A stretch of DNA of 64,000 nucleotides from Streptomyces zaomyceticus (GTDB lineage: Bacteria > Actinomycetota > Actinomycetes > Streptomycetales > Streptomycetaceae): positions 372,001 to 436,000 of the forward strand of contig NZ_BNBZ01000002.1 of NCBI RefSeq assembly GCF_014656215.1, read 5' to 3'. This document shows, one piece after another, positions 1 to 64,000 of this stretch. The position numbers and the translations under genes were made by a program. Each line of letters starts with the position of its first letter. Within the stretch, counting starts at the first letter, position 1. Under the pieces are notes generated by a model. The model did not search any database, was not told where the DNA came from, and was given only the letters and a program-made list of their open reading frames with translations.

Positions 1-2182
1 GGGCGGTGGTGAGGAAGGCGCTCGTGGCATCCCCGTCGGCCGCGGCACGCTCCAGCGCCTGCGGGGAGGCGTCGCCGGCCGGCACCATCACGACGGTGCC
101 GCCGCCGAGCAGCGGCACCCACAGTTCGTACGTCGAGGCGTCGAAGGAGTGCGGCGAGTGGGCGAGCACCCGCGTGTGGCCGCCGTCCGCCGCCCAGCAG
201 GGATCGGCGGCGAGGGCGACGATGTTCCGGTGGGTCACCAGGACGCCCTTGGGACGCCCGGTGGAGCCGGAGGTGTACATCGCGTACGCGGCCTGCCCGC
301 CGTCGATGTCCGGCCGTCCGACCGCGTCCGGACCGGCGGCGATCGGATCGAGGGCGTCGGGACCGGCCCCGACCGGGTCGAGGTCGACGGATGCGGGGCC
401 GACCTGGTCGGTCTCCTCGGCCAGGAGCAGGACCGGCGGCCGCCCGTCCCGTGTACCGCCCGCGAGTTCCTCGGCCTTCTCCCTCGTGGACGCGTCCGCC
501 AGGAGCACGCGGGGCCCCGCCTCCTCCAGAATCGCGCGCTGCCGCTCGTCCGGGTTGCGCGGGTCCAGCGGAAGGTAGGCCGCCCCAGTCTTCAGCACGG
601 CGAGCAGGGCGACCACCAGATCGGCCGAGCGGTTCATGGCCACGGCGACCAGCCGCTCCGGCCCCGCGCCCGCGCGGCGCAGACGGCGGGCGAGGCGGTC
701 GGCCCGGGCGTCGAGCTCCGCGGAGGTGAGCCGGACGTCGCCGCAGACCACCGCGGTGCCGTCGGGAGCGGCGGCGGCGCGTCGCCGGAACAGCGCCGGT
801 ACGGAATCGGCCGGGAGCGCCGTCTCCCGGCCGTTCCACGTCTCCAGCGTCGTGCGGCGCTCGGCGGGGGAGAGGAGCTCCAGCCGTCCTGTGCGCCGCT
901 CGGGCGCGGCGACCGCCTGCGCCAGGAACGCGGTGAAGCGGCGGGCCAGACGCTCGGCGGTGTCGTGGTCGAAGAGGTCGCGGGCGTAGACCAGGGTGCC
1001 GTCCAGTCCCCCGTCGGTCTCCGTGATGTCGAGGAGCAGGTCGAAGGCGATCGTCCGGTGGGGGCCGTGGCGGAGCAGCCGGGTGTCGAGGCGGGGGAGG
1101 CGCACGGTGGCGCCCGCGTTGTTCTGCAGGCTCAGCATGACCTGGAAGAGCGGGTGCCGGGCCGCCGACCGTGCCGGGTTGACGGCCTCCACGACCTGCT
1201 CGAAGGGCACGTCCTGGTGGTCGAGCGCGGCCATGACGCCCGTCCGTGCCCGCTGGAGGAGTTCGTGGAAGTCGGGGTCGCCGGAGGTGTCGGTCCGGAC
1301 GACGACGGTGTTGACGAAGCAGCCGACGAGGTCGTCGAGGCCGACGTCGGTGCGGCCCGCGACGGGGCTGCCGACCAGGATGTCCGTGCCCGCACCGAGC
1401 CGTCCGAGGAACGCCGCGAGCGCGGCGTGGAGGACCGTGAACGTGCTGGCCCCGTGCCGGAGGGCGAGCCGGGTGAGGTCCCGGAAGCCGTCGGGCGGCA
1501 GATGGAAGGCAACGGTGCCGGCCCGGTGGGTGGCGGTGGCGGGGCGCGGCCGGTCGGTGGGCAGGGGAAGCTCGGCCGGCGCGTCGGCGAGGGCGCGCGT
1601 CCAGTGGGTCAGCTGCTCGGCGAAGAGACTGCCGGGGTCGTCGGGTGCGCCGAGCTCCTTGCGCTGCCACAGCGTGAAGTCCGCGTACTGGAAGGGGAGT
1701 TCGTCCCAGTGCGGTGGCCTTCCGCCGAGGCGCGCGGTGTAGGCGTGCGCGAGGTCGCGGAGGAACGGCGCGACGGACCAGCCGTCGAAGGCCATCTGGT
1801 GCACGGTGATCGCCAGCACATGGTCGTCCTCGGGGCCGACGGTGAGCAGGACGGCCCGCAGCGGGATCTCGCGCTCCAGGTCGAAGCGGTGCCCGGCCGC
1901 GTCGGCCACGGCTGCCTCCACGTCCGGTTCCCCGATCCGCCGTACGGGCAGTTCGACCGTCACCGTCTCCAGGATCCGCTGCCCGGGCACTCCGTCGGTG
2001 ACCGGGAAGACGGTGCGCAGACTCTCGTGGCGTGTCACCACGTCCCGCAGTGCTTCGCGCAGTGCCACCGCGTCCGGTCGGCCCGTCAGCCGGAGTGCCA
2101 TCGAGGCGTTGGGCGATTCGCCCAGGCGGTCCAACTCTCTCTGGAACCAGAACCGCAGCTGCGAAAACGACAGGGGGATCAC
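1..2182 (-). CDS. NRPS, N-terminal C-A part (3' end outside window)
   Basis: The minus-strand frame encodes a condensation domain (about residues 1-430) followed by an adenylation domain that runs off the window edge. A-domain cores are clear: YTSGSTGRPKG near residue 636, then the FDASTYELW core, which gives substrate-pocket residues D235, A236 and Y239 in GrsA numbering; the rest of the code is outside. The C-domain active site reads HQMAFDG (residues 128-134) instead of HHxxxDG, so the second, normally catalytic His is Gln129. The protein starts directly with the C domain (IPLSFSQLRFWFQ), so it should take an aminoacyl/peptidyl chain from an upstream module, probably the T domain of the synthetase at 3334-7587. 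GTG at 2182 was chosen because no other start is in frame and GAGAGG lies about 11 nt upstream. It follows the monooxygenase gene by 37 nt, so the genes are likely co-transcribed. Product unknown. Confidence 0.9.
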   Translation of the reverse strand, partial: MIPLSFSQLRFWFQRELDRLGESPNASMALRLTGRPDAVALREALRDVVTRHESLRTVFPVTDGVPGQRILETVTVELPVRRIGEPDVEAAVADAAGHRFDLEREIPLRAVLLTVGPEDDHVLAITVHQMAFDGWSVAPFLRDLAHAYTARLGGRPPHWDELPFQYADFTLWQRKELGAPDDPGSLFAEQLTHWTRALADAPAELPLPTDRPRPATATHRAGTVAFHLPPDGFRDLTRLALRHGASTFTVLHAALAAFLGRLGAGTDILVGSPVAGRTDVGLDDLVGCFVNTVVVRTDTSGDPDFHELLQRARTGVMAALDHQDVPFEQVVEAVNPARSAARHPLFQVMLSLQNNAGATVRLPRLDTRLLRHGPHRTIAFDLLLDITETDGGLDGTLVYARDLFDHDTAERLARRFTAFLAQAVAAPERRTGRLELLSPAERRTTLETWNGRETALPADSVPALFRRRAAAAPDGTAVVCGDVRLTSAELDARADRLARRLRRAGAGPERLVAVAMNRSADLVVALLAVLKTGAAYLPLDPRNPDERQRAILEEAGPRVLLADASTREKAEELAGGTRDGRPPVLLLAEETDQVGPASVDLDPVGAGPDALDPIAAGPDAVGRPDIDGGQAAYAMYTSGSTGRPKGVLVTHRNIVALAADPCWAADGGHTRVLAHSPHSFDASTYELWVPLLGGGTVVMVPAGDASPQALERAAADGDATSAFLTTA

Positions 2183-2219
2183 GGTGGTGTCGGCCTCTCG
2201 GGTCTCTCGGGTCTCGGAG

Positions 2220-3269
2220 TCAGTTCGCTTCGCATGCCGCGCGGAGGACGTCCAGATGGCGCAGGCCGCCCAGTACGGTCTTGGTGTCGATCCCGAAGTC
2301 GATCAGGCAGGCGATCTCGTCGACGCCGACGGCGCGCAGCCGCTCGACCGTCGGCCTCGCGTCCTCCACCGTCCCGAACAGCCCTCGCTGCTCGACGTAG
2401 GTGTCGAGGGACTGGGCGACGAGGAAGTCGAGGTCCTCGTCCTCCAGCGCGTCGATGTCGAAGTCCGGGTCGAGGGCGCCGAACGAGCGGGCGAGGAGAT
2501 GGACCGAGCTCCTGAGGTAGGCGCGCAGCGGTTCTTCGACGGTGGCGCGCACCTCGTCCCGGTCGGCGCCGAGGAAGGTGTGCAGCATCAGGACGACATG
2601 CCCGTCCCAGCCGTCGTGCGCCTCGCGCGCCGCCCGCCGGTACTCCGTGATCTTCTCGGCGAGTTCGTCGACGTCCTGGTGCAGCAGATGGGTGAGGACT
2701 CCGGCGCGCGCCGCGGCCGCCGTACGGAAGGTGCCCGCGTCGCCGGCGCTGGTCACCCAGAGCGGCAGCTCCCGCTGTACCGGAGGCGGGAAGATCCGTA
2801 CGGTCGCCGGGGCGCCGTTGCCGTCCACGACCTCGTGGCCCTCCCCGCGCCAGAGCGCCCGGAGCCGCTCGACGCTGTCGGCCAGGACGCGTTTGCGGTC
2901 CGCGTACGGGACCCGGCCCAGCGCGAAGTCCACGGGGTGCCAGCCGGAGGCGAGGGACACCCCGGCCCGCCCGCCGGAGAGGTTGTCGACGACCGACCAT
3001 TCCTCGGCGATCCTCAGCGGATGGTGGAGGGGCGCGACGACGCTTCCGGCGCGGATGGCGACGGTGTTCGTGATCATCGCCAGGGCGGCGCCCACGACCG
3101 ACGGGTTCGGGTAGAGCCCGCCGAAGGGGTGGAAGTGCCGTTCGGGTGTCCACACCGCGCGGAATCCGTGCCGGTCGGCGAAACGGGCGCCCTCCAGCAG
3201 CAGTTCGTACCGTCCGGCGTCCCCGTCCGGTGTGCTGTCGTCGGCGAAGTAGAAGAGGCTGAAGTCCAT
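2220..3269 (-). CDS. Luciferase-like flavin monooxygenase of NRPS/PKS clusters
   Basis: The 349-aa protein is a stand-alone TIM-barrel of the bacterial luciferase-like family. The N-terminus MDFSLFYFADDS and the motifs VWTPERHFHPFGGLYPNP, RAGSVVAPLHHPLRIAEEW and VSLASGWHPVDF are typical of the MupA/Atu3671 subgroup found with or inside natural-product synthetases. Such enzymes use reduced FMN and O2 and are thought to oxidise carrier-bound intermediates; the exact reaction here cannot be read from sequence. It sits between two NRPS genes on the same strand (64 nt after the A*-A(MT)-T gene, 37 nt before the C-A gene), so a role on the T-bound residue is likely. The ATG at 3269 is preceded by AAGGA with 6 nt spacing. 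Confidence 0.88.
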   Translation of the reverse strand: MDFSLFYFADDSTPDGDAGRYELLLEGARFADRHGFRAVWTPERHFHPFGGLYPNPSVVGAALAMITNTVAIRAGSVVAPLHHPLRIAEEWSVVDNLSGGRAGVSLASGWHPVDFALGRVPYADRKRVLADSVERLRALWRGEGHEVVDGNGAPATVRIFPPPVQRELPLWVTSAGDAGTFRTAAAARAGVLTHLLHQDVDELAEKITEYRRAAREAHDGWDGHVVLMLHTFLGADRDEVRATVEEPLRAYLRSSVHLLARSFGALDPDFDIDALEDEDLDFLVAQSLDTYVEQRGLFGTVEDARPTVERLRAVGVDEIACLIDFGIDTKTVLGGLRHLDVLRAACEAN

Positions 3270-3333
3270 CGGGGATCCTTCGACAATCCTTGTCCTGCGC
3301 GATCCGGTCGTCTGCCGCGGGTTCCTGCCGCCG

Positions 3334-6300
3334 TCACCCGGGCCGGGGCATCCTCCGCAGTGCGGGCCTCGCCCTGCGGGCGCCCGTGAGCCGGGTGGCG
3401 AGTTCGGCCACCGTGGGCGCGTCGAACACCGTGCCCACCTGGAGCTCCACCCCCAGCTCGGCGCGGACGCGGCTCACCAGCCTGGTGACGAGGAGAGAAT
3501 GGCCGCCGAGCTCGAAGAAGTCGTCGTCGATGCCGACCGGGTGCGGCGCCTCCGCCCCGCCCGCCCCGAGAACCTCGGCGAACATCCGGCACAGCGCCGC
3601 CTCCTGAGGCGTCCGCGGTGGGCGGCCGGTCCCGCGCGGGGCGACTCGCGCGGCGGGCAGCGCCGCCCGGTCGAGCTTGCCGTGCGGGGTGAGCGGGAAC
3701 TCGTCGAGGACGACGATCGCGGACGGCATCATGTACGCGGGGAGGTACGCGGCCGCCCACGCCGTGACCTCCCTGACGAGTTCCGTGTCGTCGGACGCCG
3801 CGCCGGGCGCGTTGACATGGCGCTCGGGATCCGTCATCGGCCCGGTCCCGCTCTCCGCGGGGATGTCCCGCTCCCCGGCGGAGAACTCGGCGTCCACATG
3901 ATCGGGCCCCGCCTTCGCGGACCAGCGCACCACGACGCGGTACCCCAGCCGTTCGCCGAGCCGTACCAGCTCCTCCGGGTCCGGACCGGAGCCCGGCGCC
4001 CCGCCCGACAGACGCAGGTCCTCGGCGAGCCGGGCGTTCGGCACACCGGCGACCCGGACGGGCGAGGACTCCCGGGCGCGGTCCCGCAGGGCGTCGGCGA
4101 GGCCGTCGAGCGTGCGGACGTCCGCTCCCCAGAGCAGTTCCGTCACCGCACCGGCACGGGGTCGCGCACCGTCGGCGCGGCGCAGGACGACGTCGTAGCG
4201 GTAGCGGGTCAGTTCGTTGTGGTGGGTTCCCCGCTTCAGCCGTACGTCACAGCTCGCGAAGCGCGGCACGGAATCCTCGGACGCCACCGTCAGCGACCGG
4301 AAGAACTCCGGATCCACCAGCAGCTCGGGCTCCGTGGCCAGACGGTGCGCCACCGCCCGGCGATGCTCGGCGGTTCCCGGCGCGGTGCCCGCCGAGCGGG
4401 CCGCGACCGCCCCGTGGAAGGACTCCGCGAGGCCCAGGTGCCGGACGTCGCCGACGAACACGGAGCCATGGGGCCGCAGCGCGGCCGCCGCGAGCCCGAG
4501 GACCCGTTCCAGGTGGCGCCCACTGGGGAAGTACTGAACGACCGAGTTGAGGACGACCAGGTCGAAGTACCCGCGCGGGACGCCCTCGTGGTCGTCGGCC
4601 GGCCGGCTGTGCAGGACGACCCGCCCGGCCAGGTCCGGCCGCTCGTCCACTTGTCGCCGCAGCCGCTCGATCACCCGGGGCGAGAGATCGAGGCCCCAGT
4701 ACGTCTCCGCCTCGGGGGCGAGGCGCGAAAGCAACAGGCCGCTGCCCACCCCGAGTTCGAGGATCCGTCGGGGCCTCAGCGCGCGAATGCTCCGTACGGT
4801 CTCGTCGCGCCACTCCCGCAGCTGCTCCAGCGGCAGGGCGCTGCCGTCGTAGCCGCTGTTCCATCCGCTGAAGTCCTCGCCGAAGGCCGTCGTCGCATCG
4901 GCCCGCACGGAGTCGTGGACACGACGCCAGTCGGCCACCCGGTCGGGGTCGCTCCGGTGCCCGGTACTCGCCGAGGCGGTCGGCTCGCGGCGGACATGGG
5001 CGACGAGCCTCCGGTCTCCGTCCGGATCCTCGTGCACGGTCACCGCGGCGGCGGACACCCCGGGGTGAGCGGCGAGCCGCGCCTCGATCTCGCCCGGTTC
5101 GATCCGGTGCCCCCGCACCTTGACCTGGTCGTCCGCACGACCCGCGAACTCCAGTTCGCCCGAGGGGTTCCGGCGGGCCAGGTCGCCGGTGCGGTACATC
5201 CGCGTCCCGGCCGGACCGTAGGGGTCCGCGACGAAGCGCTGCGCCGTCAGTCCCGGCCGGCCGAGGTAGCCGCGGGCCAGCCCCGCCCCGGCGACGTACA
5301 GTTCGCCCACCACTCCGGCGGGCACCGGCCGCAGCGCGTCGTCGAGGACGTGGAGACGCGCGCCCCGGACCGCTCCGCCGATCGGCGGCGGGCCGGCGCT
5401 CTCCGAGAGCGGTCGGCTCATGGTGGCGCAGACCGTCGTCTCCGTCGGTCCGTACGCGTTGATCAGGGTCCGGCCGGGAGCCCAGCGCCGCTGTTGTTCC
5501 GTGTCCAGGGCCTCGCCGGCGGAGACCAGGACGCGGACGCCCGGGAGGGCGTCGGACGGCAGGACACGCAGCACCGACGGGGGCAACGTCGCGTGGGTGA
5601 CCCGCTGTTCGTCGACGAGACGGCACAGCCCCGGCCCCGGCAGCAGGTCGCGGGCGGGCGCCAGGACGAGCGCGGCCCCCGCGGACAGCGCCATGGCGAA
5701 CTCCCAGAAGAACGCGTCGAAGCCGGGGGAGGCGAACTGCAGGACCCGGCTGTCGGCGTCCACCGCGAGCGTGTCGCGCTGATGGGCGGCCAGCTCGGCG
5801 AGACCGGAGCGGGTGACGACCACGCCCTTGGGCAGGCCGGTGGACCCGGAGGTGTGGATGACGTACGCGGGCAGGCCGCTCTCGGCCCGGCGAGCGCCCG
5901 GCGGCGGGCCGGACGCCGGTGCGCGCCGCAGCGCCGCACCGGTCTCGGGATCGTCCAGGTCGACACGGGGTACCGAGGTGCCGGCCGGAAGGACCGTGCC
6001 GGAGTCCGCGAGGAGCAGTGCGGGAGCCGCGTCGCCCAGGACATGGGCGATGCGCCGCTCCGGGTAGCCGGGGTCCACCGGAAGGTGGACGGCCCCGCTC
6101 TTCAGTACCGCCAGGACCGCGACGACCAGCTCCACCGAGCGGTCGAGCGCCGAGGCGACCACCGTCTCGGGCCCGGCGCCCCGCGCGGCCAGCACATGGG
6201 CCAGCCGGTTGGCGCGCGCGTCGAGCTCCCCGTAGGAGACCGTGTCCTTCCCGAACACCAGGGCCGTGGCGTCCGGGGCGGCTCCGACGCGCTCCTCGAA

Positions 6301-7587
6301 GAGGTCGAGCAGTGGCCGCGCCGGGGCCTGCGCGGCGTCGAGCGACGCGATCCGGTCCACCCGGCCGAGAGGGGCCAACCGCCCGCCGGGGAGCCGGCGG
6401 ACCCGGTCGCCGGTGCGGTACATCCGGTTGCCGGCCGGACCGTGGGGGTCGGCGACGAAGCGCTCGGCGGTCGGCCCGGGGCGGCCCGTGTAACCGAGGG
6501 CCACACCGTCGCCCGCGAGGTACAGGTCCCCCGGCTCGCCCTCGGCCACCGGCCGCAGCGCGCCGTCGAGGACATGCGCGCGCACCGCCGGAAGCGGAGA
6601 CCCGATCAGGGGTACGGAACCGGTGATCGGCGCGGCGAGGGACCCGGCCGCGCACTCCGTCGGACCGTACAGAACGGCGGCGTCCACCCGCCCCCGCTCG
6701 ACGCTCCGGGAGAGGTCCGCCCAGAGGGCCCGGGACACGGGCTCCGGGCCCAGGAAGAGCCGGAGCGGAGCGGTCTCCCGTCCTTCGGCCACCAGGTGGG
6801 GGCGCAGCAGCTCCCAGTGGGACGGGGTGCAGTCGAGGTCGGTGGCCCCGTACTCCTGGAGGAACCGGGCGAACAGCGCGGGGTCGGCGCGATGTTCGTC
6901 GCCCGGGAGGAGCAGGGTGTCGCCGCGGCAGACACGGGTCCACTGCCGGACCGAGACATCGAGGTCGAGGCCCGCGTTCCACACCACCCGCGCCGGCGAC
7001 GGGGGACCGCCACCGTCCGCCGCGGGAACACCGCGTCCCTCCCACGCGCGTACGAGATGGGCGGTGTTGAGGTGAGTGAGCGTCACCGCCCACGGAGCGC
7101 CGGAGTCGCCCGAGGCCTGGACGACCGCCGCCGCCCCGTACGGAACATCACCCGCCGGTACGGGTCCCGCGGCGGGTGCGCCCGGCCCGGTCAGGCCGAG
7201 GCCGGGGGCGAGAACGAGACGGCGCGTGCCCTTCGGCCACTCGGTGTCGTCCGGTCCCGTGGTGAGCACCAGACGTGCCCCGGCCTCCTCGGCGAGCCGA
7301 CGCCGTCGCCGTGCCGAACGGGCCGGATCGAGGGGCGCGTACGCCGCGCCGGCCCGCCACACCGCGAGCATCGCCGTCACCAGGTCGACACCGCGCGGAA
7401 GATCGAGGGCGACGGTCGTACCGGGCTCCGCGCCCGCCGCGCCCAGTACCCGGGCCGCCCGCTCGACCCGCTCGCCCAGTTCGCCGAACGTCACCGACTC
7501 CGAAGGCGCGACCACGGCGGCGCGCTCGGGGTGCCGGGTCGACTCCCGCCGAAAGCGTGTGAGGAGGTCGATCGCGCTGGTGACCAC
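3334..7587 (-). CDS. NRPS with degenerate A domain, MT-interrupted A domain and T domain (A*-A(MT)-T)
   Basis: The protein has 1417 aa. Residues 1 to about 420 form a first A domain without usable cores: the A3 loop reads [10 protein letters not shown] in place of TSGSTGxPKG, and the domain stops after A7/A8 ([10 protein letters not shown]) with no A10 lysine. Residues 430-905 are a second A domain with [11 protein letters not shown] (about 575), [12 protein letters not shown] and [12 protein letters not shown]. By eye its pocket code is D-A-W-T-V-A-A-V-C, close to the Phe code of GrsA. A methyltransferase domain (SAM motif [12 protein letters not shown] near 939) is inserted between A8 and A9. 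The A domain then resumes (LPAYMMPS, A10 [11 protein letters not shown]), followed by a T domain (LGGHSLL near 1360). No C or TE domain is present. Embedded MTs of this kind usually N-methylate the bound amino acid. The GTG start at 7587 has AAGGAG 6 nt upstream. It probably loads and methylates the residue passed to the next synthetase. Confidence 0.92.
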
Positions 7588-7680
7588 GGACAGCTCCTTG
7601 CGCAGGTGAGGGGGCGGTGCCGGTGGGGGTGACGCCGCCGGGACCGGTCGCGGTCGCGGCGCTCTCGGAGCGGGCCGTGG

Positions 7681-7899
7681 CTAGTGCGGTGCGGTGGCTG
7701 GAGCGGTGCGCGGGCCCGCCGGCCGCCCGCCGGGCCGGGCATGCTCCACCCGGTCCGCGCCCGCCGCCCGTGAGCCGGGTCCGGATGTCGCGGCCCACCT
7801 GGCCGGAATATCGAATTCCAGACGCCGGAGGGAGCGCCGGCCCCGGTCATTGGCAGGGGTCGGGAATTGGCCGGACCCATTCTCGAACGGATTGATCAT
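7681..7899 (-). CDS. Degenerate MbtH-like protein
   Basis: The 72-aa frame begins MINPFENGSGQF and continues with ...PAND.GRRSL....FDIPARW....GPGSRAAG.DRVEHA. This follows the MbtH family pattern (NPFEN..G.F.VLVN.E.QHSLWP...VP.GW....G...R..CL.YV...WTDMRP) along its whole length. MbtH proteins are small chaperones that bind NRPS adenylation domains. Here hallmark residues are lost: SLWP is SLRR, and the C-terminal WTDMRP is RPGGRP; both Trp-to-Arg changes fit TGG-to-CGG. It lies 93 nt upstream of the NRPS on the same strand, where mbtH genes often sit. The ATG has a GGGAGGG about 10 nt upstream. It may be non-functional or a divergent partner adapted to the odd A domains. The family call rests on pattern alone. 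Confidence 0.6.
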   Translation of the reverse strand: MINPFENGSGQFPTPANDRGRRSLRRLEFDIPARWAATSGPGSRAAGADRVEHARPGGRPAGPRTAPATAPH

Positions 7900-8089
7900 C
7901 CGGGCTCGACCCTCCCACGAGACATGGCGCGTTGGCTATGGACGCGGCTGAGCCTAAGCGGCACCAGCGGGAAATGGCCACCCTGGTTTCCAGGACGATG
8001 AACTTGTACGATCCAGCCCGAACTCGCGGCCACCACACGTAATCTGTGGCGCGCTCAGAAATCCCTCGTGCTATCGAAGTCCGGAGGCC
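7900..8089. promoter_or_regulatory. Divergent promoter region, NRPS operon / exporter
   Basis: This 190-bp gap lies between the MbtH-like start (minus) and the exporter start (plus) and must hold both promoters. It is less GC-rich than its surroundings. I see no convincing operator. A short TTAGGCTCAGCC-like stretch on the minus strand near 7950 resembles only half of an actinobacterial iron box. Confidence 0.4.
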
Positions 8090-9370
8090 GTGCTGGAGTC
8101 CGCCACGCCAACTGCCGCGCAGTCCGCGACAGCACCCGGCCAACGCCCGCACCGGAACTTCCGGTTGCTGCTCATCGGCGAGACCACCAGCAAACTGGGC
8201 ACCAGTGTGACGTCCGTCCTGCTGCCGCTCGTCGCCGTCACCACCCTCCACGCCTCGCCCTTCATGATGGGCGTGCTCACCGCCGCGCCGTGGCTGCCGT
8301 GGCTGGTCGTCGGCCTGCCCGCCGGCGCCTGGGTCGACCGACTCGCACCGCGCCCGTTGATGCTCGTGTGCAACGCCGTCTCCGCGACGGTGCTCGCGAG
8401 CGTCCCGGTCACCTGGTGGCTGGGAACCCTGACCATGGCGCACCTGCTCGGGGCCGCCCTCGCCTCCGGCACCGCCGCCGTCTTCTTCTCCACCGCCTAC
8501 TCGGCCTACCTGCCCCGCCTGGTCGCCACCGACGACCTGATGACCCGCAACGCGCAGCTGCAGGCCGGCGACCAGGCCGCCAGGGTGGCGGGTCCCGGAC
8601 TCGGCGGGCTGACCGCCCAGACCCTCGGTGGAGTGCCGGGCCTGCTGCTCGACGCGGCGTCCTTCCTGGTGTCGTCGATCTGCCTCACGGCCATCCGCCC
8701 CGAAGGGCCCCGCCCCGCCCCGGCGCCCCGGCGGCGACTCAGCCGCGAGATGGCCGACGGCCTGCGCTTCGTCGTCGGCGATCCCTGGGTCCGGGCCGTC
8801 ACCGCCTTCGGCGCCGCGGTGAACCTGGCGATGGCGGGCTTCCAGGCCGTCCAGATCGTCTTCCTCGTGCGGACCGTCGGCGTCGGCTCCGACACGCTCG
8901 GGTGGCTCGTTTCCTGCGGAGGTCTCGGCGGGGTGCTCGGCGGCCTCGTGGCCGGCCGCCTCGCCCGGGGTCTGGGTACGGCGCGTGCGCTGCTCGTCAT
9001 CCAGTTCACCGCCTCGCCCTTCGGCCTGCTCGCCGCACTCGCCGGTCCCGGACCGCGGCTGGCGTTCTTCGTGCTCGGCACCTCGGTCATGCTCGCCGGG
9101 GTCGTGGCCTGCAACGTCATCCTCGTCAGCTTCCGGCAGACGTACTGCCCGGCGGAGCTGCTGGGGCGTGTCACCGCGACCACGCTGTTCCTCAACTTCA
9201 GCACCGTCCCGCTCGGCGCCCTCCTGGGCGGCTCCCTCGCCTCCCTCCTCGGCGCCCGGACCACGATGTGGGTGGTCACCGCCGCACTGCTGGCCGCCGG
9301 TGGCTTCCTGCTCGTGGGGCCGCTGCGCGGCCTCCGCGATCTGCCGGGTGCACCCGCCGCCGAGGACTGA
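8090..9370 (+). CDS. MFS exporter (DHA3/EntS-like, about 12 TM)
   Basis: The 426-aa integral membrane protein begins with a polar N-terminus (about 25 aa), then NFRLLLIGETTSKLGTSVTSVLLPL. This is the start expected of MFS_3/EntS-type exporters, and about 12 hydrophobic segments follow. The motif GLPAGAWVDRLAPRPLM matches the MFS loop 2-3 signature (G.xxDRxGRR type). It is transcribed away from the NRPS genes and probably exports their product. The GTG start is followed closely in frame by no better ATG; GGAGG at 8083-8087 is only 2 nt away, so the true start could lie slightly further downstream. The family is certain; the substrate is inferred from context. Confidence 0.85.
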   Translation: MLESATPTAAQSATAPGQRPHRNFRLLLIGETTSKLGTSVTSVLLPLVAVTTLHASPFMMGVLTAAPWLPWLVVGLPAGAWVDRLAPRPLMLVCNAVSATVLASVPVTWWLGTLTMAHLLGAALASGTAAVFFSTAYSAYLPRLVATDDLMTRNAQLQAGDQAARVAGPGLGGLTAQTLGGVPGLLLDAASFLVSSICLTAIRPEGPRPAPAPRRRLSREMADGLRFVVGDPWVRAVTAFGAAVNLAMAGFQAVQIVFLVRTVGVGSDTLGWLVSCGGLGGVLGGLVAGRLARGLGTARALLVIQFTASPFGLLAALAGPGPRLAFFVLGTSVMLAGVVACNVILVSFRQTYCPAELLGRVTATTLFLNFSTVPLGALLGGSLASLLGARTTMWVVTAALLAAGGFLLVGPLRGLRDLPGAPAAED

Positions 9371-9373
9371 GAA

Positions 9374-9401
9374 TTCCGGCCACAATGCGGTGGGGCCGGA
9401 A
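9374..9401 (+). terminator. Stem-loop after exporter gene
   Basis: TTCCGGCC (9374-9381) and GGCCGGAA (9394-9401) form a perfect 8-bp stem with a 12-nt loop directly after the exporter stop codon. There is no T-tract, as is common in Streptomyces. Confidence 0.45.
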
Positions 9402-9940
9402 AGGCCTCGACAAGGATCGGAATCCGAATCCGGTGGCTCTCCTTGGCCGGAATAGATCGGTCCTATGGTGTCGATTTCACGGCAGATCTGTAGGCGCTGA
9501 ACCGGCGGGTCTACGCCGGGGCGTCCCGCTTCGGAGTGACGGCGGAGCGGGAGCTCATTGCCCAGTTGCGCGGAGCCAAGCCGAATACTCGCCAAAAAGA
9601 AGTTATCCGGGGCGCACATGCGGAGCTGACGGGTCCACCGGGCGGGACGTGCGCGGAGGAGCGACCCTCGAAGGGGCCCGGTAGCGTGGGCCGAGGGGAG
9701 GCGGAGAGGAAACCTCGGGAGAGAGACGGGGAAGGTCGATGCCATCCACCCCGGTCGTACACCGATCCACCCCGGTAGTACACCGTCACACCTCGGCTTC
9801 CACGGACCGGGAGTCCGGGTTCCGGGAGGGACACCGGTGGACGGACGACCACGCCTCTCGGCGGGACCGGCGGGACCGGCGGGGCCGGCGGCTTCGGCAG
9901 GATCCCCGGGACCGGCGTAACCACGGTCGACAGGCCTCGC
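9402..9940. other. Intergenic region without a gene
   Basis: No reading frame here looks like a protein; the open frames are antisense or random GC-rich frames. The region must hold the promoter of the CPBP protease gene. It contains the tandem 21-bp repeat at 9744-9785 and a run of short CCGGCGGGA repeats near 9860-9890. Confidence 0.5.
9744..9785. repeat. Tandem 21-bp direct repeat
   Basis: Two adjacent copies (9744-9764 and 9765-9785) share 20 of 21 bases; the core is CCACCCCGGT(C/A)GTACACCG. They lie about 160 bp upstream of the CPBP protease start. They could be a tandem regulator-binding site or a recent duplication. Confidence 0.6.
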
Positions 9941-10774
9941 ATGTCCCGCCGCGTCCCCGATGACGCCGGGCGCGGCGAGTCCGGCCGGGACGACGCCGGG
10001 CGCGGCGACGCCGGGAGGGACGATGCCGGGCGGCGTGGCACGGCGAGCGGCCTCCGCCCGGGATCACACCCCTGGCCACGGAGGATCGGTACCTGGCCGG
10101 CCGTGGCCGTCACGGTGCTCGTTCTCGTCGCCGCCAATCTGGCCATGCACCAAGGGACGGGCCCGGCCGGCCCGGTGACGGCCGTCGTCGCCGGCTCCCT
10201 GCTCCTGGGTGTCCTCCGATGGGCCGGTGGTACATGGGCGGACGCGGGCCTGGCGCCCGGCACATTCGCCCGCGGTTCCCGCTGGGCGCTGGCCCTGATC
10301 GGCGTGGTCGGCGCCGTGTACCTGGTGGGCGCCCTGCTGCCGGCGACCCGTCCGCTCTTCGAGGACCGGCGGTACGCCGGGATGAGCGGCGGCGAGCTGA
10401 TCGTGCGTGTCCTCGTACTGGTCCCCGTCGGCACGGTGCTCCTGGAGGAGATCGCCTTCCGCGGCGTCCTCTACGGTCTGGTGCGCCGCGCTCGCGGGAC
10501 GGTGTGGGCGACAGCCGTGTCGAGTGTGCTGTTCGGCCTGTGGCACGTACTGCCGTCGCTGCACCTGGCGACCGCCAAACCCGCCTTGACCACGGTGTTC
10601 GGCGACTCCGCCTGGGGTGCCCGGCTGGCGGTCCTGGGGGCTGTGCTCTTCACCGCGGCAGCGGGCGTGCTGTTCTGCGAGCTGCGTCGGCGCAGCGGGA
10701 GCCTGCTCGCTCCCATGGGCCTGCACTGGGCGGTCAACGCGCTCGGCTATCTCGCCGGGTTCCTGCTGCGCTGA
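9941..10774 (+). CDS. CPBP-family intramembrane metalloprotease
   Basis: The 277-aa polytopic membrane protein carries the CPBP (CAAX protease / bacteriocin-processing, Abi) motifs: EEIAFRGVLYG with E169, E170 and R174; FGLWH (F198-H202); and HWAVN near residue 260. These residues coordinate metal in this family, and members process prenylated proteins or peptides or act in immunity. Residues 1-48 are a hydrophilic, repeat-like segment (GRDDAGRGDAGRDDAGR) coded by imperfect GC repeats. The true start may be internal, because no strong Shine-Dalgarno is seen before the ATG at 9941. It converges on the alpha/beta hydrolase gene with a 44-nt gap. Substrate unknown. Confidence 0.8.
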   Translation: MSRRVPDDAGRGESGRDDAGRGDAGRDDAGRRGTASGLRPGSHPWPRRIGTWPAVAVTVLVLVAANLAMHQGTGPAGPVTAVVAGSLLLGVLRWAGGTWADAGLAPGTFARGSRWALALIGVVGAVYLVGALLPATRPLFEDRRYAGMSGGELIVRVLVLVPVGTVLLEEIAFRGVLYGLVRRARGTVWATAVSSVLFGLWHVLPSLHLATAKPALTTVFGDSAWGARLAVLGAVLFTAAAGVLFCELRRRSGSLLAPMGLHWAVNALGYLAGFLLR

Positions 10775-10818
10775 CCGCGCCGCGCCACCGCGGGGTGCGT
10801 CGGTCGAGCGGGCCGGGC

Positions 10819-12666
10819 TCAGCCGTCCTGCCGGACGATGTCCTTCAGCCGGTCCAGGTCCGCCGCCGTGAACCCGGCGGGCCGCATGATGTCGTACCAC
10901 CCGTCGACGTACGCCACCTTGTACCTGTGGCCGTGGCCGTCGGGGACTCCCGTGGAGAAGGGCAGATCGGCGGTGACCTGCCAGAAGGTCACGAAGGGGA
11001 TCCAGACCATCGCCTCGAGCACGTCGTCGCCGGGCGCCTCGCCGATCCAGTCGGGTTCGGAGAGGAGGAGGTCCGGGCTCCACCAGACGATCGGATCGGA
11101 GGGGTGCATGAGGTAGAGCACCCTCGTGCCGTCCCACGGCCGGTCCGCCGGGGTCGTCCCGGTGGCGGGGTCGTCGGTGAACCGGACGGTCCGCCCGTCC
11201 TTGTAGACGGGTTCGATCTCGGGGCTTCCCGGGTCGCGGTCATCGCTGAACTCACGGAACAGCGTGTTGAAGTTGGGCGGCCCCGCGAACAGGGTGCCGG
11301 CCGTGCGGTTGCGCAGGTCTGCCTCGCCGCTGAAGGCCGTCTCACCACCGAACGACCCCAGGCTCTCACCCGCCACGAAGAGCCGCGGCCGCTTGTCCTG
11401 GGGCAGCTTGGACCAGGTGTCGTACACCGCGTCGAAGAGGTCGCGCCCGGCCTCACGCGCCTTGGACTGGTCGACGAGGTAGGACAGCCACGACGGCAGA
11501 TACGAGTACTGCATCGCCACGGTGGCCGAGTCGCCGTTGCCCAGGTACTCGAACGAGTCGACCGCGGCGGGATCGACCCAGCCGCTTCCCGTCGTCGTCA
11601 TGACCAGGAGGTTCTCGCGCTCGAAACCGCCGGCCCGGCGGAGGTCGGCGACGGCCCGCGCCGCCCGGGCCTCCGTGTCGTCGGCGGTCGCGAGACCCGC
11701 GTACGCCCGGATGGGCTCCTGGGCCGTGCGGCGGGTGAACGCGCCGATCTCCTGGGCCGACGGTCCGCTGCCGGTGAAGGCCCGGCCCTCCCTGCCCAGG
11801 GAGTCCCAGGGCACGACGGACCCGGGCCCGCCCGAGCGCAGCGGGGACGTCGGCTGGTGCACACCTTCCGGCGTGTGCGTGTCGCGCAGGGAGAACGTCT
11901 CGTTGGCCGCGTTCACGAGGCCTTCCAGCAGGAGCCCGGTGAACACCGACCACGCGAGCCCCGTCACCAGCAGCCAGCCGACCACCCGCGTCGCCCGCGG
12001 GCCGATCCAGCGGCCGAGGAGTCGGGTCGTCCAGCGGTACAGACGCCGCAGTCCCCGTCCGGTCAGCAGCAGGAGCCAGAAGACGAGGGCGGCGACGAAG
12101 GGGCACGCGACGGTCGCGAGGGCGTCGTACTCGGTGACCCCCATGAGCATGCGGATCCGATGCTGCCAGTACTGCCCGAGCCCGAACGAGAGCCCGAAGA
12201 GCACGATCGTGCCGGTGAGCAGGATGAGCCACGACCTGCGCGAGGGACTCCGGGCATCCCGGTCGACGAAGGCGCGCCAGATGTACGCGGCGACCACTCC
12301 GAGCCCGTAGCCGATGGCCGCGCCGATGCCGCAGACGAGTCCCTGGAGCACCCCGCCGCGGGGGAGGAGGGACGGAGTGAAGGAGAGACACGCGAGGAGG
12401 AGCGCACCCCAGCAGCCGGGCAGGGTGAGGTGGGGAAGCCAACGGGGCCTGCCGTCCGCGTCGGTGCCGCCGGTCCGGCCCGCGTCGGTGTCGCCGGTCC
12501 GGTCCGTCTCGCTGCCGCCGGTCCGGTCCTGGCCACTGCCACCGGGCCGATCCGTGTCTGTGCCACCGGGTCGGTCCGCGTCGGTGTCGTCGGGCCGGTC
12601 CCCCCGGCTGTCGTCCTCGCGCGGTGGGGGCCCCTCCGACGGAGAAACGGGCGGGTCGTGTGGCAT
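10819..12666 (-). CDS. Membrane alpha/beta-hydrolase (Abhydrolase_9 type)
   Basis: The 615-aa protein has a charged cytosolic N-terminus of repeated 8-residue units (DRPGGTDT-like). About four or five TM segments follow (GALLLACLSFTPSLLPRGG, SWLILLTGTIVLFGLSFGLG, ATVACPFVAALVFWLLLL and others), then a hydrolase domain with FVAGESLGSFGGE as the likely nucleophile elbow (G-E-S-L-G). The C-terminal part (MHPSDPIVWWSPDLL) also matches this actinobacterial family. Its function is unknown; lipid or cell-envelope ester hydrolysis is a guess. ATG 12666 was chosen over the longer frame because CCGGAGGA lies 5 nt upstream. It is divergent from the DHA2 exporter. Confidence 0.82.
   Translation of the reverse strand: MPHDPPVSPSEGPPPREDDSRGDRPDDTDADRPGGTDTDRPGGSGQDRTGGSETDRTGDTDAGRTGGTDADGRPRWLPHLTLPGCWGALLLACLSFTPSLLPRGGVLQGLVCGIGAAIGYGLGVVAAYIWRAFVDRDARSPSRRSWLILLTGTIVLFGLSFGLGQYWQHRIRMLMGVTEYDALATVACPFVAALVFWLLLLTGRGLRRLYRWTTRLLGRWIGPRATRVVGWLLVTGLAWSVFTGLLLEGLVNAANETFSLRDTHTPEGVHQPTSPLRSGGPGSVVPWDSLGREGRAFTGSGPSAQEIGAFTRRTAQEPIRAYAGLATADDTEARAARAVADLRRAGGFERENLLVMTTTGSGWVDPAAVDSFEYLGNGDSATVAMQYSYLPSWLSYLVDQSKAREAGRDLFDAVYDTWSKLPQDKRPRLFVAGESLGSFGGETAFSGEADLRNRTAGTLFAGPPNFNTLFREFSDDRDPGSPEIEPVYKDGRTVRFTDDPATGTTPADRPWDGTRVLYLMHPSDPIVWWSPDLLLSEPDWIGEAPGDDVLEAMVWIPFVTFWQVTADLPFSTGVPDGHGHRYKVAYVDGWYDIMRPAGFTAADLDRLKDIVRQDG
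12464..12602 (-). repeat. 24-bp tandem repeat (about 6 units) coding an 8-aa repeat
   Basis: Six consecutive 24-bp units, starting at 12464, 12488, 12512, 12536, 12560 and 12584, resemble GTGCCGCCGGTCCGGNCCG. They encode the D-R-P/T-G-G-x-D/E-x repeats in the N-terminus of the membrane hydrolase. Such in-frame minisatellites are likely to vary in copy number between strains. Confidence 0.75.
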
Positions 12667-12886
12667 GGCGTCCTCCGGGGACAAGGATCCCAAGGCTCGG
12701 CCGACTCCGCCATTCCGGGGCGGCGCCCACCCGAACGCCGTCGGTCCCGGGTCTCCACCCTCCGTTCCGGGTCTCCAAATTCGTTTGAGTTCGGCCGACG
12801 GCACCGTCAGGATCTGCAGCACCGATGAGTTCTTCCCGGCGCCCCGGTCCGTCACTGTGACCTGCCCACGTGCGGAGGACACTCAC

Positions 12887-14401
12887 ATGACGGAAGGCGC
12901 CATGCTCGCACCACACACAACGCCCACCCTCTCGCCCGCCCGCGTCACCACCGTGCTGCGAATTCTCGTGCTGTCCACGTTCGTCGTCCTGCTCAACGAG
13001 ACGATCATGGTCAACGCGATCCCGCGGCTGATGCGCGAGTTCGAGGTCACCGCGGCGGCCGCGGGGTGGCTGTCCACGGCCTTCATGCTCACCATGGCCG
13101 TCGTCATCCCGGTGACGGGCTGGTTCCTGCAGCGCGTGACGACCCGGACCGCCTTCGGCCTGGCCATGGCACTGTTCCTGGCCGGTACGACGCTGGCCGC
13201 GGCCGCGCCCGCCTTCCCCGTACTGCTGGCCGCCCGGGTCATCCAGGCCGGCGGCACCGCGGTCATGATGCCGCTGCTCATGACGACGCTGATGACCCTC
13301 GTGCCCCCGCAGGACCGCGGCCGGGTCATGGGCAACATCACCCTCGTCATCTCCGTCGCACCCGCCCTCGGCCCCGCGGCCTCCGGTGTGCTGCTGCAGC
13401 TGGGGTCATGGCGGCTGCTGTTCCTGGCCGTGCTGCCCATCGCGGGAGCCATGGCCGTACTGGGCCGGCGCAAGCTGGTCGACATCGGCGAGCCGCAGGC
13501 CGGACCGATCGACTGGCTGTCCGTCCCTCTGGCGGCCGTGGGCTTCGGAGCCCTGGTCTACGGCCTGAGCGGGCTCGGCGCGGAGAACTCCGCCCAGGCC
13601 CTCCTGCCCCCGCCGGCCGTGACGCTGGCCGGTGCCGTCCTGGTCGGCCTGTTCGTCTGGCGACAGCTGGCACTGCAGCGCTCGTCCACACCCCTGCTGG
13701 ACCTGCGCGCCCTGACGTTCCGCCACTTCTCCGTGGCGCTCGCCCTGATGTGCCTGTCGTTCATGGCCCTCATGGGCGCGTTCATCCTGCTGCCGATCTA
13801 TCTGCAGGAGGTGTGCGGTCTGTCCTCGCTGCAGACCGGGCTGCTCCTCATCCCCGGTGGTCTGACCATGGGTCTGCTGGGGCCCCAGGTCGGCAAGCTC
13901 TACGACAAGCTCGGCGCACCGCGCCTGGTCGTACCCGGAGCCGCGGTCACGGCGCTGTGCCTCGCGCTGTTCGCCTTCACGGGCGAGGAGACCTCGCCGT
14001 GGCTGGTGCTCGCCCTTCATGTGGCCCTGAGCGCCGGCATGGCGTTCGTGTTCACCCCCGTCTTCACGTCCGGCCTGTCCGTACTGCCGCCTCATCTCTA
14101 CCCGCACGGCTCCGCCATCCTCGGCTCGCTCCAGCAGGTCGCGGCCGCCGCCGGAACCGCCCTGGTGATCAGCGTCATGTCGGGCCACGCCGCCACGGCG
14201 GCCGCCGACGGCGCCGACGCCACCGGCGCCCTGGCCACGGGCATCCGATGGGGATTCGGTATCGGGGCCGTGATCGGGGCCGTGGCCGTACTGGTCGCCC
14301 TGCTGGTCCGTACCCCGCCCGTCCCGCCGCAGCAGGCCGAGGTGGAGCCCCAGGCCGAGGACGGCACCGCGACGAGCAAGGCGGCCCACACGCCCACCTG
14401 A
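12887..14401 (+). CDS. MFS drug exporter, DHA2 family (14 TM)
   Basis: The 504-aa protein fits the 14-TM drug:proton antiporters. The first TM is VLRILVLSTFVVLLNETIMVNAIP, where LNETIMVNAIPRLM replaces the usual LDxTIVNVALP signature, and GPAASGVLLQLGSWR corresponds to motif C. It probably exports a toxic compound; the substrate is unknown and no regulator gene is adjacent. The ATG at 12887 has GGAGG 8 nt upstream, so the longer upstream reading frame is rejected. It is divergent from the membrane hydrolase and convergent with the DUF4246 gene across a strong terminator. Confidence 0.88.
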   Translation: MTEGAMLAPHTTPTLSPARVTTVLRILVLSTFVVLLNETIMVNAIPRLMREFEVTAAAAGWLSTAFMLTMAVVIPVTGWFLQRVTTRTAFGLAMALFLAGTTLAAAAPAFPVLLAARVIQAGGTAVMMPLLMTTLMTLVPPQDRGRVMGNITLVISVAPALGPAASGVLLQLGSWRLLFLAVLPIAGAMAVLGRRKLVDIGEPQAGPIDWLSVPLAAVGFGALVYGLSGLGAENSAQALLPPPAVTLAGAVLVGLFVWRQLALQRSSTPLLDLRALTFRHFSVALALMCLSFMALMGAFILLPIYLQEVCGLSSLQTGLLLIPGGLTMGLLGPQVGKLYDKLGAPRLVVPGAAVTALCLALFAFTGEETSPWLVLALHVALSAGMAFVFTPVFTSGLSVLPPHLYPHGSAILGSLQQVAAAAGTALVISVMSGHAATAAADGADATGALATGIRWGFGIGAVIGAVAVLVALLVRTPPVPPQQAEVEPQAEDGTATSKAAHTPT

Positions 14402-14433
14402 GGCCCCGGCCGATCCGCCCGGTGCGTACCGGT

Positions 14434-14468
14434 CGGATGGGGGCGCGGTGCGACCGCGCCCCCATCCG
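14434..14468. terminator. Bidirectional terminator
   Basis: A perfect 16-bp inverted repeat (14434-14449 with 14453-14468) has a 3-nt loop. It lies between convergent genes, the exporter (plus) and the DUF4246 gene (minus), and probably ends both transcripts. Confidence 0.8.
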
Positions 14469-14504
14469 CCTGTCGGTGCGAGGTGCCCGGGCCAGGCCGA
14501 GACG

Positions 14505-15926
14505 TCAGTGCTCGCAGAGGGAGAATTCCCGTTCGTAGAGCTGCTCGTTGTGCTCGTCGACGAAGAACTTGCGTTCCCGCATGAGTTCCTCACGGTACGC
14601 CTTCGCCTGTTCGAGTGTCATCGTCGAGGTCTCGGACCACGGCTGCTGCGGTGGCACATCGGAGGTCGAGACGATCCTCTCCGACGGGTCGACCAGGAAG
14701 AACGCGAGAATCTTGCGGTGTCCCGGGCGGGTCGCGTCCGTGAGGCGGAACGAGCCGACGCGGTGCTGCAGGATGTTCGGGAACGCCAGACAGCGGCCCG
14801 CCGGCGTCGACGCCGATCCCAGGACCTGGTTCAGCGCGTCCTCGTCCTCCAGGCCGTAGACCTCGCGGAGACCGTTGTCGTCGTTCTGCTCGTAGTTCGG
14901 GTCGTCGAGTGCCGTCCGGAAACTCAGGCTGCTCTCCGTGATGTTCTCGCTGTCCCAGTAGTAGATGCCGGTCGAGACGATCCGCTCGTTGACCATCCCC
15001 TCCACGTGCCAGGAACCGCCGGCGTACTCGGGCTTGTCCGGGGTGAGCCGAATCGTGGCGAGTTTGACGATGACCTGGAGGCGACGACCGCGCAGGTCGA
15101 CCCGGTCGGACACGTCGGGCGACTCGGGCCGGGTGAAGTCCGGGGCGTCCGGGACGACCGGGCGTCGGTTCTCCCACCAGTCGTCCTGGGCCACTTCCCA
15201 CGCACGGAGGGCCTCCGCGCGGGCCTCGCTGTCACTGAAGGAGGATTCGTCCGGATACTCCGGTTCCGAGTCGTACCACCCGTAGGGATCGGCCTTGATG
15301 CGCAACGGCCGCGGATGGCGCAGATCGGTGAGCACGTTCTCGAACAGCGGACGCATACGGGCGAACAGGTCCGGCAGGACGGACGCCAGTTCATGGTGCT
15401 TCTCGGGGTGGACGTTGTTCACGTACGAATGGAAGGTGGCATCGCCGTCCTCGCCGAGCGAGACATCCGTGGGCAGCCACTGGAACTTCTCGGAGAACTC
15501 GTATGCCGAGTACCGGTCCGTCGGGTTCTGCCAGGCCCGCTCGGGCGCGCCGCTCGCCTCTCTCACCAGGCAGAACAGTGAGGGATGCACCAGATCCAGT
15601 ACCTGGCCGTCGGATCCGGGATGCCAGTCCAGTTCCGCTTCGGGGACCTGTTCCAGAACCTGGACCGCCTCGCGCAGCCGGGACGCGAGCTTGTCGTCGA
15701 CCAGCGTGTCCGCCTGCCACACCCCGTCCACGGCGGACACCTCGACACCGGTGCGGGCGTCCCGCAGTCCGGCGTAGTGCTCCAGTTCGGCGAGGACGTG
15801 GCGGACCTGCGCCTCGGTGAGGCCCTGGGCGACCGCCTCCCGCGTCCACCTGGCGACGATGCCGGCGTCGTTCATCTTCTCGAACCAGCCCGGCTTCGCC
15901 CGAATGGTCGCGCTGCATCGCATCAT
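14505..15926 (-). CDS. DUF4246-family protein, probable 2-oxoglutarate/Fe(II) oxygenase fold
   Basis: The 473-aa protein matches the DUF4246 pattern: an N-terminal helical part, then YxxNVHPEKH, then a jelly-roll-like C-terminal half. The segment SWHVEGMVNERIVSTGIYYWDSEN contains H307-x-E309. It is followed by NILQHRVGSFRL (H388) and GHRKILAFFLVDP. Together these suggest an H-x-E...H metal site with a downstream basic 2-oxoglutarate anchor. That assignment is inference; the family has no firm biochemical role known to me. ATG 15926 (or the adjacent ATG at 15923) was chosen because GGGAG lies 6 nt upstream. It stands alone between two terminators. Confidence 0.75.
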   Translation of the reverse strand: MMRCSATIRAKPGWFEKMNDAGIVARWTREAVAQGLTEAQVRHVLAELEHYAGLRDARTGVEVSAVDGVWQADTLVDDKLASRLREAVQVLEQVPEAELDWHPGSDGQVLDLVHPSLFCLVREASGAPERAWQNPTDRYSAYEFSEKFQWLPTDVSLGEDGDATFHSYVNNVHPEKHHELASVLPDLFARMRPLFENVLTDLRHPRPLRIKADPYGWYDSEPEYPDESSFSDSEARAEALRAWEVAQDDWWENRRPVVPDAPDFTRPESPDVSDRVDLRGRRLQVIVKLATIRLTPDKPEYAGGSWHVEGMVNERIVSTGIYYWDSENITESSLSFRTALDDPNYEQNDDNGLREVYGLEDEDALNQVLGSASTPAGRCLAFPNILQHRVGSFRLTDATRPGHRKILAFFLVDPSERIVSTSDVPPQQPWSETSTMTLEQAKAYREELMRERKFFVDEHNEQLYEREFSLCEH

Positions 15927-16116
15927 CTGAAGCTCCCTCAGCGTCCGGGGTGTCGCGAACGACAGGGAACGGGATGCCTGAAAGGGCAGCGGGAAAGCAG
16001 ACAGGCCGGTCAATTCTCTTGGTCCTCCCGGTCGGGGTGCGGTGGCGGGAAGGATACGTCAGCGGACTGACACCGCTGCCGTGGTCCCCGTCGTCGGCGG
16101 CCCGGGAGCCGGAGAT

Positions 16117-16154
16117 CCCGGGGGCCGCGCGGGAGCTCCCGCGCGGCCCCCGGG
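16117..16154 (-). terminator. Terminator of the glycosidase gene
   Basis: A perfect 19-bp inverted repeat (16117-16135 with 16136-16154), folding with a short AGCT loop, lies 10 nt after the GH2 stop codon. Confidence 0.75.
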
Positions 16155-16164
16155 CCCCTTCCTG

Positions 16165-19100
16165 CTACGGCTTCTCAGCCGTGTGCAGCGCGGCCACCTC
16201 CTCGGAGGACAGCGCCTTGTCGAAGGCGCGCACCTGGTCGATCGAGCCGTTCCAGAAGTCGACGTTCCCGCCGCCCCACTTCGCACGGCCGATGGCGAGC
16301 GGACCGGTGCTCACGTCCGCCGGACCCGGGACCGCCGTGGCGACCAGGGTGCCGTCGACGTACAGCCGGATCTCGTTCTTCGCGGTGTCCCGGACTCCCA
16401 CCAGGTGGTACCAGCGCCCGAGTTCGGGCGTCAGGGCATGGCGGGCACGGTTGCCGCCCGGGGTGCTGAAGGCGAAGGCGCCCTGGCCGTACTGCAGGTA
16501 GAAGGGGTTCTCCTGGCGCCGGCCGTCCTGGCTGACCACGGTCGCGTAGTTGCCCGGCAGGGAGTCCAGCGTCGTCCATGCCGACACGGAGTAGCTCGTG
16601 GTGGTGTCGACGACGGGGCCGTCGGTCTGGGCGAAGTGGCCCTGTCCGTCGAACTTCAGCGCACCGCCCCCGACGCCGGTGGTCCAGCCGGTCCCTTCGT
16701 TGAGGGTGAGTGTCCGGTTGCCGGGGCCGGAGTCACGGGCGGTCGTGCCGGAGCCCTCGTCGAGCGACCAGGAGGCGCCGCCCCGGATCGGACCGCGCTG
16801 CCCGGCCGCCGCGCCGGCCGCGACGACCTTCAGGTTGATCGCGCGGACCCGGGCCGGGTCGACCTTGATCTCCCGGCGGTCGTACGTGTAGAGGCCGTTG
16901 AGCTCGTTCTCCAGGTCGGAGATCTGGGTGTAGACGGATCCGGACAGCTCCGCGCCCGCCGCCTCCAGGTAGAACTTCTCGGTGTTCTCCACGTACTTGC
17001 GGGTCAGCGCCTCCTTGTCGGCCACCCCGCTGTAGATCACCGTCGGGGCGCCCGGCCACATGTGGCCCGGGACGCGCAGGGTGAAACCGCCGTGCTCGCC
17101 GTCCAGTGCCGCCCGGTGGTCCGGGTAGGCGGGGTCGGTGTTGTTGTAGTCGTGGTGGTCGATGATGTCGCCCTTGCCGGAGTCACCCTTCGAGTTGCAG
17201 CAGTTGACCCCGCTGTGGGCGTTGACGATGCGGGTCGGGTCGGCAGCCTTGACCGACTCGGCGATCCGGCCGGTCTCCTCGCGGTCCCACTCGCCCCAGC
17301 CCTCGTTGAAGACCGTCCAGCCGATGACGGACGGGGAGTCGTGGTGCTGCCGCATCATCTCGCGGCCCTGGTCCACGAACGCCCGGTGGCCGGCGTCGTC
17401 CTTGAGGTCGCCCGAGACGAAGTCCTGCCAGACGAGGAGTCCCAGCCGGTCGGCGTGGTAGAACCAGCGGTCCGACTCCACCTTGATGTGCTTGCGCACG
17501 GCGTTGAACCCGAGCTTCTTGTGCGCTTCCAGGTCGAAGGACAGCGCCTTGTCGCTCGGCTGGGTGTAGAGACCGTCCGGCCAGAAGCCCTGGTCCAGCG
17601 TGGCCAGCGAGAAGATCGGCTTCCCGTTGAGCACCAGCTTCTGGAAGCCGCCGACCTTCTCGATCGCGATCTTCCGCATGCCGAAGTAGCTGTCGACGCG
17701 GTCGGTCGACCTGCCGTCCGTGAGTCGTACCTCCAGGTCGTAGAGATACGGGTCGTCCGGGCTCCACAGGCGCGGCTTCGCGACCGGGAGGCGCAGCGTG
17801 CCGGCGGCGGGTCCGGAGACCCGGCCGACGACCTTGCCGCGGGCGTCACGGGCGACGGCCTCCACGCGTGCCCCGGACGAGGCTCGGGCGGACGCGACCT
17901 TCACGGCCAGGGTGCCGGTGTCGATGTCGGGGGTCGTGACGACGTCGTCGATGGCCACGGGTGCGACGGGCTCCATCCACACCGTCTGCCAGATGCCCGA
18001 CGACTGGGTGTAGAAGATGCCGCCCGGGTTGGTGGACTGCTTGCCCGTCGGCTGGTTCGGGCCGCCGGTGTCGGTGACCGCGACGACCACCTCCTGCGGG
18101 CCCTTCGCCTTCAGGGCGTCGGTGACGTCGGCGCTGAAGGCGTTGTAGCCGCCGGTGTGCTCGGCCACGCGCGTGCCGTTGACCCAGACGGTGGCCCGGT
18201 AGTCGACGGCGCCGAAGTTGAGCACCAGCCGGTTGTCCTTGCCGGCCTTCCCCACCTTCCAGTCCTTGGGCACGTCCACCAGGCGGCGGTAGAACATGTG
18301 GTCCTCGTGCCGCTCGATCCCGGACAGCTGGGACTCCACGGGGAAGGGCACCACGATCTTCTCGTCGAGGTCCTTGCCGAAGACCGGCTGTTCACCGGCG
18401 TCCGCGCCCGCGAACTGCCAGGGGCCGTTGAGGTTCTTCCACCGGTCGCGCACCTGCTGCGGGCGCGGGTACTCCGGCAGCGGGTTCTTCCGGTCCAGCT
18501 TGTCGCCCCACTCCGTGGTGAGCCGGTGCGTGGAGGAGTTGGCGGCCGAGCGGAGGATCCGCGGGACGGTCTCGTCCCCGTTCTTCAGCCCGCCGGCGCC
18601 GTCGTAGTCGACCCGTACCTGCTGGTCCTTCTGGACGGCCTCGGTCAGCTCGACGACCGCGGTGTTCGGATCGTCCTGGGCGGCGGTGACGGACCGGATC
18701 GGCATGGGGGTGGTGTCCGCCGTGACCGTGAGGTGCTCGGCGACCGACGCGAGGCCGGACACCGGGTGCTCGAACCGCAGGCGCAGTTGCCGCCCGCTCG
18801 CCGGGACCGTCGGCTCCACCGGATAGACCTGGAAGTCACCGGGCGGGGTGAAGGCCGACTCGGGGACCAGCTGCTTGGGCAGGGTCGGGGTCGACCAGCG
18901 CAGGAACATGTTGGCCCCGCCGACGTCCTGGAACATCTCCAGCCGGAAGTCGTGCTTCTCGCCCGCCGTGAGCCGGAGCGGGGCACTGGTCTGCTCGCGG
19001 TCCCAGTCCGGCACCCAGTGGTCGATGACCGGTTTGCCGTCGATGAACAGCCGGAAGCCGTTGTCCCCGATGCCGTAGAAGGTGTAGTCGCCGGTGGCGG

Positions 19101-19458
19101 GTGCCTCGATCCGGCCGGTCCAGCGGGCGGTGGTGTGCTCGGTCCGTCCGGTCAGCGACTCGAAGGTGCCGGTGAGGCCGGAGAAGTCGATCCGCGGTTC
19201 GAGGGAGGTGCCGCCCAGCCGGTCGAAGTCCCGTGCGCCGGGCGCCGACATGCTGAAGTACTCGCCCTTGAGGCCGTGGACCTCGATCGCCGCGTCCCGG
19301 GCGGACGCGGACGCCGAGACGGGGGAGGTGGTGGAGGAGGGGATGCCGTACGGCTGTGCGGCCGAGGCGGTCGGGGGCAGGGCGCCGACGGACAGCGCCA
19401 GGGCGGCGGTCAGCAGCGCCCACATTCCGGTTCGGGGGCGGGTGTTTCTTGGTGTCAT
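16165..19458 (-). CDS. Secreted PA14-GH2-LamG glycoside hydrolase
   Basis: The 1097-aa protein has a signal peptide (residues 1-33, cleavage near ASA|AQ). A PA14-like domain follows (about 60-200, LKGEYFSMSAPG...DNGFRLFIDGKPVIDHW). GH2 sugar-binding, Ig-like and TIM-barrel domains span about 320-890, and a C-terminal LamG/concanavalin-like domain about 930-1095. The GH2 acid/base is the Glu of VFNEGWGEW (E719). The nucleophile candidates are E850/E852 in SDLENELNGL. GH2 members of this build in Streptomyces include beta-galactofuranosidases as well as beta-galactosidase/glucuronidase relatives. The divergent galactofuranose/ribose-type transporter and epimerase favour a galactofuranoside, but this is inferred. 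The start at 19458 has AGAGGA upstream and gives a proper signal peptide; the longer frame does not. Confidence 0.88.
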   Translation of the reverse strand: MTPRNTRPRTGMWALLTAALALSVGALPPTASAAQPYGIPSSTTSPVSASASARDAAIEVHGLKGEYFSMSAPGARDFDRLGGTSLEPRIDFSGLTGTFESLTGRTEHTTARWTGRIEAPATGDYTFYGIGDNGFRLFIDGKPVIDHWVPDWDREQTSAPLRLTAGEKHDFRLEMFQDVGGANMFLRWSTPTLPKQLVPESAFTPPGDFQVYPVEPTVPASGRQLRLRFEHPVSGLASVAEHLTVTADTTPMPIRSVTAAQDDPNTAVVELTEAVQKDQQVRVDYDGAGGLKNGDETVPRILRSAANSSTHRLTTEWGDKLDRKNPLPEYPRPQQVRDRWKNLNGPWQFAGADAGEQPVFGKDLDEKIVVPFPVESQLSGIERHEDHMFYRRLVDVPKDWKVGKAGKDNRLVLNFGAVDYRATVWVNGTRVAEHTGGYNAFSADVTDALKAKGPQEVVVAVTDTGGPNQPTGKQSTNPGGIFYTQSSGIWQTVWMEPVAPVAIDDVVTTPDIDTGTLAVKVASARASSGARVEAVARDARGKVVGRVSGPAAGTLRLPVAKPRLWSPDDPYLYDLEVRLTDGRSTDRVDSYFGMRKIAIEKVGGFQKLVLNGKPIFSLATLDQGFWPDGLYTQPSDKALSFDLEAHKKLGFNAVRKHIKVESDRWFYHADRLGLLVWQDFVSGDLKDDAGHRAFVDQGREMMRQHHDSPSVIGWTVFNEGWGEWDREETGRIAESVKAADPTRIVNAHSGVNCCNSKGDSGKGDIIDHHDYNNTDPAYPDHRAALDGEHGGFTLRVPGHMWPGAPTVIYSGVADKEALTRKYVENTEKFYLEAAGAELSGSVYTQISDLENELNGLYTYDRREIKVDPARVRAINLKVVAAGAAAGQRGPIRGGASWSLDEGSGTTARDSGPGNRTLTLNEGTGWTTGVGGGALKFDGQGHFAQTDGPVVDTTTSYSVSAWTTLDSLPGNYATVVSQDGRRQENPFYLQYGQGAFAFSTPGGNRARHALTPELGRWYHLVGVRDTAKNEIRLYVDGTLVATAVPGPADVSTGPLAIGRAKWGGGNVDFWNGSIDQVRAFDKALSSEEVAALHTAEKP

Positions 19459-19661
19459 CGAATCGTTCCTCTTGGAGAGGGGATCGGAGCGGGACCCGGG
19501 GAGCACGCATCGGCGGAACTGCCCCTGCGAGGTGCGGTGTCCACCTCGGGGGTACGGGCGCCCGTTGGTTGCCGCACAGTCGCGTCGGCGGGCGGCGGCC
19601 GGCGCCGCACAGCCCGCTCGGACATCGCCACAGCGATGCCGAGAGGGGCGGACGGCAGTCA

Positions 19662-19675
19662 TTCCAACGTTGGAA
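19662..19675. promoter_or_regulatory. LacI-type operator 1 (TTCCAACGTTGGAA)
   Basis: A perfect 14-bp palindrome with the central CpG typical of LacI/GalR-family operators. It lies about 200 bp upstream of the glycosidase start and is the best of the three AACGTT sites. Confidence 0.75.
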
Positions 19676-19796
19676 AACTGTGCGCAGCGGAATGACAGCA
19701 CGCGCCGCGGTGGCTGTCCAGACCCCGCGCACCCTTGATCCCGACGGGCCGTCAACTCGATCACGCCGGCGGCGGATTCGATTCGGGCACGCATTC

Positions 19797-19810
19797 CGGA
19801 AACGTTGTCA
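19797..19810. promoter_or_regulatory. LacI-type operator 2 (CGGAAACGTTGTCA)
   Basis: This site shares the AACGTT core with operators 1 and 3 and has partly symmetric flanks (GGA/GTC). Its centre is 135 bp from operator 1. Confidence 0.45.
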
Positions 19811-19840
19811 CGGACCCTTGCCGAGCTCGCCGAAGCGCGG

Positions 19841-19854
19841 TTATAACGTTGTAA
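19841..19854. promoter_or_regulatory. LacI-type operator 3 (TTATAACGTTGTAA)
   Basis: A near-perfect palindrome with an AACGTT core, 44 bp from operator 2, on the side of the lipoprotein gene. The probable binder is the LacI-family regulator encoded at 25455-26510. Confidence 0.6.
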
Positions 19855-20047
19855 AGCCGCAGCCGCCGACTCGTCGGAAGGCTGGTCCCATCCTGTATCC
19901 GCCCAGTTCACGGGGTTGATCGAGGCTGAACCAGGCTGTGCACCAAGGGCCTGCCGACTCATCGTGGCAGGTCGGCTCCGCTTTCCCGTCCCGAGAGACC
20001 GCACGCCACTCGGCGGCGCTGTCCCCCCGCCAAGGAGTGTCCTCCCC

Positions 20048-21133
20048 ATGAGCCTTCCGCAGAGATCCCGCATGCTCTCCGTCGCCTGCGTCGTCGCCGC
20101 CACCGCCGCGCTCGCCCTCTCCGGCTGTGCCAAGTCGGAAACCACGGACAACGCGGGTGGCGACAGCACCCAGGGCGCCCAGACCGTCCAGACGCCCACC
20201 GCGTCCGCCGGCCCGGGCTGCACGCTCACCACCTACGGCGCGCCGAAGCTCGACCTCAAGAGCGCGGTCGTCGGCTTCTCCCAGTCGGAGAAGGAGGCCA
20301 ACCCGTTCCGCATCGCCGAGACGCAGTCCATCAAGGACGAGGCCGCCAGGATCGGCGTCAAGAAGCTCCTGACCACCAACGCCCAGTCGCAGCTGTCCAA
20401 GCAGATCAGCGACATCCAGGACATGCTCGCCCAGGGCGCGCAGTTCCTCATCGTCGCCCCGCTCAACTCCGACGGTCTGGAGCCCGCGTTCCAGGCCGCG
20501 GCCGCCAAGAAGGTCCCCGTCCTCACCATCGACCGCAAGGTCAACGCCACGGCCTGCAAGGACTATCTGGCCTTCCTCGGCTCCGACTTCGTCGAGCAGG
20601 GCAAGCGTGCGGCCGACGCGATGATCAAGGCCACCGGAGGCAAGGGCAAGGTCGCCATCCTGCTCGGCTCCTCCGGCAACAGCGTCACCACGGACCGCAC
20701 CAAGGGCTTCGTCGACCAGGTCAAGGCCGCGGCGCCCGGCCTGGAGATCGTCGCGCAGCAGACCGGCGAGTTCGCCCGCGACAAGGGCCAGCAGGTGATG
20801 GAGCAGCTGATCCAGTCCAAGCCCGACATCACGGCCGTCTACGCCGAGAACGACGAGATGGCGCTCGGCGCCGTCACCGCGCTCAAGGCGGCCGGCAAGG
20901 CCCCGGGCAAGGACGTCAAGATCGTGTCGATCGACGGTACCCGCAACGCCGTACAGGCCCTGTCCAACGGTGAGTTGAACGCCGTCATCGAGTCCAACCC
21001 GCGCTTCGGTCCGCTGGCCTTCGCCACCGCGGCGAAGTTCTATGCCGGGGAGAGCATCCCCGAGGACGTCATCATCGCGGACCGGGCGTACGACCCGGCC
21101 AACGCCAAGGCGTCCATCGGGGGCGCGTACTGA
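20048..21133 (+). CDS. Sugar-binding lipoprotein of ABC transporter (RbsB/YtfQ-like)
   Basis: The 361-aa periplasmic-binding-protein-type lipoprotein has a signal peptide and the lipobox ALSGC (Cys27). The mature part starts with a Thr/Gly/Gln-rich linker and continues as a type-I sugar-binding fold: VVGFSQSEKEANPFRIAETQSIKDEA, FLIVAPLNSDGLEPAFQAAAAKKVPVLTIDR, YAENDEMALGAVTAL. The GFSQ...NPFR opening is typical of galactofuranose-binding YtfQ and relatives. It is the first gene of the ABC operon and is divergent from the glycosidase. ATG 20048 was chosen because it gives a complete signal peptide and has AAGGAG about 10 nt upstream. The ligand is inferred from neighbours, not proven. Confidence 0.88.
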   Translation: MSLPQRSRMLSVACVVAATAALALSGCAKSETTDNAGGDSTQGAQTVQTPTASAGPGCTLTTYGAPKLDLKSAVVGFSQSEKEANPFRIAETQSIKDEAARIGVKKLLTTNAQSQLSKQISDIQDMLAQGAQFLIVAPLNSDGLEPAFQAAAAKKVPVLTIDRKVNATACKDYLAFLGSDFVEQGKRAADAMIKATGGKGKVAILLGSSGNSVTTDRTKGFVDQVKAAAPGLEIVAQQTGEFARDKGQQVMEQLIQSKPDITAVYAENDEMALGAVTALKAAGKAPGKDVKIVSIDGTRNAVQALSNGELNAVIESNPRFGPLAFATAAKFYAGESIPEDVIIADRAYDPANAKASIGGAY

Positions 21134-21568
21134 CCCTCGACCCGCGCGGACCGACGCCCGACCCACGGGGGCGGGCGTCGGCCGACCGGGCCGGCGGCCA
21201 CGATCGCCTGACGCCTGACGCCTGGACGGTGGACGGCTCGGCCGGTCGACCGGTCCGCGGCGCCGGGTTGCCCGACCGGGCGGGCGCCGCGCTCCCTGTG
21301 TTCCATCGGCCCGGGAACCCTCCCGACCGCGCGGGGCCGTCACCGGCCTCCCCGCTCACGGCGGCCCCGCGCGCGTGCGACGCCTCCCGGGGCGCCACCT
21401 TCCGGCCACCCGACACCCGGACACCCGGCTCCCGCAGTCGGCCCCCGGCCACCCGGCCACCCGGCCCCCCCGTGACGTCCCTGGCCACCCGGCCCCGCGG
21501 CCGTACTCCTCCCATCCCCTTCCAGTCCCTCCCTCCAGTCCCTCCCTCGGAAGGCAAAGGCCACGTTC
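21134..21568. other. Long intra-operon spacer between lipoprotein and ATPase genes
   Basis: This 435-bp stretch has no credible gene. It contains the stem-loop at 21151-21181, many GGCCACCCGG-like repeats (about 21410-21500) and a tandem 13-bp CCAGTCCCTCCCT repeat at 21522-21547. Such a spacer may lower expression of the downstream ATPase and permeases relative to the binding protein. Confidence 0.5.
21151..21181 (+). terminator. Stem-loop after binding-protein gene
   Basis: CCGACGCCCG (21151-21160) pairs perfectly with CGGGCGTCGG (21172-21181) around an 11-nt loop, 18 nt after the lipoprotein stop. It could be a leaky terminator or an mRNA-stabilising hairpin, common after binding-protein genes in ABC operons. 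Confidence 0.6.
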
Positions 21569-23308
21569 ATGGCACCCCCCGAAGCGGCGCCCTTCGAAGC
21601 GGCGCCCCCCGAAGCCGCGACGCCCGCGACGAGCGGCGCCCCGTCCTCGGCCGCGCCGACGGTGCTCGAGGCGCACGGCGTCGGGAAGCGTTTTCCCGGC
21701 GTGGTCGCCCTCGACGACGTCTCGTTCAGCCTGCGCGCCGGTGAGGTCCACGCGCTCGTCGGCGAGAACGGCGCCGGCAAGTCCACCCTGATCAAGGCGC
21801 TCACCGGCGTGCACCGCCCGGACAGCGGCGAACTGCTGCTGTCGGGACGGCCGGTGCGGTTCGCCCGCCCCTCCGAGGCGCAGGCCGCCGGAATCTCCAC
21901 GATCTACCAGGAGGTGAACCTGGTCCCGTTGATGAGCGTGGCCCGGAACATCTTCCTCGGCCGTGAGCCCAGGAACCGCTTCGGGCTCATCGACTTCCCA
22001 CGGATGCACGCCGAAGCGGCGGCACTCCTCGGCGGCTTCGGCGTGACCGTCGATCCGCGGCGGCCCCTGGACTCCCTCGGCATCGGCACCCAGCAGATGG
22101 TCGCCCTCGCGCGGGCCGTCTCCGTCGAGGCCCATGTCGTGGTGATGGACGAGCCCACCTCGTCCCTGGAACCGCGTGAGGTCGAGACGCTCTTCCGGAT
22201 CATCGACGACCTCCGGCGGCGTGACATCGCCGTCGTGTACGTGAGTCACCGCATGGACGAGCTCTACCGGATCTGCGACCGGGTCACCGTGCTCCGCGAC
22301 GGCCGGCACATCCACACCGGACCGATCGGCGGCCTCGACCGCATGAGGCTGGTGTCCATGATGCTGGGCCGGGAGATCTCCGAAGTGCGCAGGCACGGCA
22401 TGACGAGCTTCGGCTCCGAGGGTCACGACGTCGCCCGCAAGCCCGTCCTCACCGCCACCGGTCTGGCACGCCGCCACCAGCTGGACGACGTCTCGCTGGA
22501 GCTCCACCCCGGCGAGGTGCTCGGCCTCGGCGGACTGCTCGGCTCCGGCCGCAGCGAGACCGCCAAGGCACTGGCCGGCGCCCTGGCGCTGGACGCGGGC
22601 CAGGTCCGCGTCGACGGCGCGCCTCTGGGCCGGTTCTCCTCCGCCGGCGCCATCCGCGCCGGGATCAGCCTGCTGCCCGAGGACCGCAAGGCCGAGGGCA
22701 TCGTCCCCGGCCTGTCGGTCCGCGAGAACATCGTCCTCGCCGCCCTTCCCCGGCTCTCCCGTCTGGGCATCGTCTCCCGAGCGCGGCAGGACCGCGTCGT
22801 CGACATCTTCATGAAGCGACTGCGGATCAAGGCGTCGAGCCCCGAGCAGAAGGTCGGCGAACTGTCCGGAGGCAACCAGCAGAAGGTCCTGCTGGCGCGC
22901 TGGCTCTGCCTCGAACCGAAGGTCCTCCTCCTCGACGAACCCACCCGCGGCATCGACGTCGGGGCCAAGGCCGAGGTGCAGGCACTCATCGACGAGCTGG
23001 CCCAGGAGGGCCTCGCGGTCCTGCTGATCTCCTCCGACATCGAGGAGCTCGTCGAGGGCTCCGACCGGATCGTCGTCCTCCGGAGCGGCGGCACCGTGGG
23101 GGAACTCGTCGGCGAGAACGTGTCCGAGGACGCCCTGCTCGCGGCCCTGGCCGACCACACAACCCCTACCCAGGACAGCCCGAATCCCGCTGACACGACG
23201 ACCGGCGCGCCCGTACCGGCGGCGGAGCCGTCCGCGGCCGGCTCCGCGCCGGCGCAGGCGTCGCCCCCGGCCGATCCCGCACCGGCCGCCGAGGAGGACC
23301 CCCGATGA
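21569..23308 (+). CDS. Sugar ABC transporter ATPase, two nucleotide-binding domains (RbsA/YtfR-like)
   Basis: The 579-aa protein has two fused ABC domains. The first has Walker A GENGAGKST (residues 65-73) and Walker B VVMDEPTSSL. The second has the degenerate Walker A GLLGSGRSE and a full LSGGNQQKVLLARWL signature followed by LLLDEPTRGID. This is the normal asymmetric pattern of ribose/galactose-type CUT2 ATPases. Residues 1-30 and the last 45 or so are Ala/Pro-rich low-complexity extensions, likely disordered. The stop overlaps the next start by 4 nt (ATGA), so translation is coupled to the first permease. It energises uptake of the sugar bound by the preceding lipoprotein. Confidence 0.93.
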   Translation: MAPPEAAPFEAAPPEAATPATSGAPSSAAPTVLEAHGVGKRFPGVVALDDVSFSLRAGEVHALVGENGAGKSTLIKALTGVHRPDSGELLLSGRPVRFARPSEAQAAGISTIYQEVNLVPLMSVARNIFLGREPRNRFGLIDFPRMHAEAAALLGGFGVTVDPRRPLDSLGIGTQQMVALARAVSVEAHVVVMDEPTSSLEPREVETLFRIIDDLRRRDIAVVYVSHRMDELYRICDRVTVLRDGRHIHTGPIGGLDRMRLVSMMLGREISEVRRHGMTSFGSEGHDVARKPVLTATGLARRHQLDDVSLELHPGEVLGLGGLLGSGRSETAKALAGALALDAGQVRVDGAPLGRFSSAGAIRAGISLLPEDRKAEGIVPGLSVRENIVLAALPRLSRLGIVSRARQDRVVDIFMKRLRIKASSPEQKVGELSGGNQQKVLLARWLCLEPKVLLLDEPTRGIDVGAKAEVQALIDELAQEGLAVLLISSDIEELVEGSDRIVVLRSGGTVGELVGENVSEDALLAALADHTTPTQDSPNPADTTTGAPVPAAEPSAAGSAPAQASPPADPAPAAEEDPR

Positions 23309-24279
23309 CCACCCAAGCCACCGCGACACCCGTCCGCGGCACCGGGACCCGGCGGAACACCGCCGCGTGGCTCCAGGAATACGGCGTCTACGCCGCCGTG
23401 GCCGCGCTGCTGCTCTTCAACGCCTTCTTCACCGAGTACTTCCTCACCGCCGACAACCTCCGCACCCAGCTGATCCAGGTCGCCCCGATCGTCATCGTGG
23501 CGCTCGGCATGGCCCTGGTGATCGGGACCGAGGGCGTCGACCTGTCCGTGGGCTCCGCGATGGCGCTCGCCGCGGCGCTGCTGCCGCTCTACCTCGGCTA
23601 CGGCCTCGTGCCCGCCCTGCTCGTCGCCCTGCTCGCCGGAGCCGTCGTCGGCCTCGTCAACGGCGCCCTGGTCTCGGTCGTGGGACTGCAACCCATCGTC
23701 GCGACCCTGGCCCTGTTCGTCGGCGGGCGCGGCTTCGCGCTCGTGCTGGCCGACGGGCAGCTCAAGCAGATCGTCAATCCCGACCTGCTGGCCCTGGGAA
23801 CCGGCAGCCTGCTGGGCATCCCGCTGGTCGTCCTGATCGCCGGGGTCCTGGCCCTCGCCGTCGCCTTCCTCGTCCACCGCACCACCTTCGGGCGCCAGGT
23901 CGTCGCCATCGGCGGCAACCGCAGGGCCGCCGCCCTCGCCGGTCTGCCCGTGAAGCGGGTGCTCACCGGGGTGTACGTGCTCTGCGGCGTCCTCGCCGCG
24001 CTCGCCGGCGTCCTCGCCACCTCGCGTCTCACCGCGAGCGACCCGTCGTCCCTCGGCACCCTGATGGAACTGTCCGCCATCACCGCCGTCGTGGTGGGCG
24101 GCACCCCGCTGAGCGGCGGATCCGTCCGTGTGCTCGGCACCGTGGCGGGCGCCCTCCTCATGCAGCTGCTGCGCGCCACCCTGGTCAAGCACGACCTGCC
24201 CGACTCCACCGCCCAGATCGCCCAGGCGGCCATCATCATCGCCGCCGTCTACGTCGCACGGGAGCGCCGATCCCGATGA
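23305..24279 (+). CDS. Sugar ABC transporter permease 1 (RbsC/YtfT-like)
   Basis: The 324-aa hydrophobic protein of the BPD_transp_2 family has about 9-10 TM segments. Family motifs are GMALVIGTEGVDLSVGSAMAL and GRQVVAIGGNRRAAALAGLPVKR. It overlaps the ATPase stop and the second permease start by 4 nt each (ATGA), so the three genes are translationally coupled. Two different permease subunits, as here, are the pattern of the galactofuranose system YtfT/YjfF rather than the single RbsC of ribose systems. Confidence 0.92.
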   Translation: MTTQATATPVRGTGTRRNTAAWLQEYGVYAAVAALLLFNAFFTEYFLTADNLRTQLIQVAPIVIVALGMALVIGTEGVDLSVGSAMALAAALLPLYLGYGLVPALLVALLAGAVVGLVNGALVSVVGLQPIVATLALFVGGRGFALVLADGQLKQIVNPDLLALGTGSLLGIPLVVLIAGVLALAVAFLVHRTTFGRQVVAIGGNRRAAALAGLPVKRVLTGVYVLCGVLAALAGVLATSRLTASDPSSLGTLMELSAITAVVVGGTPLSGGSVRVLGTVAGALLMQLLRATLVKHDLPDSTAQIAQAAIIIAAVYVARERRSR

Positions 24280-25328
24280 ACCCCACCCCGTCCCTCACCG
24301 CCCCGGCGACCGGCGTCAAGGGCTCCGCGCCCGGCGGCACGGCCGGATCGGACCGCCCCGCGAGCGGACTCAGCGCGGCCGAACGCGTGCTCTCCCTGGT
24401 CCAGCGTCAGGGCGTCCTGGCCGTCCTTCTCCTCGTCGTGGTCATCGCCTCCTTCGCGTATCCGACCTTCGCCGGCCTGGACAACGCCCGAGGGGTGCTG
24501 ATCCAGGCGTCGTTCCTCGCCATCGTGGCGCTCGGCATGACCCTGGTGATCATCACCGGTGGCATCGACCTGTCCGTCGGCTCCGTCTTCGCCCTCGGCG
24601 GCGTCCTCGCCGCCTGGGCCTCGCAATGGGGCCTGCTCCCGGCGCTGCTGGTGCCGCTCGTGGTCTGCGGGGCCATCGGCACACTGAACGGCCTGCTCAT
24701 CGCCCGCGCGGGCATGGCACCCTTCATCGTCACCCTGGCCTCACTGCTCGGCGCGCGCGGACTGCTGCTCGCCTTCACCGACGAAGGCGCGACGACCTAC
24801 CTGGTGCCGAAGGGTTCGGCCTTCGCCGAGCTGGGCCAGGGCAGCATCGGAGGGTTCGGCCACCCGATCCTCGTCGCTCTCGTCCTCCTCGGGATCGGCG
24901 GCCTGGTGCTGCAACGCACGTCCTTCGGCCAGACGCTGTTCGCCGTCGGCGGCAGCGGCGACGCCGCGACCCTCATGGGGCTGCCCGTCGCCCGCGCCAA
25001 GGTGACGGTGTACCTGCTGAGCGGGCTGCTGGCGGGCTTCGCGGGGGCGCTCAACGCCGCCCGGCTCTCCTCCGGCGTCACCATCATCGGCACCGGCATG
25101 GAACTCGACGCCATCGCCGCCGTCGTCATCGGCGGAACGCTGCTGGTCGGAGGCGCCGGCTCGATCAGCGGCACGCTCTGGGGCGTCCTGCTGCTCGCCG
25201 TCATCCAGAACCTGATCAACCAGATCGGCTCGCTGAACTCCTCCTACCAGTCGGTGGTCAGTGGAGGATTCCTGATCCTGGTCGTCGTGGCACAGCGGTA
25301 CGTTTCACGCAGCAGAAGGACGCTCTGA
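24276..25328 (+). CDS. Sugar ABC transporter permease 2 (YjfF-like)
   Basis: The 350-aa protein is the second BPD_transp_2 permease, with GMTLVIITGGIDLSVGSVFALGG and GQTLFAVGGSGDAATLMGLPVARAK. About 40 hydrophilic residues precede the first TM. The ATG at 24276 overlaps the preceding stop; the longer frame that starts upstream is an out-of-frame shadow of permease 1. It probably forms a heteromeric channel with permease 1. Confidence 0.92.
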   Translation: MNPTPSLTAPATGVKGSAPGGTAGSDRPASGLSAAERVLSLVQRQGVLAVLLLVVVIASFAYPTFAGLDNARGVLIQASFLAIVALGMTLVIITGGIDLSVGSVFALGGVLAAWASQWGLLPALLVPLVVCGAIGTLNGLLIARAGMAPFIVTLASLLGARGLLLAFTDEGATTYLVPKGSAFAELGQGSIGGFGHPILVALVLLGIGGLVLQRTSFGQTLFAVGGSGDAATLMGLPVARAKVTVYLLSGLLAGFAGALNAARLSSGVTIIGTGMELDAIAAVVIGGTLLVGGAGSISGTLWGVLLLAVIQNLINQIGSLNSSYQSVVSGGFLILVVVAQRYVSRSRRTL

Positions 25329-25454
25329 CGCCGGAACCACCCCAACCGGCCCCCGTCACCCGGGACCCGGAGCGCGCCCGAGCCCCAGGGCACGGGCCCG
25401 CACCGGTCCGGTCCGCCGGAGGCCGACCGATCAGAGCCGAACCAGAGGAGTTCC

Positions 25455-26510
25455 GTGGGCGTCAGCCTCAAGGACGTCGCGCAGCGGGCCGGCGTGTCGA
25501 TCAAGACCGTGTCCAACGTGGTCAACAACTATCCGCACGTCACCCCCCAGATGCGCGCCAAGGTACAGCAGGCCATCGACGAGCTCGGCTACCGTCCGAA
25601 TCTCACCGCCCGCCACCTGCGCAAGGGCCGCACCGGCATCATCGCCTTCGCCGTTCCCGAACTGGGCAACCCCTACTTCGCCGAACTCGCCGGAGCCGTC
25701 ATCGACGCCGCCGCCCAGCACGACTACACGGTGCTCGTCGACCACACCGCGGGACTGCGCGAGCGCGAGCTGCTGGTGTGCCAGGAGTTCCGCTCCCATG
25801 TCATCGACGGGCTGATCCTCAGCCCCATCCACCTGGAGAACGACGACCTTCTCGCCCGGCAGGAGACCTCGCCGCTCGTCCTGCTCGGCGAGCGCGAGTA
25901 CGAGGCACCGTACGACCAGATCGCCATCGACAACGTGGCCGCCGCCCGCAGCGCCGTCCGGCATCTGCTGGACATCGGCCGGCGGCGCATCGCCTTCCTC
26001 GGCTCGCGCACCGGCCGCGAACGCCAGCCCGCCCATCTGCGCCTGCGGGGCTGGCGCGAGGAGCTCACCGCGGCCGGTGTCCAACCCGACGAGGCCCTGG
26101 TCGTCGCCACCGACGGATACGGCCGGGGCGACGGCGCCGCCGCCATGGCGGCCCTTCTCGACCGGGGCACCGTCCCGGACGCGGTCTTCGCCTACAACGA
26201 CCTCATCGCCCTCGGTGCCCTGCGCACCCTCACCGAACGCGGCCTGCGGGTCCCCGAGGACGTCGCCGTCGTGGGTTTCGACGACATCGAGGAGAGCCGA
26301 TACGGTGCGATCAGCCTGACCACGGTCGCCCCGGACAAGCAGGCCATCGCCCGGCACGCCGTCGACCGGCTGGTGGAACGCCTCACCGGCGGCGCCGTGT
26401 CCGAGCCGCGCCGCATCAGGCCCGGATACCGGCTCGTCGTGCGGGAGTCGACGGGGCGAGCGGAACCGGCCGATCCGGCGGAGCGGCGGGAGCCGGAAGC
26501 CGGCGGCTGA
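25455..26510 (+). CDS. LacI-family transcriptional regulator
   Basis: The 351-aa protein has an N-terminal LacI HTH (SLKDVAQRAGVSIKTVSNVVN, residues 4-24), the hinge helix (NLTARHLRKGRTG) and a sugar-binding effector domain (FAVPELGNPYFAELAGAV..., VAVVGFDDIEES). It should repress the transporter, the epimerase and probably the divergent glycosidase by binding the AACGTT palindromes at 19662-19854, with release by a sugar ligand. It lies 126 nt after permease 2. The GTG start has GAGGAG 4 nt upstream. The last 20 or so residues are a charged tail. Confidence 0.92.
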   Translation: MGVSLKDVAQRAGVSIKTVSNVVNNYPHVTPQMRAKVQQAIDELGYRPNLTARHLRKGRTGIIAFAVPELGNPYFAELAGAVIDAAAQHDYTVLVDHTAGLRERELLVCQEFRSHVIDGLILSPIHLENDDLLARQETSPLVLLGEREYEAPYDQIAIDNVAAARSAVRHLLDIGRRRIAFLGSRTGRERQPAHLRLRGWREELTAAGVQPDEALVVATDGYGRGDGAAAMAALLDRGTVPDAVFAYNDLIALGALRTLTERGLRVPEDVAVVGFDDIEESRYGAISLTTVAPDKQAIARHAVDRLVERLTGGAVSEPRRIRPGYRLVVRESTGRAEPADPAERREPEAGG

Positions 26511-26715
26511 CCCTCGGCGGACGTCCCCCCCATCACCGGCTTCCACGCCCCGCGGAGGGCGCCCCGCTCTCGCCTCCGCCAAGGGCATCCGCCTCCCGCC
26601 ACGGGCATCCGTGCCCCGCGGGGGACCGCCCCCGCCCCGCGTCACCCGGCATCAGCGCCCGTGCCGTGCCCCCCACCCCTTCCGCAGCCTCCCCTCCCCG
26701 TGACGAGGACACCCC

Positions 26716-27804
26716 ATGCCCCGACCCACCGTCCGCAACCGGCCGTTCGGCACCACTCCGACCGGGGAGGAGGTCACCCTGTGGCGACTCGAATCCCCCT
26801 CCGGCGCCTACGCGGAGATCCTCACGTACGGCGGCATCCTGCACGCCCTCGGCGTCCCCGACGCCACCGGACGCATCGGAAACGTGGTCCTGTCCCTGCC
26901 CTCGATCGACCAGTACGCGGAGAAGAGCCCGTACCTGGGAGCACTGATCGGCCGGTACGCCAACCGCATCGCGCACGGGCGCTTCACGCTCGACGGCAGG
27001 GAGCACACGATTCCGGTCAACGACCGGGGCCACGCCCTGCACGGCGGCCCCGAGGGCTTCGACGCGCGGGTGTGGGAGGCGACAGCGCACACCGACGGCG
27101 ACACGGCGGTGCTCCGGCTCCGTCTGCTCAGCCCGGACGGCGACATGGGATTCCCGGGAACGCTCGACGTCACGGCCGTCTACTCGCTGGACGCCCACGG
27201 CACCCTGGCCCTCGACTGCACGGCGACCACGGACCGCCCGACCGTCGTCAGCCTCAGCAACCACGCGTACTTCAATCTGGCGGCGGACGGGGGAGACGTC
27301 CTCGACCACACGCTTCAGGTCGACGGCGACGGCTATCTGCCGGTCGATCCGGAAGGCATTCCGCTCGGACCGGCCGCGGCCGTGAAGGGAACTCCTTTCG
27401 ACCTCACCGCACCCCGGCGCCTGAGTCTCGGCGTGCGGGCCGACGACGACGAGATCCGCGCCGCCGGCGGCTACGACCACTGCTGGGTGCTGTCCCGCGG
27501 CGAGACCGGAGAGCCGCGTCGGGCGGCCCGCCTGACCTCGGGGGACGGCGACAGGGTGATGGAGGTGTGGACGACCGCTCCCGGCCTGCAGGTCTACACG
27601 GCCAACCAGCTCGACGGCACGCTCAGCGACCCGGCCGGCCGGCCCCTGCGCCGCCACGGCGCGGTGTGCCTGGAAACGCAGCACCTTCCCGACGCTCCCA
27701 ACCGTCCCGAGTACCCGAGCCCGGTGCTGCGCCCCGGCGAGACGGGCCGCCGCCGCACGGAGTTCCGGTTCCCCCGGCCGGAGGCTCCGGACTCCGTGCG
27801 CTGA
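26716..27804 (+). CDS. galM: Aldose 1-epimerase (galactose mutarotase family)
   Basis: The 362-aa protein has all GalM landmarks: YANRIAHGRFTLDG, HALHGGPEGFDARVW, SLSNHAYFNL with the catalytic His, YDHCWVL, VYTANQLDG and CLETQHLPDAPN with the catalytic Glu. It interconverts alpha and beta anomers of aldoses, normally in the cytosol, which suits a sugar just imported by the upstream ABC system. It is about 200 nt downstream of the LacI gene and on the same strand, with GAGGA before the ATG. Sugar specificity cannot be read from sequence. Confidence 0.9.
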   Translation: MPRPTVRNRPFGTTPTGEEVTLWRLESPSGAYAEILTYGGILHALGVPDATGRIGNVVLSLPSIDQYAEKSPYLGALIGRYANRIAHGRFTLDGREHTIPVNDRGHALHGGPEGFDARVWEATAHTDGDTAVLRLRLLSPDGDMGFPGTLDVTAVYSLDAHGTLALDCTATTDRPTVVSLSNHAYFNLAADGGDVLDHTLQVDGDGYLPVDPEGIPLGPAAAVKGTPFDLTAPRRLSLGVRADDDEIRAAGGYDHCWVLSRGETGEPRRAARLTSGDGDRVMEVWTTAPGLQVYTANQLDGTLSDPAGRPLRRHGAVCLETQHLPDAPNRPEYPSPVLRPGETGRRRTEFRFPRPEAPDSVR

Positions 27805-27886
27805 CGCCCCTCACCGAGGGCTGTCCCAGGGGTGTCCGGCGGTACACCTCGGCCTCAGGGCCGGTCGCCCCGGACACGGTCGCGGG

Positions 27887-27920
27887 AGCAGGGTCCACCC
27901 CCTCGGGGGCGGACCCTGCT
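27887..27920. terminator. Bidirectional terminator after galM
   Basis: AGCAGGGTCC (27887-27896) pairs with GGACCCTGCT (27911-27920), and an inner CCCCC/GGGGG pairing extends the stem. It lies between convergent galM and the CsbD-like gene. Confidence 0.75.
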
Positions 27921-27933
27921 CGCGGCGATCGGT

Positions 27934-28110
27934 TCAGCGTTCGTCGCGCTTGGCGCGGAGGGCGTCCTTGGTGTCGGACACGGCTTCCTTCGCCTTGCCC
28001 TTCGCCTGGTCCATCCGTCCCTCGGCCTTCATCCGGTCGTCGCCGGTCATCTTGCCGACCGCTTCCTTCGCCTTGCCCTTGATCTTGTCCGTGTGGCCCT
28101 TGTCAGCCAT
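27934..28110 (-). CDS. CsbD-like small stress protein
   Basis: The 58-aa hydrophilic protein (MADKGHTDKIKGKAKEAVGK...) contains two copies of the CsbD-type motif KGKAKEAVG/S and is rich in Lys, Ala, Asp and Glu. CsbD-family proteins are general-stress proteins of unknown mechanism, under sigma-B control in Bacillus. An AAGGA lies 6 nt before the ATG. It sits in the WhiB-like gene's neighbourhood and is separated from it by an 8-bp tandem repeat. Confidence 0.85.
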   Translation of the reverse strand: MADKGHTDKIKGKAKEAVGKMTGDDRMKAEGRMDQAKGKAKEAVSDTKDALRAKRDER

Positions 28111-28195
28111 GACCTGTCCTTCTGGGGTGGGGAAATCAGTGACGATGACAACCTAGGACGGATACGGGCATTCCGCCCGTCGAGCCTCTTGGGTC

Positions 28196-28243
28196 GCGAG
28201 ACCGCGAGACCGCGAGACCGCGAGACCGCGAGACCACGAGACC
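28196..28243. repeat. 8-bp tandem repeat (GCGAGACC), six copies
   Basis: Five perfect GCGAGACC units (28196-28235) and a sixth with one mismatch (28236-28243) are followed by two decayed units. The array lies between the CsbD-like and WhiB-like genes. Confidence 0.9.
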
Positions 28244-28299
28244 GCGAGGTCGCGAGCCGCAGGCATCGACACCTCGCCTCAGTGGTTCGGCGGAGATGC

Positions 28300-28560
28300 T
28301 CAGTTCGCCCTCTGGGCCCGGCGGCGCGTCCTCCGCTTCAGCGACTGCCGCTCGTCCTCGCGCAGTCCTCCCCACACCCCCGTCACCTGACGGGAGTCGT
28401 CCATGGCCCAGCGCAGGCATTCCTCGCGCACGGGGCAGCCCCGGCAGATCTCCTTGGCCTCCTCGGCCTGGATCAGCGCCGGGGCGCCGGATCCCACGGG
28501 GAAGAAGAGGTCGGGGTCGACTTCCTGGCAGGCCGCCTGTGCACGCCAGCTGTCCAGCAT
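28300..28560 (-). CDS. WhiB-like (Wbl) iron-sulfur regulator
   Basis: The 86-aa protein has the four conserved cysteines C11, C39, C42 and C48 (C-x27-CxxC-x5-C) for a [4Fe-4S] cluster, the GVWGG turn and a basic C-terminus (SLKRRTRRRAQR). Wbl proteins act with the principal sigma factor or other partners to control development, antibiotic production and redox responses in actinobacteria. Its targets here are unknown; the small size and position do not let me name the paralogue. It is probably a single transcription unit. Confidence 0.93.
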   Translation of the reverse strand: MLDSWRAQAACQEVDPDLFFPVGSGAPALIQAEEAKEICRGCPVREECLRWAMDDSRQVTGVWGGLREDERQSLKRRTRRRAQRAN

Positions 28561-28852
28561 CGGGTTCCTCCTGTCGCGTTCCGGCGGGGACAGTGCGCCG
28601 CTGTCCGAGTGGCGCCGTACTTCCGCTCGTAACCCCGGACAGGGATTTCACGCCTCGACTTCGCGACGGGAAGCGAAGGAGCAGGGGTCCGCCTCCGCCG
28701 AAGGGAGTGCGGGGTGCCGCCCCGCGCACCTTGTGGGTGCTTCGAGGGCGACGGGACAGGCGTCCGGTCGACGCCGTGTGCCCGGTTGTCGCATCGGATC
28801 CGGAAACCCCGGGCTGTAGGGGCACGGTCCGACGGCTCGCCGGTCGGGCTCG

Positions 28853-30130
28853 CTAGTCCTGGCGGGCCGCGTCCTGGGCCTGCTGGGCGATCTGCTCCAG
28901 CACGATCTTCGGGTCGGCGGAGGGTGCGACCGCCTTGCCGATGTTCCGCTTGACGGTATTGCTGACCTGGAGCCAGGACGGGTTGTCCACCGGGTAGAGC
29001 TGGGCGGTGCGCAGGGCTATCAGGAACTGCTCGGCGCTGGGGTCCGCCGTCGCGTAGCGGGACGCCTGTGTGGCGGACACCGTCGACGGCAGCAGGTGGT
29101 ATCGGCCGGCGAACTCGCTCAGGTTCTTGTCCTCGTAGACGAAGTTCAGGAACGAGCCCACCAGTTCGCGATTGCCGTCTCGCTTGAACGCCATCATCCA
29201 GTCGGCGACGCCCGCCGCCGGCGGTGTCTCCTCGTCGCCCAGGGTGTCCGAGACGGGCATCGGCAGGGTGCCGACCTTCACACCCTTCGCCCTGGCCTCG
29301 TGGAGGAGCGAGGGATAGCCGTTGAGCATGCCGACATCACCGCGCAGGAAGGCGGCGAAGGCGTCCTGCCGGTTGAGTTCGGCCGGCGGGACCGGGCCGG
29401 TCAGGGCCGGTACCACCAGGTTGTCCTTGATCCAGCGGAACGTCTCCGCGTTCTGCTCGGACGCGATGTCGTATCCGCCGCTTCTGTCGGTGTACCCGCC
29501 GCCGTTGCTCAGTTCCCAGATCAGGGCTTCGGCGTGGGCCTCCTCGGGGCCGAGTGGAAGGGCGTACGGGTAGAGCACACCCTCCTTCTTCAGCGCCTCG
29601 GCCGCGTCCTTCAGTTCCGACCAGGTCTTCGGCGGCTTCGCCCCGGCCTCGTCGAACAGCTCCTTGTTGTAGAAGAGCAGTCGACTGCTGGCCACGAAGG
29701 GCAGGCCGTAAAGGGTGCCGTCGACCGTCCCCGCGTCCGCGAGCGGCCGCAGGAAGTTGGCCTCCGCCCTGATCGACATCACCTCGCCGGCGGCGTAGAG
29801 GCGGCCCTCCGCGGCGAAGTCGGAGTACGCGCCCATCAGCGCCACGTCCGGGGCGTTGTTCTCCTGAACCATGCGGGTGACCTCGCGGTCGACGTCGGCC
29901 CAGGGAAAGAGTGTCACCTCGACCTTCTTGCCGGGATGGGCGGCGGCGAAAGCGGAGGTCAGCTTGTCCCAGTACGCCTTGGAGCCGGTCGTCGGGCCGG
30001 TGCCGTACTCGGGGACCACCAGGCGCAATGTCGTCGTGTCGCCCTCGGGCGATCCGCAGGCGGTGGCGAGGGAGCCGAGCAGTCCGAATGCGGCCACGGA
30101 GGCGGTCATGCCGAAGAGTCTTCGTCGCAT
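28853..30130 (-). CDS. Extracellular solute-binding lipoprotein (family 1), orphan
   Basis: The 425-aa lipoprotein has a signal peptide and the lipobox LATAC. The mature protein has the family-1 sugar-binding pattern (FAAAHPGKKVEVTLFPWADVDREVTRMVQENNAPDVALMG, YGLPFVASSRLLFYNKELFDEAGAKPPKTWSELKDAAE). It would deliver an oligosaccharide or similar solute to a CUT1 ABC transporter, but no permease or ATPase gene is adjacent, so it must share a transporter encoded elsewhere. ATG 30130 (MRRRLFG) was chosen because GAGGA lies 7 nt upstream and it begins the signal peptide; the longer frame does not. Confidence 0.88.
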   Translation of the reverse strand: MRRRLFGMTASVAAFGLLGSLATACGSPEGDTTTLRLVVPEYGTGPTTGSKAYWDKLTSAFAAAHPGKKVEVTLFPWADVDREVTRMVQENNAPDVALMGAYSDFAAEGRLYAAGEVMSIRAEANFLRPLADAGTVDGTLYGLPFVASSRLLFYNKELFDEAGAKPPKTWSELKDAAEALKKEGVLYPYALPLGPEEAHAEALIWELSNGGGYTDRSGGYDIASEQNAETFRWIKDNLVVPALTGPVPPAELNRQDAFAAFLRGDVGMLNGYPSLLHEARAKGVKVGTLPMPVSDTLGDEETPPAAGVADWMMAFKRDGNRELVGSFLNFVYEDKNLSEFAGRYHLLPSTVSATQASRYATADPSAEQFLIALRTAQLYPVDNPSWLQVSNTVKRNIGKAVAPSADPKIVLEQIAQQAQDAARQD

Positions 30131-30287
30131 GGATGTTTCCTCTTGATCTTTCGTTCGGTGCGTCCGGAATTCTCTCCTGGTCCGTGGCATATGACGCCAC
30201 CTGTCGAACTGTTCTGGTCATAGATCCAAGGGGAAGGATTCCGAATGGTGCCTTCCGATATGCGGGTGCCTTTCCGGACGCGCGTAG

Positions 30288-30314
30288 AGGCGCGGGTGCC
30301 CGGCACCCGCGCCT
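30288..30314 (-). terminator. Terminator of glpD
   Basis: A perfect 13-bp inverted repeat (30288-30300 with 30302-30314) around one base lies 25 nt after the glpD stop. Confidence 0.7.
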
Positions 30315-30338
30315 CATCCGTGTCGACGACTCAGCACC

Positions 30339-31916
30339 TCACCGCACCGGGGCGGTACGCGCGAGGGCGTCCAGGGCCGCCCCTTCGGCCGCGGAGCGGT
30401 CTTCGGGGACCAGGCCGATGCGGGTGCGGCGGTCCAGGAGGTCGGAGGTGTCGAGGGCGCCTTCGTGGCGGACGGCCCACACCAGCTCGGCGCCCGTGAC
30501 GGGGTGGCCGGCGACGACGGGCCGGGCGAGCGCGGGGTCCTCCAGCCCGAGCGCGTGAACGGCCGGTGCTTCGGAGCCGTAGCGGTGCAGGAGCCGGGGC
30601 GCCACGTCGAGCCCGGAGAGGACCTGGGGCCGTGCGGCACCGACGAGGGGTACGGAGGCGGTACGGCAGGGTCCGGCGGTCAGTCCGCTCGTGGCCACGG
30701 CGGCGTCGACGGCGTCCTGGGCCATGCGGCGATACGTGGTCAGCTTGCCGCCGACGACGGTGACGACGCCGGTGGGGGAGGTGAGCACGGCGTGCTTGCG
30801 CGAGATGTCGGCGGTGCGGCCCCCCGCGTCACGGGTGTCGAGCAGAGGCCGCAGGCCCGCGAAGGCCCCCACCACGTCGGCGCGCTGGACGGTGACGTCC
30901 AGCGCGGAGCCGAGCACGTCGAGGAGGAAGCCGATGTCGGTCTCGGGGACCTCCGGCACGTCGGGGATGTCGCCGTCGACGGGCTCGTCGGTGAGGCCGA
31001 CGTACACGCGTCCGTCGCCCTGGGGCAGCACCAGGACGAAGCGGTTCGCCTCGCCGGGGATCGGGATGTGCAGGCCCGCGGAGAGCCGGCCGAGGTCCTC
31101 GGAGCGCAGGACGAGATGGGTGCCGCGCGAGGGCCGCAGACGGACGTCGTCGACGAGGCCGCCCGCCCAGACGCCGGTCGCGTTGATGATGGTGCGAGCG
31201 TGGATCCGCAGCTCCTGGCCGGTGGTCTCGTCGCGGACCAGGGCGCCGTCGCGGTGGAGTTCCAGGGCTCGGGTCCGGGTGAGGACACGGGCGCCGTGGG
31301 CCGCCGCGGTGCGGGCGATCGCGGTCACCAGCCGTGCGTCGTCGGAGAGCTTGCCGTCCCAGGAGAGCAGTCCGCCGCGCAGCCCGGTGGGCCGCAGGGC
31401 CGGGGCGAGATGCCGGGTCTCGACGGCGGACAGCGTGCGCGGCTGGGGGAGCGTGCCGCGCGAGGTGCGGGCGCCGACGCGCAGCAGGTCGCCCGCGAGG
31501 AAGCCGGCGCGGGCGAGGGCGGCCTGGCCGCGGCTCACGAGCGGGGTGAGGGGCAGGACGAAGGGCTGGGCGCGGACCAGGTGGGGGGCGGTGCGTTCCA
31601 TGAGGATCCCGCGCTCGACCGCGCTCTCGTGGGCGACGTCGAGCTGCCCGGAGGCGAGGTAGCGCAGTCCGCCGTGGATCAGCTTGGAGCTCCAGCGGGA
31701 GGTGCCGAAGGCGAGGTCGTGGGCGTCGATCGCGGCGACGGTGAGGCCGCGGGTGGCCGCGTCGAGCGCCGCTCCGGCCCCGGTGGCACCGAGCCCGACG
31801 ACCAGGACGTCGACCATGCCGTCGGCGCCGCCGTCGGCGAGTCGGCCCAGTTCGCGCAGGCGCCGCTCGGCGTTGAGCGAGGAACCGGGCAGGGCGGGGC
31901 TGCTCGTGGGGTTCAT
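30339..31916 (-). CDS. glpD: Aerobic glycerol-3-phosphate dehydrogenase
   Basis: The 525-aa FAD enzyme has the dinucleotide motif VVGLGATGAGAALDAATRG (residues 39-57), then FGTSRWSSKLIHGGLRYL and VTVVGGKLTTYRRMAQDAVDAA, all typical of GlpD. It oxidises glycerol-3-phosphate to dihydroxyacetone phosphate and feeds electrons to quinone at the membrane. Its ATG overlaps the stop of the TetR gene (ATGA), so both are coupled and the regulator likely controls the unit. Streptomyces genomes carry more than one GlpD. This copy is divergent from an alkyl-DHAP-synthase-like enzyme, which suggests a lipid role rather than simple glycerol catabolism. Confidence 0.93.
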   Translation of the reverse strand: MNPTSSPALPGSSLNAERRLRELGRLADGGADGMVDVLVVGLGATGAGAALDAATRGLTVAAIDAHDLAFGTSRWSSKLIHGGLRYLASGQLDVAHESAVERGILMERTAPHLVRAQPFVLPLTPLVSRGQAALARAGFLAGDLLRVGARTSRGTLPQPRTLSAVETRHLAPALRPTGLRGGLLSWDGKLSDDARLVTAIARTAAAHGARVLTRTRALELHRDGALVRDETTGQELRIHARTIINATGVWAGGLVDDVRLRPSRGTHLVLRSEDLGRLSAGLHIPIPGEANRFVLVLPQGDGRVYVGLTDEPVDGDIPDVPEVPETDIGFLLDVLGSALDVTVQRADVVGAFAGLRPLLDTRDAGGRTADISRKHAVLTSPTGVVTVVGGKLTTYRRMAQDAVDAAVATSGLTAGPCRTASVPLVGAARPQVLSGLDVAPRLLHRYGSEAPAVHALGLEDPALARPVVAGHPVTGAELVWAVRHEGALDTSDLLDRRTRIGLVPEDRSAAEGAALDALARTAPVR

Positions 31917-32512
31917 GGGGCGATGGTCCTCTCCAACAGGGTGCGCAGCTCGTCGAGGAAGGCGGCTTCGCTCAGTTCGGGATCGGTCTCGTCGGTCATG
32001 GTGCGCAGCGAGAGCGTGAAGGACTGGACGACGAGCAGCAGGGACCGGGCCTGGAGGTCCGGCCGGACGCGGCGTACGGAACCGTCCTCGTGGCCGTCCT
32101 CGAGTGCTGTGTGGAGCAGCCCGAGCAGGGCGTCCTGGCTGGCACCCCGGCGGTCGAGGATGTACGGCAGCAGCAGCTCGGGGTCGACGTCGACGATCTT
32201 GTGGAAGAGCGGGTGGGCCCGGAACGCCGCGGCTCCCGCGACGAGTCCCTCGACGATCCGTTCCCGTTCGGGCCGGTCGTCGTCGGACGGCGGCATGGCT
32301 CCGGCGGCGACCGCGATCCACTCACGGGTCATCAGGTCACCCACCAGGGTGCGCACGTCGGGCCAGCGCCGGTAGATCGTCATCCGGGACACGCCCGCGC
32401 GCCGGGCGATGTCGGTGAGGGTGGTGCGTCGTACGCCGACGGCGAGCACGCAGTCGCGTGCGGCGTCCAGCACGGGATCCGCGTCTTCATGGTTGTGACG
32501 AATGGGCGTCAT
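31913..32512 (-). CDS. TetR-family regulator
   Basis: The 199-aa protein has an N-terminal TetR HTH (TTLTDIARRAGVSRMTIYRRWPDVRTL, about residues 30-56) and an all-helical ligand domain. It overlaps glpD by 4 nt. The 75-bp gap to the divergent FAD enzyme gene (32513-32587) contains CACAGTG-centred partial symmetry near 32520 that may be its operator. It likely regulates both directions in response to a lipid or fatty-acyl ligand, which is inference. Confidence 0.9.
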   Translation of the reverse strand: MTPIRHNHEDADPVLDAARDCVLAVGVRRTTLTDIARRAGVSRMTIYRRWPDVRTLVGDLMTREWIAVAAGAMPPSDDDRPERERIVEGLVAGAAAFRAHPLFHKIVDVDPELLLPYILDRRGASQDALLGLLHTALEDGHEDGSVRRVRPDLQARSLLLVVQSFTLSLRTMTDETDPELSEAAFLDELRTLLERTIAP

Positions 32513-32587
32513 CTGTCACAGTGTAATGCCAGCGTCGGCCCAGTGGCAGCGCCATCCGTGAAACAGACCGTAAGGAACCCTTTCGAA

Positions 32588-34183
32588 GTGGACATGTTGT
32601 GGAGCGGTTGGGGCGACCCGGCCAAGGCGGCACCCCTGCCCGACTCGGTGACCGGCCTGTTGCGTGACCTGCTCGGAGTCACCCCGCGCGAGAGCGGCCC
32701 GTCCGCCCTCACCGACATCGAACCGCCCGCCCCGGCGCTGACCGAAGAGGCCCGCACCGCGCTGCGGTCGGCCGTCGGCGCACCCGAGGGCCTGCGGGAG
32801 GACGCCGAGAGCCGTATCCGGCACACCCGCGGAAAGTCGACCCCCGACCTGCTGCGCATCCGCGCCGGCGAGGTCGACGACATCCCCGCGGCCGTGGTGC
32901 TCCCGGGCGACCACGACGAGGTCCTCGCCGTGCTCCGCGCCTGCGCCGACCACGCCGTCGCCGCTGTGCCCTTCGGCGGCGGCACCTCCGTCGTCGGCGG
33001 CCTCGCGCCCACCACGAAGCGGCCGTTCGTCGCGCTCGACCTGCGCAGGCTCGACCAGCTGCTCGCCGTCGACGAGGTGTCCCGCACCGCGACACTGCAG
33101 CCCGGTCTGCGCGGCCCGCAGGCCGAGGCGCTGCTCAACGAGAAGGGCTGGACCCTCGGGCACTTCCCGCAGTCCTTCGAATGGGCGACCGTCGGGGGCT
33201 TCGCCGCGGCCCGCTCCAGCGGCCAGGCGTCCGCCGGATACGGCCGCTTCGACGAGATGGTCCTCGGTCTGACGGTCGCCACCCCGGAAGGCACCCTGGA
33301 GACCGGCCGGGCCCCGCGCTCGGCGGCCGGACCCGACCTGCGCCAGCTGGTCCTGGGCTCCGAGGGAGCCCTGGGAGTGATCACCGCGGTGACCGTGCGC
33401 ATCCGACCGCTCCCCGAGAAGCGGATCTACGAGGGCTGGCGCTTCGCCTCCTTCGAGGCCGGCACCGCGGCACTGCGCCGACTCGCCCAGGACGGGCCGC
33501 GGCCCACGGTGCTGCGCCTTTCCGACGAGTCGGAGACCTTCATCGGGCTCGCGCAGCCGGATGCCATCGGCAACGCCGAACTCCCGCAGAACCCGGGCTG
33601 CATGGCCATCGTCGGCTACGAGGGCACCGAGGAGGAGACGATGGCCCGCCGGGCCGTCGCCCGGGAGGTCCTGATCGCCTGCGACGGCGAGTACATCGGC
33701 GAGGAGCCCGGCGACCGGTGGGAGCACGGCCGGTACAATGCGCCCTACCTGCGTGACGCGCTGCTCGACGCCGGCGCGTTCGCCGAGACCCTGGAGACGG
33801 CGGCCTTCTGGTCGGCGATCCCCGGCCTCTACACGGCGGTGCGGGACGCCCTGACGAGCACTCTCACCGGGGCCGGCACCCCGCCGCTCGTCATGTGCCA
33901 CATCTCGCACACCTACGAGAACGGCGCCTCCCTCTACTTCACCGTCGTCTCCGCGCAGGGCGAGGACGCCCTCGCGCACTGGGAACCGGTGAAGCGGGCG
34001 GCCAACGACGCGATCCTCGCGGCGGGCGGCACCATCAGCCACCACCACGGCGTCGGCACCGACCACCGGGACTGGTACGCACGAGAGATCGGCCCCCTCG
34101 GCATCCGTATGCTGCAGGCCGTCAAGGCCGAGGTCGACCCCTCCGGTGTGCTCAGCCCCGGAGTCCTCATCCCCGTCCGCTGA
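32588..34183 (+). CDS. FAD-linked oxidase, alkyldihydroxyacetonephosphate synthase-like
   Basis: The 531-aa protein has a PCMH-type FAD domain (PLPGD-like VVLPGDHDEVLAVL, AVPFGGGTSVVGGL at about 127-139, WATVGGFAAARSSGQASAGYGRFDEMVLGL, VLGSEGALGVITAVTVRI). Its C-terminal domain ends TISHHHGVGTDHRDWYAREIG. The His-rich GTISHHHGVG motif is a hallmark of alkylglycerone-phosphate synthase and its bacterial relatives, which exchange an acyl for an alkyl group on DHAP to make ether lipids; other members are D-2-hydroxyacid oxidases. Start: GTG 32588 with AAGGA 11 nt upstream; ATG 32594 is an alternative. It is divergent from tetR-glpD and followed by a lipid kinase gene after 31 nt. Confidence 0.83.
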   Translation: MDMLWSGWGDPAKAAPLPDSVTGLLRDLLGVTPRESGPSALTDIEPPAPALTEEARTALRSAVGAPEGLREDAESRIRHTRGKSTPDLLRIRAGEVDDIPAAVVLPGDHDEVLAVLRACADHAVAAVPFGGGTSVVGGLAPTTKRPFVALDLRRLDQLLAVDEVSRTATLQPGLRGPQAEALLNEKGWTLGHFPQSFEWATVGGFAAARSSGQASAGYGRFDEMVLGLTVATPEGTLETGRAPRSAAGPDLRQLVLGSEGALGVITAVTVRIRPLPEKRIYEGWRFASFEAGTAALRRLAQDGPRPTVLRLSDESETFIGLAQPDAIGNAELPQNPGCMAIVGYEGTEEETMARRAVAREVLIACDGEYIGEEPGDRWEHGRYNAPYLRDALLDAGAFAETLETAAFWSAIPGLYTAVRDALTSTLTGAGTPPLVMCHISHTYENGASLYFTVVSAQGEDALAHWEPVKRAANDAILAAGGTISHHHGVGTDHRDWYAREIGPLGIRMLQAVKAEVDPSGVLSPGVLIPVR

Positions 34184-34214
34184 ACCCTACTTCTGCCGCC
34201 CGGAGGCCAGAGCC

Positions 34215-35096
34215 ATGCGACAGTTCACCGCCGTCGTCAACCCCACCGCAGGGGGTTCCAGCGGTACGGCGGGCCTGCTCCCGCTGGCCCGTCTGCTGCG
34301 GGAGGCGGGTGCGCGGCTCGACACCGTCTACAGCCGCAGCCTGGAGCACGCACGAGAACTCGCCCAGGAAGCCGGGGCGCGGGGGCACGTCGTGCTCGCC
34401 GTCGGGGGTGACGGGATGGCCGGCTGCATCGGCGGTGCGCTCAGCGGCACGGACACGGTCTTCGGCCTGGTCCCGGCGGGCCGCGGCAACGACTTCGCCC
34501 GTGCCCTGGGTCTTCCCTCCGACGCCCGGGAGCTCGTCGAGATACTCCTCCACGGCGAGCCGCGGGCCGTCGACACCATCGAGGTGGAGTCGGCCGCGCA
34601 CGAGCGGACCTGTGTCCTGGGAAGCGTGTACGCGGGCGTCGACGCGGTGGCCAACCGCCATGCCAACGCCTCCCGGGTGCTGCGCGGCGCCGCCTCGTAC
34701 TACGCGGGGGGCCTGCGGGCGGTCCTCGCCTGGAAGCCCGCCGCGTACCGCGTCACGATCGACGGCGTGCGGCACGAGCGCACCGGATACACCGTGGTCG
34801 TGGCGAACTCGGGCTTCTACGGCTTCGGGAGGAACGTCGCACCGGGCGCGCGGATCGACGACGGGCTGCTCGACGTCGTGGTCATCAAGCAGGCACCCAA
34901 ACGTCTCTTCTTCGCCATGATGAACGAGCTCAAGACGGGCGTGCACGTGAAGCGGCCCGAGGTCGAGATCCTCCGCGGAAAGGAGATCCGCATCGAGGCG
35001 GACCGCTCGCTTCCGTACGGTGCGGACGGCGAGGTCGACGCGACCCTGCCGGTGACCCTCAGGGTGCGGCCCGCCGCCCTGTACGTCCTGGGCTGA
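34215..35096 (+). CDS. Diacylglycerol kinase-family lipid kinase
   Basis: The 293-aa protein of the DAGK catalytic family has AVVNPTAGGSSG at the N-terminus, the nucleotide loop VLAVGGDGMAGCIGGALSG, PAGRGNDFARALG, and a C-terminal beta domain with GADGEVDATLPVTLRV. It phosphorylates diacylglycerol or a related lipid, salvaging it to a phosphatidic-acid type product. It has GGAGG 8 nt before the ATG and follows the alkyl-DHAP-synthase-like gene closely, so the two probably form an operon. With divergent glpD they suggest one glycerolipid pathway. Confidence 0.9.
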   Translation: MRQFTAVVNPTAGGSSGTAGLLPLARLLREAGARLDTVYSRSLEHARELAQEAGARGHVVLAVGGDGMAGCIGGALSGTDTVFGLVPAGRGNDFARALGLPSDARELVEILLHGEPRAVDTIEVESAAHERTCVLGSVYAGVDAVANRHANASRVLRGAASYYAGGLRAVLAWKPAAYRVTIDGVRHERTGYTVVVANSGFYGFGRNVAPGARIDDGLLDVVVIKQAPKRLFFAMMNELKTGVHVKRPEVEILRGKEIRIEADRSLPYGADGEVDATLPVTLRVRPAALYVLG

Positions 35097-35149
35097 CCGC
35101 GCGTCCGAGGGCGGGCGGTCGCGGAACGGACCGCTTCGCGCAGGAGAAC

Positions 35150-35187
35150 GGAAAGGCCCGCCCTCGCACGCGAGGGCGGGCCTTTCC
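35150..35187. terminator. Strong bidirectional terminator
   Basis: A perfect 17-bp inverted repeat (35150-35166 with 35171-35187) with a 4-nt loop. The plus strand ends in CCTTTCC and the opposite strand starts with GGAAAGG. It lies between the convergent lipid kinase and small secreted protein genes. Confidence 0.9.
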
Positions 35188-35192
35188 GCAGG

Positions 35193-35426
35193 TCAGTGGG
35201 CGCCGAGGTAGGCGTACTCGGCGCCCTTCTCCCAGGCGCTGTCCGAGCACGAACCGGTGAAGATCGTTCCGTACACGGACGGAACGCCGGTCACCGAACA
35301 GTGCGACGAGAATCCCGCGCCACCCTCGGCGAAGCTCCCGATTCCGACGCCGTCGTGGGCGATCGCGGCACCGGCGCCGCCCAGGAGGATACCGACGGCC
35401 AGGACAGAGGCGGCCAGAGAACGCAT
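35193..35426 (-). CDS. Small secreted protein of unknown function
   Basis: The 77-aa protein has a clear signal peptide (MRSLAASVLAVGILLGGAGAAIAHDG, cleavage near AIA|HD) and a mature part of about 53 residues with two cysteines (SSHCSVTG, TGSCSDSA), which could form one disulfide. It is Gly/Ser-rich with an aromatic C-terminus (YAYLGAH). GAGGAG lies 5 nt before the ATG, so it is probably real. I do not recognise the family; it lacks the paired hydrophobic strands of chaplins. Confidence 0.75.
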   Translation of the reverse strand: MRSLAASVLAVGILLGGAGAAIAHDGVGIGSFAEGGAGFSSHCSVTGVPSVYGTIFTGSCSDSAWEKGAEYAYLGAH

Positions 35427-35682
35427 AACTACTCCTCAGTGTCTCCGAATGACGTGCCGGAAGGGGCCCGTCGCGCGGTCAAACTCCCCGGGGGTACGGC
35501 GAGACACGACGTCTCACTCCAATGCCGGACAGCGGATCTCGGGCCCCCGCGTGTGCAGAAACGATCTCCTCCAACGGCCCCTTGAGAAGCGTCCTCACCT
35601 CGATGACCTGGCGTTTGTCACCCACATGCCGATGCTCGGCACCTGCCGCCGACCCGGCGGGCGGCATCGAGGACACGCGCCG

Positions 35683-37230
35683 CTACAGGGCTGCGTCCGC
35701 CCGGGCGTCCTCCCCGCGAGGGCCCGCGTCCGCGTCCGGCTTCCGCCGCTCGGCACCGCCCGCGGGGACACGTACCGTCGCGAAGACGACCAGCGAGGCC
35801 ACCGCCCCGAGCGCCGCCGCCACGACCAGCACCGCGTTCAGACCCGACGCGAACGCCTCACGCACCAGCCGCGCCATCTCGGCGCGTTCGTGCTCCGGCC
35901 GGCCGACGACGAACGACCGGGCCTGTCCGCCGCTCAGAGCGACGGCCGCCCCGTGCGGGTCCGGGACACCGCCGTCGGCCCTCAGCACACCCTCGATCCG
36001 CGACTGGAAGATCACCCCGAACACGGCGATCCCCAGGGCGAAACCCAACTGGCGGAAGGTGTTGACCGCACCGCCCACCATGCCTCCGCGCTCCGGCGGC
36101 ACCGTGGCCAGGGCCGCGGCCGACAGACTCGGTGTCACGAGCCCGACCCCCAGGCCGGCGACGACGAGCCCCGCCACGAGGCTGCTGCCCGAGGACCCCG
36201 CGTCGAGGGTGGCCTGCATCCCCGCGCCCAGGGCGATGAGCGCCAGCCCTCCGCCGATCGTCGACCGCGGCGGCCAGGGACCGAAGCGGCCCGCGAGCGC
36301 GGACACCAGGAACGCGGAGGCGCACATGGGCAGGATGTACAACCCCGCCTCGACGGGCTCGTACCCCAGGACGGACTGCATCCACAGGGACTCGTACAGC
36401 AGATAGGCGAACGCCGCGCCTTGCAGGAACAGGGCGCTGAGCATGATGCCGGTGAACGACGGTCCCCGGAAGAGCGACAGGTCGAGGACGGGGTCCTCGT
36501 GCCTCGTCTCGACCACGAGGAACAGGGCGAGGGCGACGGCCGCCGTGGTGAACAGACCGAGAGTGAACGGTGTCGCCCAGCCCTCGGAGTGGGCGCGGAT
36601 CAGCCCGAAGGTGAGGGCCCCGCTCGCCACCGTGAAGGTGACCGTGCCCAGCACGTCCGGGCGCCGGCCGCCCCGGCCCTTGGCCTCCCGCACCGAGCGC
36701 AGCGTCATCACGACGGCGGCCAGACAGACCGGCAGGTTGACGAAGAAGATCCATCGCCAGTCCAGGTACTGGGTGAGGACTCCGCCGACCACCGGGCCGG
36801 CCGCCGCGGCGACCGAGTTGGTGGCGCCCCACACGGCGAAGGCCACCCCCCGGTCACGGCCGCTGTAGTGCATGCCGAGCAGGGCGATCGTCGTACCGAA
36901 CATCCCGGCGGCGCCCATTCCCTGTACCGCCCGGGCGCCGATCAGCACACCCGCGTTCGGGGCGAGCGCGCACACCACCGAAGCCGCGGTGAAGACGACC
37001 AGCCCGACCAGATAGACCCTCCTGCGGCCGATCCGGTCGGCGCGGGAACCGACGCCGAGCAACAGCGACGCCAGTGCCAGCGCGTAGGTGTCGACCACCC
37101 ACTCCAGATCGGAGAGCGTGGTGCCGAGGTCCGCCGCCATGGCGGGCAGCGCCACGGTCACGATCGTGACGTCCAGCAGCAGCATGAACGTGCCCATGCA
37201 GATCGCGGCCAGGGGCCACCACTTACGCAT
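35683..37230 (-). CDS. MFS drug exporter, DHA2 family (14 TM)
   Basis: The 515-aa protein has the DHA2 opening MGTFMLLLDVTIVTVALPAMAADLG, motif A-like GSRADRIGRRRVYLVGL, motif C AAAGPVVGGVLTQYLDWRWIFFVNLP and 14 predicted TM segments. It is an EmrB/QacA-type drug:proton antiporter of unknown substrate. ATG 37230 (MRKWWPLAAICMG) was chosen because GAAGGG lies 6 nt upstream and the TM begins at once; earlier in-frame ATGs lack a clear site. It is divergent from the beta-helix protein gene. Confidence 0.87.
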   Translation of the reverse strand: MRKWWPLAAICMGTFMLLLDVTIVTVALPAMAADLGTTLSDLEWVVDTYALALASLLLGVGSRADRIGRRRVYLVGLVVFTAASVVCALAPNAGVLIGARAVQGMGAAGMFGTTIALLGMHYSGRDRGVAFAVWGATNSVAAAAGPVVGGVLTQYLDWRWIFFVNLPVCLAAVVMTLRSVREAKGRGGRRPDVLGTVTFTVASGALTFGLIRAHSEGWATPFTLGLFTTAAVALALFLVVETRHEDPVLDLSLFRGPSFTGIMLSALFLQGAAFAYLLYESLWMQSVLGYEPVEAGLYILPMCASAFLVSALAGRFGPWPPRSTIGGGLALIALGAGMQATLDAGSSGSSLVAGLVVAGLGVGLVTPSLSAAALATVPPERGGMVGGAVNTFRQLGFALGIAVFGVIFQSRIEGVLRADGGVPDPHGAAVALSGGQARSFVVGRPEHERAEMARLVREAFASGLNAVLVVAAALGAVASLVVFATVRVPAGGAERRKPDADAGPRGEDARADAAL

Positions 37231-37417
37231 CCGAAGCCCTTCGCCGCCGACCATGCCGAAGAGGCGCCCCCGGCGGCCCCCCATGATCCACGCAGGAGGG
37301 CCGATGTCCGTGAGGACCCGCGCGCCACGCCCGAGCGTGGACCGCAGGGAGGTATGCCTAGGTCCGCCTGGACGATCAGCGGTGGCAGGCCGGAACAGGC
37401 GCTCATAGCTTCGGCAC

Positions 37418-38482
37418 ATGACCAAACGACAGATCGCCCTCCTGGCATGCACCGTGGCCCTCGCGGGCTCGGGGCTGGGCGCAGCCGCCCCGAGGGCCGA
37501 GAGCCGCACGGCCCACCTGGTGAAGCCCGGCGAATCGATCCAGAAGGCAGTGGACGCCGCGAAGCCGGGGGACACCATCGTCCTGTCACCCGGCACCTAC
37601 CGTGAGAGCGTCCGCGTCACCACCTCGCGCCTGACCCTGGTCGGCTCGGGCTCCGCCTCCACCGTCCTCGTGCCCGGCGAGGCCGCGGCCGACGACGCGT
37701 GCGCCAAGGCCGGTCACGGCATCTGCGTGACCGGCACGGCGAGCACCCCCGTCCAGGGCGTCACCGTGCGCTCCCTCACGCTCCGGGGATACACCGCCAA
37801 CGGCCTGTGGGCCTCCCGGACCGACCGGCTCACCGTCCGCAAGGTGCTCGCCGAGAACAACGGGAAATGGGGCATCGCCCAGGAGAGGTCCACGCGCGGC
37901 GTCTTCCGCCACAACACCGCCCGGAACAACGCCGACGCCGGACTGTTCCTGGCCAACACCACCGACACCGAGCAGGGCGCCACCGACGCCGAGGGGACGG
38001 TGGTCTCGCACAACAGCCTGTCGGGCAACCGGATCGGCATCACGGTCAGGCGCCTGCGGAACGTGACCGTCGACCACAACGAGGCGACCGGGAACTGCGC
38101 CGCGGTGTTCGTGGTGGGCGACGAGTCCACACCGCGCGCCGGGGCGATGACCCTGCGCCGGAACAACATCCACGCCAACAACAAGTACTGCCCCAAGACC
38201 CCCCGCCTGCCCTTCCTCCAGGGCTCGGGCATCGTCCTCACCGGCGCCGAGGAGACGGTGGTGGAGAAGAACAGGGTCGTCGGCAACGTGGGCGCCTCGC
38301 CGCTCTCGGGCGGCATCGTGCTGTTCAAGAGCTTCGTGGGCGTCCTGAACGAGCAGAACGCCATCCGCGACAACGTCGCGATGCGCAACAGCCCCGCCGA
38401 TCTGGCCAACCGGGACACCGGCCGCGGAAACACCTTCACCCGCAACACCTGCACGCTCTCGGAACCCGCCGGAATGTGCTGA
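37418..38482 (+). CDS. Secreted right-handed beta-helix protein
   Basis: The 354-aa protein has a signal peptide (MTKRQIALLACTVALAGSGLGAAA) and then the NosD/pectate-lyase-like opening VKPGESIQKAVDAAKPGDTIVLSPGTYRESVRV. Repeated short strands with N-rich turns follow (NNGKWGI, NNADAGLFL, NSLSGNRIGITV, NNIHANN), the sign of parallel beta-helix coils. Such proteins bind or cleave polysaccharides or modify surface glycans; catalytic residues cannot be named. It lies 54 nt upstream of the O-methyltransferase on the same strand. No strong Shine-Dalgarno is visible. Confidence 0.8.
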   Translation: MTKRQIALLACTVALAGSGLGAAAPRAESRTAHLVKPGESIQKAVDAAKPGDTIVLSPGTYRESVRVTTSRLTLVGSGSASTVLVPGEAAADDACAKAGHGICVTGTASTPVQGVTVRSLTLRGYTANGLWASRTDRLTVRKVLAENNGKWGIAQERSTRGVFRHNTARNNADAGLFLANTTDTEQGATDAEGTVVSHNSLSGNRIGITVRRLRNVTVDHNEATGNCAAVFVVGDESTPRAGAMTLRRNNIHANNKYCPKTPRLPFLQGSGIVLTGAEETVVEKNRVVGNVGASPLSGGIVLFKSFVGVLNEQNAIRDNVAMRNSPADLANRDTGRGNTFTRNTCTLSEPAGMC

Positions 38483-38536
38483 CCCACCGGGTTCCCGCCA
38501 CCGCCCATCGCACGACAGCAAGGACAAGGCGAACAG

Positions 38537-39565
38537 ATGACAACGGTTGACCCGGCTCCCGCCCCGCCGATGCGGCTGAGGGAGCTCGTCTTCGGGGCGG
38601 CCTGCGCCGCCGCCGTACGCGCCGCCGCCCGCCTGGGCGTGGCCGACGCCCTGGGCGACACGCCCATGACCGTGGAAGACCTCGCTGCTGCGGTGAAGAC
38701 CCAGCCGCGGACACTGCGCCGCCTGCTGCGCGCGCTGTCCTGCCAAGGGGTCTTCACCGAGCAGCCCGACGGCACCTTCGCCCACACGGAGATGTCCCGG
38801 CTGCTGCGCGAGGACGACCCGCACAGCCTGCGGTACATCGCACTGTGGTGCACCGAACCCTGGACGTGGGACGTCTGGCCGAAACTCGACGAGGCGGTGC
38901 GCTCCGGACGGAACGTCTTCGAGGACGTGTACGAAAGGGAGTTCTTCACGTACCTCAACGAGGACGCGCCCGAGTCCGCCCACGTCTTCAACCGGGCCAT
39001 GACGACGTCGAGCAGGCAGTCGGCACAGGACGTCGCGGACCTCCTCGACCTCGGCGACGTGTCCTCCGTCGCGGACATCGGCGGTGGACAGGGACACGTC
39101 CTGGCGAGTCTGCTGGAGAAGCACCCGTCCCTGAACGGCGCGCTGCTCGACCTGCCGGGAGTGGTCGAGAACGCCGACCCCCGTCTGCGGGACGGCGGGG
39201 CGCTCAGCTCCCGGGTCCGTGTGGTGGCCGGCGACTGCCGTGAGGACATCCCGGTCCAGGCGGACGTGTACATCATCAAGAACATCCTGGAGTGGGACGA
39301 CGAGAGCACCCGCAGGGCGCTCGCCAACGTCCGCAGGGTGGCGCGCCCCGGCGCCCGGGTCGTGGTGATCGAGAACCTCGTCGACGACACGCCCTCGATG
39401 AGGTTCACCACCGCCATGGACCTGCTGCTGCTCCTCAACGTCGGCGGTGCGAAGCACACCCGGCAGAGCATGGTCGACCGGCTGACGGACGCGGGGCTCG
39501 TCATCGGCGAGATCCGCCCCGTGAACGCGTACCTCCACGCCTTCGAGTGCACCGTGCCCGCCTGA
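38537..39565 (+). CDS. SAM-dependent O-methyltransferase (aromatic polyketide/hydroxyindole type)
   Basis: The 342-aa protein has an N-terminal winged-helix dimerisation domain (LRELVFGAACAAAVRAAARLGVADAL, PRTLRRLLRALSCQGVF) and a class I MT domain with SVADIGGGQGHVLASLLEKHP, GDCREDIP, YIIKNILEWDDE and VVVIENLVDD. It resembles the O-methyltransferases of tetracenomycin- and anthracycline-type pathways (Methyltransf_2/TcmN-DnrK type). It converges on the whiE-type cluster across a strong terminator. A tailoring role on the spore-pigment polyketide is plausible, since it is not part of the core eight whiE genes, but this is inference. Confidence 0.85.
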   Translation: MTTVDPAPAPPMRLRELVFGAACAAAVRAAARLGVADALGDTPMTVEDLAAAVKTQPRTLRRLLRALSCQGVFTEQPDGTFAHTEMSRLLREDDPHSLRYIALWCTEPWTWDVWPKLDEAVRSGRNVFEDVYEREFFTYLNEDAPESAHVFNRAMTTSSRQSAQDVADLLDLGDVSSVADIGGGQGHVLASLLEKHPSLNGALLDLPGVVENADPRLRDGGALSSRVRVVAGDCREDIPVQADVYIIKNILEWDDESTRRALANVRRVARPGARVVVIENLVDDTPSMRFTTAMDLLLLLNVGGAKHTRQSMVDRLTDAGLVIGEIRPVNAYLHAFECTVPA

Positions 39566-39581
39566 CCGGGACGAGGGAGGA

Positions 39582-39634
39582 AAACCCGAGGCCGCCCGCT
39601 CCGCGTCGTTCGCGGGGCGGGCGGCCTCGGGTTT
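39582..39634. terminator. Long bidirectional terminator
   Basis: A 24-bp stem (39582-39605 with 39611-39634, one G-T pair) has a TCGTT loop, an AAAA start and a GTTT end. It separates the O-methyltransferase from the convergent spore-pigment operon. Confidence 0.88.
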
Positions 39635-39657
39635 CACTGCCGTGCGGGCCTCGGGGA

Positions 39658-39990
39658 TCAGGAACCCGCGTCGCGCTCCCAGCGGTAGAAGCACTGCGCC
39701 ATGGCGTCCTTGGGGCTCCGCCACGTCTGTGGGTCGTACGCGCTGACGTACGCCGACAGCTTGTCGCTGGCGTCCCGGAACTCGGGGTGTCCGGTCAGCT
39801 TCGCGATGGCCGGCCCCGGGTCCTGGTCCGACTCGATGAGGTGCAGGTACACGTCGCCGAACTGGAACAGGCGACGCCGGGTGACGCCGACCAGGTGCGG
39901 GAGTTCCCCACGGTCGGAGGCGGCGAACACGTCGGCGATCGCCGGAGCCGAGCCGGGTGCCATACGGGCGACGATCAGGGCGTGGTGCAT
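39658..39990 (-). CDS. whiE-ORFVII: Spore pigment polyketide cyclase (WhiE ORFVII / TcmI type)
   Basis: The 110-aa protein of the SnoaL/TcmI-type cyclase group has MHHALIVARMAPGSAPAIADVFAASD, LFQFGDVYLHLIE and HPEFRDASDKLSAYVSAYDP. It is the last gene of the operon, in the place of whiE-ORFVII of S. coelicolor, and probably closes a late ring of the polyketide. ATG 39990 has AAGGAC 5 nt upstream; the longer frame upstream is a shadow. It lies 65 nt after the aromatase gene. Confidence 0.9.
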   Translation of the reverse strand: MHHALIVARMAPGSAPAIADVFAASDRGELPHLVGVTRRRLFQFGDVYLHLIESDQDPGPAIAKLTGHPEFRDASDKLSAYVSAYDPQTWRSPKDAMAQCFYRWERDAGS

Positions 39991-40055
39991 CGAGCGTCCT
40001 TCCAGTGTGTGGGTGGGGGTGTGGGTGATGCGGGGGGTCGCCGGGCCGCGCGCGG

Positions 40056-40797
<742 letters not shown>

Positions 40798-40821
40798 GTG
40801 TGCTCTCCTTCCCGCCCGGTC

Positions 40822-42069
40822 CTACTGGGCGGATTCGTCACCGCGGCGCACGACCAGCGCCGCGTTGGATCCCATGAGTCCCCGGCTGAGGACGAGGGCC
40901 GTGCGCAGCTCGGCGGGCCGAGCGCGGGACATCACCAGGTCGAGGTCGTGGCAGATGTCGAACACGTTGGGAGTGGGCGGCACCACGCCGTGCTCCATCG
41001 CGAACACCGCGGCGGCGGTGTCCAGGACGGGCGCCCCGCAGTAGGCGCGGCCGATGCCCGTCTTCGGCGCCGTGACGGGGACACGGGTGGCGTGCGCCCC
41101 GAGGGCGTCGGCGATCGCCAGCGCCTCGGCACGGTCCGCCTCCGGTACGCCCAGGGCGTCGGCGAAGACGACGTCGACCTCCTCGGGGGCGCACCCGGCC
41201 TCGTCGAGGGCGACACGGACGGCGTGGGCGAGTCCCTCCCGGGACTCCTCCCAGCGGGAGGCGCCGGTGAACGTGGCGCCGTGGCCGGCCACCACGGCCC
41301 GGACGACCGCCCCCCGGTCGCGGGCGCGGGACTCGTCCTCCACGACGAGCATCGCGCCGCCCTCCGCCGGGACGAAGCCACAGGCTCCGGCGGTGAAGGG
41401 CCGGTAGGCACGGTCCGGGTCCTCGACGGTGCTGAGCTCGGGGTAGCCGAGCTGGCACACCATCGAGTACGGGGCGAGGGGCGCCTCCGCGGCGCCGACG
41501 AGCACCGCCCCCGTGCCGCGTCGTACGCCCCGAGCGGCGTGGGCGATGGCGTCCAGGCCGCCCGCCTCGTCGCTCGCGACCACGCCGCACGGACCCTTGA
41601 GCCCGCTCCGGATGGAGATCTGTCCGGTGCTCGCGGCGTAGAACCAGGCGATGGACTGGTACGGGCCGACGAACTTGGACCCCTGACCCCAGAGCTTCTG
41701 GAGCTCTCGCTGGCCGAACTCGCCGCCTCCGGACCCGGCCGCGGTGACCACGCCGATCTCGAAGGGCTCCTCCGGGTTCTCCCGAGCGAGGCCGGCGTCG
41801 TCGAGGGCGAGTTGGGCCGCGGCCATGGCGTAGTGGCTGAAGCGGTCGGTCTGGACGAGGAAACGGTCCTCGATCAGGTCGGAGGCATCGAAGCCGCGGA
41901 CCTCGCCGGCGACCTTGAGAGGCAGCTCCTCGCAGCCCTCACGGGTGATCCGGTCCAGGACGCCGAGCCCTTCCCGGACCGACTTCCAGTACGCGTCGGC
42001 GCGCAGTCCGTTGGGGGCGATCACACCGATCCCGGTGACGACCGCGCGCCGTGGGCGCTCAGTGCTCAT
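40822..42069 (-). CDS. whiE-ORFIV: Type II PKS chain length factor (KS-beta; WhiE ORFIV type)
   Basis: The 415-aa KS-like protein lacks the catalytic Cys: the segment [20 protein letters not shown] has Glu168 at that position. Most antibiotic CLFs have Gln there (CLF decarboxylase residue); Glu is, to my recollection, a feature of spore-pigment CLFs. It pairs with the KS-alpha to set chain length. Its ATG overlaps the KS-alpha stop (ATGA at 42066-42069), so subunits are made in equal amounts. It ends ...[15 protein letters not shown]. Confidence 0.95.
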
Positions 42070-43334
42070 CGTGTCCTCCCACCCGTCTCCGTCAGGAGCA
42101 CCGCGGACTGGAAGCCGCCGAACCCGCTGCCCACGGAAAGCACGTTCCTGAGCTTCCGGGGACGGGCGGTGCGCGGCACGTAGTCCAGGTCGCACTCGGG
42201 GTCCGGGGTCTCGTAGTTCGCCGTCGGAGGTACCACCTGGTGCTTCAGAGCGAGGACGCAGGCGGCCACCTCGATCGCGCCGATCGCGCCGAGCGAGTGC
42301 CCCACCATGGATTTGATGGAGCTCATGGGCGTCGCGTAGGCGTGGGCGCCCAGGGACCGCTTCACTGCGGCGGTCTCGTGGCGGTCGTTCTGCCGCGTGC
42401 CCGAGCCGTGCGCGTTGACGTAGTCGATCAGCGTGGGGTCGATGCGGGCCTGGTCGAGCGTGGAGTCGATCGCCCGGGACATCTCCAGTCCCTCGCCGGT
42501 CAGACCGGTCATGTGGTACGCGTTGCCGAAGGTGGCGTAGCCGCCGATCTCGCAGTAGATGTGCGCACCGCGGGCCCTGGCGTGCTCGTACTCCTCCAGG
42601 ACCAGGACGGCCGCGCCTTCGCCCATGACGAAACCGTTGCGGTTGTTGTCGAAGGGCCGGGAGGCGTGCTCCGGGTCGTCGTTGTCGGGCGACGTGGCCT
42701 TGATGGCGTCGAAGCAGGCCATGGTGATCGGGGATATCGGAGAGTCCGACGCGCCCGCGATGCAGACGTCCGCCCGGCCCTCCTCGATGGTGTGGAAGGC
42801 GTAGCCGACGGCGTCGAGGCCGGAGGTGCAGCCGGTGGAGACGGTCTGCACCGGGCCGCGGGCGCCGAACTGCTCGGCCACGACGGAGGCGAGCGTGCTC
42901 GGCGAGAACGCCATGTGAAGCTTCGGATCGGCCGCGCGATGGTCCACGTCCCACCGCCGACCGCCCGCGCTGACCAGCACGTAGTCGTGCTCGAGCCGGG
43001 TCGTGCCGCCGACGGCGCTGCCGAGGGAGACGGCGACGCGCCAGGGGTCCTCGGTGCCGGTGTCGAGCCCGGAGTCCCGGACGGCCTCCCCGGCGGCGAC
43101 CACGGCGAACTGGATGTAACGGTCGGCGTGGCGGCTCAGCTCCGGATCCAGTCCGTGGTCCGCCGGGTCGAAGTCGCACTCGGCGGCTATGCGGGAGCGC
43201 AGCCCGACCGGGTCGAACAGGGTGATGCCACGGGTCGCGGTACGGCCGGCGGCGAGGAGGTCCCAGAACGCCTTCGCTCCCGTGCCGCCCGGAGCGACCA
43301 CACCGATGCCGGTGACGGCCACTCGCCGGGTCAC
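42066..43334 (-). CDS. whiE-ORFIII: Type II PKS ketosynthase alpha (WhiE ORFIII type)
   Basis: The 422-aa ketosynthase has catalytic Cys169 in [18 protein letters not shown], His in [15 protein letters not shown] and His in [15 protein letters not shown], and the N-terminus [15 protein letters not shown]. It elongates the polyketide from malonyl units with the CLF. It overlaps both the cupin gene (ATGA at 43331-43334) and the CLF gene, forming one coupled translation unit. Confidence 0.96.
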
Positions 43335-43801
43335 TCGATGGCCCCGCTTCGCTCGGACACCAGTCCCGGGTCGCCCACGGTCAGGTGCGGGCCCGCGGCG
43401 GCGAGCTGCGCCTCGTCGGTGTCCTCCGTGTCGACGTGACCGAGACTCGGACGCGGGGCGAGCGGACCCAGGTGGAAGACCATACGGGCCTCCACGTCGC
43501 CGACGTTGCGGAAGCGGTGCCGCACGTCGATGGGGATCAGGAGCCCGTGGTCGGGCTGGAGCGCGTACGTCTCGCCGTCCAGGTCGACTTCGAGCGCGCC
43601 CGAGACGACGTACACGAACTCCTCGGAGTACGGGTGGTAGTGCTCACCGATGCGCTCGCCGGGTTGGACGATGGCCAGGCCCATGAAGCCGCTGGTGGAA
43701 CCCACGGTGGCCGGCGTGAGCATGGCCCGCAGGTCACCTCCGCGCCTGCGGTTGGGCTCCGTCTCGCTCAGGGTGACGATGCGAGGATGCTGCTTGAGCA
43801 T
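43331..43801 (-). CDS. whiE-ORFII: Cupin protein of spore pigment cluster (WhiE ORFII type)
   Basis: The 156-aa single-cupin protein has the metal-binding pattern [26 protein letters not shown] (H54, H56, E60) and a later His in IDVRHRF. Homologues (WhiE ORFII, TcmJ, CurC) are needed for efficient aromatic polyketide formation and may help cyclisation. It overlaps the KS-alpha start by 4 nt. The last 40 or so residues are an acidic tail. Confidence 0.92.
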
Positions 43802-43870
43802 GGTTGGTACCTCCGAGTGTGGCAGTGACGTGGCGGGGGAGGGCCGCGGCCCGGAGGCCGCGGCCGAACG

Positions 43871-44995
43871 TCAGGAGTCCGCCGAGCTGCGATCGGTGAC
43901 GGGCAGCATGTCGGCGTGCGACAGGAGCCGGTTCAGATTGCGGTCGTTGTCGAGGGCTCCCTCGACGCCGATCGCGGGGCCGTCGAGGAGACGCGCGAGG
44001 ACCGCCGCCTTCCGGGGGCCCTTGAGGCCGAGGGACGCGACGGGGTCGACGTCGAGGTCGCCCGTGATGTCGATGAGGCGCACCACGATGTCGTCGCGCT
44101 GGAAGACGGTGCTGCCCCACACCGGGCTGTCCGGATCGTCCGCCGCCGCCTCGTCCTGATGGGCGAGCAGCTTGGCCAGGTCCGTCCCGCGGCCTTCCTT
44201 CGCCGGGTAGAACAGCGCGTGGCGCCGCAGACCGTCGGGGGCCGGCCGCCCGGACACCACGTGGTGCACGGCAGGGAGCGCCGCCCGGGTGAAGAAGACG
44301 CGTGCCGACTCGGGGTCGGTCAGGTCACGGTCCTGCTCCAGGTACGGGTTGATGGCCTCCTCGACCGCCCGTACCTCGGGCTGGCGGGCGACGTGGCGCA
44401 GAGCCGCGAGGAGGTCGCCCTCCACTTCCACGGCGCGCACGACGCGGTTGCCGTGCATGAAGAGGGAGGTACGGCGCAGCCGGGTGTTCTCGTCGACCTG
44501 GGCCTTGGGGGACTCGTAGCCGGCCAGGAGCTCCGCGACCTTCGACTCGGAGCCCGGCTTGACGGTGAAGGTGAGGGCGTGGCGCGCCACACCGTCACCG
44601 ACGCGGGCCGCGACCTGCTCGACCCCGGACACGGCGTCCGGACCCGACTGCTGACGGGGACCGGTCTCGCGGACGATGCTGTAGCGCATGGACCGGGTGT
44701 CCCTGACGCAGCTGTGCATCGGCCGGACGGTCTCGACGTGCTCCTCGCTGTTCACCCACGCCAGGAACGGCGGGGCGCTCTCCCACTCGCTGGTGATGAG
44801 CCACTGCGAGGGGTTCTCGATGGACTGGCAGAGCTGGTCACTGATGTGACCGGGAACAGAGGCGACCTGCTTGCGCATGAGCTCGTACGCGTCCAGGAAC
44901 TGCTCCTGAGCTCCCTCGAACAGGTCGAGCAGGAGGATCACCCGCAGCCTGGAGCCGTCGAACACGGACTGCGAGATGCGTCCCGAGGGGGCCAT
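43871..44995 (-). CDS. whiE-ORFI: SchA/CurD-like protein with ABM domain (WhiE ORFI type)
   Basis: The 374-aa protein has an N-terminal antibiotic-biosynthesis-monooxygenase-like ferredoxin fold (VILLLDLFEGAQEQFLDAYELMRKQVASVPGHISDQLCQSIENPSQWLITSEWES). Two SchA/CurD-like segments follow (RHALTFTVKPGSESKVAELLAGYESP; RHALFYPAKEGRGTDLAKLLAHQDE). WhiE ORFI homologues are specific to spore-pigment clusters and may oxidise the polyketide. It is the first gene of the operon. ATG 44995 (MAPSGRISQSV) has AAGAGG 8 nt upstream; the longer frame is a shadow. Confidence 0.9.
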   Translation of the reverse strand: MAPSGRISQSVFDGSRLRVILLLDLFEGAQEQFLDAYELMRKQVASVPGHISDQLCQSIENPSQWLITSEWESAPPFLAWVNSEEHVETVRPMHSCVRDTRSMRYSIVRETGPRQQSGPDAVSGVEQVAARVGDGVARHALTFTVKPGSESKVAELLAGYESPKAQVDENTRLRRTSLFMHGNRVVRAVEVEGDLLAALRHVARQPEVRAVEEAINPYLEQDRDLTDPESARVFFTRAALPAVHHVVSGRPAPDGLRRHALFYPAKEGRGTDLAKLLAHQDEAAADDPDSPVWGSTVFQRDDIVVRLIDITGDLDVDPVASLGLKGPRKAAVLARLLDGPAIGVEGALDNDRNLNRLLSHADMLPVTDRSSADS

Positions 44996-45228
44996 CCGGC
45001 ACACCTCTTCTCTTCTCGGTGGGGGGAGGGGGACGACCTTGGTGGCCGAAACGCCGGGGCCGTCATGTGTTGATCCTTGACAGGAGCGCCGACAGCGCGC
45101 GAGCCCCGTGAAGCGGACGAGTGAACCGCGTGTCATCCGGGTGCCCCGGGCACGCGGACCCGTCCCCGAAGGGAAGGAATCTGCATCCCATCCCCAACTC
45201 GCGTCGCAGGTGACGCCGGAGACGAGCA
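44996..45228. promoter_or_regulatory. Divergent spore-pigment promoter region (whiE ORFI / ORFVIII)
   Basis: This 233-bp gap between the main operon and the divergent hydroxylase corresponds to the place of the whiEP1 and whiEP2 promoters of S. coelicolor, which are developmentally controlled (P2 by sigma-F). It contains the 13-bp palindrome GTGCCCCGGGCAC at 45141-45153, 76 bp before the hydroxylase start. No -10/-35 boxes can be assigned with certainty. Confidence 0.6.
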
Positions 45229-46893
45229 ATGAACCGATTCGACTCGGCCGGTGAAGCAACCGTCCACCGCACCCCCGTACTCATCGTCGGCGGCTCTCTG
45301 GTGGGCCTGTCCACCTCGCTGTTCCTGGGGCGTCACGGAGTGCCGCACACCCTGGTCGAGCGTCATACGGGCACCTCGATCCACCCGCGGGGCCGCGGCA
45401 ACAACGTGCGCACGATGGAGCTGTTCCGCAGTGCCGGAGTCTCGCGGCCCATCGAGGAGGCCGCGTCGGTCCTGGCGCGCAACAACGGCATCCTGCAGAC
45501 GCCGAGCCTGGTGGGCGACGCCGGCGAGTGGCTCTTCAAGGAGATCGACCCCGGCGGCGGGGTCGCCCGCTTCAGCCCCGCCGGGTGGTGCCTGTGCAGC
45601 CAGAACGATCTCGAACCGGTGCTGCTCACGCGCGCCACGGAGCTGGGCGGAGACCTGCGGTTCGGCACCGAGCTGATGTCCTTCGAACAGGACGCCGAAG
45701 GGGTGACCGCGCAGGTCAAGAGTCGTGCCACCGGTGAGCACACCACCATCCGCGCGGACTATCTCGTCGCGGCGGACGGCCCGCGCAGCCCGGTTCGCGA
45801 GCAGCTCGGCATCGGGCAGAACGGTCCGGGCGACCTCTTCCACAACGTGAGCATCACCTTCGTCTCCCGCGGCCTCGTGGACGTCGTCGGCGACCGGCAC
45901 TTCATCGTCTGCTACCTGACGAACCCGGAGGCCGACGGAGCCCTGCTGCCGGTCGACAACCGGGAGCGCTGGGTGTTCCACGCCCCCTGGCACCCCGAAC
46001 ACGGCGAGACACTGGAGGAGTTCACCGACGAGCGCTGCGCGGAACACATCAGGCGGGCCGTGGGAGTGCCGGACCTCGATGTGGAGATCACGGGCCGTGC
46101 TCCCTGGCACGCCGCCGAGAGGATCGCCGAACGGTACGCGGACGGCCGGGTGTTCCTCGTCGGCGACGCCGCACACGAGATGCCGCCCACCGGGGCCTTC
46201 GGCTCCAACACCGGTATCCAGGACGCGCACAACCTGGCCTGGAAGCTCGCCGCCGTACTCGGCGACTGGGCGGGTCCCCGCCTGCTCGCGTCCTACGACG
46301 CGGAGCGCCGGCCGGTCGCGGAGACGACGAGCGCCCGGGCCTCGGCACGGTCGGTCGAACACAGCCACCCCGGGTACACCCCAGGCCCCGGAGCCGGCGG
46401 CGGCCCCAAGGGGAAGAAGGGCGGCATCCTCAACGAGGTGCTCGGCTACCGCTATCCGCAGGGCGCGGTCCTGGGCACCGACCGGACGGAGCCGGTCGTG
46501 TCCGACGGACTCCGGTTGACGGGCGACCCCGGCAGCCGGGCGCCCCACATGTGGCTGAACCGCGCCGGTACCCGGATGTCCTCCCTCGACCTGTACGAGC
46601 GGTCCCTGGTGCTCCTGAGCTCAGAGGACGGCGCCGGCGGCTGGCACACCGCGGCGACACGCGTCGGGCAGGAGACGGCGGTGCCCCTCGACTCGTACCG
46701 GATCGGCGACGGTCCCGACGCGGAGCTCGCCCCCGAGAACGGCACGGACTGGGCGGAGGCGCACGGCGTCACCACGGACGGCGCGGTGCTGGTCCGCCCC
46801 GACGGGTTCGTCGCGTGGCGGTCCGAAGGGGCGTCGGCGGATCCCGGAGCGGCGCTGCGGCAAGCCCTCACGGCGATCCTGGGCCGGGACTGA
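45229..46893 (+). CDS. whiE-ORFVIII: Spore pigment FAD-dependent hydroxylase (WhiE ORFVIII type)
   Basis: The 554-aa PHBH-type flavin monooxygenase has TPVLIVGGSLVGLSTSLFLGRHG for FAD binding, the YLVAADGPRSPVREQLGI motif and VFLVGDAAHEMPPTGAFGSNTGIQDAHNLAWKL near residues 305-335. A C-terminal thioredoxin-like domain (WAEAHGVTTDGAVLVRPDGFVAWR) follows. It hydroxylates the aromatic polyketide late in pigment formation using NAD(P)H and O2. It is divergent from the operon exactly as in S. coelicolor. GGAGA precedes the ATG. Confidence 0.94.
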   Translation: MNRFDSAGEATVHRTPVLIVGGSLVGLSTSLFLGRHGVPHTLVERHTGTSIHPRGRGNNVRTMELFRSAGVSRPIEEAASVLARNNGILQTPSLVGDAGEWLFKEIDPGGGVARFSPAGWCLCSQNDLEPVLLTRATELGGDLRFGTELMSFEQDAEGVTAQVKSRATGEHTTIRADYLVAADGPRSPVREQLGIGQNGPGDLFHNVSITFVSRGLVDVVGDRHFIVCYLTNPEADGALLPVDNRERWVFHAPWHPEHGETLEEFTDERCAEHIRRAVGVPDLDVEITGRAPWHAAERIAERYADGRVFLVGDAAHEMPPTGAFGSNTGIQDAHNLAWKLAAVLGDWAGPRLLASYDAERRPVAETTSARASARSVEHSHPGYTPGPGAGGGPKGKKGGILNEVLGYRYPQGAVLGTDRTEPVVSDGLRLTGDPGSRAPHMWLNRAGTRMSSLDLYERSLVLLSSEDGAGGWHTAATRVGQETAVPLDSYRIGDGPDAELAPENGTDWAEAHGVTTDGAVLVRPDGFVAWRSEGASADPGAALRQALTAILGRD

Positions 46894-47232
46894 CCGCCTC
46901 CTCGTAACGGCACCGCGGGGATGTCCCAGGGCGCTCCTTTCGTCGGTGGTGAGCCACTCCGACGACCGCTCCCCGGGGCACCCCGCTCGGCGGCCGAGGC
47001 CCACTCACCCGTTCGCGTGCCGGGCCCCGTTCGTTCCCGAGGACCGCACCCACCGCTGTGACCTGCGGCGGTGATCACCGACGAGGACGATCAAGACCCC
47101 AACCGGGGGACATCGCCCGCGATCTTCCCGTTGCGGTGATCACCCGCCGGGGATCTCCTCGTGCATGGAGCACAGCACAGGAGCCGCGCCGCCCAGCCGG
47201 CCAGGAAAGCTCCACCGAAGGAGAGAAGAAGC
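46894..47232. promoter_or_regulatory. Intergenic region with two GGTGATCACC palindromes
   Basis: This 339-bp gap has no credible gene. It holds the promoter of the secreted protein/sortase pair. GGTGATCACC occurs twice, at 47070-47079 (extended to CGGTGATCACCG) and at 47135-47144, 65 bp apart centre to centre. Both are perfect palindromes and probable operators. Confidence 0.55.
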
Positions 47233-47745
47233 ATGCGTCTCGCACGTACGGGCCCCCAGCTCGCCCTGGTCCTCGGCGCCCTCGTCCTGTCCGCACCCGC
47301 CGCCGCCGCGGCGCCCGGCGGTGAGGTCCGGGTGAATCCGGGGAAGGCCGCCCCCGGCACCACCGTGACCGTCAGCACCACCGCCTGCGGCGCGGAGACC
47401 TACGGCAAGGGCGAGTCGGAGGCGGGCGGGAAGTTCCACCTCCTGCCCGGCGACCGGAAGGGCGTCCTGGTGGGTTCCTTCACGCTCCCGCTGGACGCCG
47501 TGTCCGGCACGGACACCGTGACCCTCAAGTGCCCGCCCCGCATCAAGCAGACCGTCACCTACCAGATCTCCGGCCGACCGGTCGGCGCCGTGGAAGCGGG
47601 CTTCGGCTGGGCCGCGGGCGCGGGCGCGGACGGCGACGAAGGCTCCGGCCCGTACGCCCTCGGCGCCCTGCTCCTCGGCGGCGCCGCCGCGGGCGTCCTG
47701 ATCAGGACGCGCCGCCGGGCCACCGCCGCGCGGAACTCCGCCTGA
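47233..47745 (+). CDS. Secreted, C-terminally membrane-anchored protein
   Basis: The 170-aa protein has a signal peptide (MRLARTGPQLALVLGALVLSAPAAAAA), an Ig-like beta domain (EVRVNPGKAAPGTTVTVSTTACG...VTLKCPP, two Cys), and a Gly/Asp linker. It ends in a TM segment YALGALLLGGAAAGVLI with the basic tail RTRRRATAARNSA. That C-terminus is like a sortase substrate but has no LPXTG or LAXTG motif. A class F-like sortase gene follows 85 nt downstream, so the two probably work together or the protein is simply TM-anchored. ATG 47233 follows GAAGGAG. Confidence 0.83.
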   Translation: MRLARTGPQLALVLGALVLSAPAAAAAPGGEVRVNPGKAAPGTTVTVSTTACGAETYGKGESEAGGKFHLLPGDRKGVLVGSFTLPLDAVSGTDTVTLKCPPRIKQTVTYQISGRPVGAVEAGFGWAAGAGADGDEGSGPYALGALLLGGAAAGVLIRTRRRATAARNSA

Positions 47746-47771
47746 GGCCGGACGCTCCACACCCCACGGCC

Positions 47772-47805
47772 GGGGCCCCGGCTCCGCGAGGAGACCCGGG
47801 GCCCC
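47772..47805 (+). terminator. Stem-loop between secreted protein and sortase genes
   Basis: GGGGCCCCGG (47772-47781) pairs with CCGGGGCCCC (47796-47805) around a 14-nt loop. It may be an attenuator or partial terminator within the two-gene unit. Confidence 0.4.
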
Positions 47806-47830
47806 GCCGCCCACCGGAAGCACGATCCAC

Positions 47831-48505
47831 ATGAAGAACGGCTCCCGGCCGAAGCCCGGCGCGGCACCGCCCCGCAGCGTCCCCTCGATCAGGACACTGG
47901 CCTGGACGGCGCTCGCCGGCATCGTCCTGCTCGTCCACGTACCGGACGGCGACGGCACGCGGCCGCCGACGACGACGGCGCAGACCTCGGCGCTGCACGC
48001 GCGGCCGGCCGCCGGAGCCGACCGGGCCCGCTCCGGAACCCGGCCGCTGCCCGCGTCCGACGCCACGCGGATCAGGATTCCGTCCATCGGGGTCGACGTC
48101 GCCCTCGTACCCCTGGAACTGGACGGTGCCGGAGCGCTGCTCCCCCCGCCCGCGTCGGCCCCCACCACGGCCGGCTGGTACGCGGACGGCACCGCCCCCG
48201 GCGCTCGGGGCACGGCCGTCGTGGCGGGACACCTGGACACCCGGCTCGGCCCCGCCGTCTTCCACCGGCTCGACACCCTCTCCCCGGGTGCCGGGGTCGA
48301 GATCGACCGCGAGGACGGCCGTACGGCCCTCTTCACCGTCGACGCCGTGGAGTCCCATCCCAAGGACCGGTTCCCCGACGACAAGGTCTACGGCGCTTCG
48401 GACCGCCCCGAGCTTCGGCTGATCACCTGTGGCGGCGACTGGTCGAAGGACACCGGCTACCGGGCCAACACGGTGGTCTACGCGACCCTGACGGGGGCCA
48501 GATAG
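47831..48505 (+). CDS. Class F-like sortase
   Basis: The 224-aa protein has an N-terminal TM anchor (TLAWTALAGIVLLVHV) and a Thr/Ala/Pro-rich linker. Its sortase domain carries the catalytic triad: H134 in VVAGHLDT, C200 in LRLITCGGDW and R211 in GYRANTVVY. Class F sortases are common in actinobacteria and often lack an adjacent LPXTG substrate. It would join a cell-surface protein to a nucleophile in the envelope. The preceding gene product is the obvious candidate partner. Confidence 0.9.
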   Translation: MKNGSRPKPGAAPPRSVPSIRTLAWTALAGIVLLVHVPDGDGTRPPTTTAQTSALHARPAAGADRARSGTRPLPASDATRIRIPSIGVDVALVPLELDGAGALLPPPASAPTTAGWYADGTAPGARGTAVVAGHLDTRLGPAVFHRLDTLSPGAGVEIDREDGRTALFTVDAVESHPKDRFPDDKVYGASDRPELRLITCGGDWSKDTGYRANTVVYATLTGAR

Positions 48506-48551
48506 CGCCGGACACGAGGTCCGACGCCCGGTGCCCGTTCTCCCGTACATC

Positions 48552-49745
48552 TCACCGGTCGTGCGGACGCTGCTGGACCTCCGTGTCCGGCTCCTGGGGG
48601 TTCGGACCCCGGAAGCGGGCGAATGTCTTCGTGAGGGACTTCCACGGCGAGGGGTCCTCCTTGGCCGTCGCCGGCGAAGCCGCCCGGGGGGCGCCGTCAC
48701 CGCCGTTCGCCTCGGCCAGCGCGTCGAGCGCCGACTCGGCGGCCTCCCGGTACAGGTCGCACGACGCCGTCATGGCTTCGAGGGCCCGGGCGTACCGGGT
48801 GACCATGGCCCGTGCGTGGTCCAGTTCCTCGGCGGGGGTGAGCAGGTGCCATCCCTGGCGCAGCCGTGTCAGCACCTGTTCGGCCTCGGCCGGCAGGGGC
48901 CGGGGCCGTGCCGCGAACTCCTTGATCTTGTCCAGGAGCGCGGTGGGTTCCGTGCCGTCCAGGAAGACGTCGCGGACGGTGAAGTGCTCCGCGTCGTAGT
49001 CGAGGGCCCCCGGTGTCGTGGGCAGGACGACGGCGCCGCCGCGCGGTATCCCCACCCCCAGCTCACGCTTCATCACGAAGTCGGCGATCAGCGCCTGCTC
49101 CGGCGTGGCCCGGTGTTCGACCACCCGGTGCCGCAGGCCCGGTGGCAGGAACGCCGTGACCGGCCGGCGCCCCAGGGCGTCCGGAGTCATCGCCTCGTGC
49201 ACCACGACATGGATGAACCAGCTCTGCCGGGTGCAGTCCCGCAGCAGGCGGCGCAACTCGTCGTCGTCCTTCGGCAGGTGGTTCGCCGCTCGCAGGCGCA
49301 CGCCCGGCACCGTCTCGTGGTCCCAGGCGACCTGGTCGCTGTCGGGCCAGAACACGGTGGCCGGTGAGGGCCAGCCCGCTTCCCACGCGGACTCGGCCTC
49401 GGCGGCGAGGACCCAGGTGACCCCCTCGCTCTTCCCGCGACGGGACTCGGGCTCGTACGTGGTCAGTTGCGCGCGCACCGTGACGCCGTCCGCGACGATC
49501 CAGCGGGCCTCGAAGACGCGGCGGGCGGACGGGCCGGGGTCGGCGGACTCGTCCCGGGGGTACAGGTCGGTGGAACGCGCCGCCTCGACGGGGTCGAGTT
49601 CGAGGAAGTCCTCGATCACCCGGGCCGCCTTGAGGGCGAGCAGGTTGCGCCGGACGTCCCGCTCGGGTTCGGGCCCGAGGTGACGCCCACGCCCGAGCCA
49701 GGCGGTGTCGGGGACGGTGGTCGATGAGGTGCTGTTCTTGGCCAT
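48552..49745 (-). CDS. Conserved-looking hypothetical protein
   Basis: The 397-aa cytosolic protein has no signal peptide or TM segment. Readable segments are RNLLALKAARVIEDFLELDPVEAARSTDLYPRD, FWPDSDQVAWDHETVPGVRLRAANHLPKDDDELRRLLRDC and a helical C-terminal part (HARAMVTRYARALEAMTASCDLYREAAESALDALAEAN). I do not recognise the family. ATG 49745 (MAKNSTSSTTVP) was chosen because the residues upstream look random and codon-atypical. It converges on the sortase gene and is divergent from the propeller protein gene, sharing a control region with it. Confidence 0.7.
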   Translation of the reverse strand: MAKNSTSSTTVPDTAWLGRGRHLGPEPERDVRRNLLALKAARVIEDFLELDPVEAARSTDLYPRDESADPGPSARRVFEARWIVADGVTVRAQLTTYEPESRRGKSEGVTWVLAAEAESAWEAGWPSPATVFWPDSDQVAWDHETVPGVRLRAANHLPKDDDELRRLLRDCTRQSWFIHVVVHEAMTPDALGRRPVTAFLPPGLRHRVVEHRATPEQALIADFVMKRELGVGIPRGGAVVLPTTPGALDYDAEHFTVRDVFLDGTEPTALLDKIKEFAARPRPLPAEAEQVLTRLRQGWHLLTPAEELDHARAMVTRYARALEAMTASCDLYREAAESALDALAEANGGDGAPRAASPATAKEDPSPWKSLTKTFARFRGPNPQEPDTEVQQRPHDR

Positions 49746-50105
49746 GGAACCGTTCAGTAGGCGATCGGGGCCCGACCAGTATGGGCCCAGACCCGGGCGG
49801 GGAAACCGGCACCCCGTCGATGCCGTCGTGGATCGAACGCCGGGTCGACGGGCGGCCGGGCGATCCACGGGCAGCATCTGTCCGGTGCGGCGCGGGCAAG
49901 GTCACGGGGTCGGTATCGCGCCTCGGTCCGAGCCCGTTCGTCGCTTTCCCCTCGCAGCCGCTCTCACTCCTTTCAACAGGACTTCATCGGAACAGCAGCA
50001 CGCTGCGGCAGGGTTCGGCAGGCCTGTGGTCCGGTCTCGCACAGCCAGGTCGCGGTGCCCGTACTGAGGGAGCCCGCCCGCCCGCATCGTGTGAGGGGAA
50101 TCCGT
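49746..50105. promoter_or_regulatory. Divergent control region with SARP-like element 1
   Basis: This 360-bp gap holds no credible gene. At 49972-49989 it has TTCAACA-GGAC-TTCATCG, two heptamers 11 bp apart, followed by GAAC and a stretch to about 50029 that resembles the sequence at 54880-54937. The layout matches SARP or PHO-box style direct-repeat operators. Confidence 0.6.
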
Positions 50106-51656
50106 ATGTCGCAGTCGCAAGAGCCCTGGTACAAGCACGGCCCGCCGCCGTGGCCCGTACCCGACAATCCGTACGCGCCCGAGGGCTACGGTCCGCCACC
50201 GCCCCGCCCGCGCCGCCGACGGTGGCCGGTGGCCGTCGTGGCTCTCTGCCTGTCGCTGCTCGTCGGCGCCGGCGTGTACGTCGTCGGCGAGCGCACGGGA
50301 CCGGACCGTGCGGGATCGAACAGCACCGCGCCGGACGGGGCCGGTTCGGGGGACGGCGGCCTGCCCACCACGGCACCGCCGAAGGCGAGCGCGCGCCCCA
50401 CCCCGTCGCCCACCCGCATCCCCACCACCGCGGACATCGCGCGGCGGCGCACGGCCGGCGAGGCGCGTGCGTGGATCGTCGACGACCGCACCGATCTGCC
50501 CCGCCGGCAGATCCCGACCGAGGACCTCTGGATCGTCGGTGACACCGTCGTCCAGGCCGTGTACAAGCGGGTCGTCGCCCACCGGCTCGGCGACGGGGCC
50601 CAGCTGTGGAGCCTCGACCTCCCGACCCCCGTCTGCGAGACCCCGGTCAACCCGACCCCCGACGGAAAGGTCGTCATCGTCCTCAAGAAGGCCGAGGCCT
50701 GGACAGGCACCCGCTGCAACCAGCTCCAGATGATCGACCTGCGCACCGGCAGGGCGGGCTGGCGCAGAGAGCTGACGGAGACGGGCGCGGGGGACGGCAC
50801 GATCATGGTGGACAGCGCCATCAGCGGTGGCACCGTCGCGATCGTCCAGAGCATGAAGGCCGCCGCGTACAAGGTCGCCGACGGGAAGAAGCTGTACGAC
50901 ATCCCCATGGAGGATCCCGGGAAGTGCTACCCCGGCAGAGTCGCCGGCGGCACCCGGCTGCTGGTCCTCGCCGACTGCGCGATCAACTCACTGGAGAAGG
51001 CGTACGACCAGATCAGGGAGATCGACCCGGTCTCGGGCAAGGTCCGCTGGCGCCACCGGACGGAGCCGGGCCGCAGGATCGGCCAGGTGCTCTCCGTCGC
51101 ACCGGCCGTGATCACCACCACGCATCGGGAGACCCACGCCGCGGACTGGCGGGTGGTCGCCCTCGGGCCCGACGGCAGGGTGCGCAGGACCATCGACCCC
51201 CGGGGGAAGGGGTTCAAGCACTGCGGAGACTCCGTGGACACCAGCGCCAACGCCCAGTCGTGCCGGGAGGCCCTCGTCGGCGGGGGCCTCGTGCTCCTGG
51301 GCGGGACCGACCGCGTCGGTGCCTACGACCTCGGCACCGGGAAGCTGGTCTGGGGCGTGAAGGACGAGGGGACCTCGTACGGCTACTACCCCCTGCGCGT
51401 CGGACCGGGCAAGTGGGGGACCGTCTACCAGCTGGGCTCGGGCGGCAGGCCGGGACGGGTCTTCCGGGTCGGTCCCGGCTCCGCGGACACGATCAAGGAC
51501 GTGCTGCGGCTGCCCGAGTCCACCGCGCGGCTCGAATTCGGGATGGGGGTCGTCGGCGAGAACGCCTACGTGGGGGAACGGCTCGTGCTCGCACCCGCCG
51601 GCCTGAACGGCGACGACACCCAGCACGAACCCCGCATGCTCTCCTTCGCTCCCTGA
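50106..51656 (+). CDS. Membrane-anchored PQQ/WD-like beta-propeller protein
   Basis: The 516-aa protein has a Pro/Tyr-rich cytosolic N-terminus (residues 1-38), one TM segment (WPVAVVALCLSLLVGAGVYVV) and an extracellular Ser/Thr/Pro linker. Repeats of PQQ-propeller type follow: DTVVQAVYKRVVAHRLGDGAQLWSLDL, IDLRTGRAGWRREL, IDPVSGKVRWRHRT, YDLGTGKLVWGVKDEG. Such proteins are common in Streptomyces and are thought to be surface scaffolds or sensors; no enzymatic role is visible. ATG 50106 has GGGGA upstream. The upstream element links it to the SARP regulon (inference). Confidence 0.82.
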   Translation: MSQSQEPWYKHGPPPWPVPDNPYAPEGYGPPPPRPRRRRWPVAVVALCLSLLVGAGVYVVGERTGPDRAGSNSTAPDGAGSGDGGLPTTAPPKASARPTPSPTRIPTTADIARRRTAGEARAWIVDDRTDLPRRQIPTEDLWIVGDTVVQAVYKRVVAHRLGDGAQLWSLDLPTPVCETPVNPTPDGKVVIVLKKAEAWTGTRCNQLQMIDLRTGRAGWRRELTETGAGDGTIMVDSAISGGTVAIVQSMKAAAYKVADGKKLYDIPMEDPGKCYPGRVAGGTRLLVLADCAINSLEKAYDQIREIDPVSGKVRWRHRTEPGRRIGQVLSVAPAVITTTHRETHAADWRVVALGPDGRVRRTIDPRGKGFKHCGDSVDTSANAQSCREALVGGGLVLLGGTDRVGAYDLGTGKLVWGVKDEGTSYGYYPLRVGPGKWGTVYQLGSGGRPGRVFRVGPGSADTIKDVLRLPESTARLEFGMGVVGENAYVGERLVLAPAGLNGDDTQHEPRMLSFAP

Positions 51657-51682
51657 CAGCGACGCGTCCTCGGCCCGGGCGG

Positions 51683-54600
51683 TCAGGCGCCCGGCCGACC
51701 GGGTCGCCGGGCGGCGCCCGCGGCCTCCAGTCCGTCACACGCCATCGTGTACTCGCGTGCGTGGTCGCGGGCCCCGGGCAGGGACAGAGCGGCCCGGAAC
51801 TCCCGCTGCGCGTCGGTGTGCCGGCCCGCGGCCGCGTAGGCGCCGCCGAGCCGGATGCGGACCCCCATCTCCAGCCAGGTGCTCGTCTGCGGGGTGAGCG
51901 TCGACAGCGCCTCCTGGTGGAGATCGACGGCCGAGCGCAGGTTGCCCCGGGTGTGCTCCGCGGCGGCCAGCCGCGACAGGGTCGCCGCGCGCAGCGGCAG
52001 GTTCTCGACCTCGTCGGCCAGTCCGACGGCCTCCCTCAGCCGACTCGTCGCCACCTCGTTCCGGCCGAGCGCCAGCTCGATCTCGGCCACGAAGCACAAG
52101 GTGCTGCTGATCGTCCTGGGCCGGCCGTTCTTCTCGGCGAGGGTCAGGGCGCTGTGGTAGTGCCGGAGTGCCAGTTCGTGCCGCCCCTGCTGGTGCAGGA
52201 GGGCGCCGATGTTGCAATGGGACACCCCGGCCAGCCAGTCGTCCGCGAGGCCGTCCGCCAGCCTCAGCGCCTTGTCCAGTGCGGACAGCGCCTCCTCGGT
52301 CTTCCCCAGCTGCCCCTGCACGATGCCCGTCCCCGCGATGGCGCGGGCCTCTTCTCGGGGCTCGCCCCCCGCTCGGCCGAGCCGCAGGGCCGCGGCGAAC
52401 CACGAGCCCGCCTGCCGGAACCGTCCCTGGTAGACGTCGAGGAGGCCCATGCAGTTGCGCAGCGCCGCGGGCAACCGCCGATCGGTGGCCGCGTCCGCGC
52501 ACGCCAGGGCGAGTTCCAGGGCGGCACGGCACTCGTGGTGGTGACCGTGTCCGGCCAGGTGGTCCACGAGGGCCTCCGCCAGCAGACCTGCGTGGTCGGC
52601 GTGGCCGCCGGCCGCCGCGAACGCCACGACATCGACGAGCTCGCCGCCCACCGAACTCAGCCACGCCGAGGCCTCCCGCCACCCGGCGAAGGACGAACCG
52701 GCGGCTGCCGGACCGGTGGTGAGGGAGGGGAAGCTGCCGGGCCCCCAGTCGCTGGCCAGGCGGCCCGCCGCGGTGTAGAGACGCAGCACCGCGTCGCGGT
52801 CCGCGGCCGCTTCCTCGGGGGCCTCGCCGGCCACGCGCCGCGCATGCGCCCTGACGAGGTCGTGCAGCCGATACAGGCCGGGATGCGGCTGCTGCACCAG
52901 GCTGGCGTCGACCAGATCCTCCAGGACGTCCTCGGCCTCGTCGCGGGAGCCGCCCAGCATGGCGGCGAGGGCGAGCCCGTCGAAGCGGGCGGTGGGGTTC
53001 GTCCCCAGCGCGCGGAAACCACGCCGCAGTCCGGGTCCGAGCTGGTCGTACGAGACCCGGAAGGCGGCCTCCACGCTGCGATCCCCGGCCCGCAGCTCCA
53101 CGAGTCCTCGCATGTCGTCGGACATCCGGCCGGCGAGAAAGGCCAGGGTCCAGGACGGGCGGCTCTGCAGCCGGGCACTGGCGATCCGCAGCGCCAGGGG
53201 CAGGCCGCCGCACCGCCGGGCGAGTTCACGCGCCGCCTCGGGCTCGCCGTCGGCCCGGGACTCCCCGACGAGCTCGCGGAGAAGTCCGACGGCAGCGCCC
53301 GTACCCAGCGGCTCCACCGTGAGCCGCAGGTCGGCGTCGAGGCCGGGAAGACGCTGACGGCCCACGACCACGACCCGACTCCCCGGTCCGGCCGGCAGCA
53401 GCGGACGCACCTGCTCGGCACTGCGGGCGTTGTCCACGACCAGCAGCAGCCGCAGGCCACTGGTGGCGGCGCGCCACGCCGTGACGAGGTCCTCCAGGCC
53501 GTCCGCCGACCCACCGTCGTCGACATGGTCCGGCTCGCCCGCGCCGCCCGGGAGGGTGTCGTCCCCGTCGCGGACCGCGCGCAGCATCCGGCGCAGGGCC
53601 CGCTGGGGGGTGACGCCCTCGTGGGCGACGCCGTGTGCGTGCAGATCGACGAACAGACAGCCGTCGGGGTGGGCATCGGCCAGCGCCCAGGCGGCACGTA
53701 CCACCAAGGCGGTCTTCCCGACGCCCGCTGTACCGTCCACCGTCATCACGGACACGGCGTCCGGCGAGACGGGGGCGGTGAGCAGGGCGAGATCCTTCTC
53801 CCGCCCGACCAGGCACGCGATGTCCCCGGGAAGTTCGTTGCGCCGCCGGGAAGCACGAGGCGGGTCGGCGCGATCGGGCGCGCCGGACAGACTGTCACGG
53901 CCGCCCGAGGCCGCTTGCCCGGGGGACGGCTCCGGGGGACCGGCGAGCTCGGGCGCGACCGTCTCCGCCGTACGCGCGCGGACGGTCCGGCCGAGCAGAC
54001 GCGGATCGTCCCTGCCGAGCAGACGCGGATCGTCCCGGCGCAGGACGGCCTGGTGCACATGCCGCAGCTCCTCGCCGGGCTCCACTCCCAGTTCGTCGAC
54101 GAGCCGTCGACGGGTCTCGCCGTAGACGGTGAGCGCCTCGGCCTGGCGGCCGCTGCCGTACAGCGCGCGCATCCGCAGGGCGGCGAGCGGCTCGTCGTAC
54201 GGCTGCGCGAGCGGAGCCGCCTGGAGGGTGTCCAGGGCCTCCGCGTAGTCGCCGAGCAGGACGAGGCACTCCGCCCGGTCCTGGAGCAGCGCACGCCGCT
54301 GCCGGACGAGCCGGCCCCGCTCGCCGACGGCGAGCGGACCCGGCAGACCCGGCAAGGGCTCCCCGCGGAGCAGATCGAGCGCTCTGCCCCCATGAGCGAG
54401 CGCGGCATCGAGCTCGCCGGCGGCCTTCGCCCGCTGCGCGCCCGCGGCCTCCTCGGCGAGCTCGTCGACATCGGTCCGGACCGTGCCGGGCAGCAGGCGG
54501 TAACCACCTCGCTGCCCGAGGATCACCGAGCCGCCCGCGCCGGTGCCCGGCTCGTCGAGAGCCTTGCGCAACGCGTGGACATAGCTGGGCAGGACCTTGT

Positions 54601-54823
54601 GCCCCGTGCCGGGAGGCGCGGTTCCCCAGACGTCGTCCAGGAGCTGCTGGTAGGTCACGTAGTAGGGCGCGCGCAGGACGAGCGCGGCGAGTACCGCCTG
54701 CCGTCGCACCGGGCCCAGTGCCAGTGGCGCGCCGCCCCGCCAGGCCCTCACCGACCCGAGGAGATCGACCCGCAGATCACCTCCGGTGCCGGTCGTGCCC
54801 CGACCCGATGCATTCACCCTCAC
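51683..54823 (-). CDS. Large SARP regulator: OmpR-type DNA-binding, BTAD, NB-ARC, TPR (AfsR-like)
   Basis: The 1046-aa protein starts with a winged-helix domain (DLRVDLLGSVRAWRGGAPLALGPVRRQAVLAALVL) and a BTAD domain (VDELAEEA...PYDEPLAALRMRALYGSGRQAEALTVYGETRRRLVDELGVEPGEELRHVHQAVL, to about 262). An NB-ARC ATPase with Walker A GTAGVGKT (364-371) and a TPR-rich C-terminal third follow. This is the AfsR architecture, though the homology is of build, not necessarily of role. It should activate target promoters carrying direct repeats 11 bp apart. A 24-bp in-frame duplication gives RDDPRLLGRDDPRLLGR at 263-279. It is divergent from the ferredoxin-P450 operon, and the GTG start was used. Confidence 0.93.
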   Translation of the reverse strand: MRVNASGRGTTGTGGDLRVDLLGSVRAWRGGAPLALGPVRRQAVLAALVLRAPYYVTYQQLLDDVWGTAPPGTGHKVLPSYVHALRKALDEPGTGAGGSVILGQRGGYRLLPGTVRTDVDELAEEAAGAQRAKAAGELDAALAHGGRALDLLRGEPLPGLPGPLAVGERGRLVRQRRALLQDRAECLVLLGDYAEALDTLQAAPLAQPYDEPLAALRMRALYGSGRQAEALTVYGETRRRLVDELGVEPGEELRHVHQAVLRRDDPRLLGRDDPRLLGRTVRARTAETVAPELAGPPEPSPGQAASGGRDSLSGAPDRADPPRASRRRNELPGDIACLVGREKDLALLTAPVSPDAVSVMTVDGTAGVGKTALVVRAAWALADAHPDGCLFVDLHAHGVAHEGVTPQRALRRMLRAVRDGDDTLPGGAGEPDHVDDGGSADGLEDLVTAWRAATSGLRLLLVVDNARSAEQVRPLLPAGPGSRVVVVGRQRLPGLDADLRLTVEPLGTGAAVGLLRELVGESRADGEPEAARELARRCGGLPLALRIASARLQSRPSWTLAFLAGRMSDDMRGLVELRAGDRSVEAAFRVSYDQLGPGLRRGFRALGTNPTARFDGLALAAMLGGSRDEAEDVLEDLVDASLVQQPHPGLYRLHDLVRAHARRVAGEAPEEAAADRDAVLRLYTAAGRLASDWGPGSFPSLTTGPAAAGSSFAGWREASAWLSSVGGELVDVVAFAAAGGHADHAGLLAEALVDHLAGHGHHHECRAALELALACADAATDRRLPAALRNCMGLLDVYQGRFRQAGSWFAAALRLGRAGGEPREEARAIAGTGIVQGQLGKTEEALSALDKALRLADGLADDWLAGVSHCNIGALLHQQGRHELALRHYHSALTLAEKNGRPRTISSTLCFVAEIELALGRNEVATSRLREAVGLADEVENLPLRAATLSRLAAAEHTRGNLRSAVDLHQEALSTLTPQTSTWLEMGVRIRLGGAYAAAGRHTDAQREFRAALSLPGARDHAREYTMACDGLEAAGAARRPGRPGA

Positions 54824-54879
54824 GCCGCATCCCCACGCTCCGTGCGTCCAGTTCCCGCCCGCCGCCGGATTCCTCGTGC

Positions 54880-54937
54880 TTCAAAGGGACTTCATCAGAA
54901 CCGCAACGTGCCACGACAGAGTCTGTCAGGCCCGTGA
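54880..54937. promoter_or_regulatory. SARP-like element 2, between SARP and ferredoxin genes
   Basis: TTCAAAG-GGAC-TTCATCA (54880-54897) followed by GAAC matches element 1 (49972-49993) in 19 of 22 positions, and similarity continues to about 54937. It lies 57 bp from the SARP start and about 210 bp from the ferredoxin start. A perfect GACAGA-G-TCTGTC palindrome is at 54915-54927. Confidence 0.65.
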
Positions 54938-55111
54938 GCGCCACGTCCGCCCCACCCCGGGCGATCCGGTCGGGCCGCACCGGTGAGCGGTGCGACCCGA
55001 TCGGACCGCCGCACCGCTCACCCGAACGGTCCGCTTCCCCTGGCTGTCGCCCTCCCGGCCGACGAGAGTGGCGCGGGGGTCTTGAGCGGGCCGTTGGAGA
55101 GGACCGATCCC

Positions 55112-55339
55112 GTGGTGAGCATTGCCGTCGATCTGAACCGCTGCCAGGGATACGCGCAGTGCGCCTTCCTCGCTCCGGAGATCTTCACCATGCACGGCGA
55201 CGAGGCGTTGCTGTACGACCCCGACGCCGACGATGCGCAGCGCGAGAAGCTGGCCCAGGCCGCCGCGGCCTGCCCCGTACAGGCCATCCTCGTCGATGCC
55301 GTGGACGAGCCGGCCGAGGCGGTGCCCGGTGCTCGGTGA
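55112..55339 (+). CDS. [3Fe-4S]-type ferredoxin
   Basis: The 75-aa acidic protein has the P450-ferredoxin pattern VDLNRCQGYAQCAFLAPEIF...AACPVQAI: C-x5-C plus CP, which leaves three Cys for a 3Fe-4S cluster. It passes electrons from the reductase to the cytochrome P450 encoded downstream. GTG 55112 (or 55115) was chosen for the family-typical short N-terminus, with AGGA 8 nt upstream; the longer frame adds about 43 unlikely residues. Its 3' end overlaps the reductase start. Confidence 0.9.
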   Translation: MVSIAVDLNRCQGYAQCAFLAPEIFTMHGDEALLYDPDADDAQREKLAQAAAACPVQAILVDAVDEPAEAVPGAR

Positions 55340-56720
55340 GGGAGCCCTGGCGCAGCTCAAACGCGAGGGCCGCATCGTCGTCGTCGGCGCCTCGCTGGCA
55401 GGTCTGCGGGCTGCCGAGACCTTGCGGGCCAAGGGCTTCGCGGGCTCACTGACCATGATCGGCGACGAGCCCTGCGAACCGTACGACCGGCCCCCGCTGT
55501 CCAAGGGGGTGCTGCTCGGCAGGGCGCGCGCCGACCGCACCGCACTGCCCCGGCTCCGATCCGTCGACGCGACCTGGCGGCTCGGCGTTCCCGCCAGTGG
55601 GCTGGACATGGCCGCGCGGAGGGTGCGGCTGGCCGACGGTGACGAGGTCCCGTACGACCGGCTGCTGATCGCCACCGGTGTCCGGGCGCGGCCGTGGCCG
55701 CGCGAGGAGGAGGCGGAACTCGACGGCGTCTTCGTGCTGCGGACCCGCGACGACGGCGCCGCGCTCGCCCGGCGGCTCGACGAGGGACCCGAACGGGTCC
55801 TCGTCATCGGGGGAGGGTTCGCCGGCTCGGAGGTCGCCTCCGCCTGCCGCGAACGCGGCCTCCCCGTCACCGTGGCGGAACGAGGCGCCGCGCCCCTGGT
55901 CGGCGCACTCGGCGGGGTGGTCGCGACGGTCGCCGCCGGCCTTCAGCGCGAGCACGGTGTGGACCTGCGGTGCGGGGTCACGGTGACCGCCCTGGAGGGC
56001 GACGCCTCGGGACGGGTGCGCGCCGCGCATCTGTCCGACGGCTCCACCGTGGAGACCGACGTGGTGGTCGTCTCGCTCGGCGCCCTCCGCAACACCGAAT
56101 GGCTGAACGGTTCCGGGCTCGGGGCAGGACCCCGCGGCATCGCCTGCGACGCCGGCTGCCGGGCCTTCGACATCCGGGGAATCGTGACCGACGACATCTA
56201 CGCGGCGGGCGACGTCGCCCGCTGCCCCCACCCCCTGTTCGGCTACCAGTTCCTGTCGCTGGAGCACTGGGGCAACGCCGTCGCCCAGGCCGGTATCGCG
56301 GCACACAACATGCTCAGCGAGAGCACCGACCGACTGCCGCACATGGACGTTCCGTCCTTCTGGTCCTCCCAGTTCGGCGTCAACATCAAGTCGGTCGGCG
56401 TGCCGTCGCTGGGGACGGAGATCTTCATCTCGCAGGGCTCGCTGGACAGCCGCCGGTTCATCGGCGTCTACGGATACCAGGGCCGCGTCATCGGCGCCGT
56501 CTCCTTCGACCACGGCCGATGGCTGCCGTTCTACAAGGAACTCATCGAGAGCACCGCGCCGTTCCCGCCGCAGTTCCCCACGGTCGACCGGCACGCGGAC
56601 GGACAACGGCCGATGGACGCGGACTTCCCCGACCCGTCGGTCCCCAGCCACGGCCCCACCGTGACCCTCAGCGGATACTCGCCGGCCGACCGCCGGATGA
56701 CGTTCACCCCCGCGCACTGA
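55329..56720 (+). CDS. Ferredoxin reductase (FAD/NAD(P)H, P450-linked)
   Basis: The 463-aa flavoprotein has two Rossmann motifs, IVVVGASLAGLRAAETLRAKG near the N-terminus and VLVIGGGFAGSEVASACRERG near residue 158. The motifs GDEPCEPYDRPPLSK and DDIYAAGDVARCPHPLFGYQFLSLEHWGNAVAQ are typical of BphA4/putidaredoxin-reductase-type enzymes. It transfers electrons from NAD(P)H to the ferredoxin. GTG 55329 overlaps the ferredoxin end by 11 nt. It is followed by the P450 24 nt later. Confidence 0.9.
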   Translation: MLGEGALAQLKREGRIVVVGASLAGLRAAETLRAKGFAGSLTMIGDEPCEPYDRPPLSKGVLLGRARADRTALPRLRSVDATWRLGVPASGLDMAARRVRLADGDEVPYDRLLIATGVRARPWPREEEAELDGVFVLRTRDDGAALARRLDEGPERVLVIGGGFAGSEVASACRERGLPVTVAERGAAPLVGALGGVVATVAAGLQREHGVDLRCGVTVTALEGDASGRVRAAHLSDGSTVETDVVVVSLGALRNTEWLNGSGLGAGPRGIACDAGCRAFDIRGIVTDDIYAAGDVARCPHPLFGYQFLSLEHWGNAVAQAGIAAHNMLSESTDRLPHMDVPSFWSSQFGVNIKSVGVPSLGTEIFISQGSLDSRRFIGVYGYQGRVIGAVSFDHGRWLPFYKELIESTAPFPPQFPTVDRHADGQRPMDADFPDPSVPSHGPTVTLSGYSPADRRMTFTPAH

Positions 56721-56744
56721 CCCGCACGGCCACAAGGACCTGTC

Positions 56745-57988
56745 ATGACGCAAACCCTGCTGCACCAGATCCTGGACTATGCCAACCGGGCCGACCCGTA
56801 CCCGATCTACGAAGAGCTGCGGAGGACACCGGTCCACCACGAGGCCGACGGGCCGTACGTGATCAGCACGTACTACGAGATCCGCAGCCTTCTGCACGAT
56901 CCCCGGATCAGCTCCGACGCCCGCAACCTGGCGCCCGGCAGCGCCGGCCCGCTGCCCGAGGCGGCGCCCGAGGAGAGTGCCCTGCCGCCGGGCTTCCTAC
57001 GGCTCGACCCGCCGGAACACGACCGGATGCGGCGCATGACGAACCGGCACTTCGGCCCGCCTCACTCCCCCCACCGGGTGGACGGAATGCGCCCGGAACT
57101 CCACGACATCGTCGCCGGCCTCATCGACGGTCTCGGCGACCCCGGCCGGATCGACCTGGTGGAGCAGTTCTCCTACCCGTTCCCGGTGACGGTGATCTGC
57201 AGGCTGCTCGGAGTGCCCCGCGAGGACGAGGCGCGCTTCCACACCTGGCGGACACCCTCGCCGCCAGCCTGGACCCCGACCCGGACGCCGATCCCGGAGA
57301 ACGCGACAGGGGCGGCAAGGTGGCGCACGAGGCCCGGATGCAGCTGGGCATGTACCTGGCCGGCCTGATCGAGGAGCGCCGCAAGAACCCCGGCGACGAC
57401 ATGCTCTCCCAGCTGGCGACGGCCAAGGGCCAGGACGGCCCGATGACCACGATGGAGCTGCTCAGCACCGCGGCGCTGCTGCTGATCGCGGGGCACGAGA
57501 CCACGGTCAACCTCATCACCAACGGCATGCTGACCCTGCTGCGCAACCCCGACGTCCTCCAGCGCCTCAGGAACGAACCGCGCCTGGCCGTGCCCCTCGT
57601 CGAGGAACTCCTGCGCTACGAGCCGCCGGTGCAACTGCTGCCCCAGCGCACCACGCTCGCCGACATCGAGGTCCGCGGCGTCACCATTCCCAAGGGCGCC
57701 ACCCTCTGGCTGGTCCTGGCGTCCGGAAACCGCGACCCCCGGCGCTTCGAGAACCCGGACCGCTTCGACCCGGACCGACAGGACATCCAGCACCTCGGCC
57801 TGGGCAGCGGCATCCACAGCTGCTTCGGCGCCCCGCTCGCCCGGCTGGAGGCCCAGCTCGCCCTGTCGGAGCTGGCCCGCAGACTGGAGAACCCACGCCT
57901 GCTCGACGACCCGCCCCCGTACCGCCGGAACGCCGTACTGCGCGGGCCGCGCCGGCTGCGGATCGCCTGCGACGGGATCCGCGCCTAG
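56745..57988 (+). pseudogene. Cytochrome P450 with single-base frameshift
   Basis: The 5' part (56745 to about 57247) encodes a P450 N-terminus (LLHQILDYANRADPYPIYEELRRTPVHHE, PPEHDRMRRMTNRHF, VTVICRLLGVPREDEARFHTW). From about 57249 the frame shifts by one: ADTLAASLDPDPDADPGERDRGG, then I-helix LLLIAGHETTVNL, ExxR EELLRYEPP and heme motif GLGSGIHSCFGAPLARLE. Adding one G at the GG of 57247-57248 restores a 414-aa P450 of normal length. As written, translation ends at 57368 after 207 aa, without heme binding. It is either a recent null mutation or a sequencing error; all downstream motifs are intact. It would be the terminal oxidase of the ferredoxin/reductase operon. Confidence 0.88.
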
Positions 57989-58143
57989 AGGGGGGGGCCT
58001 TCACCCGCGGTACCCGCGGCACGGCGGCACCTGCGGCGTGTGGACGGCACAGGCGGCGTGCGGACGGCAAGGGCGGGCACAGAACGGGGCCCTCGTTCGT
58101 GCACGGTGCCGTACGTGCCCGGATGCCCGCGCGTCGCGCGGGC

Positions 58144-59394
58144 TCAGACGCGGACGATGACGAGGGCGATGTCGTCGCGGGCTCCGCTGGCGACGCCGAG
58201 TCGCGCGAGCAGCGCGTCGGCCATCCGTGCCGGGGCGAGCCCGACGAGATCGCCCAGTGCGGTGGTGAGCCGGTCCAGGCCGGTGTCGATGTCCTCGTCG
58301 CGGCGTTCGATCAGCCCGTCGGTATAGAGGACGAGGGTGTCGCCCGGCCGGTAGGCCATGCCGGCCTGCGGTCGGGGAACATGCTCGGGCCTTGCTCCCA
58401 GCGGCGGGTCGGTGGCCTGGTCCAGGAGCTCGCACGTGCCGTCCTCGTGCAGCAGCGCCGGCGGCGGGTGCCCGGCGCTGGAGTAGACGAGCAGTTGGGA
58501 GCGGGTGTCCACGAGTACGGAGACCGCGGTCGCGGCGAGTGCGCCGTCGACGGAGCGGGCGTACATGCCCAGCACCTCCAGAGCCCCGGCGGGACCGGCC
58601 ACCGCCCGACTCGCCGCGGACAGCGCGCTGCGGAGCATGCCCATGACGGTGGCCGCCTCCAGCCCGTGCCCGACGACGTCGCCGACGGCGACGGTGAACC
58701 GTCCCTCGGCCAGGTCGACGGTGTCGTACCAGTCGCCGCACACGTTCAGCGAACCGACCGCCGGCAGATAGCGCACCGCCACGTTGCTGTGCCGAGCCAG
58801 GTCGGGGGAGTGCAGCATCGCCTCCTGCAAGGTGACGGCGACCTCCCGCTCCCGGGCGTGCGCCGCCCGCAGCTCCTCGTTCAGCCGCTGGAGCTCCCGC
58901 GCGCGGGCGTACAGCTCGGCCTCCATCCCCTCCTCGCGCTCGGTCATCCGCCGCCCCTGCCCCTCGGTCCGGCGGCGGAACCGGCGGGACTGCATGAACG
59001 CGGTCACGTCCTCCACCCGGTGGATGATCCACGCGACCCGACCGTCCGCCTCCTTGACCGGGGTGTTCACCGGGGACCACCAGCGTTCTTCGAACACACC
59101 GGGCTGCGAGACCACGGGGATGTCGTACTTCTGCACCGCCATCGTGTCGGTCTCACCCGTGGCCAGCACCCGCCCCAGCGACGCCCCGAGGTTCTTCACC
59201 CCGTCCGCGTCCGGGTCGCCGGGATTGTCGGGGAATGCGTCGAACACGTGCTGCCCGAGCAGATCCGCCCGGGTGCGGCCGGTCGCCCGCAGGTACGCGT
59301 CGTTGACGTCCACGATCACCAGATCCGGTGCCAGCACCAGATATGGACTGGGCGTCGCGGCGAACAACGCACCGTGGTCGATCTCCGGTCTCAC
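58144..59394 (-). CDS. PAS domain-containing PP2C/SpoIIE-type phosphatase
   Basis: The 416-aa protein has an N-terminal PAS fold (HGALFAATPSPYLVLAPDLVIVDVNDAYLRATGRTRADLLGQHVFDAFP), then a coiled-coil linker (ARARELQRLNEELRAAHAREREVAVTLQEAM). The SpoIIE/RsbU phosphatase domain carries the metal-binding Asp residues (NVCGDWYDTVDLAEGRFTVAVGDVVGHGLEAA, VLYTDGLIERR, ARDDIALVIVRV). Such proteins dephosphorylate anti-anti-sigma factors in response to a PAS-sensed signal. GTG 59394 (RPEIDHGALF) was chosen by family N-terminus; GGAAGG lies only 3 nt away, so the start is less certain. No anti-sigma gene is adjacent. Confidence 0.88.
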   Translation of the reverse strand: MRPEIDHGALFAATPSPYLVLAPDLVIVDVNDAYLRATGRTRADLLGQHVFDAFPDNPGDPDADGVKNLGASLGRVLATGETDTMAVQKYDIPVVSQPGVFEERWWSPVNTPVKEADGRVAWIIHRVEDVTAFMQSRRFRRRTEGQGRRMTEREEGMEAELYARARELQRLNEELRAAHAREREVAVTLQEAMLHSPDLARHSNVAVRYLPAVGSLNVCGDWYDTVDLAEGRFTVAVGDVVGHGLEAATVMGMLRSALSAASRAVAGPAGALEVLGMYARSVDGALAATAVSVLVDTRSQLLVYSSAGHPPPALLHEDGTCELLDQATDPPLGARPEHVPRPQAGMAYRPGDTLVLYTDGLIERRDEDIDTGLDRLTTALGDLVGLAPARMADALLARLGVASGARDDIALVIVRV

Positions 59395-59536
59395 AGACCT
59401 TCCGATCCTCGTCCCGAGCGCAACCCCTGTCACCAGCCTACGCAGCGCTCCGGCCGACCGCGCTTCAGCGGGCCCCACCGGTGTGACCTGCCGGAACCAC
59501 CCGGCCACTGAGCCCACACGATCCCTGTATGGCCGG

Positions 59537-59797
59537 TCACGCCCCTTCCGGCGGGTGGCACTCCTGGCCGGTCTTGGCCCGTGCGGTGCCGGGGTGGGAC
59601 GGATTCCAGAGCCGGTCGGCCTCGCCACGGGCCACGTGCTCCTCGTAGATCCGCACCTTGTACCGCATCACGTCCAAGGTCTCCTGCAGCTCCCTGATCT
59701 GCGTCTCCACCCGGCTTTCGTGCCGGCGCAGCAGCTCGAGGCGCTCGTGTTCGTTTCCGGGGCCCCGGCGGGCCAGGTCGATGTACTCCCGGATCAC
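59537..59797 (-). pseudogene. Truncated MerR-family regulator (C-terminal part only)
   Basis: The frame encodes IREYIDLARRGPGNEHERLELLRRHESRVETQIRELQETLDVMRYKVRIYEEHVARGEADRLW..., the dimerisation coiled coil of a MerR-type regulator. The N-terminal helix-turn-helix (about 70 residues) is missing: no frame upstream of 59797 codes for it. On the other strand, 59809-59865 reads DLADKILNDVWTHTATGR then stop, which could be the C-terminal tail of a lost gene. This fits a deletion scar. It cannot bind DNA as it stands. Confidence 0.6.
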
Positions 59798-59917
59798 CCA
59801 CCTCCCCGGATCTCGCCGACAAGATCCTCAACGACGTCTGGACGCATACGGCGACCGGCCGGTGAGGCGCGATGCCGGCCGTGTTCCGTGGCGAGGAGAC
59901 GCCGGGGCCGGAGCGGC

Positions 59918-60487
59918 TCACCACCAGTAGACGGGGTACCTCGGCGCCGCGCGCCGGACGCGGGACGCGGCGTACGCGGTCAGTACGAGCAAGACCGTGG
60001 ACCCGCACAGCAGGGGGAGGAACCTGGCCGGCGCGGGTTCCTGGAGGACGATGACGACGGCGGTGGCGCACGCCGGGGAGCGCGGGGTCCGGGCCAGTGT
60101 CGTCAGGGCGAGGGTGGCACCGGCGGCGAGGGCGGCGGCCCACGCGCTGCCGTGCGACGCGACGGCCACCGCGTATCCGGCGGCGGCCCCGAGGAGATGG
60201 CCGACGACCACGCTCCTCGGCTGGGCCGGCGGCAGCGCGGGGGCGCAGTGGACCAGTGCGGCGCTGGCGGCGAGCGGGGGGATGAGCACCGGCTCGTGGA
60301 GGGCGGCGCCGATCGCGACGAGCGCGAGGAGGGCAGCTGGGGCGGCGCTGACGTTGTGGGCGGCGGCCGCGGGCGTGGGTCGCGCCGGTGCACGACCGGC
60401 CATGCGGGCCGGGCGCGGGCGCCGGCCGCGGGGGCCGGCGGCGTCGTTCACGGCCGGGGCGGGATGGGGAGCGGTGTCGGTCTTCAC
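59918..60487 (-). CDS. HPP-family-like integral membrane protein
   Basis: The 189-aa protein has four or five hydrophobic segments in its C-terminal 140 residues (ALLALVAIGAALHEPVLIPPLAASAALVHC, SVVVGHLLGAAAGYAVAVASHGSAWAAALAAGATLALTTL, FLPLLCGSTVLLVLTAYAA). PRSVVVGHLLGAAAGY and the following PACATAVVIVLQ resemble HPP-domain membrane proteins, which include nitrite transporters in plants and cyanobacteria. The GTG start at 60487 is uncertain; an ATG about 32 codons in is an alternative. Function unknown. Confidence 0.6.
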   Translation of the reverse strand: MKTDTAPHPAPAVNDAAGPRGRRPRPARMAGRAPARPTPAAAAHNVSAAPAALLALVAIGAALHEPVLIPPLAASAALVHCAPALPPAQPRSVVVGHLLGAAAGYAVAVASHGSAWAAALAAGATLALTTLARTPRSPACATAVVIVLQEPAPARFLPLLCGSTVLLVLTAYAASRVRRAAPRYPVYWW

Positions 60488-60824
60488 GTGATGCGGGGTT
60501 TCCGGGGCAGGCGGCCGTGGGCCGGACGAGACGGAGTGGGGGCGGTCGGTCGCCCGGTTCTCTGTGGTCGACAGCCGGCCCGGTCTCGCGCCCGACCCTG
60601 GTGCGGCGGCGCGGCCTCGCTCCACTCCAAGCAGCGGGTTTTCGGCCGGCCGACCGGGGGCGTAGCCGGGCCTTCGGCGTAAAGCGGGCCGAATGACCCC
60701 ACTCCGATACGAGCGGGACGGAGCAGGCGTCGGTACGGCCCCCGGCCGTCCAGATGCCGCAGACGTCCGCCGTACCGAACCGGGGCCTCCTCGTATCCGG
60801 CCCACATCCGCACCGCGGGACTCG
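60488..60824. other. Intergenic region without a gene
   Basis: This 337-bp stretch lies between the HPP-like start and the M64 peptidase stop. I see no protein-like frame, strong hairpin or repeat in it; it should hold the HPP-like gene's promoter and the peptidase's transcript end. Confidence 0.4.
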
Positions 60825-62174
60825 TCAGAGCCGGATCGTCCAGCTGACCGTGGACCTCATCGTCCGGGCGATGGCGCGGTCCCGCACCGAGGGCGTACGG
60901 TCCTCGGCCGTGAGGGACAGGGTGTGCCTGCGCAGGTCGAGCAGCCGCAGGGCCAGGTCGGACACGCGTACGTGGGTGCGGCCCGCGAGGGACTTGATCT
61001 CCCGCCCGTCCAGGTACCAGCGGAGGGTGAGCTGACGCCCGTCCGCCCCCGCCAGCCGGGGGACGAGGGCCTTGGCGGTGTCGCCCGCGCGGAGGGGACG
61101 ATCGGTGGACGTGACGGGGGAGGCGATGCGCGCCTCGCGGTAGAAGCCGGCGATCATCGCCTCCACTCCCGGCAGATTGAAGGGCTTGCCGAGGGAGCGC
61201 ATCAGGGAGTCCTCGGTGGGGCGCCGGAGTCCGGTGACGTAGTAGCCGCCGCCCTCGTACGCGCCGACGGTGCCGCCGTCGGGGGACCGCTCACCGAGCC
61301 AGCGGTGCCACTTGGCGCCCCGGTCGGCCATGTCGTCGGCCGTGAGGGTGGTGATGTTGGAGTCCGCGGGCTCGGGGCCCAGGTACCGCTCGTAGCCGGG
61401 GTAGTCGGCGTAGAAGTACTCGTCGGCGAGCTTGCCCAGGGAGTGGCCGGTCTCGTGGATCGCGACCTGGCCGGACTTCTCGTTGCCCGCCGAGGCCGTG
61501 GATATGCCCTCGTAGCCGAGGGTCTCGCTGGGCTCGTTGTAGCCCGCGCCGCCGTACTTGGTGCTGTTGGCGAGGACGAGCACCAGGTCGGCCTCCGGGG
61601 CCTTCGCGACGTATCCGTCGACCTTGTCCTGGTCGATGCAGAGGAGCCGCTCGATCTCGTCGCACCAGAAGTACGAGCCGAGGGCCGTGTCCCGGAGGGT
61701 GTCGGGAGAGGGGTCGCCGGAGACGCCGGACTGGTTCGAGACGGCGTCGACGGTCCAGACGTTGAAGAGGTTGCGGTAGGTGGTGTACGGCTCGACGGCC
61801 GTCAGCTCGGCCCATTTCCGCCGGGCGTCGGCGTGGAAGCGGGGGAGTTCGGCGACGGTGTAGCCGTCTCCGACGACGACGATGTCGAGCCGGTCGGCGG
61901 TGGGGCCGTTGTCGACGATCTTGGCCACCTCGCCGTCGGCGGTCGCCTCGGTCGCCGTCAGGCGGGAGGCCGGCTGGTCACGGCCCTCCGGCGACACACG
62001 GGTGTGGCCGGATCCGGCGAGCGTCCCGTGCTCCGGCCCCGGAATCTCGACCTCGACTCCGGCCGTGGGGGGTGCCGTCGGGTCCGCGGCGGCGCTGCCG
62101 GGTGCGGCGGCGAGTACGGCCATGAGGGCGACGGTCACTCCGACCGTCATGGCCCCTCGTCGTGCTGAACGCAT
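60825..62174 (-). CDS. Secreted M64-family metallopeptidase
   Basis: The 449-aa protein has a signal peptide (residues 1-30, cleavage near SAAA|DP). Its zinc motif is VAIHETGHSLGKLADEY (H240, E241, H244 and D251 or a nearby third ligand). Other motifs are LDIVVVGDGYTVAELPRFHADARRKWAEL and NLFNVWTVDAVSNQSGVS, typical of IgA-peptidase M64 proteins (PF09471). A C-terminal beta domain (YLDGREIKSLAGRTHVRVSDLALR) may be an Ig-like module. It is a secreted protease of unknown target. AAGGGG lies 8 nt before the ATG. It is divergent from the XRE-TPR regulator. Confidence 0.9.
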   Translation of the reverse strand: MRSARRGAMTVGVTVALMAVLAAAPGSAAADPTAPPTAGVEVEIPGPEHGTLAGSGHTRVSPEGRDQPASRLTATEATADGEVAKIVDNGPTADRLDIVVVGDGYTVAELPRFHADARRKWAELTAVEPYTTYRNLFNVWTVDAVSNQSGVSGDPSPDTLRDTALGSYFWCDEIERLLCIDQDKVDGYVAKAPEADLVLVLANSTKYGGAGYNEPSETLGYEGISTASAGNEKSGQVAIHETGHSLGKLADEYFYADYPGYERYLGPEPADSNITTLTADDMADRGAKWHRWLGERSPDGGTVGAYEGGGYYVTGLRRPTEDSLMRSLGKPFNLPGVEAMIAGFYREARIASPVTSTDRPLRAGDTAKALVPRLAGADGRQLTLRWYLDGREIKSLAGRTHVRVSDLALRLLDLRRHTLSLTAEDRTPSVRDRAIARTMRSTVSWTIRL

Positions 62175-62201
62175 GAAATCAGCCCCTTGTCAGGCGAGTT
62201 A

Positions 62202-62221
62202 AGTGCATCGGTAAATGCACT
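62202..62221. promoter_or_regulatory. Inverted repeat AGTGCAT-n6-ATGCACT
   Basis: A 7-bp perfect inverted repeat (62202-62208 and 62215-62221) lies in the divergent gap between the peptidase and the XRE regulator, 28 bp from the peptidase start and about 90 bp from the regulator start. It is a likely operator for the divergent pair, perhaps for the XRE-TPR protein. Confidence 0.5.
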
Positions 62222-62312
62222 GAACGAGTCGCTTAAGCTAGGGGGAACGCGAGGGTGTGCGCAATGCCTACTGCTTCTGGATACTGGGCAGTTCACGAAC
62301 CAGGGGGTTCCC

Positions 62313-63653
62313 ATGGACGATCCGGCCACGATCGGCCACCGGGTGCAGCGGCTGCGTGCCCAACGCGGTATGACGCAACGGCAGTTGGCCGAGCCTTCGT
62401 ACACCCCCGCGTATGTGTCGACGCTGGAGTCGGGCAAGGTCAGGCCCTCGGAGACCGCGCTGCGCTTCCTCGCGGAGCGGCTCGGCACGTCGTACGAGGA
62501 GCTTGCCACCGGTCGGCCCGCGCACCTCGCCACGGAGCTGCGGCTCGCTCTCGTCGACGCGCGCCGGCAACTGGCCACCGGGACCGCGGAGGAGGCCGCC
62601 GCGCACTACCGGCGCCTGCTCGCCGACGCGGAGCACCTCGGCCTCACGCCCGAGCAGGCCGAGGCACTGCTCGGGCTCGGTGACTGCGCCCTGGAGACCG
62701 GTGAACTCGTCGACGCGGGCCACCACTTCCAGGCCGCCGAGCGGCTCCTCGCCGAGGAGCCGCTGCCCCGCCGCGTACGCGCGATCCGGGGCCGGGCCGT
62801 CGCGCACCTCCTGGCCGGCGAGCTGCGGTACGCCTGCTACCTCCTCGAGTCCACCATCGACGAGCTCGGCGCGAACGGCCTGGCCGACCCCGAGGCGCTG
62901 GTCATCCTGTACGCCGCCGTGATCGGCCCGTACATGGACATGGGCGCCCACGCCCGTGCCGCGCACGCCGCCGAGCTCGCCCTGGCGCTGGCTCCGCAGG
63001 TCGACGACCCGGCGCTGGTCGCGGGCATGCACCGGCAGGTGGCGCGGACGTTCCTCGCCGAGGGACGCACGGCCGACGCGGACGCCTCACTGGCCAAGGC
63101 GCAGGCGATCTACCAGCAGCTCAGCCTCCGTACCGACCTCGCGCACTGCCACTGGATGCGCGGCTACGTCCAGGCCCAGAACGGAGAACTGGCCTCGGCC
63201 GAAAGGGAGTTGCGTGCGGCCCGGGACATGCTGAACGTCAGACGCGCGGCGTTGTTCACGGCGCACGTGGAGGTGGAACTGGCCGATGTCCTCCGGCGGC
63301 TCGGACGGCACGACGAGGCGTCGGATCTGCTCTCCGCGTTCCTTGAACCGGGCGACCGGCACGGCGCCGTGCACGCGGGGGGTGCGCACAGGCTGCTCGG
63401 GCTGATCGCCGAGGAGCGGGGGGACGGCGAGACCGCCGAGGAGCACTACGTCATGGCCCTGGGGCTCCTGGAGCGCAGCGGAGCGAGCGGCGACCTCGCC
63501 GATCTGTGCCGTCTGCTGGGCGACCTTCTGCGCCGCGCCGGCCGTACCGAGGCCGCGCTGGACGCGTACCGCACGGGGCTGGGCCACCGGTCGCCCCCCG
63601 GCACGACGACACTGGGGCCGGCTCCGACGGCACTGGCGTTCCCGCGGCCCTGA
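62313..63653 (+). CDS. XRE-family regulator with TPR domain
   Basis: The 446-aa protein has an N-terminal HTH_3 (TIGHRVQRLRAQRGMTQRQLAEPSYTPAYVSTLESGKVRPSETALRFLAERLG, residues 6-60). A long TPR array follows (ALLGLGDCALETGELVDAGHHFQAAERLL, YAAVIGPYMDMGAHARAAHAAELALALAP, AHCHWMRGYVQAQNGELASAERELRAARDML). This build resembles peptide-sensing RRNPP-like or BldD-distant XRE-TPR regulators of actinobacteria. It may control the divergent secreted peptidase. ATG 62313 has GGGGG 5 nt upstream; the longer frame adds unlikely residues. Confidence 0.88.
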   Translation: MDDPATIGHRVQRLRAQRGMTQRQLAEPSYTPAYVSTLESGKVRPSETALRFLAERLGTSYEELATGRPAHLATELRLALVDARRQLATGTAEEAAAHYRRLLADAEHLGLTPEQAEALLGLGDCALETGELVDAGHHFQAAERLLAEEPLPRRVRAIRGRAVAHLLAGELRYACYLLESTIDELGANGLADPEALVILYAAVIGPYMDMGAHARAAHAAELALALAPQVDDPALVAGMHRQVARTFLAEGRTADADASLAKAQAIYQQLSLRTDLAHCHWMRGYVQAQNGELASAERELRAARDMLNVRRAALFTAHVEVELADVLRRLGRHDEASDLLSAFLEPGDRHGAVHAGGAHRLLGLIAEERGDGETAEEHYVMALGLLERSGASGDLADLCRLLGDLLRRAGRTEAALDAYRTGLGHRSPPGTTTLGPAPTALAFPRP

Positions 63654-63759
63654 CGGCGGTTTGTATACGGGGGTTCGGCGAGGGGCTCCGGTGGGGTAGG
63701 CGGGGGAGGCGACGGGGGCGTACGGGGCCCGCGTCCGAACTCGCGAGCGGGGGAGTCCG

Positions 63760-64000
63760 ATGAAGGTGACCACCACGAAAGCCAGGGCAGCAAGGGCGAT
63801 CAGGGCGATCAGGACGTTCCGTCGTGCCTCACGGGGTCCCGGCCGTAGCGCGGTGGCGGCGGCGGCCGTCCTCGCGGCGGCGGCAGGCGTCCTGGCACCG
63901 GCTCCGGCGTGGGCGGCCCCGGTCTGCGCGGACGGGACCGGGACGGGAGAGCCGGTCCTGGTGGCCCGCATCCCCGACTGGGTCGAGTCGATCGCCGTCG
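63760..64000 (+). CDS. Start of a secreted protein (3' end outside window)
   Basis: The ATG at 63760 follows GGGAG at 4 nt. It encodes an Arg-rich n-region (MKVTTTKARAARAIRAIRTFRR), a long Ala-rich hydrophobic core (SAVAAAAVLAAAAGVLAPAPAWA) and a mature start APVCADGTGTGEPVLVARIPDWVESIAV. About 80 residues are visible. The long twin-Arg-free signal suggests Sec export. IPDWVESIAV resembles the start of a beta-propeller (SMP-30/NHL) blade, but this is a weak hint. It follows the XRE-TPR gene by about 105 nt. Confidence 0.75.
   Translation, partial: MKVTTTKARAARAIRAIRTFRRASRGPGRSAVAAAAVLAAAAGVLAPAPAWAAPVCADGTGTGEPVLVARIPDWVESIAV

Follow-up and report, generated by a model that had tools for sequence, protein, structure and literature searches.

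A probable mbtH pseudogene upstream of an NRPS gene in Streptomyces zaomyceticus and three relatives

The window analysed here, 64,000 nucleotides of the Streptomyces zaomyceticus genome, contains part of a nonribosomal peptide synthetase (NRPS) cluster in which a short mbtH-like frame, hereafter the relic, precedes NRPS1, a gene for an A*-A(MT)-T protein with an extra adenylation domain (A*) in front of a methyltransferase-interrupted one (Table 1). The relic ends 93 nt before the GTG start of NRPS1 on the same strand. Most core motifs can be recognised in NRPS1 A-MT-T, NRPS2 and NRPS3. Near the NRPS genes (L029 2174-10299; G000:C2:354174-362299) we also observed genes for a CysN-like protein, an LnmK-type acyltransferase/decarboxylase and a carrier protein, together with HisC-like aminotransferase, aldolase, acetaldehyde dehydrogenase and hydratase-like genes; a CysD partner of the CysN-like protein was looked at in the relative G019 only.

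Table 1. Positions of the features discussed, in window coordinates unless another locus is named
Feature	Position	Strand	Description
mbtH relic	7681..7899	-	72 codons, ATG to TAG, open in the window; Pfam and PDB matches; broken copies in relatives
SxWP Trp site	7825..7827	-	CGG (Arg) in 4/4 genomes
PxGW Trp	7795..7797	-	TGG kept in 4/4 genomes
WTDxRP Trp site	7735..7737	-	CGG (Arg) in window, G019 and TSRI0281; within a deletion in G166
NRPS1	3334-7587	-	1417 aa, GTG start, A*-A(MT)-T
AAGGAG, likely ribosome-binding site of NRPS1	7594..7599	-	sequence; kept in relatives
A* domain of NRPS1	6337..7587	-	decaying adenylation domain without C-terminal subdomain
A* residues 101-325 (A3-A5 core)	6613..7287	-	relaxed to neutral, dN/dS 0.39-1.15 over six pairs
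A* residues 326-403 (A6-A7; PxxTA and Ala+5)	6379..6612	-	constrained, dN/dS 0.12-0.33 over six pairs
A(methyltransferase insert)-T part of NRPS1	3334..6336	-	core motifs present, purifying selection
MupA/Atu3671-family luciferase-like monooxygenase	2220..3269	-	dN/dS 0.25-0.29
Start of NRPS2 (C-A of C-A-T-C-A-T, continues outside window)	1..2182	-	HQMAFDG in first C domain
Divergent MFS transporter	8090..9370	+	syntenic in three relatives
Short MbtH-like gene of relatives	L034 about 2077-2256; G041 C12:569590; G166 C2:260277	- (L034)	all three Trp

A preliminary description of this DNA, made from its letters alone, had recognised a 72-residue frame with the MbtH pattern upstream of an NRPS gene, and Pfam and PDB matches together with syntenic relics in other genomes bore this out. 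The profile search which it had proposed returned the MbtH family (PF03621) over model positions 1-52 of 53 with 25.1 bits (E 1.2e-5), just below the curated cut-off of 27 bits, so that the score asked of a functional MbtH is not reached. Among PDB sequences searched with phmmer, 10 distinct sequences match the relic up to E 10, the best being 2n6g (residues 2-69, ungapped, E 1.1e-6), followed by 2khr (residues 2-65, ungapped, E 1.3e-6); 5wmm_B, the MbtH partner of a methyltransferase-interrupted A domain, matches with E 5.7e-5. A search of the NCBIfam profiles gave no match up to E 10. The frame still begins with the NPFE motif. Shuffled versions of the relic remained open in 7315 of 20000 cases (37%), and the open frame alone is therefore no evidence of function. 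By codon position its GC content is 0.73/0.70/0.78, against about 0.7/0.5/0.9 in the neighbouring genes.

The preliminary description held that the tryptophans of the family had been lost, which is correct for two of the three hallmark residues: SLWP has become SLRR and WTDMRP has become RPGGRP, whereas the middle tryptophan (PxGW) is kept, and kept in all four genomes compared. Both new arginine codons are CGG, a single step from TGG, as had been proposed. All three tryptophans are present in the 25 other MbtH genes above the cut-off in the four genomes, a count in which 24 genes were found by a pattern requiring the first Trp (every locus matched) and one was read from the DNA. In line with parts of PMC6668435 and PMC7539972, where Trp losses spoil the binding of A domains, the protein, if made, would not be expected to bind an A domain.

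Orthologous NRPS1 genes were found at three loci, in G019, in Streptomyces sp. TSRI0281 (G041) and in G166, and in this comparison of homologous clusters, of the kind suggested in the preliminary description, all three have an mbtH relic upstream; the outcome that it had named as fatal to its claim, namely neither an MbtH match nor a homologue upstream of related NRPS genes, did not occur. Full-length NRPS1 outside the window genome was seen in G019 only (82% identity; 41 genomes, among the matches listed). The A* query retrieved a single locus, that of TSRI0281, from the named-genome collection, a scan with two short peptides that finds close relatives only, and the A* part had matches in 10 of 101 genomes, with 76-78% identity in G019 and G041 and 47-52% in the other eight. 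The monooxygenase query added G166 (89% identity) among 199 genomes. A literature search under the strain name TSRI0281 found nothing. Monooxygenase loci in G066, G103 and G082 are 64-67% identical and are not orthologous NRPS1 loci. In the distant cluster of G082 (L077 11433-11624) an intact mbtH directly precedes the related monooxygenase gene, and G066 has a tblastn match at the same place; for G103, tblastn for MbtH in that place gave no match.

The frame is open in the window only, and the lesions that break it differ among all three relatives: in G019 1 nt is missing near the beginning of the gene, in TSRI0281 2 nt are missing towards its end, and G166 has lost 1 nt and, in a further deletion, about 51 nt. 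The exact placing of these deletions depends on the alignment, and the indels are taken from public assemblies. At the column of the window's stop codon, G019 has CGG and TSRI0281 CAG. In G019 the shifted frame continues into NRPS1, with the MbtH sequence out of frame after residue 15, a run-on that we take as incidental. In the window relic itself the disabling changes are missense only. The broken relics nonetheless exceed the Pfam cut-off (54.3 bits in TSRI0281, 39.1 in G019, 32.6 in G166), and passing the cut-off is therefore no proof of function.

Selection was estimated as dN/dS by the Nei-Gojobori method, with the relic read in the window's frame and compared with G019 and TSRI0281 only; G166 was left out, so much of its copy being deleted. 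The relic gave 1.53 (interval 0.84-3.74) against G019 and 1.58 (0.83-3.52) against TSRI0281, with 19/21/14 and 20/24/15 differences at codon positions 1/2/3, and its amino-acid identity is 51% and 47%, respectively, compared with 85% for NRPS1 A-MT-T. The syntenic intact mbtH that served as a control, 36 kb away, is 92% identical, shows 5/2/7 differences at codon positions 1/2/3 and has a dN/dS of 0.27, with wide intervals (0.07-1.03 and 0.06-1.05) that include 1. For the rest of the cluster, dN/dS is 0.32 for NRPS1 A-MT-T, 0.39 for NRPS2 and 0.29 for NRPS3 (the latter two against G019 only), and 0.28-0.30 for the MFS gene. Fisher tests separated the relic from A-MT-T in differences at codon positions 1+2 versus 3 (p 7e-5), and from the intact mbtH in nucleotide differences (54/216 versus 14/213, p 1e-7) and in amino-acid identity (p 9e-8). 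At the nucleotide level the relic (72-74% identity) falls below the flanking non-coding DNA (77-83%). No purifying selection on the relic was detected against G019 and TSRI0281, with intervals reaching down to 0.83, with which weak constraint would still be compatible. The codon-position pattern, a dN/dS interval including 1 and an identity not above the flanks agree with neutral evolution of an mbtH pseudogene, and the relic lacks the conserved frame under purifying selection expected of a functional MbtH, the frame being broken in three of three relatives. Within NRPS1, codons 1231-1320 (window 3628-3897), which lie between the methyltransferase insert and A10, gave a dN/dS of about 1.06-1.10 against both relatives and are probably a free linker.

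The A* domain is itself decaying. Of the marks of an active A domain (an intact A3, the A10 lysine and a C-terminal subdomain) it fails the set, A3 being lost, and its A8-A10 part is complete in G166, partial in TSRI0281 and almost absent in G019 and the window, so that the decay is graded across the four genomes (L074 from 5248). The A* of G166 has GRIDR where the second A domain of NRPS1 has GKLDR. When A* is aligned for three genomes, the indels are 3, 12 and 18 nt long; that they stay in frame is expected, because A* is fused before an A domain with intact motifs, unlike the free-standing mbtH, which took frameshifts. Over six pairs the A3-A5 core has dN/dS values of 0.82, 0.77, 0.59, 1.15, 0.65 and 0.39, the last being the TSRI0281/G166 pair, which is not neutral; in the three-genome comparison the core gave 0.82 against G019 and 0.67 against TSRI0281. 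The A6-A7 segment (0.12, 0.16, 0.33, 0.33, 0.26 and 0.24) lies below the core in all six pairs. An exceptional constraint on A6-A7, suggested by the values of 0.12-0.16, was weakened once G166 was added, since the pairs with G166 give 0.24-0.33, like a working A domain. Counts of synonymous and non-synonymous differences separate the core from A6-A7 with p 6e-4 and 1e-3, values weakened by pairs that share the window sequence and by a boundary chosen after the alignment had been seen. Gene conversion as the source of A6-A7 conservation is not favoured, synonymous divergence there being normal (0.28-0.34 against G019 and TSRI0281). An AlphaFold model of A*+A has a mean pLDDT of 78 with parts of the A* core below 50, which says little because the other rows of the alignment apparently correspond to the second A domain, and Foldseek returned the A-domain fold only. 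Because A6-A7, with its MbtH-binding signature, is constrained while the active-site core is relaxed, one may speculate that the dead A* persists without catalysis, as a docking site or scaffold that recruits the MbtH of another cluster or braces the following A domain, but we regard this as rather improbable.

We interpret the relic, with a probability of about 0.93, as the pseudogene of an mbtH that once headed the NRPS operon, a reading that the preliminary description had already considered and that family homology combined with disabling changes supports. It is drawn from the separate lesions in three relatives and from the relic dN/dS of about 1.5 against two of them; against it speak the open frame of the window with its ATG and stop, the one Trp and the NPFE that are kept, the 25 bits, and the still higher Pfam scores of the relics in the relatives. 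Since the Trp-to-Arg change at SxWP is common to all four genomes, parsimony suggests that the gene was inactivated, or released from constraint, before the four lineages diverged, and it would have drifted since, the open frame in the window genome being a happenstance of that drift.

The local gene might have become dispensable through supply in trans, with intact MbtH-like proteins from elsewhere binding the A domains of the assembly line. Not counting the relics, the window genome has 4 intact MbtH genes above the Pfam cut-off, G019 has 8, G041 has 7 and G166 has 6. The best candidate would be the MbtH whose gene (G000:C2:343615 in the window genome) lies about 36 kb from the relic in each of the four genomes (36129, 35878, 36042 and 36024 nt), of which the copies in the relatives share 64-65 of 71 residues with that of the window genome. 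About 7 kb from the relic, the three relatives have a short MbtH-like gene, which is not among the MbtH matches of the window genome. MbtH-dependent A domains carry a PxxTA pocket with Ala or Pro five residues on, according to part of PMC7539972. The A domain of NRPS1 has both PxxTA and the Ala (residues 777-787); in the window PxxTA is also kept by NRPS2 A1 and A2, NRPS3 A has PxxSS, and the Ala is found in all five A domains. As the signature is kept in most of them, most A domains of the cluster would still seem capable of working with an MbtH protein. Given this signature in NRPS1 A and 4-8 intact MbtH genes per genome, we favour with moderate confidence that an intact paralogue does the job of the local MbtH, and consider this the likeliest reason why the gene could die.

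If the relic is a pseudogene, it might instead have died because the NRPS became independent of MbtH or because the cluster was losing its function. The decay of A*, the PxxSS of NRPS3 A, the PxxTS of NRPS2 A1 in G019 and a change in the first C domain of the window's NRPS2 (HQMAFDG, with the Gln codon CAG at 1796-1798, for the HHIAFDG of three of three relatives) would all fit this. The second His of this motif is usually held to be catalytic, and its replacement may impair the assembly line in the window. However, HQ occurs in the window only (0/3 relatives) and is thus younger than the shared mbtH damage, NRPS1 A and both A domains of NRPS2 retain PxxTA alongside the Ala in all five domains, and dN/dS is 0.25-0.39 in the cluster genes tested apart from the relic, so we judge such a cause less likely than supply in trans.

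The DNA could also be kept for a role other than protein coding, for instance as leader or regulatory DNA separating the MFS and NRPS1 genes: it stays between these divergent genes in four genomes and is probably transcribed as a leader. An identity below that of the flanking non-coding DNA and the loss of about 51 nt of the stretch in G166 make this very improbable; a scan for sigma-70 promoters and terminators was negative, a result of little weight in Streptomyces. Even less credit is due to the alternative in the preliminary description, a divergent but working partner of the A*-A(MT) protein that binds without two of the three tryptophans. The open frame, the homology over nearly the whole length and the position next to an unusual NRPS would suit such a partner, and WTDxRP is likewise missing from the fused MLP of ObiF1 (parts of PMC6668435), but the frame is broken in all three relatives that keep the NRPS, the relic has diverged to 47-51% identity where NRPS1 A-MT-T has 85%, and its dN/dS is about 1.5, with no purifying selection seen; on the relatives' frames and these ratios we reject it. 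A chance likeness of a GC-rich open frame, with which the missing NCBIfam match and the sub-threshold Pfam score would agree, is rejected as practically negligible, since by its ungapped matches to MbtH structures and by syntenic relics above the cut-off the relic is beyond chance.

The locus thus appears to record a natural loss of mbtH, advanced to differing degrees in four Streptomyces genomes, from an NRPS cluster that is otherwise largely maintained. In the order G166, TSRI0281, G019 and the window, these genomes also form a graded series of A-domain decay. In practical terms, a cluster that lacks an intact mbtH may still depend on one encoded at another locus, e.g., in heterologous expression. 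A small literature search, including part of PMC3849588, met with no description of mbtH pseudogenes. The relic is like the MbtH family (PF03621) in its ungapped, near-full-length homology, its size, its NPFE start and its location just ahead of an NRPS gene, and differs in lacking two of three hallmark Trp, in scoring below the cut-off, in showing no sign of purifying selection and in having its frame broken in relatives. We regard it as an ordinary dead gene, the work of which probably falls to intact copies at other sites of the genome. In the 5wmm structure, which represents the interrupted A domain of TioS with its MbtH-like partner TioT (parts of PMC7593251), chain 5wmm_A is matched without a break by NRPS1 A-MT-T (query 14-896), methyltransferase insert included, and the partner chain 5wmm_B by the relic, whereas here the partner is decayed and NRPS1 has an additional, decaying A* in front. 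Cross-talk is described, in parts of PMC7593251 and PMC3537567, for TxtH of Streptomyces scabiei and GplH of Mycobacterium smegmatis, where another MbtH can substitute for the local protein, sometimes only upon overexpression. Those systems resemble the present one in that the genomes have several MbtH genes, but there the deletions were engineered, whereas the loss described here would be their natural counterpart, common to four genomes.
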